Part shown: positions 1-64,000 of the stretch, in pieces
Numbering within the stretch: position 1 is the stretch's first letter
How the letters are laid out: every line of letters starts with the position of its first letter
From: Thunnus maccoyii
Lineage: Eukaryota; Chordata; Actinopteri; Scombriformes; Scombridae
DNA: 64,000 nt
Direction of reading: 5' to 3'
NCBI RefSeq assembly: GCF_910596095.1
Contig: NC_056548.1
Span: 17,570,651-17,634,650 of the forward strand
Position numbers and translations under genes: made by a program
Notes under the pieces: generated by a model
The model's input: the letters and a program-made list of their open reading frames with translations, nothing else
Database searches by the model: none
Told to the model about the DNA's origin: nothing

Positions 1-79
1 TTACTTAGTGGTTTTAAGAGGAGACACCCAACACCATGTACATGATTTAACATTGTGTACATGTGTGTGTGTTTCATAG

Positions 80-3000
80 GCTGCCTGGAGCTTGAAAACC
101 CGTGCTCTGACAGAGATGGTATACATAGATGAAGTTGAGGTCGACCAAGAGGGGATTGCTGAGATGATGCTGGATGAGAGCTCTATTGCTCAGGTTGCAC
201 GTAAGTTTCAGCTCTTTCTCCCTGCCTAAAAGTTAAGTAGATAAATAATTCTTACATTAAGTTAATGGTTAAAATTGTCTGACTGATATGGCTCTCTTCC
301 AGGTCCTGGAACATCATTGAGACTACCTGGAACAAGTCAAGGTGGAGGTCCCACCCCTGCTGTCAGGTACTGTATGCCAGACTACGCTTGAATAAGGTCT
401 GGAAGATTAACTATTGATAACATTGTGAAAAAAAGAGAGATGCTTGATCAGAGTTTTTTTCACGGAATTTTAGGCCTATGACACAGTCAGGGCGTCCTAT
501 CACAGGATTTGTGAGACCCAGCACACAGTCAGGGCGTCCTGGGACAATGGAACAGGCCATCAAGACCCCACGCACTGCAAGCACTGCTCGACCTGTCACT
601 AGTGCTTCTGGTAGATTCATCCGTCTGGGAACAGTGAGTGAACATGAGAGTCTGTATGTGAAACGCAATTATACTTTTCCCACCAAGGCACAGATATTTC
701 CCCATTGAAATCAGGTGAACAAACAGTGTATATATATATACAAACATTTACATATAGATAAATAGATTCCTTTTTTCAAATGCACAAATTTTAATATTTC
801 ACGAAATAGTTTCTATTGAGATAATTGTGTTTGATTTGCCTATTTTTATCATTATATTTTACACCAATATCATTAGTGCACTAATATTTATTATTAATTG
901 TTTATTGTGTTATACACTTCTTAATTTACTGACTATGAACATGTAGTGTGACATTTTGTTTCACTGTTTCCCCAGGCTTCAATGTTAACCAATCCAGATG
1001 GACCATTTATAAACTTGTCAAGGCTAAATCTGGCCAAGTATTCCCAAAAGCCCAATTTGTCCAGGGTAAGACTGAGATTGTGACTTGCAAACATTAAACA
1101 AGTTAATTGGTTTTTTTAATGTGCCAAGTAACATGTATCATTTCCCTCTTCAGACACTGTTCGAGTTCATCTTCCATCATGAAAATGATGTGAAAAATGT
1201 AAGTGGTGAATGTGTTTAGATTAAAAAGGGAACTGGGGGGCATTACGATGCTGCATTGTTATATTTTTCATGCAACATTTTTTTTTTCTTTTCCAGGCAT
1301 TGGATTTGGCTGCTCAAGCTACTGAGCATGCCCAGTTCAAAGACTGGTGGTGGAAAGTTCAGCTTGGGAAATGCTACTACAGGCAAGTAACTCGAAAACA
1401 TAAATATTTATAGGTCAACATTTTTGACATTCATAAAAGCTCCTTTTTTGATAATCTACTTAACGATTAATATTTCTGACCTCTGCAGGCTTGGTTTATA
1501 TCGAGAAGCAGAAAAACAGTTTAGATCAGCTCTCAACCACCAAGCGGTGGTGGATACATACCTCTATCTTGCAAAGGTAGTGATAGACATCACAACAACA
1601 CTGTACATCACTTAAAAATCAAATTTATTCTCTATAAAGCCAAATGTTTGCTATTAAATAGAAAATCTTGTGTGTGTTTTCCCTCAGGTTTATCAGCGCC
1701 TGGATCAACCAATAACAGCACTCAGCCTCTTCAAGCAAGGCCTGGACCAATTTCCTGGTGAGGTCACCCTTCTAACAGGAATCGCTCGCATACATGAGGT
1801 ACAGTATGTCACTGTGGTTATTATTACTATAGATACAACTCTCAAAATGAGAAATCATATTCACTGGCTGTATTGTGTCACAGGAGATGAACAACATTGC
1901 GTCAGCCACAGAGTACTACAAAGATGTCCTGAAGCAGGATAACACACACGTGGAGGCGATCGCCTGTATAGGCAGCAATCACTTCTACACTGATCAACCT
2001 GAGATCGCCCTGCGGTTCTACAGGTCAGGCAAATTTTTATGAATAATTTATGTAATGCATTGTTACGGTATATGTAATGAGAAGTTACAGCCCATCTGCG
2101 ATTCAATATGCTTCCCCCTTTGTTAGACGGCTGCTTCAGATGGGGGTGTACAACTGCCAGCTGTACAACAACCTGGGCCTGTGCTGCTTCTACGCGCAGC
2201 AGTATGACATGACTCTGTCCTCATTTGAGAGGGCTTTGGCCCTGGTGGCCAGTGATGAAGAGCAGGCTGATGTCTGGTACAACATAGGACACGTAGCTGT
2301 GGTGAGTTCACAATCCTGGAAAACGTAACAGAATACTAGAATGTCTTCATATAGTTTTCAGTTTAAATAATCAAATATTGTTGTGTTTGCTAATATTATT
2401 GTTATGTTAGCAAATAAAACTCATAAGCTTACAACATGCAAATAGAAGTTAGTACAAAGTGCATGTGTTCTGTGTTTCCAGGGCATAGGGGACTTGATAT
2501 TGGCCTACCAGTGTTTTAAACTGGCTTTGGCTTTTAATAATGATCACGCTGAAGCCTACAACAATCTCGCTGTGCTGGAGCTGCGCAAAGGTCGTATCGA
2601 ACAGGTAACAAATATCATGCATCTTTTATTCCACCATTAAAGTATGAGGTCATATTGCTCTTGTTTAAGACCCTCTAATATGATGTAATACAGCCCATTA
2701 AAGCCTGATCATTAAACTGTCATTATTATCAAACTTAAATGTAATACCAAAAGATATTTTTCAAGTACGCCCAGTACAGTATTGATTGTTTTAAAATGAA
2801 CCTATAATATATTATTTATGAGAGTCTTACCCCTGCACACCATGAATGTAACAAGAAATAAGACCCCAAATACAGTAACTTAGAACTGGGTGGAAAATCT
2901 ATTTAACATTGCTGTTATGGTGTGAGATAAGACATCAGGAGATGTACGAGATTCTGGAAATTGAACAGCAGCATAGACTTGCATGCAGCTACAGTTAACT

Positions 3001-3737
3001 GTCAGTGCTGCTGTCATGCTGTAACAAGCTGAAAAGAAGCAGTTAACTATTGTGCTTTTAAAACAAGCACTGATTTGTATGGGCAGCGATGTACTTATAT
3101 GTCATTTTTTGTGGTTATGGTTTATTGGAGCTAGCAGAGCACTTAATTGGGATGTTGAGATGATTTTGGAGTGCTTAATGTTTCCTCAGATGCTGTAAAT
3201 GAGAAAATACAGGCTGTAATCGGAGCCAGATATCTGCTGTCTGTCAAATGATGTAAATGTGTCATGTAGCGTAGAGGTGGTGGAGGCGAGGTTTGGGGAA
3301 ATGGCAGTGAGAAATTTTCACGTCGTACTCATGTTGAAAAGATTTTGATTTAATATAAGGAAGCGTCTGTTTCAGTTTAATTTGGATGAAATTTCACGCT
3401 GCTTTTTCTTTCTTTGATTCAGTCGAAAGCCTTCCTGCAGACTGCTGCATCACTGGCTCCTCACATGTATGAGCCACAGTTCAATCTGTCCATTCTCCAT
3501 GAAAAGGTAATTACAACAATTTAAACCATTTGAACATATAATCAGTGAAAAAAATTAGAGACAGTCAAATCTCCATGACCAAATTTGCCAAAGAGAATTT
3601 TTTTTTCTCTCTCTCTCCAGATTGGAGATCTTCAGAGCAGCTACACTGCAGCCCAAAAGTCTGAGGACGCTTTTCCCGAACATGTCGACACTCAGCAGCT
3701 TCTCAAGCAACTTCGGCAGCATTTTGCGATGCTTTAA
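80..3737 (+). CDS. ttc8: TTC8 / BBS8, BBSome subunit (5' end outside window)
   Basis: Tetratricopeptide protein TTC8 (BBS8), a subunit of the BBSome coat that moves membrane proteins in and out of cilia. Exons read as 80-200, 303-366, 474-633, 976-1065, 1154-1198, 1297-1382, 1489-1576, 1688-1798, 1884-2023, 2127-2301, 2482-2604, 3423-3506 and 3621-3737; they join in phase. The protein begins mid-gene (AAWSLKTRALTEM), passes a Ser/Thr/Gly/Pro-rich stretch repeating TQSGRP, then a run of TPR helices with landmarks CYYRLGLYREAEKQF, DNTHVEAIACIGSNHFY and NNLGLCCFYAQQYDMTL, and ends KQLRQHFAML, the end I recall for vertebrate TTC8. One intron (1383-1488) starts with GC instead of GT. The first exons lie left of the window. 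Gene identity is very secure; exon edges are read by eye. Confidence 0.95.
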
Positions 3738-4400
3738 ACCTCCGACCAGCACACGTAGAGAAGCAAGGCACGGTTAGAAAAATGTAGATGTCAGAGAGAT
3801 CAGCAATATTGCTCTGCAGTAGCCTCAAAACATGAAGTTATTTAAATCCTAAAAGGTCAAAAAAGTTATAATTTTGTGAAACAAACATTTGAAATGAACT
3901 CTCAGGTCAAAGATTTACAGTGTTTGAATGTAAAGTGTCATTAGGTTTGTTATATGCACTTTAAAAAAACAACCAAACGAAAGACAGAGCAATGATCTTC
4001 TGGCGAGCAGGACTTTGAGTTGCTGTTTGTAATGATGGATATGGACATTAGTTTTTGTTAGTGCTTATTTATTTAAATGGTACGTGTACACTGAATTGCT
4101 AGTTTATTAGGTACACCTATAATCTACTTTAACAGTTTTTTATGACTTTTAAGAATGTACAATTTGTGTGAAGGTAGAGGTTTTCCTCTACCTTCACACA
4201 AATGTGTCTTAAACTGGCGACTTAGTGTACAGACTTGAATAGCAGTAATACAAATGTACATAGTAAAGATTTATTTATTACAGTAAAACTTAACTTACAC
4301 TTTTATAGTTCATTTCATGAATCAAATGTATTTTTCGTATCTTGAACCTTCCTTGCCGTTTTGTAGTATCATCAAATAATGACAATAAAAGGGAACTATT
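3738..4400 (+). other. ttc8 3' untranslated region with poly(A) signal and hairpin
   Basis: The stretch after the ttc8 stop codon is AT-rich and non-coding. An AATAAA signal at 4384-4389 is the likely end of the transcript. Around 4105-4140 lies a short piece of a repeat widespread in fish (core TTTATTAGGTACACCT). It is followed at 4162-4203 by a perfect inverted repeat, listed separately. Lectin gene A converges on ttc8 from the other side, its stop codon being about 75 bp beyond the poly(A) signal, so the two 3' UTRs may overlap. Confidence 0.75.
4162..4203. repeat. Perfect 19-bp inverted repeat, 4-nt loop
   Basis: The left arm 4162-4180 (ATTTGTGTGAAGGTAGAGG) and right arm 4185-4203 are exact reverse complements, separated by TTTT. 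In RNA this would be a very stable hairpin in the ttc8 3' UTR or, from the other strand, just downstream of lectin A. The stem is short for a microRNA precursor. Confidence 0.85.
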
Positions 4401-4464
4401 CAGAAAATGTGTGACAGTCTCTAAAGCGGAGTCAATTCTTCATTCATAATGATAAGAAAAGACA

Positions 4465-7400
4465 TTAACTCGCAGGCGTTGGTGTCATTTGGCAAATCCA
4501 TTTCAGTGCATGATTGCACGGAGCATCATTCCAGCCCTTAAAGGGGTTTCCTCTGGGATACACAGCTGCACAGTCCTCATTACCCTGATTGTTGGGCTCT
4601 CCATCATTCCAAAACCTGAAAGAGTGTAGGGGTCATTATTCAAAAAATGTAATGCATTATACATTACTCATTACTTTTAAAAAAAAGAAATGCATTACTT
4701 TACTTAATTACTCCCTGTGAACGGTAATTAATTACACTACTTGTTACATTACTTTTGCATTACTCCACAATAACGCCTGAGATGCATTGTCGAAGTAATG
4801 TGCATACCTCCACCCCTGAAAAGTTGTAGACTGCTCTGCCATTTTTGTCTTTTCTCCCGCACATGTGTGTACGTGTGTGTCAGAACTCAAGCCAAAGTCA
4901 CGTCATGAGAGGTCAGGCAATTGTTGCGCAAGCGTGCATGAAAGGCACCTTTGATTATTTGTTTTTATGCAGATAATTGAAGAACCAGTGTAACGCAAGT
5001 AATGACTTTGAATTTTTTGATTAGTAACTCTAATGTGATTACTGAATGTAGGAACAGTAACGCGTTACATTACTGCGTTACAGACAAATGTAATGTGATT
5101 ACAGTGCTACTGTAATGGTTACTTTGTACATTGTAATGCATTACACCCAACACTGGAAACAAATCATAGATTACTTTGTTGAGCCATAATATCTGCTGTC
5201 TCACTGTAGACAATATTCATTTATATTTAAACAACTTGTTCATATTGATCACCACTATTACAAATGGATGATGCTGTCACTTTAGAGGAATAGAAAAATA
5301 ATTGAGTAATCTCTATTCATTCGATTCATTAATGCAGTCTTTAATAAATCATATATTGTCCAATAAAAATCAATAAATTAACTGATTTACAGCCATTTGC
5401 AACCACAGCATTCACCTCTAACAACAACAACAACATTTCTACATTATGTAACTATTACCCTTCAGACAGTCTTGTTCCATCCAGCCATCTCCAAATTCCT
5501 TCATCCGCCACATCTCTCAATCCCATCCAGAAGCCGCTCTGGGACATTATTCTTGAGGAGTCTTGATAGTTTGTTATCAGGGCAGTTATTGCCAGCTGAT
5601 AATACCAGAAATAACATGTATATTCATTTATTTTGTTAGGTTACACCAACCTCAGACCTCAGAAATAACACGTAAAACATTATAAAACAGAGGTACAAAA
5701 GTGGAATTGCAGATTTTGTCCAGCTGTATCGACGTTTTGACTTACCTGTTTCTCTGTGGTGTCTATTACCACCAAGTCAGCACCGTGCTTCAGGCAGAAC
5801 TGTCTGGCTGCGTCCCACCCTCTGCGTGAAATAGCATCAGAGAACGCGAAATAGTAACACAACGAGTTCTTGAAAGTCCATCCTGGTAGACAGTGTCTGC
5901 AGCCCTCCTCTGTTGCCAGAAGAAGAAAATGGAAACATGATTGTTGTTAGTTGGGTGTTAATGTCGTATTATGTATAACTTGATAGCTCAAACAATCAGT
6001 TAAAAAAAAAACCTCTCACTAATCATTGGTATGTGCGATTTCAACACTGCAATTTCCGTTTGAATTTTGTCCTTCTGCTTTTCATAGTCTCGGGTTCTTC
6101 TACTCTGGTGTTCAAGCTCCCATTTGGTAAGTTGCTGCTGATCGAGCTCTATCGCCAGCTGTTTCTTGGCTTCATCTCTTCTTTGGATTGCAGAGTTGTA
6201 AGCATCCTGCAGTTTGGCCACCTCACTGCTGATGTCTGTCAATGCATGCTGCCCGTTTGCAAGTTTGCTATCTGTAAGTGGTGAAGATGTAGTGTTACTC
6301 AATCACTGTCATACAGCATGAGCTCACAGCAGGGTGCTGCTGAGCTGGAGGAGATATATGTGTACTGACAGAAAACAACAGACTGTTTCCAAAACATACA
6401 ATATAGATATTTTTTATTAATAGATATTTTACCCTTTTTCCCTCTTAAACCTGCACTTGGAGGCAGCAGAAACAACCGTGAACACAACATTTACAACCAT
6501 ATTATCGCCTAATATTTTATTAATATATTTATTAATTATGTTGACGTGATGAGCCTGTTAGCAAACAGTTGCTTATTTACACATCCAAGGAACATGGAAC
6601 AACATTAGCACCCACTTGAACTTGTCCACCTAATGAACCTAAGTTCATTATTTATTCTTTTTACACTTTTTAGCTCTGTTTTGGTCTTCACCAACTCCCA
6701 AGGGAAATACATTATCTGGCTCATGAGCTGCTAAATGCTCGACCATGTTCACTACTTTCTTGGGCAGGCTTACCAGAGCTTTCCCCACTGAAAACAGCTG
6801 ATAAGACCAACCAAAACAGAAAAGTTGCAGCCAAAAAAACAAAACTATGACTTTAAATAAGTTAAATTGCAGTAAACAGTGGAGGGGAACTACAACATCA
6901 GGTAATAATGTAGCTTAGATAAACTTCACTCTTGTTACTTGAAGATTAACTTCCTTAAAATTGACTTTCAACCTTTCAAATCTCAAATGTTGTAATTGTG
7001 AATATGATGGCACCTTGTAACTATCTAAAACCACAATATTTTTGCAATAATGTAAATGTAAGCAAGCAGTGACTTACAGTAAACTCCCAGGCCAATATCA
7101 ACTGCTAGCAGAAGGACAGCAAGCACTACCAGACTGCTTACAAGCAGTCTGTAATGATTCAAACTGGATTCAGGTCTCACCATTGACATGGACACTACAC
7201 AGAGAGGTAATAGATCCATATCAAAGCCAGAAACTGTCAATTGGAATTCAGTAATATCATAATAACATACAGACAGTTGACAAAGGTAAAGGAAAAATCT
7301 AATAAATGACTCCACACTGGGGTAACTGAATGGTGCAATGAGTTTACAGCCACCAGATCTCAACCCACTATATTTGGCTTATATAGATACAGAACTTCAA

Positions 7401-7649
7401 TTTACTGTATTACATGCTAAGATTGGTATACAAATCAGCACAATCATTACATTTCAGCATGTATGGTGCCAATATTCAAACAGCTTCTTTTTGATGTACA
7501 CATTCATTAATTCACTTGTCATTTACTATACCTTGCTGTTTCTCTTGGTTTGAGTAGAGAGGGTGCTCATCTGCACTGAAGTCCTCTTGACAAATCAGTT
7601 TCTTGTACGTACCGTCATGAGCGCTACCTGAATTTTCTCCGTCCTCCAT
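4465..7649 (-). CDS. Lectin A: type II membrane C-type lectin, EPN/WND sugar site intact
   Basis: Six exons on the minus strand: 7532-7649 (start ATG), 7078-7194, 6020-6271, 5746-5909, 5459-5595, 4465-4615 (stop TAA); 939 nt, 312 residues, all phases match. Residues 1-55 are a cytoplasmic tail holding TYKKL and LYSNQ tyrosines. Residues 56-77 are a membrane segment ([16 protein letters not shown]), 79-162 a charged coiled-coil neck, and 163-312 a long-form C-type lectin domain ([24 protein letters not shown]). The calcium/sugar site reads [11 protein letters not shown] and WND, the mannose-type EPN plus WND pair, so sugar binding is likely retained. It is a CD209/CLEC4-like cell-surface receptor by architecture; the exact ortholog is not recognised. 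It lies tail to tail with ttc8 and head to tail with lectin B. A GTAATGCATTAC-type repeat fills intron 5. Confidence 0.85.
4620..5158. mobile_element. Degenerate DNA-transposon-derived repeat in lectin A intron 5
   Basis: The stretch is dense in TAATGCATTAC and GTAACGCGTTAC-like words and ends CACCCAACACTGG, matching the end of a very common teleost non-autonomous element whose ends begin CCAGTGTTGGG. The left end is eroded (AGTGTAGGGGTCAT). It has no coding capacity. Family (hAT-like) is from memory of the end motif, not a search. Confidence 0.55.
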
Positions 7650-8318
7650 TTTGACTGTTCAGATGAGAGCAGTCTGATGTGATTGACCAGAAGAGATTAT
7701 TTGTTAGGACATTGCCCTGTGTGTGTGTGTGTTTCTTTCTGTGTGTGTGTGTGTGTTCAACATTACAAACAGAAAATCCAGTTCGTTTGTTAAATATTTA
7801 CAGGGTGTACAGGGAATTTGATGAGTAGTGTCAGAAAAGGATATCTAATCTTTTCAAACATTCACATATTAGAAGATGTGATTCTTGAAGTGTCATTTTT
7901 TTAATTTCATTTAGTCAAATACAATTCCTTATTTTATTTCCACTAGAATCTACTCATCAGTCAGCTCCTCCTAGTTTCTCAGTTATGGTTATTGACTTCC
8001 AGGGGAATCAACAGGTGAATGAAATGTCCGCCTGAACAGATGTGTGTATGTTGTTTGTGATTTTTGGCCTTTTTTCCACCCCAAATAGCTATTTTTTGTT
8101 ATGCAAAAGCATCATCTGCTGCAGATAAACTGTACACAAGCACAAATTTCTAGTTTTGTTCCACGTATGCCAGAAATGTAAACCTTAAAAAATAGTCACA
8201 TACAACATGGATGCTAGTTAATCCAGCTGCAGTTAGTTTATTTGATTATTATTTTGATTTTGCACAGATACAAATTATTTGTCCACTTTTTGTGATTTCA
8301 CCTTCAGAGGTTTCATGT
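7650..8318. other. Intergenic: lectin A upstream region and lectin B 3' region
   Basis: No coding potential seen. It contains a GT microsatellite in two blocks near 7718-7756 and otherwise AT-rich sequence. It must hold the lectin A promoter at its left side, but no clear TATA box is visible upstream of the start codon at 7649. Confidence 0.5.
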
Positions 8319-11300
8319 CTAGCTTGGATCCATCTCACATATCCAGTTAAATAGATGGTTTTGGCAGTCTCCATTATACCATGTTCTCCTGGTATCATCA
8401 TAGTAATAATGAGCAGCACAGTTCCCAGTCTGAACTCCACTCCTCCTAGGCTGGCCAAGTTTCCAGTACCTTGGATAAATCAAAATCATTATAGAAGAAT
8501 TAAGTTCTGCTGTATTTATTAGTCATGATGATATTGTCGCAAAACTATAGTTAAAATATAGAATAAGATTGAGACACTTACATTGTTTCCAGCTCAGTCA
8601 CATTGTTAATCCAGACCCAGATTCCCTCTGTGACTACATCAGTGAGGCCGATCCAGAATCCATTCTGCCACCACAAACCGTCAGCATTCACCTTTGGAAA
8701 GTTGTCACTCATGAGTTGCTGTAAGAAAGCAAACACAGCAGATGATACATAAATGTAAAGAGTCTCTCCACACATGGTTTAAGACATATAGAAATACTCT
8801 GCTTTGAAAAATAATTTGTGCCTGATGTGTTTTTTTCCACATAAAGTTAAATTACCAAGATAAAATCCTTAAAATTATATCATCTTCCTCTCCCTCATCC
8901 AAAATCTAGAATCTATGAATATGCAAATATTTTTCTTTTCAAAAATTTAACTGCTGGATGCTTCACATGAGAGCTGCAACAATTGGTCAATTAATTGATT
9001 AGTTGTCAACTATTGATTCAATTGCTTACTATTTTGATAATCAATAATATTGCTAAGAAAAAAGTCCAAATTCTTTGATTCTTTGCTTCTCAAATATGAA
9101 TATTTTTTAGTTTCTTTAGTTTTCTATGACAGTAAGCTGAATATCTTTGGGTTGTTGACTGTTGTGGACAAAAGAAGATATTTGAGGATGTCATCTTGGG
9201 CTTTGGGAAACAGTGATCAACAGTTTTAACCATTTTCTGACATTTTATAGACCAAACAACTAATAAATTTATTGAGAAAATAATCAACCGATTAATCGAT
9301 AATGAAAATAATTGTTAGTTGCGGCCCTACTTCATACTTCTCTGTAAAGTCCATTCTGTTTATCTGCACTGGAGGTTTCAAGTTCCCATATCACACTTGT
9401 GCAAGTCACGTACTGAACCACGATTGGCTCCAAACTAGTTGTGATGTCACAAATCATACTTGTAGGTATGTGCTTTAAACTCAGTCATTGCACATTGCAT
9501 GTGCTCTTCTCACTCCCGATAGACCCCCATGTTAAAATGCCCAACTTTACAGCAGAAATAAACATGTTTACAGCCTGGTACAAAAAAACGATTTTCGTCT
9601 CTATAGCTTATTTCCCAGTTCACGACAATTGTATTTGAGATGAATTTTTATATAACTCAGCCATTTAAATTTTATTAAGGCTTAAAGTTATGCATATTAA
9701 GGGCGTGGCTGCTTTGAGTGACAGGCGGGTGCTGTCACAGGCATGTCACCACCATGGCGACTATGTTAGTTAGGTAACATAACCATGGTTACCAGATTCA
9801 GGGAGTATAGGTGTAGGCGTAGGCATAGGCATAGCCGTCGCTATTTCAGTGTGTTTTCAGTTCATGAAAGTTAATTGTAACATTTTGGTCGCCTAAAAAA
9901 GGCTTGTTCAGCTTTTTGTTGTACTAAAAGTCCCTCTAAGGAGTCGGATGTTCAGTTTTCAGGTAAGTACTTTTTGTTTTAATGGTTTTAAGCCTGTTTT
10001 TTGCTAATGAAAATTAGCATTAGCATTATCACAGTAAATCATAGACTGTAAATGCACCCTGCTAACCAAGCTAGCAGCTAGTGTTAGGGTCAGTTCCACC
10101 CTCTCGTCCAAATATGGTCACTTCTGGCTCCAAAAATCCAACATGGCAACCATCAAAATGCAAACTTGAGGCTTCAAAACAGGAGTCCACAAACCAATGG
10201 GTAACATCATGGTGGCTACGTCCATAATTTTTTACAGTCTATGGTTTCAACGTGGCAGGGCTCACTTGAGAGGAGCTGATGTCACAAACTGTACCTCCAT
10301 GCTCCAATCAGAATATGTCAATATTTGTAATAATATATTCAGGTCTAATTTGTCAATTAATCAGTTCTGCTCAGAAACTCGCCCCATTTGTGCTTGATTT
10401 AAGTTCCTAAGTTGCTTTGAAAATAGGTTGAAATGGCAAGTGCTTCAAATATGTAGTGAGGAAATAGCTTTTGCTATATCTGAACTAAGCACCGTCTTCA
10501 AATTAAACGGACAAATATATTTTCAATTACATTTAGTCTCAAAATATCATGTTAAAATATTAAGTTTTTCCTACATACTATAAGGGAGAAACAGAACCAT
10601 GAAATGTCAATGTCCAACGTCAATATGACATCAAAATAAGTGGTTGCACTTGTGAGAGAGTGTTTCTTGACCAAATTATTTCCCATAAAGCTAGAACTTC
10701 TTTTCATTTCAGAGACTAAAACCCTTTCCTTCATTTGTTTTTTAACCCACCTGCTCCAACAAGTTATTGATCACAAGCAGGTCTCCCCCTCGACTAATAC
10801 AGTCCGCTCTGCTGTCTGGCCAGTTCTTTTTTGAGTCGGACACAGGGTTAGAAAAATAATAGCAGGATGACTTAAGTAGAGTCCATTTCGGTAGGCATCT
10901 GCCACAGCTTCCCTCTGTTGCAACAAGAGATGAGAAAAAGTTAAACATGTCTTGTCATAGGCTGTTTTCAATGCTCTCTAAGAAATCTCAGGTTACATTA
11001 CAGATACATTAATTGTAGAAATCCACAGCATGGACTGTTTACCACCAAGAACAGGCTGGAAGTCTGCCTTACCTAAGGCAGTTTTATTAGCCATCAGTTT
11101 TGTCTTCTCTGTTAGTAGTGTCTCAATGTGGCTCTGAAGGATGTCAGTATTGGTTTTCTGCTGCCTCACTTGCAGCTTTAGTTGCACTTGACTTGCCCGC
11201 TCTCTTGCTAATGCTGCCTCGGCCTCCAATTTAGCTTTGATGATTTCACTGCTGTTGCGGAGAAAGTTTAGCTCAATCATGAGGGGTGTAGCAGCTGAAT

Positions 11301-13367
11301 GAGGAATCTGAAGGTTGTTGACTTTGGCACCTAAAACACAAAAACTCATAATCACAAAGAGAAAGAAGAACTGTGGCAAAACTTCTGCGTGAAGTTTTTT
11401 TTTGTCATGCTAGTGGCATGGATGACAGTCTGTCGGTCTGTTAGTTCACCTACCACTTAGGTATAGACTGAAATATATCAACTGTTGGATGGATTACTGT
11501 GAAATTCATGGTCCCCAGAGGATGAAGCCTACAGATTTTGATGAGCCCCTGACTTTTCCTCAAGCTCCACCATTAGGTTGACATTTGAGGTTTTCAGTAG
11601 GCAACCTAAAATGTCTTCTTTTGTCCTGACCAACAGTCCACAATCCAAAGATGTTCAGTTTACTGTCATATAAGACTGAAGAAAGCAGAAAATATTCATG
11701 TTTGATAAGCTGGAATCAGAGAATGTGGACTTTTTAGTTGGCAACTAAGCCATTAATCAGCTAATCATTGTAGCTATACATGCTAACACACCAAATTAAT
11801 ATGATAAGCTTTGTCATTGTGAGCATGCTAGCATGCTGTTGTTAGCATTTAGCTCAAATCACTGCTATGTTTTAGTACACAGAGTCGCTAACATGGCTGT
11901 AAACAGTTGGTCTTATTAGGAAAATGCAGTCCCACAACTTACAATAAGAGCTATTTTCCAGCATAGGTGCACAGTTTTGTATCAAAAAAATTGTTAGTGA
12001 AATTTGTTAAAGTGGGATTGCTGGAACAGTCTGACCAGCCATGTGGACAGCGCTGTGATAATCACCTTGTTTTAAATTGCATAGAGCTGAAACAATTAAT
12101 CAGTTAAAAGATCCCAGACTTACATGATTGTAAACTGAATACCTTTGGTTTTTGAACTGTTTAGGATCTGGGAACGTGTGATGATTATTTTTCTCTATTT
12201 TGTGACATTTCACAGACCAAAGTATCAATAAGTTAATTGACCATTGACCATAACTGATCATTAGTTACAGCCCTAGGTATAGTATCGTACCACATCGCAT
12301 TGCATAGCAACAGGACCGATTTCAATCATATGGATCCTTTTGTTATTACATGTGTATCTAGATGTATCGACTCATTCATTGCACATCGAGATACACACAA
12401 ATCTGCCTCAGTGGGTGAGACACACACCCATATCAACAAGAAGCTGTTAATTGGCCTCTATGTGTAGTACATACATATACAGTTCAAGGTTTCTAATCAG
12501 ATACTACAAGTGAAATTCAATTTTAAAACTGAATGTAACAATGAATTACATGAATTGTTTAGCAATTTAGCTTAAGTTCAGACATTTGAGTAATGAACAT
12601 TTAATTAAAATCTACAAATCAAGATATAAATGCAGCAAGATAATACTAGAAACTGAGAGTGCAATTTTTTTTGCAATTGGGATTACAATGGTAGACATTG
12701 TACAGTTAATACTGTCAATGTCTATTTCGCCGTTTCAAATTTCATAGAGGAGGAACTGTACATCTGCTACAGGAAATCAGAAGTTTCTTATGATCTCTCT
12801 TACTCACAGTAAATCCCAACGACAACAGCAATGATTAGCAGAACAGCATTCAGCAGGCCAAGACTCAGTATAACCAATCGGTCATGTGGAAACGCAGATC
12901 CACCCCCCTCTGTAAACAGACCATGAAAATGTTCCTCTGCGTTAAAATCTAACTTAAGAAGTAAATCTCAATCTTTTTTTTTTGAGTAGATGCATAAAAT
13001 AACATTAAGGGTGACTTTTTACCTTCTAATAGGTTACAGAAGAATGGTTGGATAACATTATAGCTTTAAAATCATTACAGGTCTTAAATCATAGAATATA
13101 TTAAAAGATTATATTTAACAATGTTTTACATACATTGAAAATTTAAGTCTCTGAATGAGCTACAGTTACAAAGGGTCAGTTTCAGAGAGAAGACAGGAAC
13201 GAAGTAGGACAAGAAACTGCAGAAGATTTTATTTTACAATAAGTTGTACCTCGTCCAAATGGTTGACGGTGAGAACGCGAATGCCCGGCTTTGTTGAAAT
13301 CTTGAGAAATCTTTTGTTCAAATGACATTTCTTCCTCTGGCTCTATCTGCGACTGTGAGTTCTCCAT
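8319..13367 (-). CDS. Lectin B: type II membrane C-type lectin, sugar site degenerate
   Basis: Six exons: 13250-13367 (ATG), 12808-12909, 11073-11330, 10751-10914, 8582-8718, 8319-8469 (stop TAG); 930 nt, 309 residues, phases consistent. The tail is hydrophilic (MENSQSQIEPEEEMSFEQK). The membrane segment is about 51-72 (GLLNAVLLIIAVVVGIYC), the coiled-coil neck 74-159, and the C-type lectin domain 160-309 (CGRCLPKW, SSCYYF, GFWIGLTD, WICEM). The position that holds EPN in mannose-type lectins reads QPRRSG, and the WND position reads WYNGD, so classical calcium-dependent sugar binding is probably lost. The short start exon beginning MEN and a neck entered by CAK are shared with lectins E and F. 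Introns 2 and 4 are swollen by repeats. A TATA-like GGTATAAGC lies about 45 bp upstream of the ATG. Confidence 0.83.
8970..9330. mobile_element. Small inverted-repeat DNA element (GGGCTGCAACTAA family), copy 1
   Basis: It begins GAGCTGCAACAATTGGTCAATTAATTG and ends TTGTTAGTTGCGGCCCTAC, i.e. the ends are reverse complements of each other. The interior carries the words CATTTTATAGACCAAAC and TCGATAATGAAAATAAT. This is a non-coding element very common in perch-like fish. Further copies, some partial, lie near 12085-12275, 26890-27050, 27121-27481 and 55704-56020. It sits in lectin B intron 4. Confidence 0.7.
9331..10320. repeat. Repeat-rich part of lectin B intron 4
   Basis: Non-coding sequence containing fragments that look like dispersed teleost repeats (GGCTCCAAACTAGTTGTGATGTCAC near 9430, and CACTTCTGGCTCCAAAAATCC with a TAGACTGTAAA/TTTACAGTCTATGG pair near 10030-10240). 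A short GTAGGC/ATAGGC tandem lies at about 9810-9830. No open frame with gene character was found. Confidence 0.5.
11395..11960. repeat. Dispersed repeat in lectin B intron 2
   Basis: Contains GGATGGATTACTGTGAAATTC and a run of GCTAGC/GCTAAC words (GAGCATGCTAGCATGCTG, TTAGCATTTAGCTCAAA). These are the hallmarks of a repeat frequent in teleost introns. A second copy in the opposite orientation lies at 25150-25500 in lectin C intron 2. Non-coding. Confidence 0.55.
12085..12275. mobile_element. GGGCTGCAACTAA-family element, copy 2 (partial)
   Basis: It starts GAGCTGAAACAATTAATCAGTTAAAAG and ends CATTAGTTACAGCCCTAG, matching the ends of the element at 8970-9330, with internal deletion. Located in lectin B intron 2. 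Confidence 0.6.
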
Positions 13368-13407
13368 TACACTGGTGCAAGTTGTGCCTATTGATCTGTT
13401 TGTCTCC

Positions 13408-13414
13408 TGCTTAT
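13408..13414 (-). promoter_or_regulatory. TATA-like box of lectin B
   Basis: On the minus strand the sequence reads GGTATAAGCAGGAG about 45 bp upstream of the lectin B start codon. Lectins E and F have clearer TATA boxes at the same distance from a similar MEN start exon, which supports the call by position. Confidence 0.45.
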
Positions 13415-13579
13415 ACCAGTGATAAGGTTTGTGCGTGTATGTGTGTGTGTATGTGTGGTCTGTCATGAGCTACTTTTGGGGACAAATTTCAGACTTAGGA
13501 CTAGTTAAATGGGGAGGGCTTGTCCAATTGGAGACAAAAGCCATGTTCCAAATTGGAAAAACCTGATTTTTGGGTGAGT

Positions 13580-13635
13580 GGTTATGGTTAGGGTAAGGGT
13601 TAGGGTTGTGGGTATGGTTAGGGTTAGGGTAATCT
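13580..13635. repeat. Short interstitial TTAGGG-like repeat
   Basis: Several degenerate copies of GGTTAGGGT occur within about 50 bp (GGTTAGGGTAAGGGTTAGGG, GGTTAGGGTTAGGG), next to a GT microsatellite at 13678-13699. It resembles the telomere repeat, but in teleosts such words commonly belong to dispersed repeats. Confidence 0.6.
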
Positions 13636-13699
13636 CTAGGAGATGAACGTAACGTCCCCAAAAGTGACCATGATCTGATGTGTGTGTGTGTGTGTGTTT

Positions 13700-15377
13700 G
13701 GGCATGATGCATGTATAGCTTTGAGCCAGTGTTTGAAAAAAAGGAAGTCATGGGATGATACACTCTTTTCATTGCCAGTAGTACACTGTGATACAGCTCA
13801 TTATTACATTAAAATGTCAACATATATAATATTGCACTGTTGACACAGTATTTATGATTGTGCCCTTAAGCCTGTTTGCAGACAGCTGCATCACTGGATA
13901 GGAACATTTCTCCATTCATCTTTTTTCGAGGATACCAAGGATGGACATTAACAGTAACAGTAACTACTGTAAGATTTGACAATAAAATACAATATTTTCA
14001 TTTTTGCCGCCGCAGTAATGGAGGGACAGAGGCCACATGCAACCATCAACATCATGTAATCACCAGTCATCCTTCTTTGTTGAATCAAACCAAAAGGTCA
14101 GTAAAATCATACTGAGATAATACAACCACATTTGTGCATCTGGTTACCCAATAAGTGACTATGTTTAATTTTTGCTAACATTAAATTGGTATAATCCTAG
14201 CAAGCACCTGACAGGCACAAGAGAGCATTTTCAGGTAGTTTATCTTCAGTTGGAAGTTTAAATTACTGGTATTTAAACATTATTTTCACTGCTGCGTGCA
14301 AGTCTAGCTTAAAGATTATTTCTTGATGGCTGTTTTCTCTTGAACTACACATCAGTGAATGCTAACGTTAGTCCAGCCTGATCTATACCCACACCTTGTT
14401 TATCCCACTTGCGTTCCATAATTAATAATAGCCTATTATCACATAACAATTGAAGTTTATTCAAATATGTAGCCAAGTTGGTTAAAATATGTTTGCTGCT
14501 GAGCCCCAAAAGACAGAGAGCTTATATTGGTTATCTTAGCTCAACCCAAGTGTGTTTCTAAGCTGTAGCTAGGTTGCAAATATACTGTTTGTTGCCAAGC
14601 TGTACTAAAACCTGGGACATAATAGGTGATTTGTTACATGTTGGAACCATAGACTGTATGGTTGGAACAGAGGAGAACAGAGGCCAGTTGCGGAAAGTAA
14701 TGTCGAAGAAGACAAACAAGCTCATGGTGAATCCTCGTCACCTCTCTTCTGAAGAACTTGACATCACTTCATTAAGGCAAGTTGGTGTCCCTCTTGTGTA
14801 AAATGTTTCATTTCTCTTTCACTCACTCTGCTCGATTTTCATTCTTGGTTCTCTCTTACTCAGTGAGCTGTGAGCCTGAAAGCCTGGATGGCAACCTTCT
14901 GCTAATTATAACAGAGGACATTTGAAGGCATTACAAATTGTTTTATCCTGCAATATGTTAATTTGTGCTTTTATATCTTTTTAAACAATAGTTTGCAAAG
15001 CAGTTGCTGTTTACACTCATGACTATGTTTTGCTGGCAGCTCAGGATATTATAATTAACTGATTTACATTGACCCCCTGTGAAAGGGCATGAACCATAAA
15101 AATTATTTTTTCAAACACGCATACTTGAATAAACTGGGTATATTTGATAACTTTGAAAGCTGTCACATGACTCATCCTCTTTTGTGCTAAATGTTAAGGG
15201 TTATGCATTTTTAAAAATAAAACTGAGCTGATCTTATTACTAGACCATTAAGATTGAACACGCATTGTAATTTACAGTATATGTCTGAAATTTATCGTTG
15301 TTTTTATTAATATGAAAAAGAAGAAAACTTTTCAGTTGTTCATCATAAGAAACTGTTTGTGTAGTTTACAATAGCAA
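13700..15377. other. Intergenic stretch between lectin B and the CACTA element
   Basis: No convincing gene was found. Open frames at 13876-14115 and 14574-14801 have no recognisable domain, no partner exons and AT-rich composition like the surroundings. The second contains a splice-donor-like AAGGCAAGTTGG, so a lowly supported exon cannot be excluded. Confidence 0.35.
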
Positions 15378-15600
15378 CACTGTAAAAAAAAATACAGTGT
15401 ATTACTGCAGGCCTAGCTACATTATCAAACTGTAAAACTCACATCCTACAGCAGAATACTGTAATAATTTTTACAGCAGTTAACTGTAAAAGTAAATTAT
15501 GGTACACTGTAAAAAATGACTGTGAAATTTACATAAAAACTATGTAAAATCCCTACAGAAAAGTATTGTAAACTCAAAAACATATATTTTTTGTTTAAAG
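15378..15600. repeat. 5' terminal and sub-terminal repeats of the CACTA element
   Basis: ACTGTAAAA-like words in both orientations occur at short spacing (at about 15379, 15430, 15461, 15484, 15506), including a second full CACTGTAAAAAATGACTGTG start at 15505. In CACTA elements such arrays are the binding sites of the transposase. Confidence 0.65.
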
Positions 15601-16199
15601 TACAGTGAATTTTTGGAAACTATTAAACAGAATGTTTTTGTTATATTTACAACAACAATATGTGATTACAATCAAATTTATTTGTTAAAACTACAAATAT
15701 TGGTAACAAAAACAGAGAAATACTGTAATACTCATAACAAAACAATTTAGTTAATTTCACATGCAAATATTGTAAAAACTATAGTTTTAGTCAGTTGTTT
15801 TAAAAAATACAAATATATGTAAGTCACTTTACAAGTTTATGCTGTAATTTTAACATGATTGATAAAATGATGCAAATTGACGTAGGCCTATTTAAAATGT
15901 TTTCACAAAAAAGTTTTATTGTGAACCTGAGAGGTTACCTATCTATTTAAATATAAAAAATATACAATTTTAATAACATTGCATTTATAATTTAGGCTAT
16001 TTGTAGCATATTGTAGAGTGTGTGTATAAGACATTCAAATTATTGATATATGCAAAGTAACACTGTTCAGTCCTAATCCTTGTATGCTTTATGTTTCTTT
16101 TAGTCTTTATCATTATCATTTTCACAGGCTAAACAACCTAACAGTGCCACCTCTAACCACTTGTACTTTTACTCTCTCATTGTGCACTGAGTCCTCCTA

Positions 16200-16419
16200 A
16201 TTTTGAAATTTAAAAGTGCGCAGCTGAAGTTCGTCTCTGATTGGATAATGACGTGAGGGCGGGAGAAGCGCGAACCATTAGCCGTTAGCGTCACTAAGGA
16301 GCCAGTGTGCAGTCTGCAGAGCAGAGAACGGAGCAGAAATCTTCGGACCACTTCATTTTAAAAGATTTTAGGACAAATCTACAAGTTTTTTGGAGGGTCT
16401 GTGGCTGTTCAATTGGAAG
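16200..16419 (+). promoter_or_regulatory. Promoter-like region and non-coding first exon of the CACTA element
   Basis: A GC-richer island in AT-rich surroundings carries an inverted CCAAT box (GATTGG, about 16239-16244) next to a CRE-like TGACGTGA (16249-16256). It is followed by about 150 bp ending in a good splice donor GGAAG|GTAAGC at 16419/16420. A likely reading is a transcription start here with an untranslated first exon that joins an acceptor before the transposase ATG (CAG near 16544 or 16557) and possibly the strong acceptor TTTCTTCTTCAG at 19344-19355 before the SAM gene. That sharing is inference. Confidence 0.5.
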
Positions 16420-16582
16420 GTAAGCTTCATATTTAGGCTACTCTTTTTTCGAGACCAGACGAAAATGTGTGCTGAAAGCTAGCTAGCTAGCACCAGTCCA
16501 TATTTAAGACCAGTAACGTTAGCTCAATGTGTGATAACTTAATTCAGCTGAAAAGCACAGGCAAACATTTGAAATCCTAAAA

Positions 16583-19231
16583 ATGATCACCTGCGTCTTT
16601 TGTAAAAGCAAATTTGTTACATTAAGAGGCTATGTACTGCATTGCAGAGTACATAGGAATGAGCCTCATTGTCTTTTCAAATGTGCTGGCGCCAACTGTA
16701 GTCAAACATTTACCACTTACTCAGCTTTCAAGGGCCATTTTTATCGTGTGCACAATGCACCTGCACCGCAAGCTGCTCCTAAAGCTGTTGTTGCGGATTT
16801 AAAATGCGCAGTTTCATTATGTGCCCGCAATTTACACACGGTGAAAGAGCTAGTGTCTCACTTAAATGATCATTTTGGAGAGGGCAGGTCTGTGTCATGT
16901 CCAGTAAGTGGTTGTAAGCATGTGTTTACAAAAAAGTCATCATTTACTTCTCACATGTGTAGGAAGCATAAAGCATGCTCCCCTGATGGTATTGATGACA
17001 TGTACAAGGAAACTCGCCTTCAGCCCCCAAATGTCATTGCCAGTACAGATGATTCAGAAAGCACACATGAAGCCATGCCAACAGCTAGTGCAGCCAGTGA
17101 TATGCCAGAGAATGATAGTCAGTCTTATCTCAGAAACATGTGTCTCTTTTACCTTAAACTGCAAGGACAGCTGCTTATTCCTGCCTCTACTATACAGACT
17201 ATTGTTGAGGAGATGCAAAATGTGCACGAGTTAGGTCAAGCCTACACAATAACTAAAGTAAGTTCTTTATTAAAAAATGATATGAGCCTATCAGATGAAG
17301 CAGTCACTAAAATATGTGACTGCATTAAAGAGTCAGATTTGTTCTCTGCCTGTCATCAGGGACAATTAAGAACAACATACACCAGAAATCAGACATTCAC
17401 AAAAATGTTTAAGTACACGGAACCCCAAAAAGTGCTATTGGGAATGGATGAAAACATGACACAAAAATTTGCGTACTACATACCAGTGGCAGAAACTCTG
17501 AAGAGCTTTTTGCACTCCCAGTTATGGAGGAATGCACAGCCACAACAGTTTGGAGATCCTGATGTAGAGGTTTTTACGGATTTATATGATGGAAAAATTT
17601 TCAAATGTCACCAGTTCTTTAATGAAAACCCTGAAAGCCTCAAACTGATTTTGTATCAAGATTCATTTGAAATTGTGAATCCCCTGGGTTCTGCTAAAAA
17701 GACACACAAAGTTCTTGCAGTTTATCTTTCATTAGCAAATTTACCCATTCATTTGCGTTCAAATACTGATAATATGTTTTTAGTCTTGTTGTGTGTTGAG
17801 AATGACTTAAAGCGTTTTGGAATAGCCAAAGTTTTCTCAGAGTTGTTGGCAGATCTGAAATCCTTGGAGACAGATGGAATAAATGTAGATGGAAAAACAG
17901 TAAAAGGGGGTCTCTACTGCATTGCTGGGGATAACCTTGGTTCTCATTGCATAGGTGGGTTTACAGAGAACTTCAGCCGCTCTCAATATTTTTGCAGGTA
18001 CTGTGACATCACGAGAAGTGAGTTTGAGGCTGATCCAAATGCCTGTGGTCCTCCACGCACCCCAGAGACGTATGACACAGCTGTTGCTGATCTCCAGGCT
18101 GAAAACATCCAAGACGTCAGAGGAATAAAGGTAAACTCTATCTTTAATACCCTTGAGTCTTTTCACGTATCCCAACCTGGTCTCCCGCCTTGTTTAGGTC
18201 ATGACCTCTTTGAAGGAGTCTTGTCATATGATCTAGCACTGTACTTGAAGAACATTATAAAAATGAAAAAATGGTTCACATACTCACTCTTAAACAGGCG
18301 CATCAAACAGTTTAAGTACAAAGGATCTGAAGCACTCACAAAGCCATGTGCTGTCAAACCTGACGGAGCCAAGTTATCAGGGCAAGCCATTCAAAACTGG
18401 AACCTTCTGAGATTGCTACCAGTTTTGATTGGTGACAAAGTGCAAAATCATGAGGATGAAGTATGGCAGTTAGCTCTCCAGCTAAAAGACATTGTGGATC
18501 TTATTTGTGCTCAGAACATTTCCTTGTCCCAGATAGCATATCTTGACATTTTGATCCAAGAATATTTGGAGTTGAGAAAGATGATGTTTCCTGAAATTCA
18601 ACTCAAACCCAAGCACCACTATTTGCGCCATTATTCAGCACTGTCGTTGAAATTTGGTCCATTGAGGAGATTATGGACGCTTAGGTTTGAAAGTAAACAC
18701 AGTTATTTTAAAAGATGTGCCAGACACTTGAAAAACTTCAAAAATATTTGTCAAACATTGTCAGAGCGTCATCAGATGTATCAGGCATATCTTTTAGCTG
18801 GGCAAGAATGCAGTAAACTACTGCAAGTGAAGGACAGCTGTGCGTTTTATCCCAACCTCTACAGTGACGCTATTAAACATGCAGTCAGGGAGTTAGCCTT
18901 TTCAGAAAGCAATACCACAGTTGCCACAGATATTCAGTACAAGGGCACTGCATATAAAAAAGGACAGTTTCTTGTGTACAGAAATGATGAGTATATGGAG
19001 TTTGGTGAACTTCTACTCATCTTGATTCAAAATGACACATCTGTGTATGTTTTGATGGATATCCACAAAGGCATCTTCCTCTCAGAATACCATCTGTATT
19101 CTGTGACAAAGGACAGTCTTGGGTTACAATGTATCAACATTAATGACCTGCCTGATTTCTATCCTTTGGTATCATATATTCTTAATGGATTCCAAGTCAT
19201 TCCACTAAAACACAGTATTGTGGCAAAATAA
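16583..19231 (+). CDS. CACTA transposase (tnp2-like) with four N-terminal C2H2 zinc fingers
   Basis: A single 882-residue frame without introns. Four C2H2 fingers open it: C4-C7-H20-H24, C34-C39-H52-H57, C75-C80-H93-H97 and C106-C111-H124-H129. A low-complexity linker follows to about residue 165. The rest resembles plant and animal CACTA transposases: LYQDSFEIVNPLGS around D360, AGDNLGSHC around D450 and GHDLFEGVL around E544. These three acidic residues are the likely DDE triad of the RNase H-like core, by analogy with the D.F.P.G and LLEGV landmarks of the tnp2 family. The C-terminal part has KPKHHYLRHY and RFESKHSYFKR, typical of the same family. A Cys pair (FCRYC) follows the second Asp. 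It would cut and join the element's ends in the nucleus; the fingers may recognise the sub-terminal repeats. I am sure it is a transposase and less sure of each catalytic residue. Confidence 0.85.
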   Translation: MITCVFCKSKFVTLRGYVLHCRVHRNEPHCLFKCAGANCSQTFTTYSAFKGHFYRVHNAPAPQAAPKAVVADLKCAVSLCARNLHTVKELVSHLNDHFGEGRSVSCPVSGCKHVFTKKSSFTSHMCRKHKACSPDGIDDMYKETRLQPPNVIASTDDSESTHEAMPTASAASDMPENDSQSYLRNMCLFYLKLQGQLLIPASTIQTIVEEMQNVHELGQAYTITKVSSLLKNDMSLSDEAVTKICDCIKESDLFSACHQGQLRTTYTRNQTFTKMFKYTEPQKVLLGMDENMTQKFAYYIPVAETLKSFLHSQLWRNAQPQQFGDPDVEVFTDLYDGKIFKCHQFFNENPESLKLILYQDSFEIVNPLGSAKKTHKVLAVYLSLANLPIHLRSNTDNMFLVLLCVENDLKRFGIAKVFSELLADLKSLETDGINVDGKTVKGGLYCIAGDNLGSHCIGGFTENFSRSQYFCRYCDITRSEFEADPNACGPPRTPETYDTAVADLQAENIQDVRGIKVNSIFNTLESFHVSQPGLPPCLGHDLFEGVLSYDLALYLKNIIKMKKWFTYSLLNRRIKQFKYKGSEALTKPCAVKPDGAKLSGQAIQNWNLLRLLPVLIGDKVQNHEDEVWQLALQLKDIVDLICAQNISLSQIAYLDILIQEYLELRKMMFPEIQLKPKHHYLRHYSALSLKFGPLRRLWTLRFESKHSYFKRCARHLKNFKNICQTLSERHQMYQAYLLAGQECSKLLQVKDSCAFYPNLYSDAIKHAVRELAFSESNTTVATDIQYKGTAYKKGQFLVYRNDEYMEFGELLLILIQNDTSVYVLMDIHKGIFLSEYHLYSVTKDSLGLQCININDLPDFYPLVSYILNGFQVIPLKHSIVAK

Positions 19232-19362
19232 AGTCCAATTAAAGCTGTTAATTGGACTGTTAGTTTGACATTAATATAAGTGTTACCTGATGCATGTCCC
19301 TGTTCTGTTAAGTGTATGTACTGTATATTTTTTCTGTTCTGCATTTCTTCTTCAGTGTAAAT

Positions 19363-21830
19363 ATGAGTGACTCAGGGCGAACCTTCCTAGATGTCGCCAT
19401 CATGGAAGCCCTACCAGAACTTCAAGTAGTAAACAAAAACATCCTGGAAGAGCACTTGCAGTCCATTGGAGTCGAGACGTATGATGATCTACGCTTCGTA
19501 ACGGAGGCTGATTTGATGACAGTATTAAGACCTGTACAAGCCAGAAAGCTTCTTTCTGTTTGGAAACAGAAATGTAAGTAAAAACACCACAACACACAGC
19601 TATTCAACAGCAAAAGCAGACATGGACATTGTGTAATATTGTACAATGTGAATCATAATCTTATTTTTTTGTCATTTAAAGACCAAACTCCCGAGAACAG
19701 CTCACTATCATCTGTGGAAGCCTCACCTACCCAACTGCTGTCATCGCTCTCTGTTTCACCCCAAAGTTCATCGTCAACCTCCTCCAGCAGCCTAGGACTT
19801 GACACACAGTGGGAAGACAACTTTGAAATTCCATGGAGTAAATTTCCTGAGGAAGTGATGGATTCTTTGGAGAGGGGAAAAAGGCCAGGCCCAAAACTGA
19901 GGAGGCAAATGGTCCGGATTGTTGTGACTGAGATGATGGAAAAATGCCCCCATGTAGGTAAAAAGCATTCAACTGATGTTGCAAAGCAAATGGTGGCAAA
20001 ATATCCCAATTCTCTGCAAGATGTAATAGAGGGCGATATTGTTGGAACAGGCTACCATTCCCTTGTAAAACAGCTGCAAAACAGAATCGAAAATGTGAGG
20101 CGCACTTCAACACCCAAAATAAGAAAAAGAAAACATCAGGCTGATGACTCAGACCACACAGATGAGATCCCATTAGAAGAGAGAGCAGCAATGCAGGACA
20201 CTTACGGATGCATTAAATGGAATGTGAAATTTCTGCCCCGTGAAGAAACTCAAGAGAGCCAGCACCAAAAGAAGGAAAAACTCAAGGAGATGTTCCAACA
20301 ATCTGATGCCAATCCAGAGGAGGTAAAATGTCTAATGAAGTCCACTTTTTACACACAGCGTCAACATGTCAACCAGGGAAAAAGTATCAAAAGCCTTCGA
20401 GAGGAGTGGCCATTTTGGTTTGACGAACTTGGCATGTCGGTCCACTTCAAGGAACTCACTGGGATTGACCTCAAAGAGACATTCACGCGAAATTTGGATT
20501 TGAAGGGAAAAAGGCTTCTCAACTACATGACCACAGTTTATGTCACCAAGAGTAATAAGTTCCTTCAGACTTATGCAAGGCTTCAGAGGATGCGGGGACA
20601 GCAGAGTGGCTGCTCAGATGATGTGAAAGAGATGGTCCTGCTTCTGCTCAGCTACTTTGATGAGAAGGAGGAGTCCATGTTCTTCCATGTAGAAGATACC
20701 TGTCTGGCAGAAGAGGTCCAACTGGAGCAAGTGCCTCTGACACCTGCTGTTATTGTCTGTGGTAAGTCTGTTTCATATCTCTTTTTTTTAATTGCACTGT
20801 TTATAGAATCTGTCATGTGAGTGCAGCGCTTATTAATATAACCTGTTAAATAATTTGTTCATAGGACAGTCCTGCTATTCCTCAACAAGGTACATGCTGA
20901 GTCTGGATCGGAACCTCATCAACACAAACATCTCCTCCTTCATTTCTGCATTGTGCCTCATGTTCGGGAGCTACTTCTGTTTCAACATCCATTATCCATC
21001 TGAGCTGGCTTCAACTCTGGAGTTTCTTCAAAGGTGAGTAAACATGGCATGGCATTTCTCAGACCTGTACTTTAATTAAGCCTAAAATGGCTAAGCTACA
21101 CAAAAACTGCCTTAATAGTTCCTAGGGCCAAAAACTGCCCCATTGAAACCCATTAAAACCACTATTTTTGATCCCACGTTTATCTTGACAAAAACTAATG
21201 CATTCCTTTATGTTAAGATTTCGGTTTGGACCACAGGCTTTCAATTTGTAGTTTTTATATTTGTCCATCAGGTGGCACCACTTTTACCCATTCAAAGCAT
21301 GCCGCAAAGTTTCACACTTTTTATTGTTTTCTGGAAGAAAAGTGTGTGTGCTATTGATGTCGGATAATGTTGTGTATGTGTACTCACTAAATGCATTTAA
21401 TGGAAATTATTTAGTTTTTTTTGTATAAAAACAGCATTATGTAGAGTTATGTAAACATACTGGCATTGAAAGGGTTAAAAAGCTAAAAATATAATTAATA
21501 TTTGATATGTATATTTCAGACTCTAAAAGAGTGACATGTTTAAAGTAGAAAAAAATATCAAAATATACTATTTTTATAGCAGTTCATGGGAACAAGCCAC
21601 GTTTTGGCTTTAAAAACATCCACGAAGTAAATAAGTTAAGAACACATGAAGTTTTTTTTTTTAACTGATCAATTAAAATGCTTAATATGCTTTTATTCTA
21701 CAGGTGTTTTTTCTCGATAAACCCAGAAAAAGGAACTAAGGTGGAGAATAAAAACTCGAAGCGTCGTCTCAATCTGAACCCTCGAGTCCTCACCCTGATC
21801 CAGGACCTCTCCGATCACGAGTGGCGTTAA
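19363..21830 (+). CDS. SAM-domain protein, second gene of the CACTA element
   Basis: Four exons, 19363-19573, 19682-20761, 20865-21033 and 21704-21830, with canonical GT-AG edges and matching phases (1587 nt, 528 residues). Exon 1 encodes a sterile alpha motif: LEEHLQSIGVETYDDL, then EADLMTVLRPVQARKLL (about residues 20-68). A Ser-rich linker follows, then a conserved basic helical block (KLRRQMVRIVVTEMMEKCP), a nuclear-type basic patch KIRKRKH, and a C-terminal region of unknown fold (HDLSDHEW-like end, read as LIQDLSDHEWR). SAM domains mediate protein-protein or RNA contacts. Fish genomes are known to carry many predicted 'SAM domain-containing protein 3-like' genes of this sort. Its position inside the element suggests a transposition helper or self-regulator; that role is inference. 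The acceptor directly upstream of the ATG implies a 5' non-coding exon. Confidence 0.75.
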
Positions 21831-22740
21831 GCCTAAATATGGACTCCTTCTGTGCACTCTGACTGTTTGTTTGAGAAGAGGTACTGTTACTTTTCGCTTT
21901 GTTCAATCCACAATGTGTATTATGGTAATTAAGGCACAACGTAATTTTTGTTATTTTGCAAAAATACCTTAACAAACGTGCATTCTTATTTTGAGGGGGT
22001 ACGCCTCTCCACAGATCTGACCTGTAACTTGGCCTGTTGGCATCACGTGATTGTCTCCATGGAGATAGATAAGTTTTATGCCATACTGTGGAACATTCAG
22101 AATGTAAACAAAATTTTGATTGAATTGGGTTGTTGTTGTGTGCCTGACACTTAAACTTTGTTTGTTAAAGTTTGTTAAAAATGTCCAGATTTAAAGAGGC
22201 TAATCTTCTGGAGTATCTCAACTTGGATTCAGTCATAGTTCAAGAACCATTATATGTAGCTTCTTTGCATGTTGTATCTGTTGAAAAAAATGCATCCAGT
22301 TGTTTACAACTATTATTGCTGTTAAATAAATTTCCCAAAAGTGATATTTTTCTCTCGTCTTTTCTCAAGATGTATTTTTGCAGGTTTATACGTAAATTTT
22401 ACATTATAACTTGATTATTAAAACATAAAAACACAGCATATTTTGAAGAGATTTTATATATAATATACAGAACCATTCCATTTAAAATGCAGAGTTTTAC
22501 TGTTGTTCTACCGGTTTAAATTAGTTTTTGTTTGATATTTCCCTGTTAATTTTATCATTTATTGATGCACAATTAGCAGTTATTACATGTAAAAAATACA
22601 GGAAATGGTCTATTTATATACAACACCGTTATGTGAAATTAACAAAAAAAAAATTGTAGACTTAACAGTTTTTTAATGTGATTCAGCCGTGATTTCATTC
22701 ACTGTAAATCAATTTACATATTTCGTCTGTAAAGTTGTCT
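21831..22740. other. 3' non-coding part of the CACTA element
   Basis: AT-rich, with no supported gene. Short open frames at 21948-22154 and 22172-22414 have no recognisable domain. The last 250 bp become rich in TTTTACAG/CTGTAAA words as the 3' terminus approaches. An AATAAA at about 22325-22330 could end the transposon transcripts. Confidence 0.5.
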
Positions 22741-22914
22741 ACTGTGCTGCTGTATTTTTTACAGGAATTCTCTGGTAACCACAGCTGCCAGCGTTTTCCT
22801 GTAAAAACAACAGTTTTTTTTTTACAGTGTAGTGACACTTAAAAAATGGTAAAATGCTGGCAACTACAGCTGCCAGTAGTTTACTGTAATTTTACAGAGA
22901 CATTTGTTACAGTG
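22741..22914. repeat. Two consecutive CACTA 3' ends
   Basis: Two related segments, 22741-22830 and 22831-22914, each end TTACAGTG and each carry a CAGCTGCCAG word about 45 to 60 bp before the end (ACCACAGCTGCCAGCG and CTACAGCTGCCAGTAG). They look like 3' termini of two related CACTA elements joined head on, or one terminus duplicated. Confidence 0.6.
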
Positions 22915-23206
22915 GGAGGGTCACAGGAAGCAAATACCTTGGCATATCACTTGGAAAAGTACAGTACACAAGTTGAATTTCACAGCATGGCACTATTTTA
23001 ACAACAATTCCAGTAAAGAAAGTCAACAAATTATCAATATGCATCTTAAAGAAAAATTTCAAAATCTAGCAAGGATTTTCCTATAGTGGCAGGCAGTGTT
23101 GGCTTTTGGGTTAAATTAAAAATCCTACAGAGATTTTTGTAACAGTGGAGTGGACTGTCTATGAAAACAGTTAAGCTTAAAAATCAAATGCAATAACAAA
23201 ACACCA

Positions 23207-26200
23207 TTAACTCGTAGAAGTTAGTGCTTTTTCACAAATCCATTTTAGTTCAACTCTGCATTCAACATCATTCCAAGCCTTGAAGAAGTTTTCTCTGGGA
23301 TACACAGCTGTACAGTCCTCATCATTGATATCATTTGGTTCTCCATCATTCCAGTACCTGAAGCAAATGATAGGTTACTTTACAGTGATGTAGTCAACAG
23401 TATTCATCTTTTCCCCATTTGAATATTTTAATGGACAAGAGACTGTTGTGTCACAAATGGATGATGGCAGAGAATGGAAAGTCATAAATAAAGCTTCCAC
23501 ATCAAATCTGTGATTGAAATAATTTGTTAAACTACAAGTCTCTCAGAAGAATTTGCAGTTGGCCATTTTATTAAATTATCTGAATCGTTAAACCTCATAA
23601 AAGCTTTAACAAAAATGCTTTTTCCTAACTTCCAGGCCACCAGTTATGTACTGTTATGAGTACTTGCTTGAGACAGGTAATCCATCCTCTTATGTTTGTC
23701 AAAGTTACACTATTAGCAAACTCTTTGTTGATGCTTGCAGCTTATATGGTAGGGAAAATGTAAACAGCCCCTTCTTGCCTGGGCTGACAGTTCAGGAGGA
23801 TGCAATCATTAGAAGAAGTTCACCTGTGCAGGTTTTTAACCTTTGGAGGCATTTGAAGGCTTTTAACTTTTGGAAAACTTTGCTGCTTGATGTCTGACTG
23901 TACCAATTTTATTCTCGTAACACAAAACCATCAGAAAAGGACCTGGCAGCAGGAAGCTAAGCTTAGAATTACAATTTTTACAGCGTGTAACATATTTCAC
24001 TCTTACCCTTCAACCAGTACTGTTTCATCCAGCCATTTCCACGTCCCTTCTTCGTGCAAATCTCTTAGTCCAATCCAGAAGCCCATCAAGGATCTTAAGG
24101 TTTTTTGATCATTCACCAAGTGTTCGACAATTGACTTCTAACCAAAAAAATATATGAGCAAAATTTTTAAAAACCTTTCAAAATCTATATAAACAGGGCT
24201 TCAAAGAAATATTCACTGAGTGATGTTTGTTTTACCTCTTTGTCTTTGTTGTCTATGACTGCAAGGTCACCTCCATGTACCTGGCAGTACTGTCTAGCGT
24301 TTTTCCAGGATTTGATTCCATCACGGTCAGAGAAAGGGAAGTAATAGCATACTGAGTTCATCAGAAGCCATCCTGGTGGACAGTGTTTGCAGCCATCATC
24401 TGTTGCCCCCCAAAAAAGTAGCATGAACATGTAAAATTATACAAACACTGCATTGTTTTTTATGATAAACAATATTAGTAAAACAGGTCTTACTAATCAT
24501 TGGCAAGTGGGATCTCATTGCGTCAATGTTCTTCTTAATTTTATCAATCTGCACTTCATAGTCTTTAGATCTTTTTGTTTGATGTTCAAGCTCCCAGTTG
24601 GTTTGTGTCTGTCGACTCATCTCACTGTCCAGCTCCTTCTTGGCACCCTTCATGGTTTCAATTGCGGTCTTGTAAGTATCCTGGAGTTTGATCAACTTGC
24701 TGCTGATGCGCTCTGTATCATAGAGTGTGAGGTAGGTATCTGTAAGTTTGTTGTCTGTAAGTATTAAAGACAAATAGTGTTAGTATAGCAAAGAATTCTC
24801 TTTTTTTATGTTGCACATTTCTCTACTGTTTTTCTCTCTCTAAAGTCAACACCTTTCAGACAAAACATCTGACTGACATGTTTATATCTAACCCACCCTT
24901 GTAAGATCTCCTGAACATCAAGCACCCAAATATGAATTAACAAACAGATAGAGAAATAGAGACCACAAGAAAAAAAAAAGATTATGCAAATATTATTGAC
25001 ATCATCGCAATTACTTTGTAGTGTATCCCAGAAGTACCACCATGAGATAATTAATTGAATGACTCAAGATGAAAAAATTAATTGATTGACAGAAATTTAA
25101 TTGGCTTTTATTCTGTTAATTGATCAGTTCTAAAGAAACAAGTATGAGGCTATACTTGTCACAGCAGTGCTTTAAGCTAACTGCTAACATCGACATGCTA
25201 ATATGCACAACATGACAATGCTAATATGCTGATGTTTAGAAGGCATAATGTTTACCATGTTCTCCATCTTAGTGTAGCATGCTAACATTAGCAAATTAGC
25301 ACAAATTAAACACAAAGTACAGCTGAAGCCGATGGAAACGTTATTTGTTTGTAACTATTTAGTCATAAACCAAAGTATTGAGGATATAAAAATTTTGACC
25401 TGATGGTGCTGCCAGAGGAAGTCATAGGATCGCCGAAGTCAATAGGATTCAATGTCTGGGAACCATAAATGTCTGTAGAAAATTTGGTGGCAATCCGTCT
25501 TAAAGAGGACCTATTATGCCTATTTCAGCTCTAAATTTTTATTTTTGGACTCCACTAGAGTAGCTCAGCATGATTCACAGTTCAAAAAACTCCTTATTTA
25601 TCTTATCTTATTTATCCCTTTATGCAGCCCCTCAATATACACAGTTTCTCTTACACTCTGTTTTAGCTCCTGTCTCTTTAAGCCCCCCCTCCCAATGAGC
25701 TGATTGGCCAGCTTTACATATCAGAGTTGTGTAACTTTACAGTCAATGCAAACCAAATATTTTCTGCTTTACTGCTTCAAATTAAAAGCTTTTAAATGAC
25801 TTACTAATGGGACAGAATTTGCGAGAAGTAAAAACGTGTTCCTCACTGAATTAGTGGAGCTTCATTAGCGGAGCTTCGTTAGTGGAGCTTCATTAGCTTA
25901 ATTAACAGACAGGCAGAAACAGCCACAGTGAGATGTTTTATGAATACCTGCAGACAACCAGCACACCTTGAACAGGTAAACCACTTATTTTACTTTGCTG
26001 TGCTGTGTAATGGTGTTGTGGCTTGGCTAACTACTCCCAGAGCAATGCAGCGAACTTGTGTGCTGTGCACGTGGCAGATGTCCATATAAAGAAATCTGTC
26101 AGCTTGGGCTGAAAGTAGAAGAAACTATTGGACACTTACACCTGGGACACACTGGAAGCGTGAGCAGTGTGTGTGCTTCTGCCACTGGCAGCCCTATCTT

Positions 26201-28007
26201 TCTCGTTTTCCCTGTCTATTTCTGCTGAGAACCGCGTGCGTCACGCGGAGAAAATAGGCGAGACCTCGAATCTCTAGATGAAGCGACGCAGCAGCCTGGC
26301 GTGACGCGCCTCTCACGCAGGCAGTGTGGACACTCTAACCTGTTAACAGGGGCGCCGAAATGAAAAGCAAGAGGTTCCGCGACGCACACGCACTGCTCCC
26401 GCATCCAGTGTGGCCCAGGGGTTAGGGTTCAGAGTAGTCTGAAGCTGCTGCTTTTTGCTAACAGGGATTACTGCTACATGCGTTTACCTTGTTATTTGAC
26501 ACTGTAAAGGTAATGAAAGACCAAAGGGTTGGCTTATCATTTTAATGTGCAGAGTTGTGCAAGGATGATCATTTGCTTTGTTAATGTGTGTATGTCCTTG
26601 TGAGAAGGAATGTGTTTTAGGAGGCCCACTCCTCTCTTTCCATTCTTGCTTAGGCTCAGATAAACATCCTGGGTCTGGGAGTGAACAGGACAGGTTAAAG
26701 GGTCAAAAGCCACAGACAGGTTAGGGCTCTTGCCTTCCTGTGTCCTTGGGAGATGTGGTTTTTATCAGGCATACATGGGCATGTAATACCTTGTGGCTGT
26801 TTGCCGTTGGTTGTAATCCACAAGTTTGTATGATTTGACCAATCACAGATCATTTCTCTGTTCCTACTCTCACTATAATAGAATAGATTTACTCTTCGTT
26901 CGTCATATTTTAGGTTTCATGTTGGGTTTTGGGAAATGGTGATCAACATTTTCACTATTTTCTGACATTTTATAGACTTAACGACTGATCCATCAATAGA
27001 GAAAATAGTTTAATCAATAATGAAAACAATGGTTAGTTGCAGCCCTACTGCTCAGTATTAATATTTGTCAAAGATATTTTCAACATACAAACAAAACAAG
27101 CAATCTGACAATATTACTTTAGGCTAAAGCTGTTGATTAATTGATTAGTCCATCAACAGAAAATTAGCAAACATTTAATAATGCATTTTATAGGCTAAAT
27201 CAATTAATTGTTTAAGTCCATTTTCCACCCAAAATGGTTCCTGTTTTCTAAATGTGAGCGGCATTGCAGCTTTTTATTGTCCTACATTACAGTAAATTGA
27301 ATATCTTTTGATTTTGGACTGTTGGTCAAACAAAACACATCAATTGATGACATCAACTTGGGCTCTAGGAAATTGTGATGGACATTTGTTACTATTTACT
27401 GATGTTATACAGACCAAACAGCTAATAGATTAATCAAGCTAAATAATAAATGAGGAAATAATCCTTAGTTGCAGTCCTAATCAAAGGTACCAATAATTCC
27501 AAGCACTGCACACACTGACATTGACTTACAGTGGACTCCCAGGCTGATATCAGCTAGTAGTAGAACAGCAGCGAGTAGTGCCAGGCTCACTGCAACCAGT
27601 CTACAATGTTTTGAAGGTATCATATTGGACATGGACACTAGACAGAGATATAATGAATCATTATCAAAGACACTGTGTCAAACTACAGTAACAAAATAGT
27701 ACATATTCTAAAAACATTTGAATGTTGATGTGATCAAAAAATCCTTTTACAACCATGCAAAACATTCACTCAGTAAAAACTAACAGCAGACTTTAAAAAA
27801 AAAATTGTTAGTATAGTTCAACATATTTGCACCAATATGCCAGGCTCTAAAATGAAACAAACAGAATCAGAAATATGTTCATGAATGCATTTTGTAAATT
27901 ATGACTTTTAAAGTACCTTGTTGCTCCTCGCCGTTCAAGTCCTCTTGACAAATCAGTGTGTTAAATCCACCATCAAAATTACTACCTGAGATTTCTCTTC
28001 TCTCCAT
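23207..28007 (-). CDS. Lectin C: type II membrane C-type lectin, EPN/WND sugar site intact
   Basis: Six exons: 27917-28007 (ATG), 27530-27637, 24494-24754, 24236-24399, 24007-24137, 23207-23357 (stop TAA); 906 nt, 301 residues, phases consistent. The tail is MERREISGSNFDGGFNTLI. The membrane segment is about 44-65 (LVAVSLALLAAVLLLADISLG), the coiled-coil neck 67-153, and the C-type lectin domain 154-301 (CKHCPPGW, CYYF, GFWIGLRD, WICEK). EPND and WND are both present, as in lectin A, which is clearly its closest relative in the array (same VSMSNM/VSMSMV junction, same ICQED tail). Exon 5 is two codons shorter than in A. Sugar binding is predicted. Intron 2 (24755-27529) is expanded by at least four kinds of repeats. 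The CACTA element lies just downstream of this gene. Confidence 0.85.
25150..25500. repeat. Dispersed repeat in lectin C intron 2
   Basis: Carries TAGCATGCTAACATTAGC and ATTTGGTGGCAATCCGTC, the same repeat family as 11395-11960 but in the opposite orientation. Non-coding. Confidence 0.55.
25500..26139. repeat. AAAGAGGACCTATTATGC-type repeat in lectin C intron 2
   Basis: It begins TTAAAGAGGACCTATTATGCC, a start seen in a widespread teleost repeat, and includes a triplicated GGAGCTTCATTAG word at about 25857-25900. No open frame with gene character. Family assignment is from memory only. Confidence 0.4.
26140..26421. mobile_element. GC-rich inverted-repeat element (about 280 bp)
   Basis: The left end (ACCTGGGACACACTGGAAGC, then GTGAGCAGTGTGTGTGC) is the imperfect reverse complement of the right end (GCACACGCACTGCTCCCGC, then ATCCAGTGTGGCCCAGGGG). 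The interior is far richer in GC and CpG (CGACGCAGCAGCC, GACGCGCC) than the flanking intron. It is a non-autonomous DNA transposon with terminal repeats of about 38 bp. It sits in lectin C intron 2. Confidence 0.75.
26890..27481. mobile_element. GGGCTGCAACTAA-family elements, copies 3 and 4
   Basis: Copy 3 (about 26890-27050) keeps only the right half, ending GGTTAGTTGCAGCCCTAC. Copy 4 (27121-27481) runs from AGGCTAAAGCTGTTGATTAATTG to CCTTAGTTGCAGTCCTAA. Both share CATTTTATAGAC and TCAATAATGAAAAC-like words with the copy at 8970-9330. Confidence 0.6.
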
Positions 28008-28714
28008 TTTGACTGATTAGCTGAGATCAGTCATGTAAGAGATGATTTATTGGCACATTGCTCTGTGTCGACACGCCTGGCATATTATTGCTGAGCTCAT
28101 CAACAGTAAATTTACCATTATCCAGTTCCAGGGTAAATGTTCATTTAGAAAGAAAAGAGAAGTGAAATTCTTGTAAGTAATGCATGTTTATGGTATTTCC
28201 TCTTTTCAGCAACTGGTTCAATGACATAACTATACTTTCCCGTGAGAAATAATTTTTGGCAAACATCAACAAGTAGAGGCACAGTTCAGAGTTAAATAAA
28301 TAAGTATCATAAACATCTCTCTTTAATAACTCTTTCTTTACTGATGTCTCCTTCAGTCAGGCCAATGACTAAGGATGCCCTGGGGATATTAGCGGTTAAC
28401 TAATAGGTTTATGGTAATTTGGACTCAAAACTCAACATTTTGTTTCTTCCGGGGTAGTACAGGCCTTTTTTGTGGCTGCTAAGTAATTTGAACACTTCCC
28501 TGAAGCCCTGAGCAGGTTAATCCAAACTTCAAGAAGGCCATACACTATACTGCAGTATGTCCCCTGAACATTCCCAGTGGCTGATCTCAACAGACCCAGC
28601 AACACAATACCTCTCAGTAATCAACAAACAGTCATGTAAATCACACAGTTATCTAGTTTCAGGCCTTGTACTGTACTGAAGTCTGGTTGGAATTGGTTAA
28701 ACTAACAAAAACCT
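28008..28714. other. Lectin C upstream region
   Basis: No coding potential. The first about 165 bp (28008-28170) is duplicated at 30692-30855. No canonical TATA box is visible; the closest AT-rich word on the minus strand is CCAATAAATC about 40 bp upstream of the start codon. Confidence 0.45.
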
Positions 28715-29510
28715 CATAAACCAGATACGTATTAAAAATGAAACTATTACTGATCCTCTACTTATTTCTCATGCTTTTAACTGTCATTTCTCATCTATCT
28801 GTTGTTCCCAACACTTTAATTCTTATGATATGGCTGGCTCTTCAAATTCTACCACTCCTAATGGTTCTTTTTTCTTTAGAAAAATTCTGTCTTTTGTGGT
28901 ATAAATGAGTTAAAAGAAAATAGTAGTACTGGTCCAGATGGTTTGGAAGCTACATTTGTTAAACTTGCAGCTCATGTTCTAATGTATCCCCTTGATGATT
29001 TATTTAATATGTCTCTAACTACTTGTTCAATTCCTCCCATATAGAAATGTGCCGGAGTTGTCCGTCTTTTCAAAGGAGGAGACCCACTCGATGTGAATAA
29101 TTACAGACCAATCTCTGTTATCTGTACCATTGCCAACATTTTTGAGAAACTTTTTTTTGATTACTTATATCAGTACATCAATATGTGCAATATTCTATCT
29201 CCATCCCAATCAGGTTTTAGACGTAATTTCTCCACTACAACAGCCCTTCTAAAATTCACCAATGATGTGTTCTCCTCCTTTGATAAAGGCCTACTCACAG
29301 GTGCAATTTTTATTGATCTCTCCAAAGCTTTTGATTTGGTTGATCACTACCTCCTCCTCGATAAGCTCTATTCTGTTGGTTTATCTCAAAATGCTCTCCT
29401 CTGGTTTAATGCCTATCTCCATAATAGATGTCAGTGTGTTGTCTTTCAAGGTTCTCAGTCAAATAATTTAACTGTTGATAAGGGTGTTCCACAAGGCTCC
29501 ACCCTGGATA

Positions 29511-30356
29511 TTTGTTGTTATACCATACATATGTTTATATTTGTGTAATTTTGAGTAATTTAAAGTAAAAAATACCCAGAAACACAAGACATAACTTTAG
29601 AGAATTTTATTCACTTTTCAAAGACAGTAACATATATTTACTTTTTGGGCAATTCTTCCAGATCTAATTTGATGCCATTTCACATATCCAATGTAACTCT
29701 TTAATATTGCAGTTTCCATCATACCGGGATTTCCAGGGATTAGAGGGGCTAGGAACTGCAACGCCACAATCCTCTCCCAGGTAACCGTTGTTTGGTTCTC
29801 CACCCATCCAGTACCTTTGGAAAATCAAAATAATTAAATAGATATGTATAGTTTTATTTGGGATGATAAGGCATCATTTATCCTCACCAAAATAATGAAA
29901 GAGATCAATAATAATCCATAATTAATACAGCATTAAGAGTAAAATACTGCAGCTCTCACCTTTGTTCCACCTCAGTGACATTATTAATCCAGACCCATAT
30001 CCCCTCTGTCCCTGTGTCAGTGAGAACAATCCAGAATCCGTTCTCCCACATGTCAGTGCCACTTCTCATACTGTCAGTGCTGTTACTCACAAATGTCTGT
30101 GAGCATACAAAGGAGTTGATATTTTTAAAGAGACAACTGTAAAATGTAAATGTTTAAATATATATTTCAACATTTTTATTGAAATATACTTTACACTCTC
30201 TCTCTTATCTGTTTTCAACCCACCTGCTCCTCCTGATTATCGATCACAACCAGATCAGCTCCACGACTGATACAGTCCGCTCTGCTATCTGGCCAGTCCT
30301 TTTTGACAGTACGGGACTCAGAGTAAGAAAAGAAATAGCAGGATGTGTTGAGAAGA
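29511..30356 (-). pseudogene. Lectin D: truncated copy of lectin E 3' half
   Basis: Nearly identical to 32673-33518 of lectin E. It holds the last exon (29664-29814: EPNNGYLGEDC, WICEMASN, stop TAG), the second lectin-domain exon (29960-30096: GFWIVLTD where E has GFWIGLTD) and most of the first lectin-domain exon (30224 to 30356). There it stops dead inside the codons for the N-terminal Cys region. No neck, membrane or start exon follows; the sequence changes instead to DNA copied from lectin C. It cannot make a receptor. It lies inside the LINE at 28715-31955. Confidence 0.8.
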
Positions 30357-30855
30357 ATCATTATAAAAGACACTGTGTCAAACTACAGTAACAAAATAGT
30401 ACATATTCTAAAATCATTTGAATGTTGATGTGATCAAAAAATCCTATTACAACCATGCAAAACATTCACTCAGTAAAAACTAACAGCAGACTTTTTAAAA
30501 AAATTGTTAGTATAGTTCAACATATTTGCACCAATGTGCCAGGCTCTAAAATGAAACAACAGAATCAGAAATATGTTTATGAATGCATTTTGTAAATTAT
30601 GTTGTTGCTCCTCGCCGTTCAAGTCCTCTTGACAAATCAGTGTGTTAAATCCACCATCAAAATTACAACCTGAGATTTCTCTTCTCTCCATTTTGACTGA
30701 TTAGCTGAGATCAGTCATGTAAGAGATGATTTATTGGCACATCGCTCTGTGTCGACACTCCTGGCATATTATTGCTGAGCTCATCAACAGTAAATTCACC
30801 ATTATCCAGTTCCAGGGTAAAAGTTCATTTAGTAAGAAAAGAGAAGTGAAATTCC
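30357..30855 (-). pseudogene. Copy of lectin C start exon and flanks
   Basis: Matches lectin C from its intron 1 through start exon and upstream region (27657-28170). The copied exon at about 30603-30691 still reads MERREISGCNFDGG from an ATG, but 16 bp that include the splice donor (GTAC in lectin C at 27913-27916) are absent, so it cannot splice normally. It abuts lectin D at a GAA(T) microhomology and the LINE at GAAATTC. Confidence 0.8.
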
Positions 30856-31973
30856 ACCCTTGATTAATGATTTACCCCAAATATGCTTGAATTTTCTTGT
30901 TCATCTATATGCTGATGACACTGTTGTTTACACTTCTAACTCTGATATATTACAGATCCAGAACTCTTTACATTTTTTTTTACTCATATTGAATAAGAAG
31001 ATGTCCAGCAGCATGGTATTTGGCACGCGACACAGACATTCATATCACTTTGACTTTCATATTAATTTTGATGATGGATCTCCCCTCCAGAGAGTTGATT
31101 CCTTCAAATATCTTGGACTTTGGAATGACCCTGAACTCTGCTTTAAGCCCCACATTGATTTTATTATTAAATGAACATATGGTTGTCAGAGCTCACTCAA
31201 TTGCTCAATTAATTGCTTTTCATGTCAGAAAAAGAATAATCTCTCAGTTACTTTTACTTATAATTGATTATGCTCACATTGTCTATCTGAACACCTCTGA
31301 TATTTATCTTAGACCCCTAAATGTAGTATGTAACTCTCTACGTAGATTTATTTTGAGGTGCCCATAGAGAACTCATCATTGCTTTATGTATGAATCACTT
31401 AACTGGTTGCAGCCTAAAGCTAGAAGGCAGTTTCACTGGGTTCAGTTCATCTTTAAAGGTGTTTACTTTAATTTTCCTTCTTATTTGAAACTATTTTTGG
31501 TTCCATATAGATCTTCATATTTACTCAGACATACACAATATCCCTTTTTTTCTGTCACTAGAATTTTTAAAGAAGTCGGACGCAGGTCTTTTCAATACAA
31601 AGCTCCAGCCGACTGGAATGATGTTCCTCTTTCTCTTAGATCTATTAACTCTTTCTGCTGCTTCAGGACTTCTTTATCCTGTCATCTTAAAACAACCTGT
31701 TCATGCTTTTAATTTGTGTGTATTTGCAATTAGAAGATAAATTGTTTCAAGTGCTCTCGGTACTGATGAAACTGATCTGATTTTACGGATCATTTCTTGT
31801 GTCCAGTTTCTTGTACAACTGCTGAGGGTTGGGGGTGTGGGTGGGAGATGGTCAGCGAGCTGTCTGTATCTGCGTATTTGAAGTGTATGTTTTTTATGTA
31901 ACGATATCTTTGTATGTATATGTTATATTTTGTATTTTGTGTTTTTAGGACCCCACTATTGAAAAGTTTTCAC

Positions 31974-32399
31974 AGTTACTATTGAAAAAAATAATTTTGT
32001 ATGATGGTATTTCAGTATGTTGTATGAGAGTATTTCACTTAAAAGGGAAGGCATTTCAGGTGAACAGGAAGGTGACTGAGAAAAGCGAGTGCATGCTGTT
32101 GGCGGGCAGGATGCTAGGTGACTGTCCAGTGTGTCCACACTTGGAGTTGCAACGGTCAGTTGCTGCCCAATTGTTGTTGAATTTGACAGGGTTCTGATGT
32201 TGTCCGCTGACACCAATATATTGTTAAGTAACACTGCTGCTTCGGCAAGGCTACTTGCAGCTATTGAACAGACATCAGTGTCGCTAACGAATGAACAGCA
32301 TGCGCTCTCTTTTCTCAATCACCTTCCATTTTAACTGAAATCCACTGATACAATATACTGAAATTCCATCATACAAAATTATTTTTCTCAATAGTAATT
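31974..32399. mobile_element. Foldback element with arms of about 110 bp
   Basis: The left arm 31974 to about 32101 and right arm about 32292-32399 are inverted copies. The outer 78 positions (starting AGTTACTATTGAAAAAAATA on the left) differ at about eight, and after an 18 to 20 bp extra piece in the left arm the match resumes (GAGAAAAGCGAGTGCATGCTGTT). The loop of about 190 bp has no gene. It sits immediately after the LINE 3' end, and the terminal words are flanked by TTA/TAA. Superfamily not determined. Confidence 0.8.
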
Positions 32400-32610
32400 G
32401 TAAATGCTTTTCAATAGTTTATATAAAAGGATTTGACAATACTATATGAGAGCATTTTAACTGTGTATATGAGCACATTTTACTAGTATGTGTGAAAGCT
32501 TTTCAATAGTTTTAATGAGAGCATTTCAGTTGCATGTGTGTGTGGTTTTCAGTATAGCATGTGAATGAGTTTGGTTTCATATGTGTATGTGAGAGGAAAA
32601 GTACATGTAT
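32400..32610. repeat. Diverged tandem-like array
   Basis: Repeated words of the form TATGAGAGCATTTTAACTG, TATGAGCACATTTTACTAG, TGTGAAAGCTTTTCAATAG, AATGAGAGCATTTCAGTTG occur about every 30 to 37 bp. The same word (TATGAGAGTATTTCAC) lies in the arms of the adjacent foldback element, so this may be an extended, decayed end of that family. Confidence 0.5.
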
Positions 32611-32819
32611 ATGCGTGATAATTCTGAATAATGTCTCTAACGGCCCCTCATAACCAAAAGTGTGTACAGATGTTTGTTGTTATACCATACATATGTTTAT
32701 ATTTGTGTAATTTTGAGTAATTTAAAGTAAAAAATACCCAGAAACACAAGATATAATGAATTTTATTCATTTTTCAAAGACAGTAACATATATTTACTTT
32801 TTGGGCAATTCTTCCAGAT

Positions 32820-35040
32820 CTAATTTGATGCCATTTCACATATCCAATGTAACTCTTTAATGATGCAGTTTCCATCATACCGGGTTTTCCAGGGATTAGA
32901 GGGGCTAGGAACTGTAACACCACAATCCTCTCCCAGGTAACCGTTGTTTGGTTCTCCACCCATCCAGTACCTTTGGAAAATCAAAATAATTAAATAGATA
33001 TGTATAGTTTTATTTGGGACGATAAGGCATCATTTATCCTCACCAAAATAATGAAAGAGATCAATAATAATCCATAATTAATACAGCATTAAGAGTAAAA
33101 TACTGCAGCTCTCACCTTTGTTCCACCTCAGTGACATTATTAATCCAGACCCATATCCCCTCTGTCCCTGTGTCAGTGAGACCAATCCAGAATCCGTTCT
33201 CCCACATGTCAGTGCCACTTCTCATACTGTCAATGCTGTTACTCACAAATGTCTGTGAGCACACAAAGGAGTTGATATTTTTAAAGAGACAACTGTAAAA
33301 TGTAAATGTTTAAATATATATTTCAACATTTTTATTGAAATATACTTTACACTCTCTCTCTTATCTGTTTTCAACCCACCTGCTCCTCCTGATTATCGAT
33401 CACAACCAGATCAGCTCCACGACTGATACAGTCCGCTCTGCTATCTTTCCAGTCCTTTTTGACAGTACCGGACTCAGAGTAAGAAAAGAAATAGCAGGAT
33501 GTGTTGAGAAGAACCCATCCAGGGAGGCATTTGCCACAGGTTCCCTCTAGGAGATACAAAATATTTCTTGTAACTTAAACTGTTTTTATTAGTTGACATT
33601 AAATAAAATATGTCTTTACAAACTATAATACAATTCTGCCTCACCCAAAGCTGATATATTGGTCTGCAGGTTTGTCTTTTCTGTGCGCAGTGCCTCCATC
33701 TGTCTCTGATAACCATCATTGATGGTCTTCTGCTGCTCAATTTGCAACTTCAGTTGTGCATGGTTTTTGATCGCTGCCTCTAACGCCTTCTTGGCCTCCT
33801 TCTCAGCTTCAATCACATCGCTGTAGTTGCTGCTGAGATAGTTCAGCTCATTGATGAGCTCTGTTGCAGCTGAGTGGGGAACCTGGAGGGAAGCTTCTTT
33901 GACTTTGGCACCTGAGAAAGAGAACAAGAACTGAGTCAAAACTGAGTAGTGCATCCAAAGACATATTTTATATTGTAACTTACCAAACATAGATGAAAAC
34001 TTATAGGCCTATTATTGCATTGTTTTTTTTAAGAAATATGTGAAAATCTTTTCTTTAGAAGAAAAATACTTTTGAATATGAATTTCATTTATCTGATTTC
34101 TCCACGGTTTTCCATTAAAAAAAATAGGAATTACTGGCCGAAAAATGAGATATAATTTGTTAGATCATAACATAATAACACTCTTTGGAAACATAATGAT
34201 ATCTCAGTAACAAAATATGAAAATGTGAACAACTGTTTCCACATAATTATCTCTGCATTGAATGTAGCTGTTCTGAAGTATATTGAAATAATTGTACATT
34301 TTGCACAAAGTCTTGCAGATTCCCATTTTTGTTTTGAGTCAAAAAAAAGAGACAGTATTAGCTTACTGATGAGAAACTCAACAGAAGAGGGAAATGAAAC
34401 TTTTTCTTCCTGTCAACTGTCATACTCACACTTAATCCCAATAGCAACAGCAGTTATCAGCAAAACAGCGTTCAACAGCCCCAGACACAATATAACCAGT
34501 CGATAGTTTGGAAAAGTGCATCCACCTGTGATCATATAACATAAGAATGTAGTATTTCATGAAGGTCAAAGCTTTCGACAAATCACACAAAATATTGTGT
34601 TTCTATATTCTCATTTTGTTTGTTGTCAAAATATTGAAAAACTACGTCTGAAAAATTCTGAAATTGCATAAAAAATAATGTCTTGGTTGCTCAGTATAAT
34701 CGACAGGAAATCTGAATTCTATTGAATCTCAACTTTAAGTCATACCACAATGTACACAAGGATTTCAAAAGCTACATAAATATGACTTTTAAAGCTACAA
34801 TCATTAAGCTTGGTTGTACAGCATATATTAAAAATTCTATAGTGCTCTGCATTCACTAACATTTTCAAAATCAAAAGGTCAGAAATGAGTCAGAGAAAAT
34901 TACGAGGAATAACTCAAGAAACCAGTAATAAATGTGTCAGACACTGCAGAACATTTGATTTTAAAAGTCTTACCTTGTCCAAAGATTTCATAGCGAGTAA
35001 GAAAATGTCTGAAGTTTGTCTTTCTCCATGGATTCTCCAT
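32820..35040 (-). CDS. Lectin E: type II membrane C-type lectin, EPN kept, WND lost
   Basis: Six exons: 34974-35040 (ATG), 34430-34525, 33645-33911, 33380-33546, 33116-33252, 32820-32970 (stop TAG); 885 nt, 294 residues, phases consistent. The tail is short and basic (MENPWRKTNFRHFLTRYEIF). The membrane segment is about 32-54 (GLLNAVLLITAVAIGIKC), the coiled-coil neck 55-143, and the C-type lectin domain 144-294 (CGKCLPGW, SCYFF, GFWIGLTD, WICEMASN). EPNNGYLGEDC is present, but the WND position reads RYDGN, so the calcium/sugar site is altered. A TATA box lies about 45 bp before the ATG. The 5' four exons and flanks are nearly identical to lectin F; the last two exons are nearly identical to fragment D instead. 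Confidence 0.85.
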
Positions 35041-35554
35041 CACTGCAGTGCTGCAGATTCTGTCCACTGGTCTCGTTGCCTCCTCTTTTATATCTCAAAC
35101 GGAAGAGTGAGTTGAATGGGAGTGCTTCTTTGAGTATTAGTGGGCATGTCTTTACACTTAGTCTATTCATTTGCTTTACTGTAGGAAACTTTTAAATTAT
35201 TGGATTTATTACATTTATTTAAGTCCAAGGGAAATACTTAAAATAAACTTAAGAATATGGAATGAATCTACATGAATACTGAATGAAACTTGAGAAGACA
35301 GATTTGCAACAAGGTTATTTGACAAAATCTTTTCATTAGTTCTGTTGAATGCAGGAGATACTTTGTCACAAGAATCAAGTGATGCATTGAGTGAACAATA
35401 GTTTTCAGTCCTGTCACAACAAATCAGTTGGATTGATGTCTATACGATTTACATTAACATAACTGTGGCTCTGTGTTTGGGGTTGTTAAATCTACGTTTC
35501 AGTCATTTATACTTAAGACTGCATTTTGCAAAATGTATGTATGTTGCACACGCT
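35041..35554. other. Lectin E upstream region shared with lectin F
   Basis: The proximal about 500 bp align closely with 43664-44150 upstream of lectin F (shared TTTGCAACAAGGTTATTTGAC and GAATGCAGGAGATACTTTGTC), with small indels. No gene is seen. It should contain the promoter and near regulatory sites of both genes. Confidence 0.6.
35085..35092 (-). promoter_or_regulatory. TATA box of lectin E
   Basis: The minus strand reads GATATAAAAGAGGAGGC, a consensus TATAAAAG about 45 bp upstream of the start codon, so the 5' UTR should be very short. The same box is kept in lectin F. Confidence 0.7.
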
Positions 35555-36195
35555 TCAAATCCTCCATCATCATCCTTGTCCCCAAAAAAACAAGGATCAC
35601 AGAACTTACAGACTACAGACCTGTTACCCTGACCTCATCTTGTGTTGTCCCACCTAAAATCCATCACAGACCCACTTCTGGACCACTGAGCTGAGAAGGT
35701 GATTGGCTACAACCTGCCATCCCTGCAGGGGCTGCATGCCTCCAGGACACTTAGGTGAGCAGGAAAGATCATGGTCGACCCCTCCTTCCCCAGACATAAA
35801 CTTTTTGAAACGTTCCCCTCCAGCAAGAGACCGAGGTCTGTCAAGACCAGAACCTCATGGCATAAGAATAGTTGTGTTCTTGTGCTGCCACCAACCCCCA
35901 CTGACACGGACTCTACCCCCCCATGGACGTACACATTATATTAACGAAAAATCCAATTATCATGTATTTGCACATCTGGGATCTTTGATATAACATGGCA
36001 TGTTACGTTAACGCAAATTGTATTATTATAATCATTATTATTTATCAGTTTATTTTTTTATTGTAAATTCTTTTTTTTAATATTATTTAGGACTACTTAA
36101 ATTTGTGTATATTTTTGATTGTTATGCACTACAACATCAAGGCAAATTTCTTGTGTGTACAAACCTACTTGGCAATAAACCCAATTCTGATTTAA
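35555..36195 (+). mobile_element. L2-type LINE, 3' fragment
   Basis: Reads ILVPKKTRITELTDYRPVTLTS (reverse-transcriptase start motif), then after a large internal deletion a C-terminal region (NLPSLQGLHASRTL, DPSFPRHKLFETFPS). It ends in a 3' tail CTTGGCAATAAACCCAATTCTGATTT, the ending typical of fish L2/CR1-type LINEs. Both halves are too short to be functional. Confidence 0.7.
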
Positions 36196-36335
36196 TAAAC
36201 TTTACACTTACAACAAATGGAACAATACAAAAAGTCTGGTGGGTTCAAGCAAGGTACCCATGTGGGGAAAAACTCTAATAAAATAGGGGGTTGATGATGT
36301 GATGTACTTTACAATCAGTGGTTCTCCTCAGTGGT
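36190..36335. repeat. Lectin-upstream conserved block, copy near E
   Basis: The sequence TTTACACTTACAACAAATGG through GATGATGTGATGTACTTTAC resembles 48045-48215 (near pseudogene H) and, more distantly, 52775-52950 (upstream of lectin G). All three are in the same orientation relative to the nearby lectin start exon, so it is probably ancestral upstream DNA of the lectin unit. Confidence 0.5.
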
Positions 36336-36756
36336 CCCCGGACCCATTGAGGGGGTCCCCAGCAAATAGGGGAATAATTCATTTTCACTATAATTCCATC
36401 CATAAATAACACAACGTCAGAATGTGTCACTATTTTGGTTACTGGTTTCATCACGTTGAACTACATTTTATGGTGTGCCACTCAAGCAGTTTTTACAGAA
36501 GCAGATATTTCATAAAGCTGTGGAGAGCACGCTTTTGAAATAAAAAATCAATTCATTCATAGGTTGAGCAATAATATGTACATGTGTGTTGCTCAGTAAT
36601 AGTGCCATATCTGTTCTCATGGCCTGTTCCTCTTTCCCTTAATTAACTTATTCCCCAAAATTCCCCTTGTAGCTGTGTTATTAGTTTTTGTCTAGCAACT
36701 GTCACTTTACTTAGGGCCTGAGCCCCAAAGGGGCGAAGACCCTCTTGTATCTGTTC

Positions 36757-36788
<32 letters not shown>

Positions 36789-37170
36789 TCAAAGTCATGG
36801 GATTTATGAGGATATTTCACAAGAAGAGTGACATTCTCCTCTCCAACTGAGAGGGAGAGAGAGAGAATGGGAGGGAGGGGGGGGGGATGGGTGAAGTAAG
36901 ACCTGTCAGCCCAGGTCTGAAATATCTATATGCCTGTGACAGAAGCCCTTGGACTGCGCCACACTCCAGTTACTCAGTGTTTCTACACATCTGACAGCAG
37001 TGTTAAATCCTTACTTTTTTTTCAAGGAGTACATGTGCTCCTAAATGAAAAAAATTAGGAGCACACATATAACTTTAGGAGCACACTGAAAAATGTTCAA
37101 GTAACAGTTTCTGAAAGAAAACAATTCATTACATACATATTTACAATTTATCACATACATATTTAAACTC

Positions 37171-37207
<37 letters not shown>

Positions 37208-39140
37208 CAAAATTTATGTTGTTTTTAGGGGTGCTTGATTATGGCAAAAATCATAATCACGATTATTTTTGTTCAATATTGAGATCACGATTATTTAACA
37301 TGATTACTTTTTGACTGTCATTTTTGCCAGTTGCCGATATTCATATATGCATATATTTTTTCCCACTTGGCTGAGGAGACTATTACACATGCAATCATAT
37401 ATTGTACTAATGAACAAGAAAGACTATAGCCTATATGAGGGAAGAACTCAGGAAGACTGGAGTTCCGGAGCTCAGTATTAAAACTTTAATGAACCTGCCA
37501 AGAGGGTGGAGCAGCAGTTTTGGTTTGTAGTTTATTAGACAGACAGGAATAATGTGTAGGATTTAATCATTGGGTCACAGTTTGAAGTGGAGGGTGGCAG
37601 TAATGCACCTAATATGCTGGTTGCCAACTGCTGTTATAAACCAAAAAGAGGAGAGTAAAATATTTTTCCAAACAGAGTGGTACATCCTGTCAGCCGAGGG
37701 ATTTCCTATGTGTGCAGCTGAACACAGCAGCTCCTATACGGACTGTTTCTCCATGATGGTCCCAGTGTTTCTTCCGCAGGTTTCACTTCACTCAGCTGGC
37801 CGACAGACCCGCTGGTTCTTCCCACTTTAACCTGGATAACAAACCAGGGCTTGGTGGTCTGGTTGGATCCAAACAGAGAGCCGGGGCTAGCTGAGAGGCT
37901 AGCGGAGGCTAACTGGTTGTGCTTCTTTCCGGTCATGCTGCAGCTTACGCTGTGCTAGCCTTAGGAGTGTCACCACTTTCTGTATCCGTTGTTTCAACTT
38001 TAAATCCCTCTAGCGTTTCATATAGCGTTATGGTTGTAAGTTGTAGTCTCACAGTGTGCGAGTAAATTATTTCTCCACTTCACACACATCTATTTTTAGG
38101 GGCAAATGCGAGTGAAATACTCACACTGTAGAGCCCAATGACAGTACACATTTCAATCAAACTTTGACCAGATCATGTGGGTTAAAAGTGTTTACTTTTC
38201 TAAAAATAGACGATGAAATATAGGAAATTAATTTGTTTTACACACAAACTTATCAAGACTTTTCAATTTACTTATTGAAATTCAAGTGGCCAGGCTCAAA
38301 ACTTGCACAGTTTTGATGACACAGGTGTGAGAAACTCAGCCTTATACGACAAACATCATCTGATTCACATGAAATTTTCAAGGTGTGCTCTACAGTTGAT
38401 ATACAGTGACACAATGTTCACTTAATGGGTGTTTTCTAGCACCATATAGTGGACTCAAGAAATGATATTTAACTCCTTCATGCAATGTTAGATAACAGTG
38501 AAAAACTAAAGTTACACGTCTTTGTCCAGCAAGTACTCGTAACAATGTACATTTAAACGTACGCCACATAGAATGGTATTTATGAGAATATTTTACAAGA
38601 AGAGTGACATTCTCCTCTCGAACTGAGAGGGAGAGAGAGAGAATAGATAAATATATTAAATATATTTAATATTTAATTGAAGTATTGTACACTTGTTGCC
38701 ATCTTTTTGGTAAAGAGTGATGTCAACTTGCAGGTAAGTTTGATGAGGAAAGTATGAAAATATAGTGAATATAGATGATTCCTAACTCACTTGTGTTTGT
38801 ATGTGTGTATCCTATGAGGCTGCTGCCCTGTTATAGTATTTTAGTTACTCATTATTTGAAGTTGTCATCTTTGTATATAGTAGGTATTTTCTGCTTCAAT
38901 GAAACAAGAAAAATTTGTATCATGTCCTGCTGGGTAACTACATGCAGATGTCTGTTGATACAACATTTGCAAGAAATGTGAACCTTTAGAAAATTGTTAT
39001 ATACAGTGTATGGATGACTATCAATAACATGTTGAGCTTGACTTTATTAGCAAGATTCTACATTCCAGGATTTTCTGATGACTGCTGAAATACTGTTAGA
39101 ATAATTAAAAGTTAAAAAAAGTCCAGAAACGTAAATCACG
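36336..39140. other. Gene-free, repeat-rich stretch between lectins E and F
   Basis: No gene was recognised. It contains a CTTT microsatellite (about 36757-36790), a GA/poly-G run (36848-36888), a GT microsatellite (about 37171-37203) and a GGGGTGCTTGATTATGG...CACGATTATT element start (about 37228-37320) typical of hAT-derived fish repeats. A segment of about 75 bp occurs twice, at about 36800-36866 and 38574-38645. The open frame 37570-37830 has no domain and is AT-rich or repeat-like. Confidence 0.5.
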
Positions 39141-39224
39141 TTTTAAAGATATTTTATTCAAGACAGTTCCAAACATATATTTGTGTTTTCTGCTTGAGTA
39201 ATACTTCTGGAGTGTATCCAAAGT

Positions 39225-42200
39225 CTAACTTGGTGGCATTTCACATATCCAATGTAACAGATATGCATGGCAGCCTCCATCAAACCGTGTCTTCCAGGGA
39301 TTAGAGGACCTATAAACTGCCACCCCACAATGCTCTCCGCGTGGTCCCTGGTTGTTAGGTTCTCCATCTATCCAGTACCTTGTAAAAATATAGTTATTCC
39401 ATTTTCTTACTCATAATGACATGGCATCACTTATCTTCATCATATTCATGAAGCAAAGTGAAAATAATGAATTATAATTGAAAATGAATACCAGATTAAC
39501 AGTAAAATACTGCAGTTCTCACCTTTGTTCCACCTCGGTGACATTATTGATCCAGATCCATTCCCCTTCTGTCTCTATGTCAGTGACACCAATCCAGAAT
39601 CCATTTTCCCACCATCTAGAACTGGTTACTTTATTTTGGATGCTGTTACTCACAAATGCCTGTGTAAGCACATAAAGAAGTTCTTTTCAAAGAGCCCAAT
39701 TATAAAATTCAAATGTGCAAATGTTTCTAGCATCCTCATCTTTAGCCACACTAGGGACATGGCTCTATGGATGGCAATGTCAATGTGTCCACCACTTATC
39801 TCTGCAACTATTATTGTTGTATTGTATTTATTGGGACCATGTACAGTGTTAAACATACATGTTAACATTTGATGTACTGCATCAGAGTTAGTTTAAGCTA
39901 ATTTTCATCTGCAGTCCCTTACAATGAAAACATACAACAGGACAATAACAAACAGTACAAAGCAAAAAACACACAGGACACATTATACAAAATACAAATC
40001 TACACACAACAGCACATCACATGCACCCACAATGTCAACTAGAAATTAATAACGTAAGCTTGTCAAATTAAAATCAAGATTATTTGCGTTCATGAGAAGA
40101 CTATGAGATGAAATGCAGAGTCAGTGGTTACAGAGCTGAGTAGTTTTTAGCAGATTTTTAAATTTGGTTTTGAACGTACTGATGGAACTGCAGCTCTTCA
40201 TATCATCAGGTAGGATGTTCCACTGAGTTGTGGCTTTCACAAAGAAAGCTGACTGCCCAAATGCAGTGCGATGAAATGGTACAATCTCATATAGAGGATA
40301 TTCTGGAGGATCTAATAGAACTTACTGAGTGAGTGTACACAAAGTCACATAGTGGAGGAGGGGCCAAACCATTTAAAATTTTATAAACTAGGCACAAATT
40401 TGAGAATAATCTAAAATTCTCAAAACTCAGTAAATTGTATTTCTCCAGTACCCTACAGTGATGCAAATGCATTGGCTTTTTGTCCAGTCTTTAAAGTTTG
40501 TTTGTATAAGGACTCAAGAGGTTTTATGGCTGTTTCTCCAGCCTGCTCCCAACATGTGATGCAATTAGACAAATAATCATAGCATGCATAAATATCTTGG
40601 TTGCATCTAAAGAGAGACAGTTTCTAATATGTCTAAAATTTGCCAAGTTGTACTTTATGGTTTGAACCATTTTTTAAACATGTTTCTTAAAGTTCAAATT
40701 TGGATCCAGTGTCACACCAAGATATTTAAAATCAGTGACTATGTCAATCCTTTCACCTTTGATGAGAATATCAGTGTTAGGAGGTTGTACCATGGTTTTG
40801 GAGAAAAACATACCCTTTGTCTTGTTTACATTTAGACTCAGACATGATTGATCAAGCCATTGTATGATCCTTTCCAATGCAATTGTTAGCTTAGCAGCTA
40901 ACTCAGTTGTTTTTGCATGTATGTACACAACGGTGTCATCTGCATACATTTGCAGTTCTACATCATAACACTATTTAAGTCTGCAAGACTGCAGATAGAC
41001 CCTTCTCAATATTTTTACCCTAAAACTAGCCAGATTGTTGCTTTAAGCAGAGGATATGACAGCCTACTTGATAAGTATTACTGGCTGCTTCTTAGTGCAC
41101 TGGACTGTCTACTGTTAGCCATTAAGGGTGCATCCCAACACCCAAACCTAAAGCCTTGAGCTCTTAAGTTCACATTCACGCACTGCCAGGGTGGGACAAG
41201 TGTGTCCCATGTCTGAAATATACCAACACACACTACACTTAACCCACACCTGATGCACACTTCTCTTAATACCGCTTCAAAATGGTATTCAGAGCCAGGT
41301 GTAGCCTATAATTCATCATGGTATATTGTGCAGTATGGGCTTAAATTAGGGTCATATGTATTGTAGCTGTGTATCACCATATCTGAATGTGTGAAAACAT
41401 CTGTATGAATGTATGAATACATTTAAATGTGTGAATGTGTAAAAATGTTTTGCTCAAATGAATTCAAATGTTTAAATGTGTAAAAAATATCTGAACAAAT
41501 AGATTCAATATTTGAATCCGTAAGGAGATCTGTAGCTGTGCATGACATTTTGTCCATCTGTCCATCTCTCTCATTCCCTGTTCTGACCCAGCTAGTTGCT
41601 GTCCCACTATGTGCGTCTGATAGAACTCTACCAAAGATTTTATAGGCCTACCTGCTTTTCCCATTAAATTCACCTTTTCATGTTAAATTTCCTCTGTGGT
41701 CAGTGTGCAGTGATAAATAAGATGCAGAAGGTATTTGTATGAATTTCTATTCCCTCCCTTCATATTTTGCACCTTTAAACAGGAGTGCCTTAAAATAAAT
41801 GTTGCATGAAACAAAACATGCCATTTTCAGTGATGCCACTTTTCTTTCATTTCATTGGTGCAAAACCCTGGTCCTTCAGTAAATAAGGACAGATGCAATT
41901 TGCCTTTTTAGCATCTTAAAAAGGGCTGCAAATCCTTAGTAAATATTAGGCTACCCTTAGCTTTGTTGAAATATTCATTACACTTTTTCTGTTATTTGTT
42001 TTCAACCCACCTGCTCTTCCTGGTTGTCGATCACAACCAGATCAGCTCCACGACTAATACAGTCCTCTCTGCTATCTGGCCAGTACTTTTTGACAGTACG
42101 GGACTCAGAGTAAGAGAAGAAATAGCAGGATGTGTTGAGAAGAACCCATCCAGGGAGGCATTTGCCACAGGTTCCCTCTAGGAGATACAAAATATTTCTT

Positions 42201-43663
42201 GTAACTTAAACTGTTGACATTAAATAAAATATGTCTTTACAAACTATAATACAATTCTGCCTCACCCAAAGCTGATATATTGGTCTGCAGGTTTGTCTTT
42301 TCTGTGCGCAGTGCCTCCATCTGTCTCTGATAACCATCATTGATGGTCTTCTGCTGCTCAATTTGCAACTTCAGTTGTTCATGGTTTTTGTTCGCTGCCT
42401 CTAATGCCTTCTTGGCCTCCTTCTCAGCTTCAATCACATCGCTGTAGTTGCTGCTGAGATAGTTCAGCTCATTGATGAGCTCTGTTGCAGCTGAGTGGGG
42501 AACCTGGAGGGAAGCTTCTTTGACTTTGGCACCTGAGAAAGAGAACAAGAACTGAGTCAAAACTGAGTAGTGCATCCAAAGACATATTTTATATAACTTA
42601 AGTTACCAAACATAGATGAAAACTTATAGGCCTATTATTGCATTGTTTTTTTAAGAAATATGTGAAAATCTTTTCTTTAGAAGAAAAATACTTGTTTGAA
42701 TATGAATTTCATTTATCTGATTTCTCCACGGTTTTCCATAAAAAAGCTAGGAATTTCTGGCCGAAAAATGAGATATAATTTGTTAGATCATAACATAATA
42801 ACACTCTTTGGAAACATAATGATATCTCAATAACAACATATGAAAATGTGAACAACTGTTTCCACATAATTATCTCTGCATTGAATGTAGCTGTTCTGAA
42901 GTATATTGAAATAATTGTACATTTTGCACAAAGTCTTGCAGATTCCCATTTTTGTTTTGAGTCAAAAAAAAGAGACAGTATTAGCTTACTGATGAGAAAC
43001 TCAACAGAAGAGGGAAATGAAACTTTTTCTTCCTGTCAACTGTCATACTCACACTTAATCCCAATAGCAACAGCAGTTATCAGCAAAACAGCGTTCAACA
43101 GCCCCAGACACAATATAACCAGTCGATACTTTGGAAAAGTGCATCCACCTGTGATCATATAACATAAGAATGTAGTATTTCATGAAGGTCAAAGCTTTCA
43201 ACAAATCACACAAAATATTGTGTTTCTATATTCTCATTTTGTTTGTTGTCAAAATATTGAAAAACTACGTCTGAAAAATTCTGAAATTACATAAAAAATA
43301 ATGTCTTGGTTGCTCAGTATAATCAACAGGAAATCTGAATTCTATTGAATCTCAACTTTAAGTCATACCACAATGTACACAAGGATTTCAAAAGCTACAT
43401 AAATATGACTTTTAAAGCTACAATCATTAAGCTTGGTTGTACAGCATATATTAAAAATTCTATAGTGCTCTGCATTCACTAACATTTTCAAAATCAAAAG
43501 GTCAGAAATGAGTCAGAGAAAATTACGAGGAATAACTCAAGAAACCAGTAATAAATGTGTGAGACACTGCAGAACATTTGATTTTAAAAGTCTTACCTTG
43601 TCCAAAGATTTCATAGCGAGTGAGAAAATGTCTGAAGTTTGTGCTTCTCTGTGGATTCTCCAT
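39225..43663 (-). CDS. Lectin F: type II membrane C-type lectin, EPN kept, WND lost
   Basis: Six exons: 43597-43663 (ATG), 43053-43148, 42266-42532, 42011-42177, 39523-39659, 39225-39378 (stop TAG); 888 nt, 295 residues, phases consistent. The architecture matches lectin E: tail MENPQRSTNFRHFLTRYEIF, membrane segment about 32-54, neck 55-143, lectin domain 144-295. Exons 1 to 4 differ from E at only a few residues. Exons 5 and 6 differ widely (GFWIGVTDIETEGEW; EPNNQGPRGEHC with one extra codon; RFDGG where WND would be). The sugar site keeps EPN only. Intron 4 (2.35 kb) holds a LINE fragment in the same orientation. TATA box about 45 bp before the ATG. Confidence 0.85.
39818..40975 (-). mobile_element. 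5'-truncated LINE inside lectin F intron 4
   Basis: On the minus strand it carries the YADD box (MYADDTVVYIHAKTTELAAKL), NVNKTKGMFF, FKYLGVTLDPNLNFKKH and a C-terminal region (NLCLVYKILNGLAPPPLCDF), then a 3' UTR ending in GGTCCCAATAAATACAATAC, an A-rich tail. It is truncated upstream of YADD at about 40975 and has frameshifts. A CR1/L2/Rex-type element, distinct from the copy at 28715-31955. Confidence 0.75.
40976..42000. other. Rest of lectin F intron 4
   Basis: AT-rich intron sequence without a recognised gene. It includes a loose repetition of AATGTGTGAAT/AAATGTGTAAAAA words near 41390-41490. Confidence 0.5.
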
Positions 43664-43707
43664 CACTGCAGTGCTGCAGGTTCTGTCCACTGGTCTCGTT
43701 GCCTCCT

Positions 43708-43715
43708 CTTTTATA
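43708..43715 (-). promoter_or_regulatory. TATA box of lectin F
   Basis: The minus strand reads GGATATAAAAGAGGAGGC about 45 bp upstream of the start codon, the same as in lectin E. Confidence 0.7.
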
Positions 43716-44419
43716 TCCCGAACAGGAAGAGTGAGTTGAATGGGAGTGCTTCTTTGAGTATTAGTGGGCATGTCTTTACACTTAGTCTATTCATTTACTG
43801 GATTTACTGGAAGTCCAAGGGAAATACTTAAAATAAACTTAAGAATATGGAATGAATCTATACGAATACTGAATGAAACTTGAGAAGACAGATTTGCAAC
43901 AAGGTTATTTGACAAAATCTTTTCATCAGTTCTGTTGAATGCAGGAGATACTTTGTCACAAGAATCAAGTGATGCATTGAGTGAACAACTGTTCTCAATC
44001 CTGCCACAATCAGTTGGATTGATGGCTGGGCTCTGACACGGTCACTCCCACAGATTTACATTATCATAACTGTGGCTCTGTGTTTGGGGTTGTTAAATCT
44101 ACATTAAAGTCATTTATACTTAAGACTGCATTATATAAAATGTGTGTTACACAAGTCTTCTTGTGTTGTGCCTCCTGCAAAGAAGCAACATCATGCAGGC
44201 ACCCCAGGGCTTCATGGTGGGGATGGTGTATTTCTGCTGATGTCCAATATTTGGCTTACGCAATGTTTTACAGCTGTTACATTCAGTCTAAAAGCCAGAA
44301 AACTCAACTAGCCATTTTTTTCCCCTTTCGACAGTAACTTTCTCTTTGCCACCCTTTCATGAAGATGTATAATAAAGTTTTTGCATAGCGTCTTATATTG
44401 CAGCCATGTAGCTTGTATG

Positions 44420-45080
44420 TAGGGGAGAACAGGGTAGGTTGTCACATTCATTGGATGTCACTCCCTAGAGGGCATTGTTAAAAAAATGTTGTCACTAGAA
44501 TTTTCAGAATTGAGGTCAGAGGTCACCTACTAGGTCATTCCTCACTTGACATTGAAGTGAGAGGACTTTCAGTGTTTTTCATGTCAAAATGTAAAGCTAT
44601 TAGGTGTTTCTCCTCTAAGTTTTTACATAATGGGTTTATAATAAAACAAATATTACCATTAAAAAGTATGAAGGGAGAGCTATAGTTTAGTTTTTTCTTA
44701 AATACGCTACAACATGTGATTGTTAGCTTTGCAGTTAGCAAAAAATCCCAGTTGGGGATGCTTGTCACATTCTCTTCAGGGTTGGTTGTCACATATATGA
44801 ACATTCAACATGAAATTACACTTTTAAAATTCATTTTTAAGATTGCATACATTGTTTTTTCCCGATAAAATAACAGGTACAAACAACCCCACAATGGAGA
44901 TGGTTGTCACAAGTGCACAAGACCTATTTGACAGTCCACATCTTTTGAACAGAATAAGCTTAAGGAGAGAAAGGTCACTCTATTCCTACCTGACACTTTA
45001 GGTTTCCATTACACATTAAAAGGGAATCTGTTAAAGATACAGTTTTTGAGGGATTCAACTACCATCCCTGTTCTTCCCTA
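44420..45080. mobile_element. Inverted-repeat DNA element (about 660 bp), TA-flanked
   Basis: The left end TAGGGGAGAACAGGGTAGGTTG and the right end, read in reverse, TAGGGAAGAACAGGGATGGTAG, are imperfect inverted repeats of about 22 bp. TA lies at both edges, as expected for a TA target duplication. The word GGTTGTCACA recurs inside in one orientation (44435, 44783, 44902). It has no coding capacity, so it is a non-autonomous DNA transposon. Confidence 0.75.
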
Positions 45081-47200
45081 TATTTTGGACCTTCCAGATA
45101 CAAGTGTATTTAACCTAAATGTGACCTGCCCAACTGTAGGGTAAGGCTAAGCCCACCTTAATCTGGGCTTCCCCCAAGACCACCTACTCTATACAGGTCA
45201 ACACACACAGATAAGTGTAAAGAAAGTAAACAGAGACGTGGCTTCAAGTACAATTGTATCAAAATTTATTTAAAAGGATCAATTTAAAAAAAAAAAAAAA
45301 AAAATGACAGTAATGTTGTAATACAACCAGAAACCAATTTGTTAATATAATAAAGTTAATATCTGCCAAGTAGGTATTTAAGAGTTTAAAATACCTCACA
45401 CACCCTCACGATCATGCTGTGTCTGTGCATATAATAAAATTTATATTATATATATATATATATTTATCTGCATGCAGATAAACAACCCATACGGCTAGAG
45501 CCCCCACACAGTACAGCCCGGGTATCTACAGCTAAAAAAAAAAAAAAGGGGCACAGAAACAGCACGAATACACCTGACGAGGTCCTTCAGACGCAGTGTG
45601 TTCGTCTGATAACACAAATCAACCAATCCTACAATCAGTCAAAATATACTAAACCAAAAGAGGCAAAAACAACACTAAATATAACTAAACAAAAGAAACA
45701 AAGAAAATAGAAAAACAATTTAATTTAAAAAAAAAAAAAACTATAGGCAAAACAGTAGCAAACTGTCCTCTACCATAATAACCCCGGCCAATTATGGCGC
45801 AGCTCAACTGCTCCTCTGCACTGGACCCTTCTACAGGTGAAATCTACTGTCTCCCACGGATCTGGGTGTTCAAAAGCTGGGGTTGTCTGCACCTCGAACA
45901 GAAAGACCGAACTCCCTGTCTGCCAGCTGATCACCGGAGACTTTAGCACTTTGCCGCACGCGACGGGAAAACACTTCTCTCTGTGTGTGTATTCAATGAG
46001 TATTTATAATGTGCCCAGATGGTAATTGAATGGGACCTGATTGCGCTGTTGGCGTTTCCCTTATATGGAAAGTAACATACTAACAAAAAGGGGAAGTGAC
46101 ATAAGTGGCCGTGACCAGCCAGGTAAAAGTGACTACGCGGGGCTTGGCAGGTAAAAGTGAGATGAAGGCGAGACTAACCCTTCTACATAAACATCACATG
46201 ATATGTCTTAATTGCCAAAAAGGATGATCTGTGAACACATCAAAAATGATAACATCAGCGTACTAACATGCTCACAATGACTTTGATGTGAGGCAAGTAT
46301 AATGTTTACTATGTTTTAGGGGTGTGCCCGAATACAAATTCGTTATTTGGCAAAATACAAATAGTGGGGTTTTTTTTTTACAAATATTTGTTCCATACAA
46401 ATATTTTAAAAATTATTTGTTTTTGTGAAGAAAAAAAAACATGTCAAATACCAGTGTACAGGTTGGTTACATGCTATCTCAGTCTCTCTCCTCTGCTCTG
46501 CTGTTAAGTCTATCAGCAGGTCTCAATGAGGGGAGTCACATCCACCTGCTACATGATGCACATTTCCTTATTTGGACATCACTCTGGGAGTTGGGGGTGT
46601 TCCCCAGAGATAAAGCTGAGCTTCTGACACACACTCCCAAGGGATTCTCCATAACCTGCTGTTCCCCTTCTCCTTTCCACAAAGTTAGGTTGTAAAAAAT
46701 GGGCCATAAATGAAAAGTGCAAAGCAAGAATCGCCTTTGAAGTTTTTCTCTACATGTTACATGCTGTGCTGTCTCTGTGTTATGTGTGTATAAATAGGTA
46801 GAGGTCTGTCTGCAATGAGGCGATGAGTAAAGTTTTAGCCAAACTGACAGACAGATCGACATTAGCATCTCCAGAGCCGTGCCACTAAAAAAAGAAAAAA
46901 CAAACAAACAAAAAAACAAAACAGGCATTCTTCTAAAGCACGGCTGCATTGAAGAACCACTGCTGTTTATGTATTCCAAGTTTTATTCATGAGCAAAGAT
47001 GCTTGTGCACAATACATTTTACTACAGAGGATAGCTGGATGTTCTTCTTCTCATATAGTGGCTTGTTTAAAACTTAAACTCAGCCTTAATACAGACTGGG
47101 TTTCAATGTCCTTCATTGACCATTTTCTCAGCCTGTGCCACGCTGATAACAGACTTTTTAGTTGGGACTGCTGTGAATGAAAACGTTTAGAATATCATTG
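45081..47200. other. Gene-free stretch between lectin F and pseudogene H
   Basis: No gene was recognised. It holds long A-runs (about 45286-45303, 45534-45547, 45727-45740), a TA microsatellite (about 45445-45462) and a GC-richer block 45780-46190 with the word CTTCTACA at 45829 and 46186. That block could be an old repeat-element end, but I could not assign it. From 46318 a short hAT-like fish repeat (GGGGTGTGCCCGAATACAAAT) runs to roughly 46700. The minus-strand open frame 46536-46979 lies in this repeat and looks spurious. Confidence 0.45.
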
Positions 47201-47229
47201 CCCATCTACTCACCCCTTTCCCTGTTGTT

Positions 47230-47760
47230 TATAGCATATGGGACTCATCTGCTCCTCCAACTTATCACTCACAGCCAGGCTGATACAGTCAATTCTGCTG
47301 TTTGGCCAGTTTGTTAAGGGATTGGATGCTGATTTAGCACAGAAGTAAAATGTTTAGTTTAAGTCACAACATGAAAAAAATCTATTTTGGTTTTGGTGTT
47401 ATGATTTCATTTGAAAATGCACTGAAAAATTAATACGATGGCCTTTCACAAATATCAGATGTATTGGACTGTGTTGTTGCTTTCTCCACTTGCAGTGTCT
47501 CAATCTGACATCACTGAGGGTCTTGTTCTGCTCTAACTGCAGCTTAAGTTTCAGGCTGCTGAGCTCTTTTTTCAACGCTTGCTGAGCCTCTTCTTGAGCT
47601 TTCATGGCTTCACTCTGTATTGTCTGAAGTTGCTTTACCTCTGTAAAGAGCTCATGTGAACATTAGATTATTATGCAGTAGCTTTTTTGACATTTGTGTC
47701 CTGTGTTATGGTGTAATGATTTTTCCATCTGTGCTGTAGACATTTGAAATCATTTCTATA
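47230..47760 (-). pseudogene. Lectin H: decayed relative of lectin G
   Basis: Remnants in the order of a lectin gene on the minus strand: start-exon region (about 47695-47760, matching the lectin G start exon at 52437-52500 but without its ATG frame), neck (about 47465-47645: EEAQQALKKELSS, LEQNKTLSDV) and first lectin-domain exon (about 47240-47345: NWPNSRIDCIS, LEEQ). The membrane exon and the last two lectin exons are missing and the neck frame is shifted. The upstream DNA (47760-47940) also matches that of G, ending in the same CTCCTGAAAGTC plus T-run, so it arose by duplication of a G-like unit. Confidence 0.75.
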
Positions 47761-48044
47761 TATCCCTCTAGTGTTCAGGATTTAACTAAGAAATGTTTAC
47801 CAGCCCTCTCTTATCTGTGGGAGGTGGCTGTTCTGTCAATATTACAAAACTCTGTGAGTGTGTGTGTGCTTGCATTCACGTTGCCCTCTCTCTCATATGT
47901 GAAATTGTCTCCTGAAAGTCTTTTTTTTTTTTTTGCACTGTTTAGGTGCTCCAGCTAACTGATATCAGCAAAAGCCATTACCAGTTTAAAACCAGTATGT
48001 TCAGATTGGAAAAGGCATCCGTGGACTTAATAACAAGATCATTT

Positions 48045-48215
48045 AATTAACTTTACACTTACAGACAAATGGAACAATGAACATGATTCACAAAGTTTGC
48101 TCTGGTGGGTTCATATGGGGAAAAGCTCTAAACAAATAGATGGTCAGTGATGTGACATACTTTACAGTCTCAGTTGTAACCCAGTGAGTTGTGGGAGATT
48201 GCAGGGGTCACATAT
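48045..48215. repeat. Lectin-upstream conserved block, copy near H
   Basis: Close relative of 36190-36335 (shared TTTACACTTACA, AATGGAACAAT, GGTGGGTTCA, GATGTGACATACTTTACA) and of 52775-52950. The rest of 47940-48736 shows no gene. Confidence 0.55.
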
Positions 48216-48736
48216 AACAAAATGTAACTGATGTTATCAGTAAAATAGCTTTTACTTGATAACGCCCTTAATGAGATCTCTAAAACTTTTCAGGGATAGC
48301 GCTGGGCTACAGGAGCTGTTGTAAACTATTCCATGCAGCATATCTAAAAGCAGACTTTCCATGGTCAGTATGTTCTGTTGTAACCTGTAGCTGAGGCCGT
48401 CTGCAGAACATGTTTGTTAAAGGACTAGTTACACATTTTTGCCAAGAGTAGATGGGCAGATCAATGCCACTCTCACATCTATCTGTGAAATATGGAGCTA
48501 CAGCCAGGAGATGGTTAGCAACTGAAGCACAACTGCACTGAAGTTGTTTATATATTCCGTGTATTTATTCATGTGCATATAAATATACAAACAATAAATC
48601 TTGATATGATACAGTAGATAACTGAGTTAGTCTTCTCTTCTCATATGATGGTCCTGACCTTGTTGGACATTATGTAGGGAACTTCTTTGAGGAGATTAAA
48701 ATCCAGCCTGGATATGGATTGCCATGGACTCCACAA

Positions 48737-51700
48737 CTAGTTGTTGGGTACCATTTCACATAACCATTCCTTGTTCTCTTTGCAGCTTGCATCATACCAC
48801 ATTTCCTGAGGGCTATCCGTGTTCACGAGTGCTGCACAGTCCTCATCCAATGTTCCATAGTTATCATGCTCCCTTTGTCTCCAGTATCTAAAGTAAGGCA
48901 CAAGTTATACTTTTTTTGTGATTACTGTTACACAGTTACACTATTACACTGATCACTGTATCAGATGAAAGGATTTTAATCTGTCAACAGATTGATGTTG
49001 CAGGCAGATTTGATTAACATACCACCATTTGAACATCTGATTTGTCCACTTTGATACAACAAAACTGATTTAATCACATACACTTGATAACCTCTTTCCA
49101 ATTTTACTTAGAAAAAGTACAGAAATATGCAATGTGTGGTTTACCTAATATTACGTCTGCAGTATTCAGATAATTGTTTGTAAGGTTTATTATCATCCTT
49201 AGTTATGAAGTTTACATCAATCTAGCTTTCTTGCCAAGAGTGGTATTAATCTTCTCATCTAACGCTCATCAAGAAAGGGAACAATATTTCCCAAAATATC
49301 AAATTATTCCTTTAACACAGCATAGTAAATCTTAAAAGGTCTCACCTTCTATCCAGCTGCGTTACATTATTTACCCATACCCAAGTGCCCTCTGTCTGAA
49401 TGTCTGTAAGGCCAATCCAGACTCCCCCTTGCCTTCTCCACGATGGTCTTGAATCCAGTTTTGGTAGGAACTCAGAAAGATTGACCTAAATAAACAGATG
49501 GGAAACAACAGCACAGTTTGGTCCTTAAAGATATAACTTTACAGTATTAACTCGCAACACAAGCCTGCCTATCATATACCATCCTAACATTATCTAAAGC
49601 TTTTAGGCCTTTTCATAGCAGATATTTGCACATATCGGGAAAAGCATGGGTGTTAAGACTGCAGTCTGTGTGGTAACTGAAAAAACTTTATAGATCTTCA
49701 GCTACACAACATCTTTTAGTCTCAAAATTAGTCAAACAACTCAAAAATAAAAGACAGTACTTCAAAGTTGAAGAAAAACACTCAGTCGGTTCAGAGTTCA
49801 GTACAATATTAGATTTACTGTGCAAATAGCCTAATACAGTAAACAGAGGCTTGGTTCATGAAGCAAAACCCTAAAAACTGAATAGGAAACCATCATCTTA
49901 TATACCCTGGAGAGTGCCTCCCAATGTGCCACCAAATTTAATATATTGCCAACAATGATCTCAGTGGACAGTCCCTGGCATTTGTTCAACATCACCTTTT
50001 TCTTCCACCATTATTTATCAATTTGCTTTTCACATTCAAAAAATAAAAGAGGCTTATGTGCCTTTATTGATTACACTTACATATTGGTTTATAATGAAAA
50101 ATTACCTAACACACACAAAACAGCTTTTTAACATTAAGGCAAGTTACGTCACCTTTTTTTCATCTCCTTGTCACCTTACTTCACCTTACTTCACCCTGCT
50201 CCCCAACATGTTCCTGTGGGCAAGTAGGCAAGTCCCTTATCTTCTTTATGACATGTTTATGACATTATGTTTATGCCAGCACTTTATTATATCTTCTGGT
50301 GGGCTTCACCCCTGCCACCATCAGGCTCTGGCTGGTACCTGTGTCCACTCATGCTTACAATTTTGGCCAAACATCTACAACACAGTCCACGTTGCCTATA
50401 AATCTTCATGACCTGCTCATGCCCTTTCTGTACGAGACAGAGACTTCATACACCCACATTACCTCTCCACCTGATACAAAGACATACATATATTAACGAA
50501 TTTTGTTAGGATTACATGTATTTTACGCATGTACAATGTTAATCACATAAAAAACCACTACATCTGTTTAAGGGGGCCAGTTCCAGTTCTCATCACACGA
50601 GTATAAGAGAGTAAAAATCTTAGGTTTCAGCTCCTCGACAGTGCAGTAAGGGGGAAAAAAGAAGAAATATTTAAAATAGTAAAAGCAATAGTAATAGATG
50701 AAAGAGCATAAACCTACCTATCCTACCTATAATATATTAATAAATATCTATATGAGTATATTATATGTGTATGTACATATATGTGTGCTTATGTACGTGT
50801 GTGTGACAACAGCACTGGCTCACTGGTGACCTATTATGACTCTTCAATGGAAACGAGCCATCAGTGTTAAATGTACAATATATCTGTGCTTTTACTGCTA
50901 TGACAAGTCAAAACATCTACTGGGAAAAGGGCCTTTACTCTAGTCTTAACTGAGTTATTAGTCAGTGAGATATAGCTGAGAGCTCTGGAAAAAAAAAGCT
51001 TGATTAAATGTGTAAGGAGAAATATAAATTTAGCTTTACACTCCTTGTCTGAGTCACAATGGACAGGTTAAAAAAAAAGAATCAAAATGGATGCAGCCGA
51101 ACCAGATATTGTGTTTTTTATTCCATGCATTCTTCCTCGTCAAAACCTGGCACCTACATTACCCACAATGCAACTAGAAAGCTGACAGTTTGGTTGGAGA
51201 TTCTGCTGTGTTATGCTAGATAGATATACTTTATTTAAAATGCTACAGCAGCCACCTGACATAAATCAAAATACAAAAACAAAGAAGCAAAAAAGGCAAA
51301 AGAAACAAATGCAATTAAAGTAATTAAAGTATCAGCTGCTGGCTGTATGTCACTTGAGTTCTGTTGCCTGTGTCAAGATGATATCAGGCTAATATTGATT
51401 TTCGAAAGCAGCAGTTTTTATTAACTTCTGTACATCAAAACATCAAGAATAACTCTGACTGACCTGCTCCTCCAAGTTATCAATCACAACCAGGTCGGCC
51501 CCACGGTGGATACAGTCCGCTCTGCTGTCTGGCCAGTTTTTTAAAAGACTGGATTCTGATTTAGAATGGAAGTAGCATGATGTGTTCAATAAAAACCATC
51601 CTGGGAGGCATCGACCACAACTGGCCACTGTCAAAAAAAGAAAGTAAGTTAACTTAATGACAATAAGAAACTCTTTTTTTGGTTTTGACGTTGAATAGTT

Positions 51701-52500
51701 TGCAAAGAAAAATGAATGCAATAGCTTCTCACAAATATCAGAGGTACTGGACTGCAGTATTGCTTTCTCCACTTGCAGTGCCTCAATCTGACTCTGAAAG
51801 CCGTCGCTGAGGGTCTTGTTCCGATCTAACTGCAGTTGAAGTGCCTGGAAGTTGCTGAGCTCTTTCTTTAACGCTTTATGTGTCTCTTCTTCAGCTTTGA
51901 TGACTTCACTCTGCATTGCCTGAAGATGCTTCACCTCTATGAAGAGCTCTTGTGCTTTTATCTGGTGGGGAGCGTATTCCTCAGGGACTTTGCCACCTGC
52001 AATTAGCAGAGATAAGAAGCCACCAAATCGCTCTCATAGGTGATATTCAGAAAACACGTTGGTATTTTTATGGATTTTTTTTTTTTTTTACCAATTCCCG
52101 TTATGTAAGAATTATTTGAGCTTGTTATATGTTGTCAGTGAATTATTTAGTACAGTGTATTCCAAACAACAAGTGAAGCAGAGATTCAACACCTTCCTTT
52201 GACCAGTTGTACTCACAGTAAATCCCAATAACAACTGCAGCTAACAGCAGAATAATGTTTAGTAGTCCTAAACACATGATCAACAGTGGATACATGGGAA
52301 GACTTCTGGACCCAACTCTGACCGTGCTCATAGATCCTGAACAAACAGACAACTTTGATGTGAGCTCAAAGTGGACAACTGACACAGAAGGTTTGGCAAA
52401 AGCATTTTGAGGGCAGTTAAAATAATGCAAGCCCACCTTTGTTTCCTGTGTTATGGTGTAATGATTTTCCATCTTGGCTGCAGTCATCATTTGAAGTCAT
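48737..52500 (-). CDS. Lectin G: type II membrane C-type lectin, sugar site lost
   Basis: Six exons: 52437-52500 (ATG), 52217-52336, 51733-51996, 51464-51627, 49346-49485, 48737-48887 (stop TAG); 903 nt, 300 residues, phases consistent. The tail is MTSNDDCSQDGKSLHHNTG. The membrane segment is about 38-61 (LGLLNIILLLAAVVIGIYC), the coiled-coil neck 63-150, and the lectin domain 151-300 (CGRCLPGW, SCYFHS, GVWIGLTD, WLCEM). The EPN position reads EHDNYG and the WND position WYDAS, so mannose-type binding is probably lost. It is the most divergent member and the one next to nek9. Exon 5 is one codon longer than the usual 137 nt. Intron 4 is about 2 kb. Confidence 0.83.
49486..51463. other. Lectin G intron 4
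   Basis: AT-rich with no recognised gene. Short open frames (50058-50411, 50299-50496) lack domains. A word TAGATAGATATACTTTATTT at about 51219 resembles the reverse end of an L2-type LINE, but too little is left to call. Confidence 0.4.
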
Positions 52501-53640
52501 GTCTGGATATCCCTCTTGTCCTCTGGCTTTTACTCAGAAATCTCCCTCCAGCATGCCACTGCTTATCTATGTGAGGTGGCTGCTCTGTCAATATTACAAA
52601 ACCATGTGTGTGTGTGTATGTGTGTGAGAGAGTGAGAGAGAGAGAGAGCTTGTATTCCCACCACCCTCTATATATGTGAAAATGTCTCCTGAAAGTCTTT
52701 TTTTTTTTTTTTATCACTCTCTTACTTTAAGTTCTCATGGAAATTCCTATTGATTCATTCAAAGTTCATTTAATTAACTTTACACTTGACATTAACTGAT
52801 TCACAAAACTTTCTCTAGTGAGTTCTAGTGTGGCGTTTATCAGATGGGTGGTCTGTGATGTATTGTACTGCACATCACGGAGTCTGAGTTGTGGCCCACC
52901 AGTGGATTGTGGGAGATTTTGAATGGGCGACCAGAGGTCACAAATAAAAACATTTTTTAAAATCACTAATGTTGTCAAGTATAGATAGTGAAATTGCTTA
53001 TGCAACCCCCCCAGTACCCACAAATATGCTATATGTGTTCTTCAAGCTATAGTTGGGTGATATGACAATATATACAGTGAGAGAGTACACATTTGATAAA
53101 ATAAAATAAAATGTAATATCATTTGTCTAAAATCAAATTCTATTCGTACCGCGGTAAGTATCCTTGTGATATATCTGATAGTTGAACTTTGTTGGCAATG
53201 TTGTAAATTTATGAGCAGAACAGCTTTATAACAACATTGTGTTTTTATACTATTTTTATCTAATTGTGATATCATTGCATTGTATCATTCATATATCTTG
53301 ATTTGTCAGCTTTTTTAATTTGCTGGATTAGCCTAAAGCAGAACATCCATCAAAGGTTTTTCACTTGATTTTAAAGAAAACGTATGATATATATCAAAAC
53401 ATAAAATGATACAGTAATAGAGGATTTTACCCATATGGCACCCTCCTATGTCTACTGTGAACTAAGTTATGTGTCATGGCATTTGCCTTGAAAATGTTTG
53501 TATGAAATTAAAATTGTAGACTAAACTTAAAAATAAACGTTGACAGCCCTTTTTATATGTGTCACAATTAAATTGCACCTTTACTCGAACTCGTGATATC
53601 CAACATTAACCTATTTAAACTTCAGTAGAGCAACATTAAT
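52501..53640. other. Lectin G upstream region
   Basis: Contains a GT/GA microsatellite (about 52603-52648), a T-run (52698-52713) and the conserved lectin-upstream block at 52775-52950. No further gene was recognised. No clear TATA box near the ATG. Confidence 0.45.
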
Positions 53641-53899
53641 AAAATATAGTTGAACTCTGATCGAAGGGGGCGCTGTAATGTGACAGTTTCCGTGTTTGAG
53701 CGCGAGGGAAGGATGGACGAGTCCTCGGTGTGCTGTTGCCTCATAAATCGAGACAAGTCCAGACATTTTTCAAACAAACGTTGAAAACGGGGGGGGGGGG
53801 GGGCAGTTAAGAATACGACTGTACTTCAATCTCGATGACTTCACTATTAGCCAGGTCAAGCTAATCACAGCGTTAGCACTAGTTAAATAACCGGAAGTT

Positions 53900-54645
53900 A
53901 TTTTTTCCTAGGATGGCGAAGTCAGGACCCGCCCTCCTCTGCTTCTGATTGGCTTACCGTGCTATTCTTATCCTAACCAATCTCACTTCTCATGCCTAAA
54001 TCTAACCCACCTGTATTCCGCGAAGTCCCGCTCTACTCTGCCTCTGATTGGCTAATACTCCTTGCCTTCGTTGGTTAGATTGGTTAGAGTTAGTTGGAGT
54101 TAGGGTAAGAATATCAGGGTCAGCCAATCAGAGGCAGAGTAGGGTGGGTCTTCGCAGAATGCGGGTTGGGGAAAAAAATAACGCAACCTAACCAACTATT
54201 TATCATCCATAAAAGATATTATCCAAGAATAATCAGTCTGTTAATGAATTATATGAAGTCATGTCTAAGTCCCTCTTGCATTTTGAGTTATAGTCCTTGT
54301 TGCTCAAATACCTATAGTTTACATTTGTCATGTGTTTAAAATTTTTTTTTTCTTTTTCTTTCTATTGATTATGTTATAAAATTCATATGTGAATATGTAT
54401 ATAGACACTACTTATAACTAAGAGTATACAGTATGTATGTGTACATATATATGTATATTTGATGTATTTATTGTGTGTATGCAGGCTCTTGTACCCTTCT
54501 TGAGTTTGTCATTTGAAATTGTTCAATAAAAAAACAAAAACCATTGACTGTAACCAACCCAACCAACGAAGACAACCAGTACTAGCCAATCAGAGGCAGA
54601 GGAAGGTGGGTCATGACCTTAACATCCTAGGGAAAAAAATGGCTT
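53900..54645. mobile_element. Compound inverted-repeat element with CCAATCAGAGGCAGAG words
   Basis: The outer ends are inverted copies: TTTTTTCCTAGGATGGCGAAG...CCTCTGCTTCTGATTGGCT on the left (from about 53903) and AGCCAATCAGAGGCAGAGGAAGG...CATCCTAGGGAAAAAAATG on the right (to about 54641). Two further inverted copies of the GCCTCTGATTGGCT word face each other inside (about 54038-54055 and 54123-54142). The piece 54180-54535 between looks like a separate AT-rich insertion ending AATAAAAAAACAAAAACC. Confidence 0.65.
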
Positions 54646-55009
54646 ACCGGAAACGCATTCTGCTGACTTTCATCGTAAAATACACCACACCATGCTTGAA
54701 TACGCGCCTTCTATTTTGAAAGTTCATAAAGTCATCCTCAGTTTTGTTGCGTATTGCTTGACAGTGCTGCAACTACTGTAGTTGCACGCATTTTGCTACG
54801 TTGTATTTTTGTGACATAGTATATTTGAAGTGGATTTAAGGCATCTCGCGGCACTCTTACGTCACCAGGTGTTTTGCTTTGCTGACACTGGTGACATGTT
54901 AGACGTGTGTGCGGGTTTGTAACGTTACGAGTCTTTCATTAAGAGTTGTCGTAAGGCCTGTTCGGGTTATTTCCATCACTGCCACTGGCTAACAAGTCCC
55001 TAAACAGAA
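54646..55009 (+). promoter_or_regulatory. nek9 upstream region and 5' UTR
   Basis: About 360 bp between the repeat and the nek9 ATG become slightly richer in GC and CpG (GGCATCTCGCGGCACTC, GTAACGTTACGAG) and show no TATA box, fitting a housekeeping-type promoter. The exact start of transcription cannot be read. Confidence 0.4.
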
Positions 55010-58000
55010 ATGTCACTGGAGGACTATGAAAGACATTTGGACTCGCTGAGTTCAGATCTGGGCAGCGGGTCTGTGGTTAGTGAGCGATCAGCGTCGAGCA
55101 CGTTTAATGGCGAAGAGGAGAAGCTGCATTACATTCCTATCCGGATCCTCGGGAGGGGGGCGTTTGGTGAAGCAACTCTGTACAGAAGAACAGAGGTAAG
55201 TTGGCTTTCAGTCCCAGCTGTTTTTCAGAAGAGCTGAAGCTCCTCTACGGTTGAAATCCACGGATTACACTTAATACCATGCAGCAATCAAGTATGTGAA
55301 GACACCATCACTGTAAGAGAGCAAGGGAAGCATGTCTTAAGCAACTTTACAAGGTTCCTAAAACTTTTTCTTCAATAACAACATACCAAAAACACTAATT
55401 AGATATATCAGAAATGGCTAGAAAGTGTTACACTTTGTTTTCTAAATGTATTGTTATTGTATTATTATGTTTGATGTGTCTGGCTAAATGAATTGCACAC
55501 TGTGTACCTCTGTTTCCTTACCTGGGTGAGAAATTCTTGAGCTACAACAAGATAAATGACCCTCAACCCCCATGCCTTACTTCTTTATCCTGTATCATAT
55601 GGGGGTTAGCAGATTTCATGCTACACCTCCCTCCAAAAAAATGCATTTTGAATAATCTAAGAAGGTTCTGTTTAACCTATAAGAAGGTATTTATAACAGT
55701 AGTTGAGCTGCAACAATTGCTCAATAAATGGATCAGTCAATGGACAGAAAATTAATTGGAAACTATTTTGATCATTAATCAATAATTTCAGTAATTTCTC
55801 AAACAATTTGATGGTTTCTGCTTCTCAATTGTGAGGTTCTTTTCTTTGCTGTATATGATAGTAAGTCGAATACCTTTGACATTTGTGCTGTTGGTTGAAT
55901 AAACGAATCAAACAGATTTTTTTTTCTATTTTCTAACATTTTTAGGGAAAAGATTAATCAAGAAAATGATCATCTGATGAAGTGATCATGAAAATAAACA
56001 TTAGTTGTAGCGCTAAACAATAAACTGTTAATTGCTTGCTTTCTCTCTTTGTGTTAACGAGACGTCCCCTCTGGTCTCCCTAGGACAACTCTCTAGTGGT
56101 ATGGAAGGAGGTGGACCTGAACTCGCTGTCAGAAAGGGAGCGCAGAGATGTCATGAACGAAATAAGCATCCTCTCCATTCTGGAGCACAACAACATCATA
56201 GCCTACTTCAATCACTTCATGGATAAAAACACTCTACTCATTGAGCTGGAATATTGCAATGGTAAGAACATACTGTACAACGTGTCCAGTGTGAAGATTT
56301 TGAGGATTAGTTTAAATGCTGTTCATCTGTGACAGAGCAGTAAATGTCTTTGTCATCGCAGGAGGGAATCTGTATGATAAAATCAACCAACAGAAGGGGA
56401 AACTTTTCAGTGAGGAGGTATGAGTGGAACATTGCAGGCCAAGCATTTTATACAAAACAGATTATTGTATTCTTTTATATGTTCACCTTTAACATGTTTC
56501 TTCAGGTGGTCATATGGTACCTGTACCAGATTGCCTCAGCAGTGGCTCACATTCACAAGGCTGGGATCTTACACAGGTAAAACATTCAGCCTTTATTGAA
56601 GGTATCTGGCAGGTATCGATGATATAACTGAAGGATATGAAATGACAACAGTTTTTGGTAATGTTGGCATTCTGTTTTTCTTGCAGAGATATCAAAACTC
56701 TGAATATTTTCCTGACCAAGACTGACCTCATCAAGCTGGGTGACTATGGCCTTGCAAAGAAACTAGACTCTGAGTTTTCAATGGCAGAGACTGTGAGTTG
56801 GGAATATCCCCCCCTGCAACAACAAATGATTGAATATTACACAGCTGTTAAAGAGTTTATAGTGTAGATATTTGGTTTGTGTATGCTTTTTTTGATATTG
56901 CTATGTTATTTAGAGGCACAGTCAACATATATCCAGAGAATATATAGTTTCTTCACTGATCCTCATAACAATTTGTAACTAACGTTTCACTTATTTCCCT
57001 TTTGCACTTTTTCTTCCTTGGTAAATCCAGTGTGTGGGAACTCCATATTACATGTCACCTGAATTGTGCCAGGGAGCAAAATACAACTTCAAATCAGACA
57101 TCTGGGCCATGGGTTGTGTAATTTTTGAAGTTTTAACTCTTACAAGAACATTTGATGCAACGGTAGGTTTATTAATTTGCTAGAAATAGTTTGAATTATT
57201 TGCCTTAATCAGATTCCCCCCCAAGAATGAATTGATTCTGCTGTTTGTGTCCGTACAGAACCCTCTGAACCTCTGTGTGAAAATAGTCCAGGGCAACTGG
57301 ACTATGGAAGTGAACTCGGATGTTTATTCATCTGCGTTGATCAAGCTGGTGTATGAGTGCCTCAATCAAGTGAGTGAGAATAATCAGACAAGAGTCTTGT
57401 TTCAGATTGTTGTGAAACAAATGGTTTGATGTCGGAGATAATTCTGCTTACCTCAGTCGTGGATATCACATCAAAGTTCTTGTCATCCTTTTGTTTCGCA
57501 GGATCCTGCAAAGAGGCCCACAGCTGAGCAGATTCTGGACCAGCCAGTCATCGCCTGCTGCCGACAGTAAGTTGGTTGAGAAAAACTGTATTTTTAAAAA
57601 AATTCTTGGATCAGAAAATCTTTTAGTTTCTGTTTTATATAATAAAGATACAATCAAAACACCCACAACAATCCTTTGACAACTTCATTCTCTGGTAGGG
57701 AGTTTGAAGAGCAAGTTGCACTGCTGAATTCAGCAATGAAGAAACCAAAGTAAGTCAACATTTGTTCTATGTTCTCCACTCAAGCCTGTTTTTCATTCAT
57801 CAAGTATAACTTTGTAGTATATAACTGATGACTGTTGTCCTGCCTGTGCCATAGACTGAGTACAGCGACTGAGACCCCTGTTGCTGTGGTGACCACACGC
57901 TCGAGGGAGGTGTACTTCTGGGGCGGAGGGAAGTTCACCCCCCAGAAACTGGACTCGTTCAAAGGGGGCAGCAGTGCCCAACATGTGTGTGCGGGGGAGA

Positions 58001-61000
58001 GTCATTTTGCAGTGGTGACAGTGGAAAAAGAGCTGTATACCTGGGCTGTGAGTATTAACCCATCACTCTGGGATAGATGTACTGGATCCAGTTGTTCTTG
58101 TGCTTTCACTACAAGCAACTTTCTCAACTTTCTGGTCAGAATATCCAAGCTGGGGCAAAGATGGTGGGCCAGCTGGGGCACGGAGACCAGGCCTCGTACA
58201 GGCAGCCAAAGAAGGTGGATAAGCTCCAGGGGAAGGCTATTCGACAGGTGGCATGCGGGGCTGACTTCACAGCCTGTGTCACTGGTGAGCGAATGAAGCA
58301 ACAGGCGAAAACACAAATATTTGTCTGTAAAGCCACACCTTTTCTAACAAACTTTTTCCACTGCTGCCTTTGCAGATGAGGACCAGATGTACATGTTTGG
58401 GTCAGACTATTATGGCTGCATCGGAGTGGAGGGCGAGCTGGGCATGGAGATTTTGGAGCCAGTGCTACTGGAGTTTTTTGAGGAGCGGCATGTCCGTCAG
58501 GTGTCGTGTGGAGACAACCACGTGGTGGTCCTGACTCATAGTGGGGAAATCTACTCCTGGGGCTGCGGAGAGTATGGTACATAGGTTTGCTGTATTTACT
58601 GGTGTTTTGAACTGTGTCTGCTAGGTTGTTTTTGCTGTTATAAATATTGCCAGCAGGTGGAGACAGTGGCCCTTTTTAGTATCAACTTTTTATCTTTAAT
58701 GTATCTCTTTTTTCTTTTTTTTCCTGCTGTAGGGCGTCTTGGCCTGGAATGTGAGGATGACTTCTCTTCTCCGATGCAAGTAAGACTTTGTTCCCTGTGC
58801 TGGCATATCTTTGACTGTCTGTCAAGAGGTAAAATCCTTACAAGAGCGAATAAGATCATGTTTTTATGCAGTCCTGATGATAAAATATTTATACATGTAG
58901 CTGTGTTATGGTTTTCCCAGGTGGAGCTCCCCAAAGGCGCCACCATCTCCACTGTGTCATGTAGCAGCGATGGAACCTTCTTTTTGACAGAAACTGGCAA
59001 AGTTCTAGCTTGTGGAAACAATGAATTTAACAAGCTAGGCCTGAACCAGGGGATCTCTGGTCTCAAAAACCACCCTGGAGAGGTACTGGGTTGTAATTAA
59101 AGGGATATAATAATAATAATAGAGACTTTAAGTGACGCAGCTATGTTTATAAGCTTTTATTCTTCCCGGTACATCACACCAGGGTTACCAGGGGATCCCG
59201 TACATCACCACACTGACCCTGGTAAAGCAGCTGTCGCGGTTCAAGATCCAGGTCATAGCTCCAGGGAAGACCCACACCGCTGCCATCGATGGTACTGCAA
59301 AAAGAGCCGGTTTTCATTTTTCTTGCTCATGAAAATTGTCATTATTTCAATGAATCGTTTTGTCATGTTATTTCTTGCTTTACAGAACGCGGTCGTCTGA
59401 TCACCTTTGGGTGCAACAAGTACGGACAGCTGGGTGTTAAAGACTTTAAGAAACACCAGGGTGTCCAAGTCCTTGTTGGGCCCTTTGGGGGAAAGACAGT
59501 GAACAAAGTGTCTTGTGGAGATGGCTTCACCATTGCAGCCACTGAAGGTAAGAACACACGCAGTCCTGTGGTCTGTGGCAATGATATGTATTTTTTTCTG
59601 ATTTCATGATAAGATTTGTGGCTGTTTTATTCATTATTTTTCTTTCAGACAATCAGATCTTTGCATGGGGAAACGCAGGAAATGGGCGACTTGGAATGCC
59701 TGCTGATAAGGGATTTGGTTCAGAGGTTTGCCCTGCCATGCCAAGGCCTATCTTTGGTTCCCTTCACCATGTGCCAGACCTCTCTTGCCGTGGATGGCAC
59801 ACTATTATTATAATGGGTTAGTCATCTCAACCAGACACTTGTGCTGCGTAATTCCACTAAAAAACAGCTGTCTGATTAATACCTTGTGTTTTCTTATCTG
59901 CAGAGAAAGTGCTCAACTCTAAGACTATTCGCTCCAACAGCAGTGGACTGTCAATTGGTAGTGGTAAATACTTTTCTTTGCTTACCGGTTTGTGTATTGA
60001 TTAATTTCTTTGATTGATAAATAAGTCTGCATCTTATGTGTGTGTGTGTGTGTGTGTGCGTGTGCGTGCGTGTGTCTATCCAGGGCTGGGACAGGACGGA
60101 TCCACATCCACAGTGGATCTGGAAATAGAGCCTGGTTCAGAGACGGAGTGTCGTGACAGGGGTCTCGGGGTTACAGGGGAGGCTGATCCTGAGGGATGCC
60201 TCATGGAGACTCCAATGATGTCAATGGCAAGCCAGACTGGAGACAGTTCCTGCCCTTTTTGGCTTAGAAAGGTTTGTTGCAATGAAAGCATGAAAGAGTA
60301 CGGAGACATTAGTCTGAATCATGTTTTTGGAGCGGAGCTACACCATCAAACTCAAATGGGTATCAGACGATGTAGTCTGATAAATTTCTTACTCATTCTC
60401 ATCCAACAGGAACTTGAGGATGCAGAGTTCATCCCGATGCCAGACGGCTCCCAGCCATTCACTCCTGACCAGCTCTCCTCTTTCTCTAAGAGCGTCACTC
60501 TACCTTATGAGGAGATGAAAGAGTTAACGGCGGCGGCGGCGGCAGCAGTCAGCAGTAAGAAAGGCCTATCGGTAATGCCAGCATAGAAGTTGTTTTGCAC
60601 TGATCTTGATGATAAAGGATTATGTTTTCATACATGTTTTACATTACTGCTCAACTTTGTCTCCCATTATCTTCACAGACTAAAAGAATGAGTTGTGATA
60701 AAGTAAATGGGCTGGATGAGGCTGACTCTTGCAAAAAAGGAGAATCAGGTGCATGCTGCAGAGCAAGTGGCGAGGTTGCACAGGTATCAAATCTGCACAC
60801 TCAACATTGTAAATTATGAGCTAATGAGCACCCGACTTCCTGTTTCTACTGTATGTAAACAAACTGTTTATTTTACAGCTGCGAGAGACAGTAGCTCAGC
60901 AAGAGAGGAGGATCCAGATGCTCGAGAAGCAGGTGAGACATGTATCCCAAGAGCATCCCACCCGCCACAGAACAGATTTTGATCCATGCTCGTGAGTAAC

Positions 61001-61216
61001 GGCATATTTTCCTTCCATCTCTAGGTCAGTGAGCAGCAGAAGGAGAATGAGAAGCTCTGGGCGGCAATTAATCGTTCAACGCTACGGGAAGCAGGGTGTG
61101 AAAATAATGGAAACCACCGCTCTGATCGTATGTCCGGGGATGGAGGAGGAGGAGGAGGAGGAAGAGGAGGCGGATTCACAAACCACGGGGGAAGATCTGC
61201 TGGAGCCAGTGTGTGA
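55010..61216 (+). CDS. nek9: NEK9, NIMA-related mitotic kinase with RCC1 repeats
   Basis: Ser/Thr kinase that activates NEK6/NEK7 and drives centrosome separation and spindle assembly in mitosis. I read 23 exons: 55010-55195, 56084-56261, 56362-56417, 56506-56576, 56687-56792, 57031-57162, 57259-57369, 57502-57566, 57699-57749, 57855-58047, 58140-58284, 58376-58576, 58733-58779, 58921-59082, 59183-59291, 59386-59547, 59649-59816, 59904-59963, 60084-60271, 60410-60571, 60679-60783, 60879-60932, 61025-61216. They join in phase to 967 residues, close to the human 979. The kinase part has [26 protein letters not shown] and [14 protein letters not shown]. The RCC1-like propeller follows ([52 protein letters not shown]). 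Then come [15 protein letters not shown], conserved in NEK9, and a coiled coil ([11 protein letters not shown]). The tail is Gly-rich. Identity is secure. Confidence 0.95.
55704..56020. mobile_element. GGGCTGCAACTAA-family element, copy 5, in nek9 intron 1
   Basis: From GAGCTGCAACAATTGCTCAATAAATGG to ACATTAGTTGTAGCGCTAAAC, with the same internal layout as the copy at 8970-9330. Non-coding. Confidence 0.6.
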
Positions 61217-62660
61217 ACCTGCAGATATCCAGGTTATGGGAGAAATGTCAAAACTCTTAGCACATACTGAATTCAACGAGCTCGATTGCAGTAGAGAGTG
61301 CAGCCTCATGCCCACTCACAGTGTGTTACGTTATACATGTTTAACAGAGCGCTAAGTTGCATGAATTTTCTTATTGCATATGCAATACTGTATAATACCT
61401 TGCACACTCTCACATGCACACTTGTGTTCACCCGGGTGCAGTGATCTAGCTAGTTTCTCCACAGACTGAAATGTTGGCTGGATTCAACATGAAGCAATCG
61501 GACCTTGCCACCTGCGAGAGACAATCTGATCATAGTGTTACTCTGCAATGTGAATATCAAGTCCAAGTTTTGGTGGTGTTATTGTTGACTTTTAGTGATG
61601 TCAGCATTGGGGCTTTAGTCCTTAAGTGCCTCAGAGACTAGTATTTATCATAAAACAGGTAAGACCAGAATATGCAAAATAGGAGACCGTTTGCTACAGT
61701 AATGCGTCCGAAGTTCAGGTTTCTGTTGAGTTCTGAGAGGATAGACAGTCATATTGTCCAGATTGATCCTGACTCATTTAAGTGCCATCTTTCAATGTGA
61801 AAACATACCTTTGTTGTGTATCACTTCATTAGAATTATTGTCATTTCATCTATTCCTATATGGTTAAAGTGCCAAATACAATATAGCCTTTAAAACCTTT
61901 TTTTCATACTTATCATATTCTAATTATCTCATGCAAATATATAGTTTTTAAATTTGCATGTATTATTGTCATATACAGTAAAGAGCATATGTGTGAAACA
62001 GGAAACTACTGATTTATTTTTTAAGAACAGGTAGGTTGCTTTTACTTATTGTCTTCTTCGACTCTTGAATTCTTGTTGGTGCAGCACATGTAGGTCTGTC
62101 TTCATTGTGACATGTATGAACACTTGAACTGTCTTAGAATGTGGAAAACGTGGTCTTTAAAGCATTTTTGATATAGCTGATGCAGCTATAATGTTATTGT
62201 TTTCTAACTGCATTTTTTTTAGCCATTTTATCTGTCTTTGGTACTATCTGAAATGTTTGTTTTGCCATCTTTTGCATCATTTGTGAAAGAAAATATCTAA
62301 TTGTGTTTTTGTTTGAGGTCTGTTGGTTTTGTTTATTGTATGTGTGTTCTGACAAAAATATATATGTAAAACCCTTAACCTATAATTAGCTTACAAGCTG
62401 TTCATTTGTGGTCAATGAACTGTCTTGTGTCAACAATATAACTAGTATTTCCATGCTAAATACAGTCACAGTGCCTTAGCAAGCTATTGAAACCAAAATT
62501 GCAAATATGACAATGCTGTGCCTTTAGGTGATTTTTTAAATACAGTGACAGCATTTAAAATATGTTTTATTTGTTCAACAGTCTCTGGAAATCTAACAGT
62601 TGTATTGACACTCTACAGTCACACTGTTGCTTTATGCTTTGTGTAAAAGCCATCAATAAA
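61217..62660 (+). other. nek9 3' untranslated region
   Basis: AT-rich and non-coding after the stop codon. The AATAAA at 62655-62660 is the most convincing end of a transcript; a GT-rich stretch follows (TTATATGTGTGTGTATAG) as expected for a cleavage-site downstream element. No other gene is seen. Confidence 0.6.
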
Positions 62661-62990
62661 ACTAACAGCTGTCTTTTGTTATATGTGTGTGTATAGTTAA
62701 TATTTCCCACAGTGCAAGCTTCAATATACTGTAGCTATTTCTATTTGTTGATATTACTATGCTATCATTGTAAAGAGCCAAAACTAACATGGACAATTTG
62801 GTTTAATTAATAGGGAATATACTCAGACAATATAGACAGCAGCTCTGACACAGAATTCTAATTAGTGATTAAATCAATAAATTCAGACACAGTGTTGACA
62901 ATAACGACATGGTGATGGGTGACTTGATGTGCTGACACCTGAGGATTTGTTGTGGTTCGGCTGGTTCAGGGTAAAAGCGTCTGGCTCGGC

Positions 62991-64000
62991 TTACTTGGAC
63001 CACTTAGACTGTGAAGTGCCAGCTGGGGGTCGACCTTGATGCAAAGTCCTCATGTTCACCTTGTGGGTCTGTCTTTGGTTCTTTTTCTTTAAATCCTGAA
63101 TCAAAAGATATCAGATACTTATCAAATACAGTAATTACTCATTTAATGTAAGCAATTAAATTCCAATAAAGTTGGGGGACTAAAAGCCAAGGTAACATGG
63201 TTGATATTAGTATCTGTCACTACAAAGTCATCAGGGTTAAATATCAGATTTGACAGCTTCTTGAGATCAACAGAAGACACTATTCAACTGTTTTTACAGG
63301 CTGAGTGGTCTCCCAAATGACAAGTAAACTGAAAGGTACCCTGTGGAGTCTTCACATTCAGACATTCGGTGTTTCTGCATTGTGTGAATCCTTGAGGCAT
63401 GTTGTGAATACGTTGCTTTCCTCATAAAAAGTTTGGAGAGCCAATATTTGGAAGAATTCAACATTGTTTACATCCATGTTTACTTGCTGGCAGTCTTTTT
63501 CCTGCCTTTATTGGTGCATTGCTACATTTCTTGGCACATTAAAGGATTACCACAACCAATTGTTGATCAGTGGACTGTGTTTTGCATGTGCATCGTGTTC
63601 ACGTGCACAATATACAAACAAATTGGGGACCATTCTAATAAACATTTCTCCAGAGAGCCTCTAGTGGCTAAAAACTCCACAGAGTACCTTTAAAATAAAC
63701 CTCCATGTGTACAATTGGCGGAGTAGCCCTTTAAGAGAAATAAAACACTGGCCTACCTCTGGAGTCTTGCTGTGGGTTTTCCAGAACTCCTCTATGGCCG
63801 ATCCCTTGGTTCTATTAATGTAGGAGTTGAAGACTTGACGGTGAGATTGTTTCACCTTTTGACAGACTTGGACGTGCTTCTCTAATCTTTCATGTGAAAA
63901 CTTTCTGTTGCAGATTCTGCAAGGGAGAAGCTGAAGGCCGGCGTCTGTGCTATCTGTGAGCCTGAGCTCCCCCTGCTGCGCTCTGTTGGAATGAGAAGGA
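62991..64000 (-). CDS. zc2hc1c: ZC2HC1C, C2HC zinc-finger protein (last two exons only)
   Basis: The minus-strand exon 63757-64000 runs off the window edge and joins in phase to the last exon 62991-63095 (stop TAA). The protein part has a C2HC finger, PCRICNRKFSHERLEKHVQVC (Cys-x2-Cys...His-x3-Cys). It continues QKVKQSHRQVFNSYINRTKG, a landmark of the ZC2HC1/FAM164 family, and ends in a basic region finishing SQSKWSK. In human, ZC2HC1C is a neighbour of NEK9, and here it sits tail to tail with nek9, which supports the call. Its biochemical function is not established. A or B paralogs are less likely from context. The 5' exons lie right of the window. Confidence 0.72.
63332..63691. mobile_element. 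Inverted-repeat element in the zc2hc1c intron (360 bp)
   Basis: The ends AAAGGTACCCTGTGGAGT (63332-63349) and ACTCCACAGAGTACCTTT (63674-63691) are reverse complements with one mismatch. The interior has no real gene; the open frames at 63433-63693 and 63464-63664 lie wholly inside it. A non-autonomous DNA transposon. Confidence 0.75.

What the first reader, a model, noticed from the sequence alone, without database searches (positions are those of the whole stretch)
15378..22830. CACTA transposon carrying an intact transposase plus an intact SAM-domain partner gene
Seen: an 882-codon uninterrupted transposase frame, and 2.8 kb further in the same direction a four-exon gene whose exons join in phase to 528 residues with an N-terminal SAM domain, both between CACTG/CAGTG ends with sub-terminal repeats. 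Known: plant CACTA elements encode two products (such as TNPA and TNPD) where the second protein binds sub-terminal repeats. Inference: the SAM protein is the animal functional counterpart, a helper that polymerises or bridges the two ends. If general, this explains the many 'SAM domain-containing protein 3-like' predictions in fish as transposon genes.
Basis: partly seen in the sequence, partly recalled or inferred. Interest (0 to 1): 0.78.

Follow-up and report, generated by a model that had tools for sequence, protein, structure and literature searches.

The report
Jumping gene with oligomerising partner gene
This stretch of what looks like fish DNA carries a very recently mobile cut-and-paste transposon with two genes, a transposase and a partner protein whose front part looks like a SAM or, in related elements, a PB1 self-assembly domain, which suggests how animal elements of this kind may hold their ends together and where 'SAMD3-like' genes may come from.

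Summary
Both genes are real and lie in one transposon, but its left end is 15505, not 15378. The true element (15505-22829, 7,325 bp, CACTG...CAGTG) has 18 full-length copies; 9 of the 17 others are letter-identical, and all 18 have perfect 2-bp duplications. The transposase carries the CMC (CACTA) residue pattern. The partner looks integral: in all 31 diverged partner loci (of 65) with a scored transposase within 6 kb, it lies upstream on the same strand; both genes evolve under similar purifying selection. New: sister families carry a related partner core with PB1 in place of the SAM-like N-terminus (PB1 just under Pfam's cut-off). A splice-acceptor-like site precedes the partner ATG at 6 of 6 loci tested, suggesting En/Spm-like alternative splicing. 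The SAM call is soft (SAM versus helix-hairpin-helix unresolved). Best mechanism: a self-assembling partner that binds and bridges the ends; DNA binding and self-assembly are inferred.

The parts
15505..22829 (+). CACTA-type element, family A, 7,325 bp
   Evidence: 18 copies; 17 others align over this stretch at 99.95-100%
15503..15504 (.). left target-site duplication TA
   Evidence: 2-bp duplication in 18 of 18 copies: TA 14, TG 3, CA 1; third base differs in 17 of 17 others
22830..22831 (.). right target-site duplication TA
15505..15516 (+). left terminal inverted repeat, 12 bp CACTGTAAAAAA
22818..22829 (-). right terminal inverted repeat, 12 bp
16420..16421 (+). candidate 5' splice site AAG|GTAAGC upstream of the transposase ATG
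   Evidence: only site with 6 of 7 consensus matches between 15505 and the ATG; inferred, no RNA
16583..19231 (+). transposase, 882 aa, four C2H2-like finger patterns then CMC-type catalytic domain
19354..19355 (+). candidate 3' splice site (polypyrimidine-AG) 7 nt before the partner ATG
   Evidence: inferred, no RNA
19363..19573 (+). partner gene exon 1, SAM-like five-helix domain
19682..20761 (+). partner gene exon 2, conserved core
20865..21033 (+). partner gene exon 3
21704..21830 (+). partner gene exon 4 to stop
15378..15504 (+). left part of an older CACTG...CAGTG short element into which family A inserted; not part of family A
   Evidence: joined flanks match 38 uninterrupted copies at 82-91%
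22830..22914 (+). right part of the same older short element

Best explanation
An intact, very recently active and probably autonomous CACTA-type (CMC) cut-and-paste transposon, in what is probably a fish, that makes two proteins. The first is a zinc-finger DDE transposase that cuts the CACTG ends and inserts with a 2-bp, mostly TA, duplication. The second is a regular partner: a variable N-terminal oligomerisation module (SAM-like here, PB1 in sister families) on a conserved helical core. The partner most likely binds the element's end regions through the core and self-assembles through the N-terminal module, clustering the two ends for the transposase. Both proteins are probably made from one promoter, the partner by splicing from a leader donor (16420) over the transposase frame to an acceptor just before its ATG. 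Shown: element borders, copy number, intact genes, fixed gene order, purifying selection on both. Shown with sub-threshold or modest scores: the module exchange. Inferred: splicing, DNA binding, self-assembly, need for transposition.
For: 18 full-length copies, 9 of 17 others letter-identical, 18 of 18 perfect 2-bp duplications; empty site matched by 38 uninterrupted copies. Transposase: Transposase_21 best but weak (E=0.027, below cut-off); D360, D450, C471xxC474, H679xxxH683, E703 invariant in families A, B, C, the CMC pattern described in PMC12730594 (passages). Pairing: 31 of 65 diverged partner loci have a scored transposase within 6 kb, all 31 upstream on the same strand, chance expectation 0.07. 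Partner core homology SAM-type to PB1-type: hhalign E=0.0019 over 193 columns, last exon against family C tblastn E=3e-5. PB1 in 3 of 3 members, best E=0.00046, 6.8e-5 on the isolated domain. Selection: pS 0.78, pN 0.34 for the partner core, pS 0.79, pN 0.30 for the transposase. Acceptor-like site at 6 of 6 loci against 8.8% of 2,706 background ATGs.
Against: No DNA-binding domain was recognised in the partner core: its single-sequence model (pLDDT 71.8) has no meaningful structural match. hhalign gives only 14% probability despite E=0.0019, and the window's partner gave no tblastn match (E<=0.01) to the family-B locus L026. PB1 scores lie just under Pfam's cut-off and SAM well under; the best Pfam match of L027's exon 1 is not SAM but VMAP-M8 (E=0.011), and the decayed L034 exon 1 matched nothing. 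36 of 68 transposase clusters have no partner match within 6 kb; most were not examined. Sub-terminal repeats are weak in A and not the same in B, so the DNA sites such a partner would bind are unknown. No transcript data.
Confidence: 0.65

Rival explanations
1. The partner gene is a captured host gene (passenger, Pack-type transduplication) with no role in transposition.
For: Plant CACTA elements are known to capture host DNA (PMC8616336 passages). SAM-like, PB1 and the SAMD3-like core could all have host origins.
Against: Fixed order and strand in 31 of 31 pairs across families down to about 30% transposase identity; purifying selection as strong as on the transposase; the same four-exon layout, judged by eye, at 49% identity; no intact host parent seen with a recalled human SAMD3, though a gene of short exons could be missed.
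Confidence: 0.08
2. The partner is a regulator (promoter activation, self-repression or escape from silencing) rather than an end-bridging factor.
For: Maize TNPA reactivates a methylated promoter and represses the active one (PMC1636069 passage). SAM and PB1 domains also occur in chromatin and signalling complexes (recalled).
Against: In maize both element proteins are essential for transposition and TNPD stabilises TNPA on DNA (PMC1636069 passage), so the roles are not exclusive. No chromatin or enzymatic domain was found in the partner by Pfam.
Confidence: 0.22
3. Exon 1 is a helix-hairpin-helix/RAD51-N-like DNA-binding module, not SAM, and the partner works by non-specific DNA binding.
For: Foldseek matches of the exon-1 model mix SAM domains with RAD51-N, NusA, UvrC and FANCM-FAAP24 folds, all at E above 0.6.
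Against: Pfam's weak matches for two members include SAM families (SAM_TNK 0.057; SAM_EPH 0.047 and SAM_TNK 0.073) and no helix-hairpin-helix family. The equivalent position in sister families is PB1-like, a protein-protein module.
Confidence: 0.2
4. SAMD3 came first: an element took up a vertebrate SAMD3-like gene, rather than SAMD3 descending from a transposon partner.
Against: The core is very diverse inside transposons (SAM-like and PB1 clades, 65 diverged loci in one genome), and no clearly better non-transposon match was found here.
Confidence: 0.25

Closest known systems
Plant CACTA (En/Spm) with TNPA and TNPD
   Same: CACT. ends, transposase plus second product on one strand, likely alternative splicing from one unit
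   Different: 2-bp mostly TA duplication, where plant elements make 3 bp (recalled; one 3-bp example in PMC8195511 passages); partner has a SAM-like/PB1 + core architecture; transposase has N-terminal C2H2-like patterns; no strong sub-terminal repeats
SmTRC1 and animal TRC elements (DeMarco 2006, PMC1636069: abstract and passages seen)
   Same: animal CACTA relative, second product by alternative splicing; a 2-bp duplication is reported for a Hydra element placed with TRC (PMC4298943 passages)
   Different: TRC ends begin CCC. [quoted passage not shown] here the partner is a family shared by several elements
Fungal ESTA and the CMCT clade (PMC12730594: passages seen)
   Same: C(2)C and H(3-4)H motifs, TA duplications (ESTA); CA..TG ends and 2-5-bp duplications (clade)
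   Different: fungal, the ESTA families described carry a TET/JBP gene; no SAM/PB1 partner mentioned in the passages seen
MUGB domesticated plant Mutator-like genes with PB1 (PMC8616336: passages seen)
   Same: a transposon-derived protein that gained an N-terminal PB1 exon
   Different: PB1 is on the domesticated transposase-derived protein; here PB1 is on a separate partner within the element
Vertebrate SAMD3
   Same: recalled human sequence aligns to the PB1-type partner core (blastp E=2e-8 in a 3-sequence test)

Membership tests
CACTA/EnSpm (CMC) transposons | CACT-type inverted termini | tested here: met
   CACTGTAAAAAA at both ends, 12 bp; 18 copies
CACTA/EnSpm (CMC) transposons | short target-site duplication (2-5 bp in the CMCT clade) | tested here: met
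   2 bp in 18 of 18; clade range from PMC12730594 passage. Plant-type 3 bp: not met (17 of 17 others differ at base 3)
CACTA/EnSpm (CMC) transposons | D..D..C(2)C..H(3-4)H..E in the transposase | tested here: met
   invariant at 360, 450, 471/474, 679/683, 703 in 3 of 3 families aligned; which D is the first catalytic one is my assignment
CACTA/EnSpm (CMC) transposons | Transposase_21 (tnp2) profile match | tested here: inconclusive
   E=0.027, 14.1 bits against cut-off 28.6; no match at E<=1 for family B
CACTA/EnSpm (CMC) transposons | sub-terminal repeats | tested here: inconclusive
   CTGTAA enriched in A, absent in B
En/Spm-like two-product system | second gene always with the transposase | tested here: inconclusive
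   31 of 31 partner loci with a scored transposase have it upstream, same strand; of the 34 others 5 were fetched: 4 hold remnants, 1 none; 29 not checked. 36 of 68 transposase clusters have no partner match within 6 kb
En/Spm-like two-product system | both products from one transcription unit by alternative splicing | not testable with these tools
   acceptor-like site before partner ATG at 6 of 6 loci, donor at 16420; no RNA
En/Spm-like two-product system | second protein binds sub-terminal repeats | not testable with these tools
   no binding assay; core fold unrecognised
SAM domain | Pfam SAM profile above cut-off | tested here: not met
   best SAM_EPH 0.047, SAM_TNK 0.057; none for the whole protein
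SAM domain | five-helix SAM-like fold | tested here: inconclusive
   five helices, pLDDT 84.4; SAM and helix-hairpin-helix structures match alike, none at E<=0.001
PB1 domain (families B, C) | Pfam PB1 profile | tested here: inconclusive
   E=6.8e-5, 23.2 bits against cut-off 23.6, and 0.00031; 3 of 3 members match, best E 0.00046; all below the curated cut-off where bits were shown
SAMD3 orthologue | conserved host locus without transposon | tested here: inconclusive
   recalled SAMD3: 15 matches at E<=1, top 11 are partner loci, none at E<=0.001; the window gene itself sits in a transposon with 18 copies; other species not available

The most novel reading that the evidence does not exclude
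Animal CACTA elements carry a widespread partner protein, a conserved core with an exchangeable head-to-tail oligomerisation module (SAM-like or PB1), that forms a filament bridging the ends; and the vertebrate gene SAMD3, present in humans, is a domesticated copy of such a partner.
Probability: 0.42. Interest if true: 0.87.

Novelty: new variant of a known kind. Interest (0 to 1): 0.74.

Why it matters
The 2006 report on animal CACTA relatives left open what the second protein is and detected no relatives of the schistosome second proteins in other animal elements (PMC1636069 passages). Here it is a family shared by several elements with what looks like a swappable self-assembly module, so the second-protein role in an animal CACTA system becomes directly testable. 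The element's near-identical intact copies make it a good candidate for a currently mobile vertebrate CACTA transposon. If the SAMD3 link holds, a mammalian immune-cell gene (recalled) has a transposon origin, and many fish 'SAMD3-like' annotations may be transposon genes; a carp trait study reported SNPs in 'Samd3' (PMC8945855 passages), a gene model worth rechecking.

Tried and rejected
'SAM gene is alone at some loci': five partner loci without a scored transposase were fetched; four hold transposase remnants (L035, L037, L038, L042), one does not in about 8.5 kb upstream (L041+L040), and that one is a decayed copy with frame breaks and an inverted last exon, not an intact host gene. L039 was also fetched as such a locus and holds transposase pieces; it gained a scored transposase and is counted among the 31. 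Viral contigs: no relatives found with either single protein as query. PDB by sequence: no informative match for either protein, exon-1 profile or PB1-type profile, except weak zinc-finger matches to the transposase N-terminus (best E=0.0042). PB1-type N-terminus also matched the T4 Spackle family weakly (E=0.006; PDB E=0.31), taken as chance. Core structure: no meaningful match. A search of the genome with exon 1 alone did not complete. Papers, judged by title and start of abstract: SAMD3 with transposon 6; CACTA, fish and SAM domain 0; three of four sterile-alpha-motif/transposase terms 8; CACTA with PB1 domain 4 (passages of PMC8616336 read); SAM domain, DNA transposon, accessory protein and fish 2. 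None seems to describe this pairing; SAMD3 alone gave 276 papers, of which 20 were listed. Only open-licence PubMed Central papers were searched; Repbase was not available.
Full report
What is there. The window is G000:C16:17570651-17634650 of a 782-Mb genome with 54 contigs; that it is a fish is inferred, not tested. An 882-codon frame runs from 16583 to 19231. A 601-base probe (16000-16600) has 18 matches in the genome, all at 100%. I fetched the 17 others with flanks. They share sequence with the window only from about 15505 to 22829. Their lengths are 7,324-7,326 bp: 9 of 17 are letter-identical to the window copy, 2 have one substitution, and 6 differ by one base in length (substitutions in these six were not counted; one search shows at most two mismatches in any copy, flank bases included). 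All four partner exons with splice sites are identical in 17 of 17, and the transposase frame is identical in 16 of 17, the other one having one substitution. Every copy has a 2-bp duplication: TA in 14, TG in 3, CA in 1, counting the window; the third base never agrees in the 17 others. This is a burst so recent that the element is probably still mobile.

Why the left border was misread. The two flanks joined at one TA match 38 uninterrupted copies of a short repeat at 82-91% identity (40 rows, two of them the window's own halves; 40 of 112 candidates scored). The repeat itself starts CACTG at 15378 and ends CAGTG at 22914.

The transposase. Pfam gives only a sub-threshold Transposase_21 match (E=0.027), and none at E<=1 for family B. 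The alignment of families A, B and C (32 and 30% identity to A) keeps two aspartates (360, 450), C471xxC474, H679xxxH683 and E703 in 3 of 3. [quoted passage not shown] Four C2H2-like patterns precede the catalytic part in all three. I file it as a CMC/CACTA element. It does not meet the plant 3-bp duplication.

The partner is integral. Protein searches of the whole genome gave 34 partner hits beyond the 18 identical copies for the SAM type and 56 for the PB1 type. After clustering these are 23 and 42 loci. Three transposase queries (51 of 312, 51 of 319 and 90 of 176 candidates scored) give 68 clusters, the 18 identical copies left out. Of the 65 partner loci, 31 (11 SAM-type, 20 PB1-type) have a transposase within 6 kb, and in all 31 it is upstream on the same strand; 0.07 pairs are expected by chance. 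One of the 31 also has a neighbouring family-B transposase downstream. On the other side, 36 of 68 transposase clusters have no partner match within 6 kb; I did not examine most of them, so partner-less elements are not excluded. In the 23 pairs, partner type follows transposase type: all 9 SAM-type pairs were found with the family-A transposase query and all 14 PB1-type pairs with the family-C query. Nine of these 23 appear in both listings (2 SAM-type, 7 PB1-type), and in each the expected query scores higher. The other 8 of the 31 pairs (2 SAM-type, 6 PB1-type) were found only with the A-like query; of the six PB1-type ones only L039 was tested, and its transposase is nearer to families B and C.

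A swapped module. Family B (C4:30414286-30423012, 8,727 bp, CACTG...CAGTG, TA duplication; seven near-identical 3' ends, 40 of 433 candidates scored) and family C (L031, L032) carry a partner directly downstream of the transposase. Its core is related to the window's (hhalign E=0.0019 over 193 columns though with probability only 14%; last exon of family C E=3e-5), although the window's partner found nothing in the family-B locus by tblastn at E<=0.01. Its N-terminus is PB1-like (3 of 3 members, best E=0.00046; isolated domain 6.8e-5 and 0.00031, just under Pfam's cut-off). In family A the N-terminal exon is a five-helix domain (pLDDT 84.4, pTM 0.69). Its Foldseek matches mix SAM domains (SLy1, Ste50, Eph receptors) with RAD51-N and helix-hairpin-helix folds, none at E<=0.001. 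Pfam is weak too: SAM_TNK 0.057 for the window; for L027 VMAP-M8 0.011 ahead of SAM_EPH 0.047. 'SAM-like' is as far as the evidence goes. SAM and PB1 are both known as head-to-tail self-assembly modules (recalled). Finding one in place of the other at the same position is the best hint that the partner's front part serves assembly.

Selection. Between family A and L027 the partner core has pS 0.78 and pN 0.34 and the transposase pS 0.79 and pN 0.30; the SAM-like exon is faster (0.74 and 0.45). Between B and C the partner's first exon has 0.78 and 0.34 and the transposase 0.79 and 0.37. Synonymous sites are saturated, so only the direction is safe: both genes were kept by selection over the same long time. 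L027 keeps the same four-exon layout, judged by eye.

Expression. The gap between transposase stop and partner ATG is 131 bp in A. At 6 of 6 loci tested (window, L026, L027, L031, L034, L042) a pyrimidine-rich tract and YAG lie 2-11 nt before the partner ATG; 8.8% of 2,706 background ATGs reach the lowest of the six scores. A donor-like AAG|GTAAGC (6 of 7 consensus matches) lies at 16420 before the transposase ATG. I infer one promoter and alternative splicing, as in maize Spm and in schistosome SmTRC1, whose authors detected no relatives of the second proteins in other animal or fungal elements (PMC1636069, abstract and passages).

SAMD3. Against the whole genome it gives 15 matches at E<=1, none at E<=0.001; the top 11 are all PB1-type partner loci (best E=0.0017). 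No better host orthologue appeared, though a gene of many short exons could be missed. This is a lead because the query was recalled. If confirmed with real sequences, the diversity of the core inside transposons makes domestication more likely than capture.

Ends. CTGTAA in either orientation is enriched in the outer 500 bp of family A (6 sites beyond the first 15 bp, 0 of 500 shuffles) but absent in family B. Strong common sub-terminal repeats are therefore not shown.

Verdict. The PB1 exchange and the SAMD3 link go beyond it.

Noticed in passing
window 19227-19232: An AATAAA overlaps the transposase stop codon, a possible polyadenylation signal that could end the transposase transcript before the partner exons; another AATAAA lies near 22325, after the partner gene (read).
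   Followed up: no
G000:C18:5959994-6000200: Three CACTA elements of three families (B at 5.960-5.965 Mb, L027 at 5.968-5.974 Mb, family A at 5.993-6.000 Mb) lie within about 40 kb.
   Followed up: no
G000:C21:26872165-26873079, C6:34180975-34181724, C1:14820009-14820656: Family-B copies with near-identical 3' ends and no transposase match in the (capped) listings have longer open frames (476, 416, 451 aa against 335) over the partner core, as if deletions fused frames.
   Followed up: no
L031:7353-7493: A second weak copy of the PB1-type partner's last exon (tblastn E=4e-6) lies beyond the end of the family-C element.
   Followed up: no
window 15378-15504 and 22830-22914: A short CACTG...CAGTG repeat family of about 200 bp, at least 38 further copies at 82-91% identity, possibly mobilised by elements of this kind.
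   Followed up: partly
G000:C16:4230800-4233067: A transposase 97% identical over 408 residues to that of L027, in a 726-781-aa frame, but with no partner match within 6 kb, so a possible partner-less copy.
   Followed up: no
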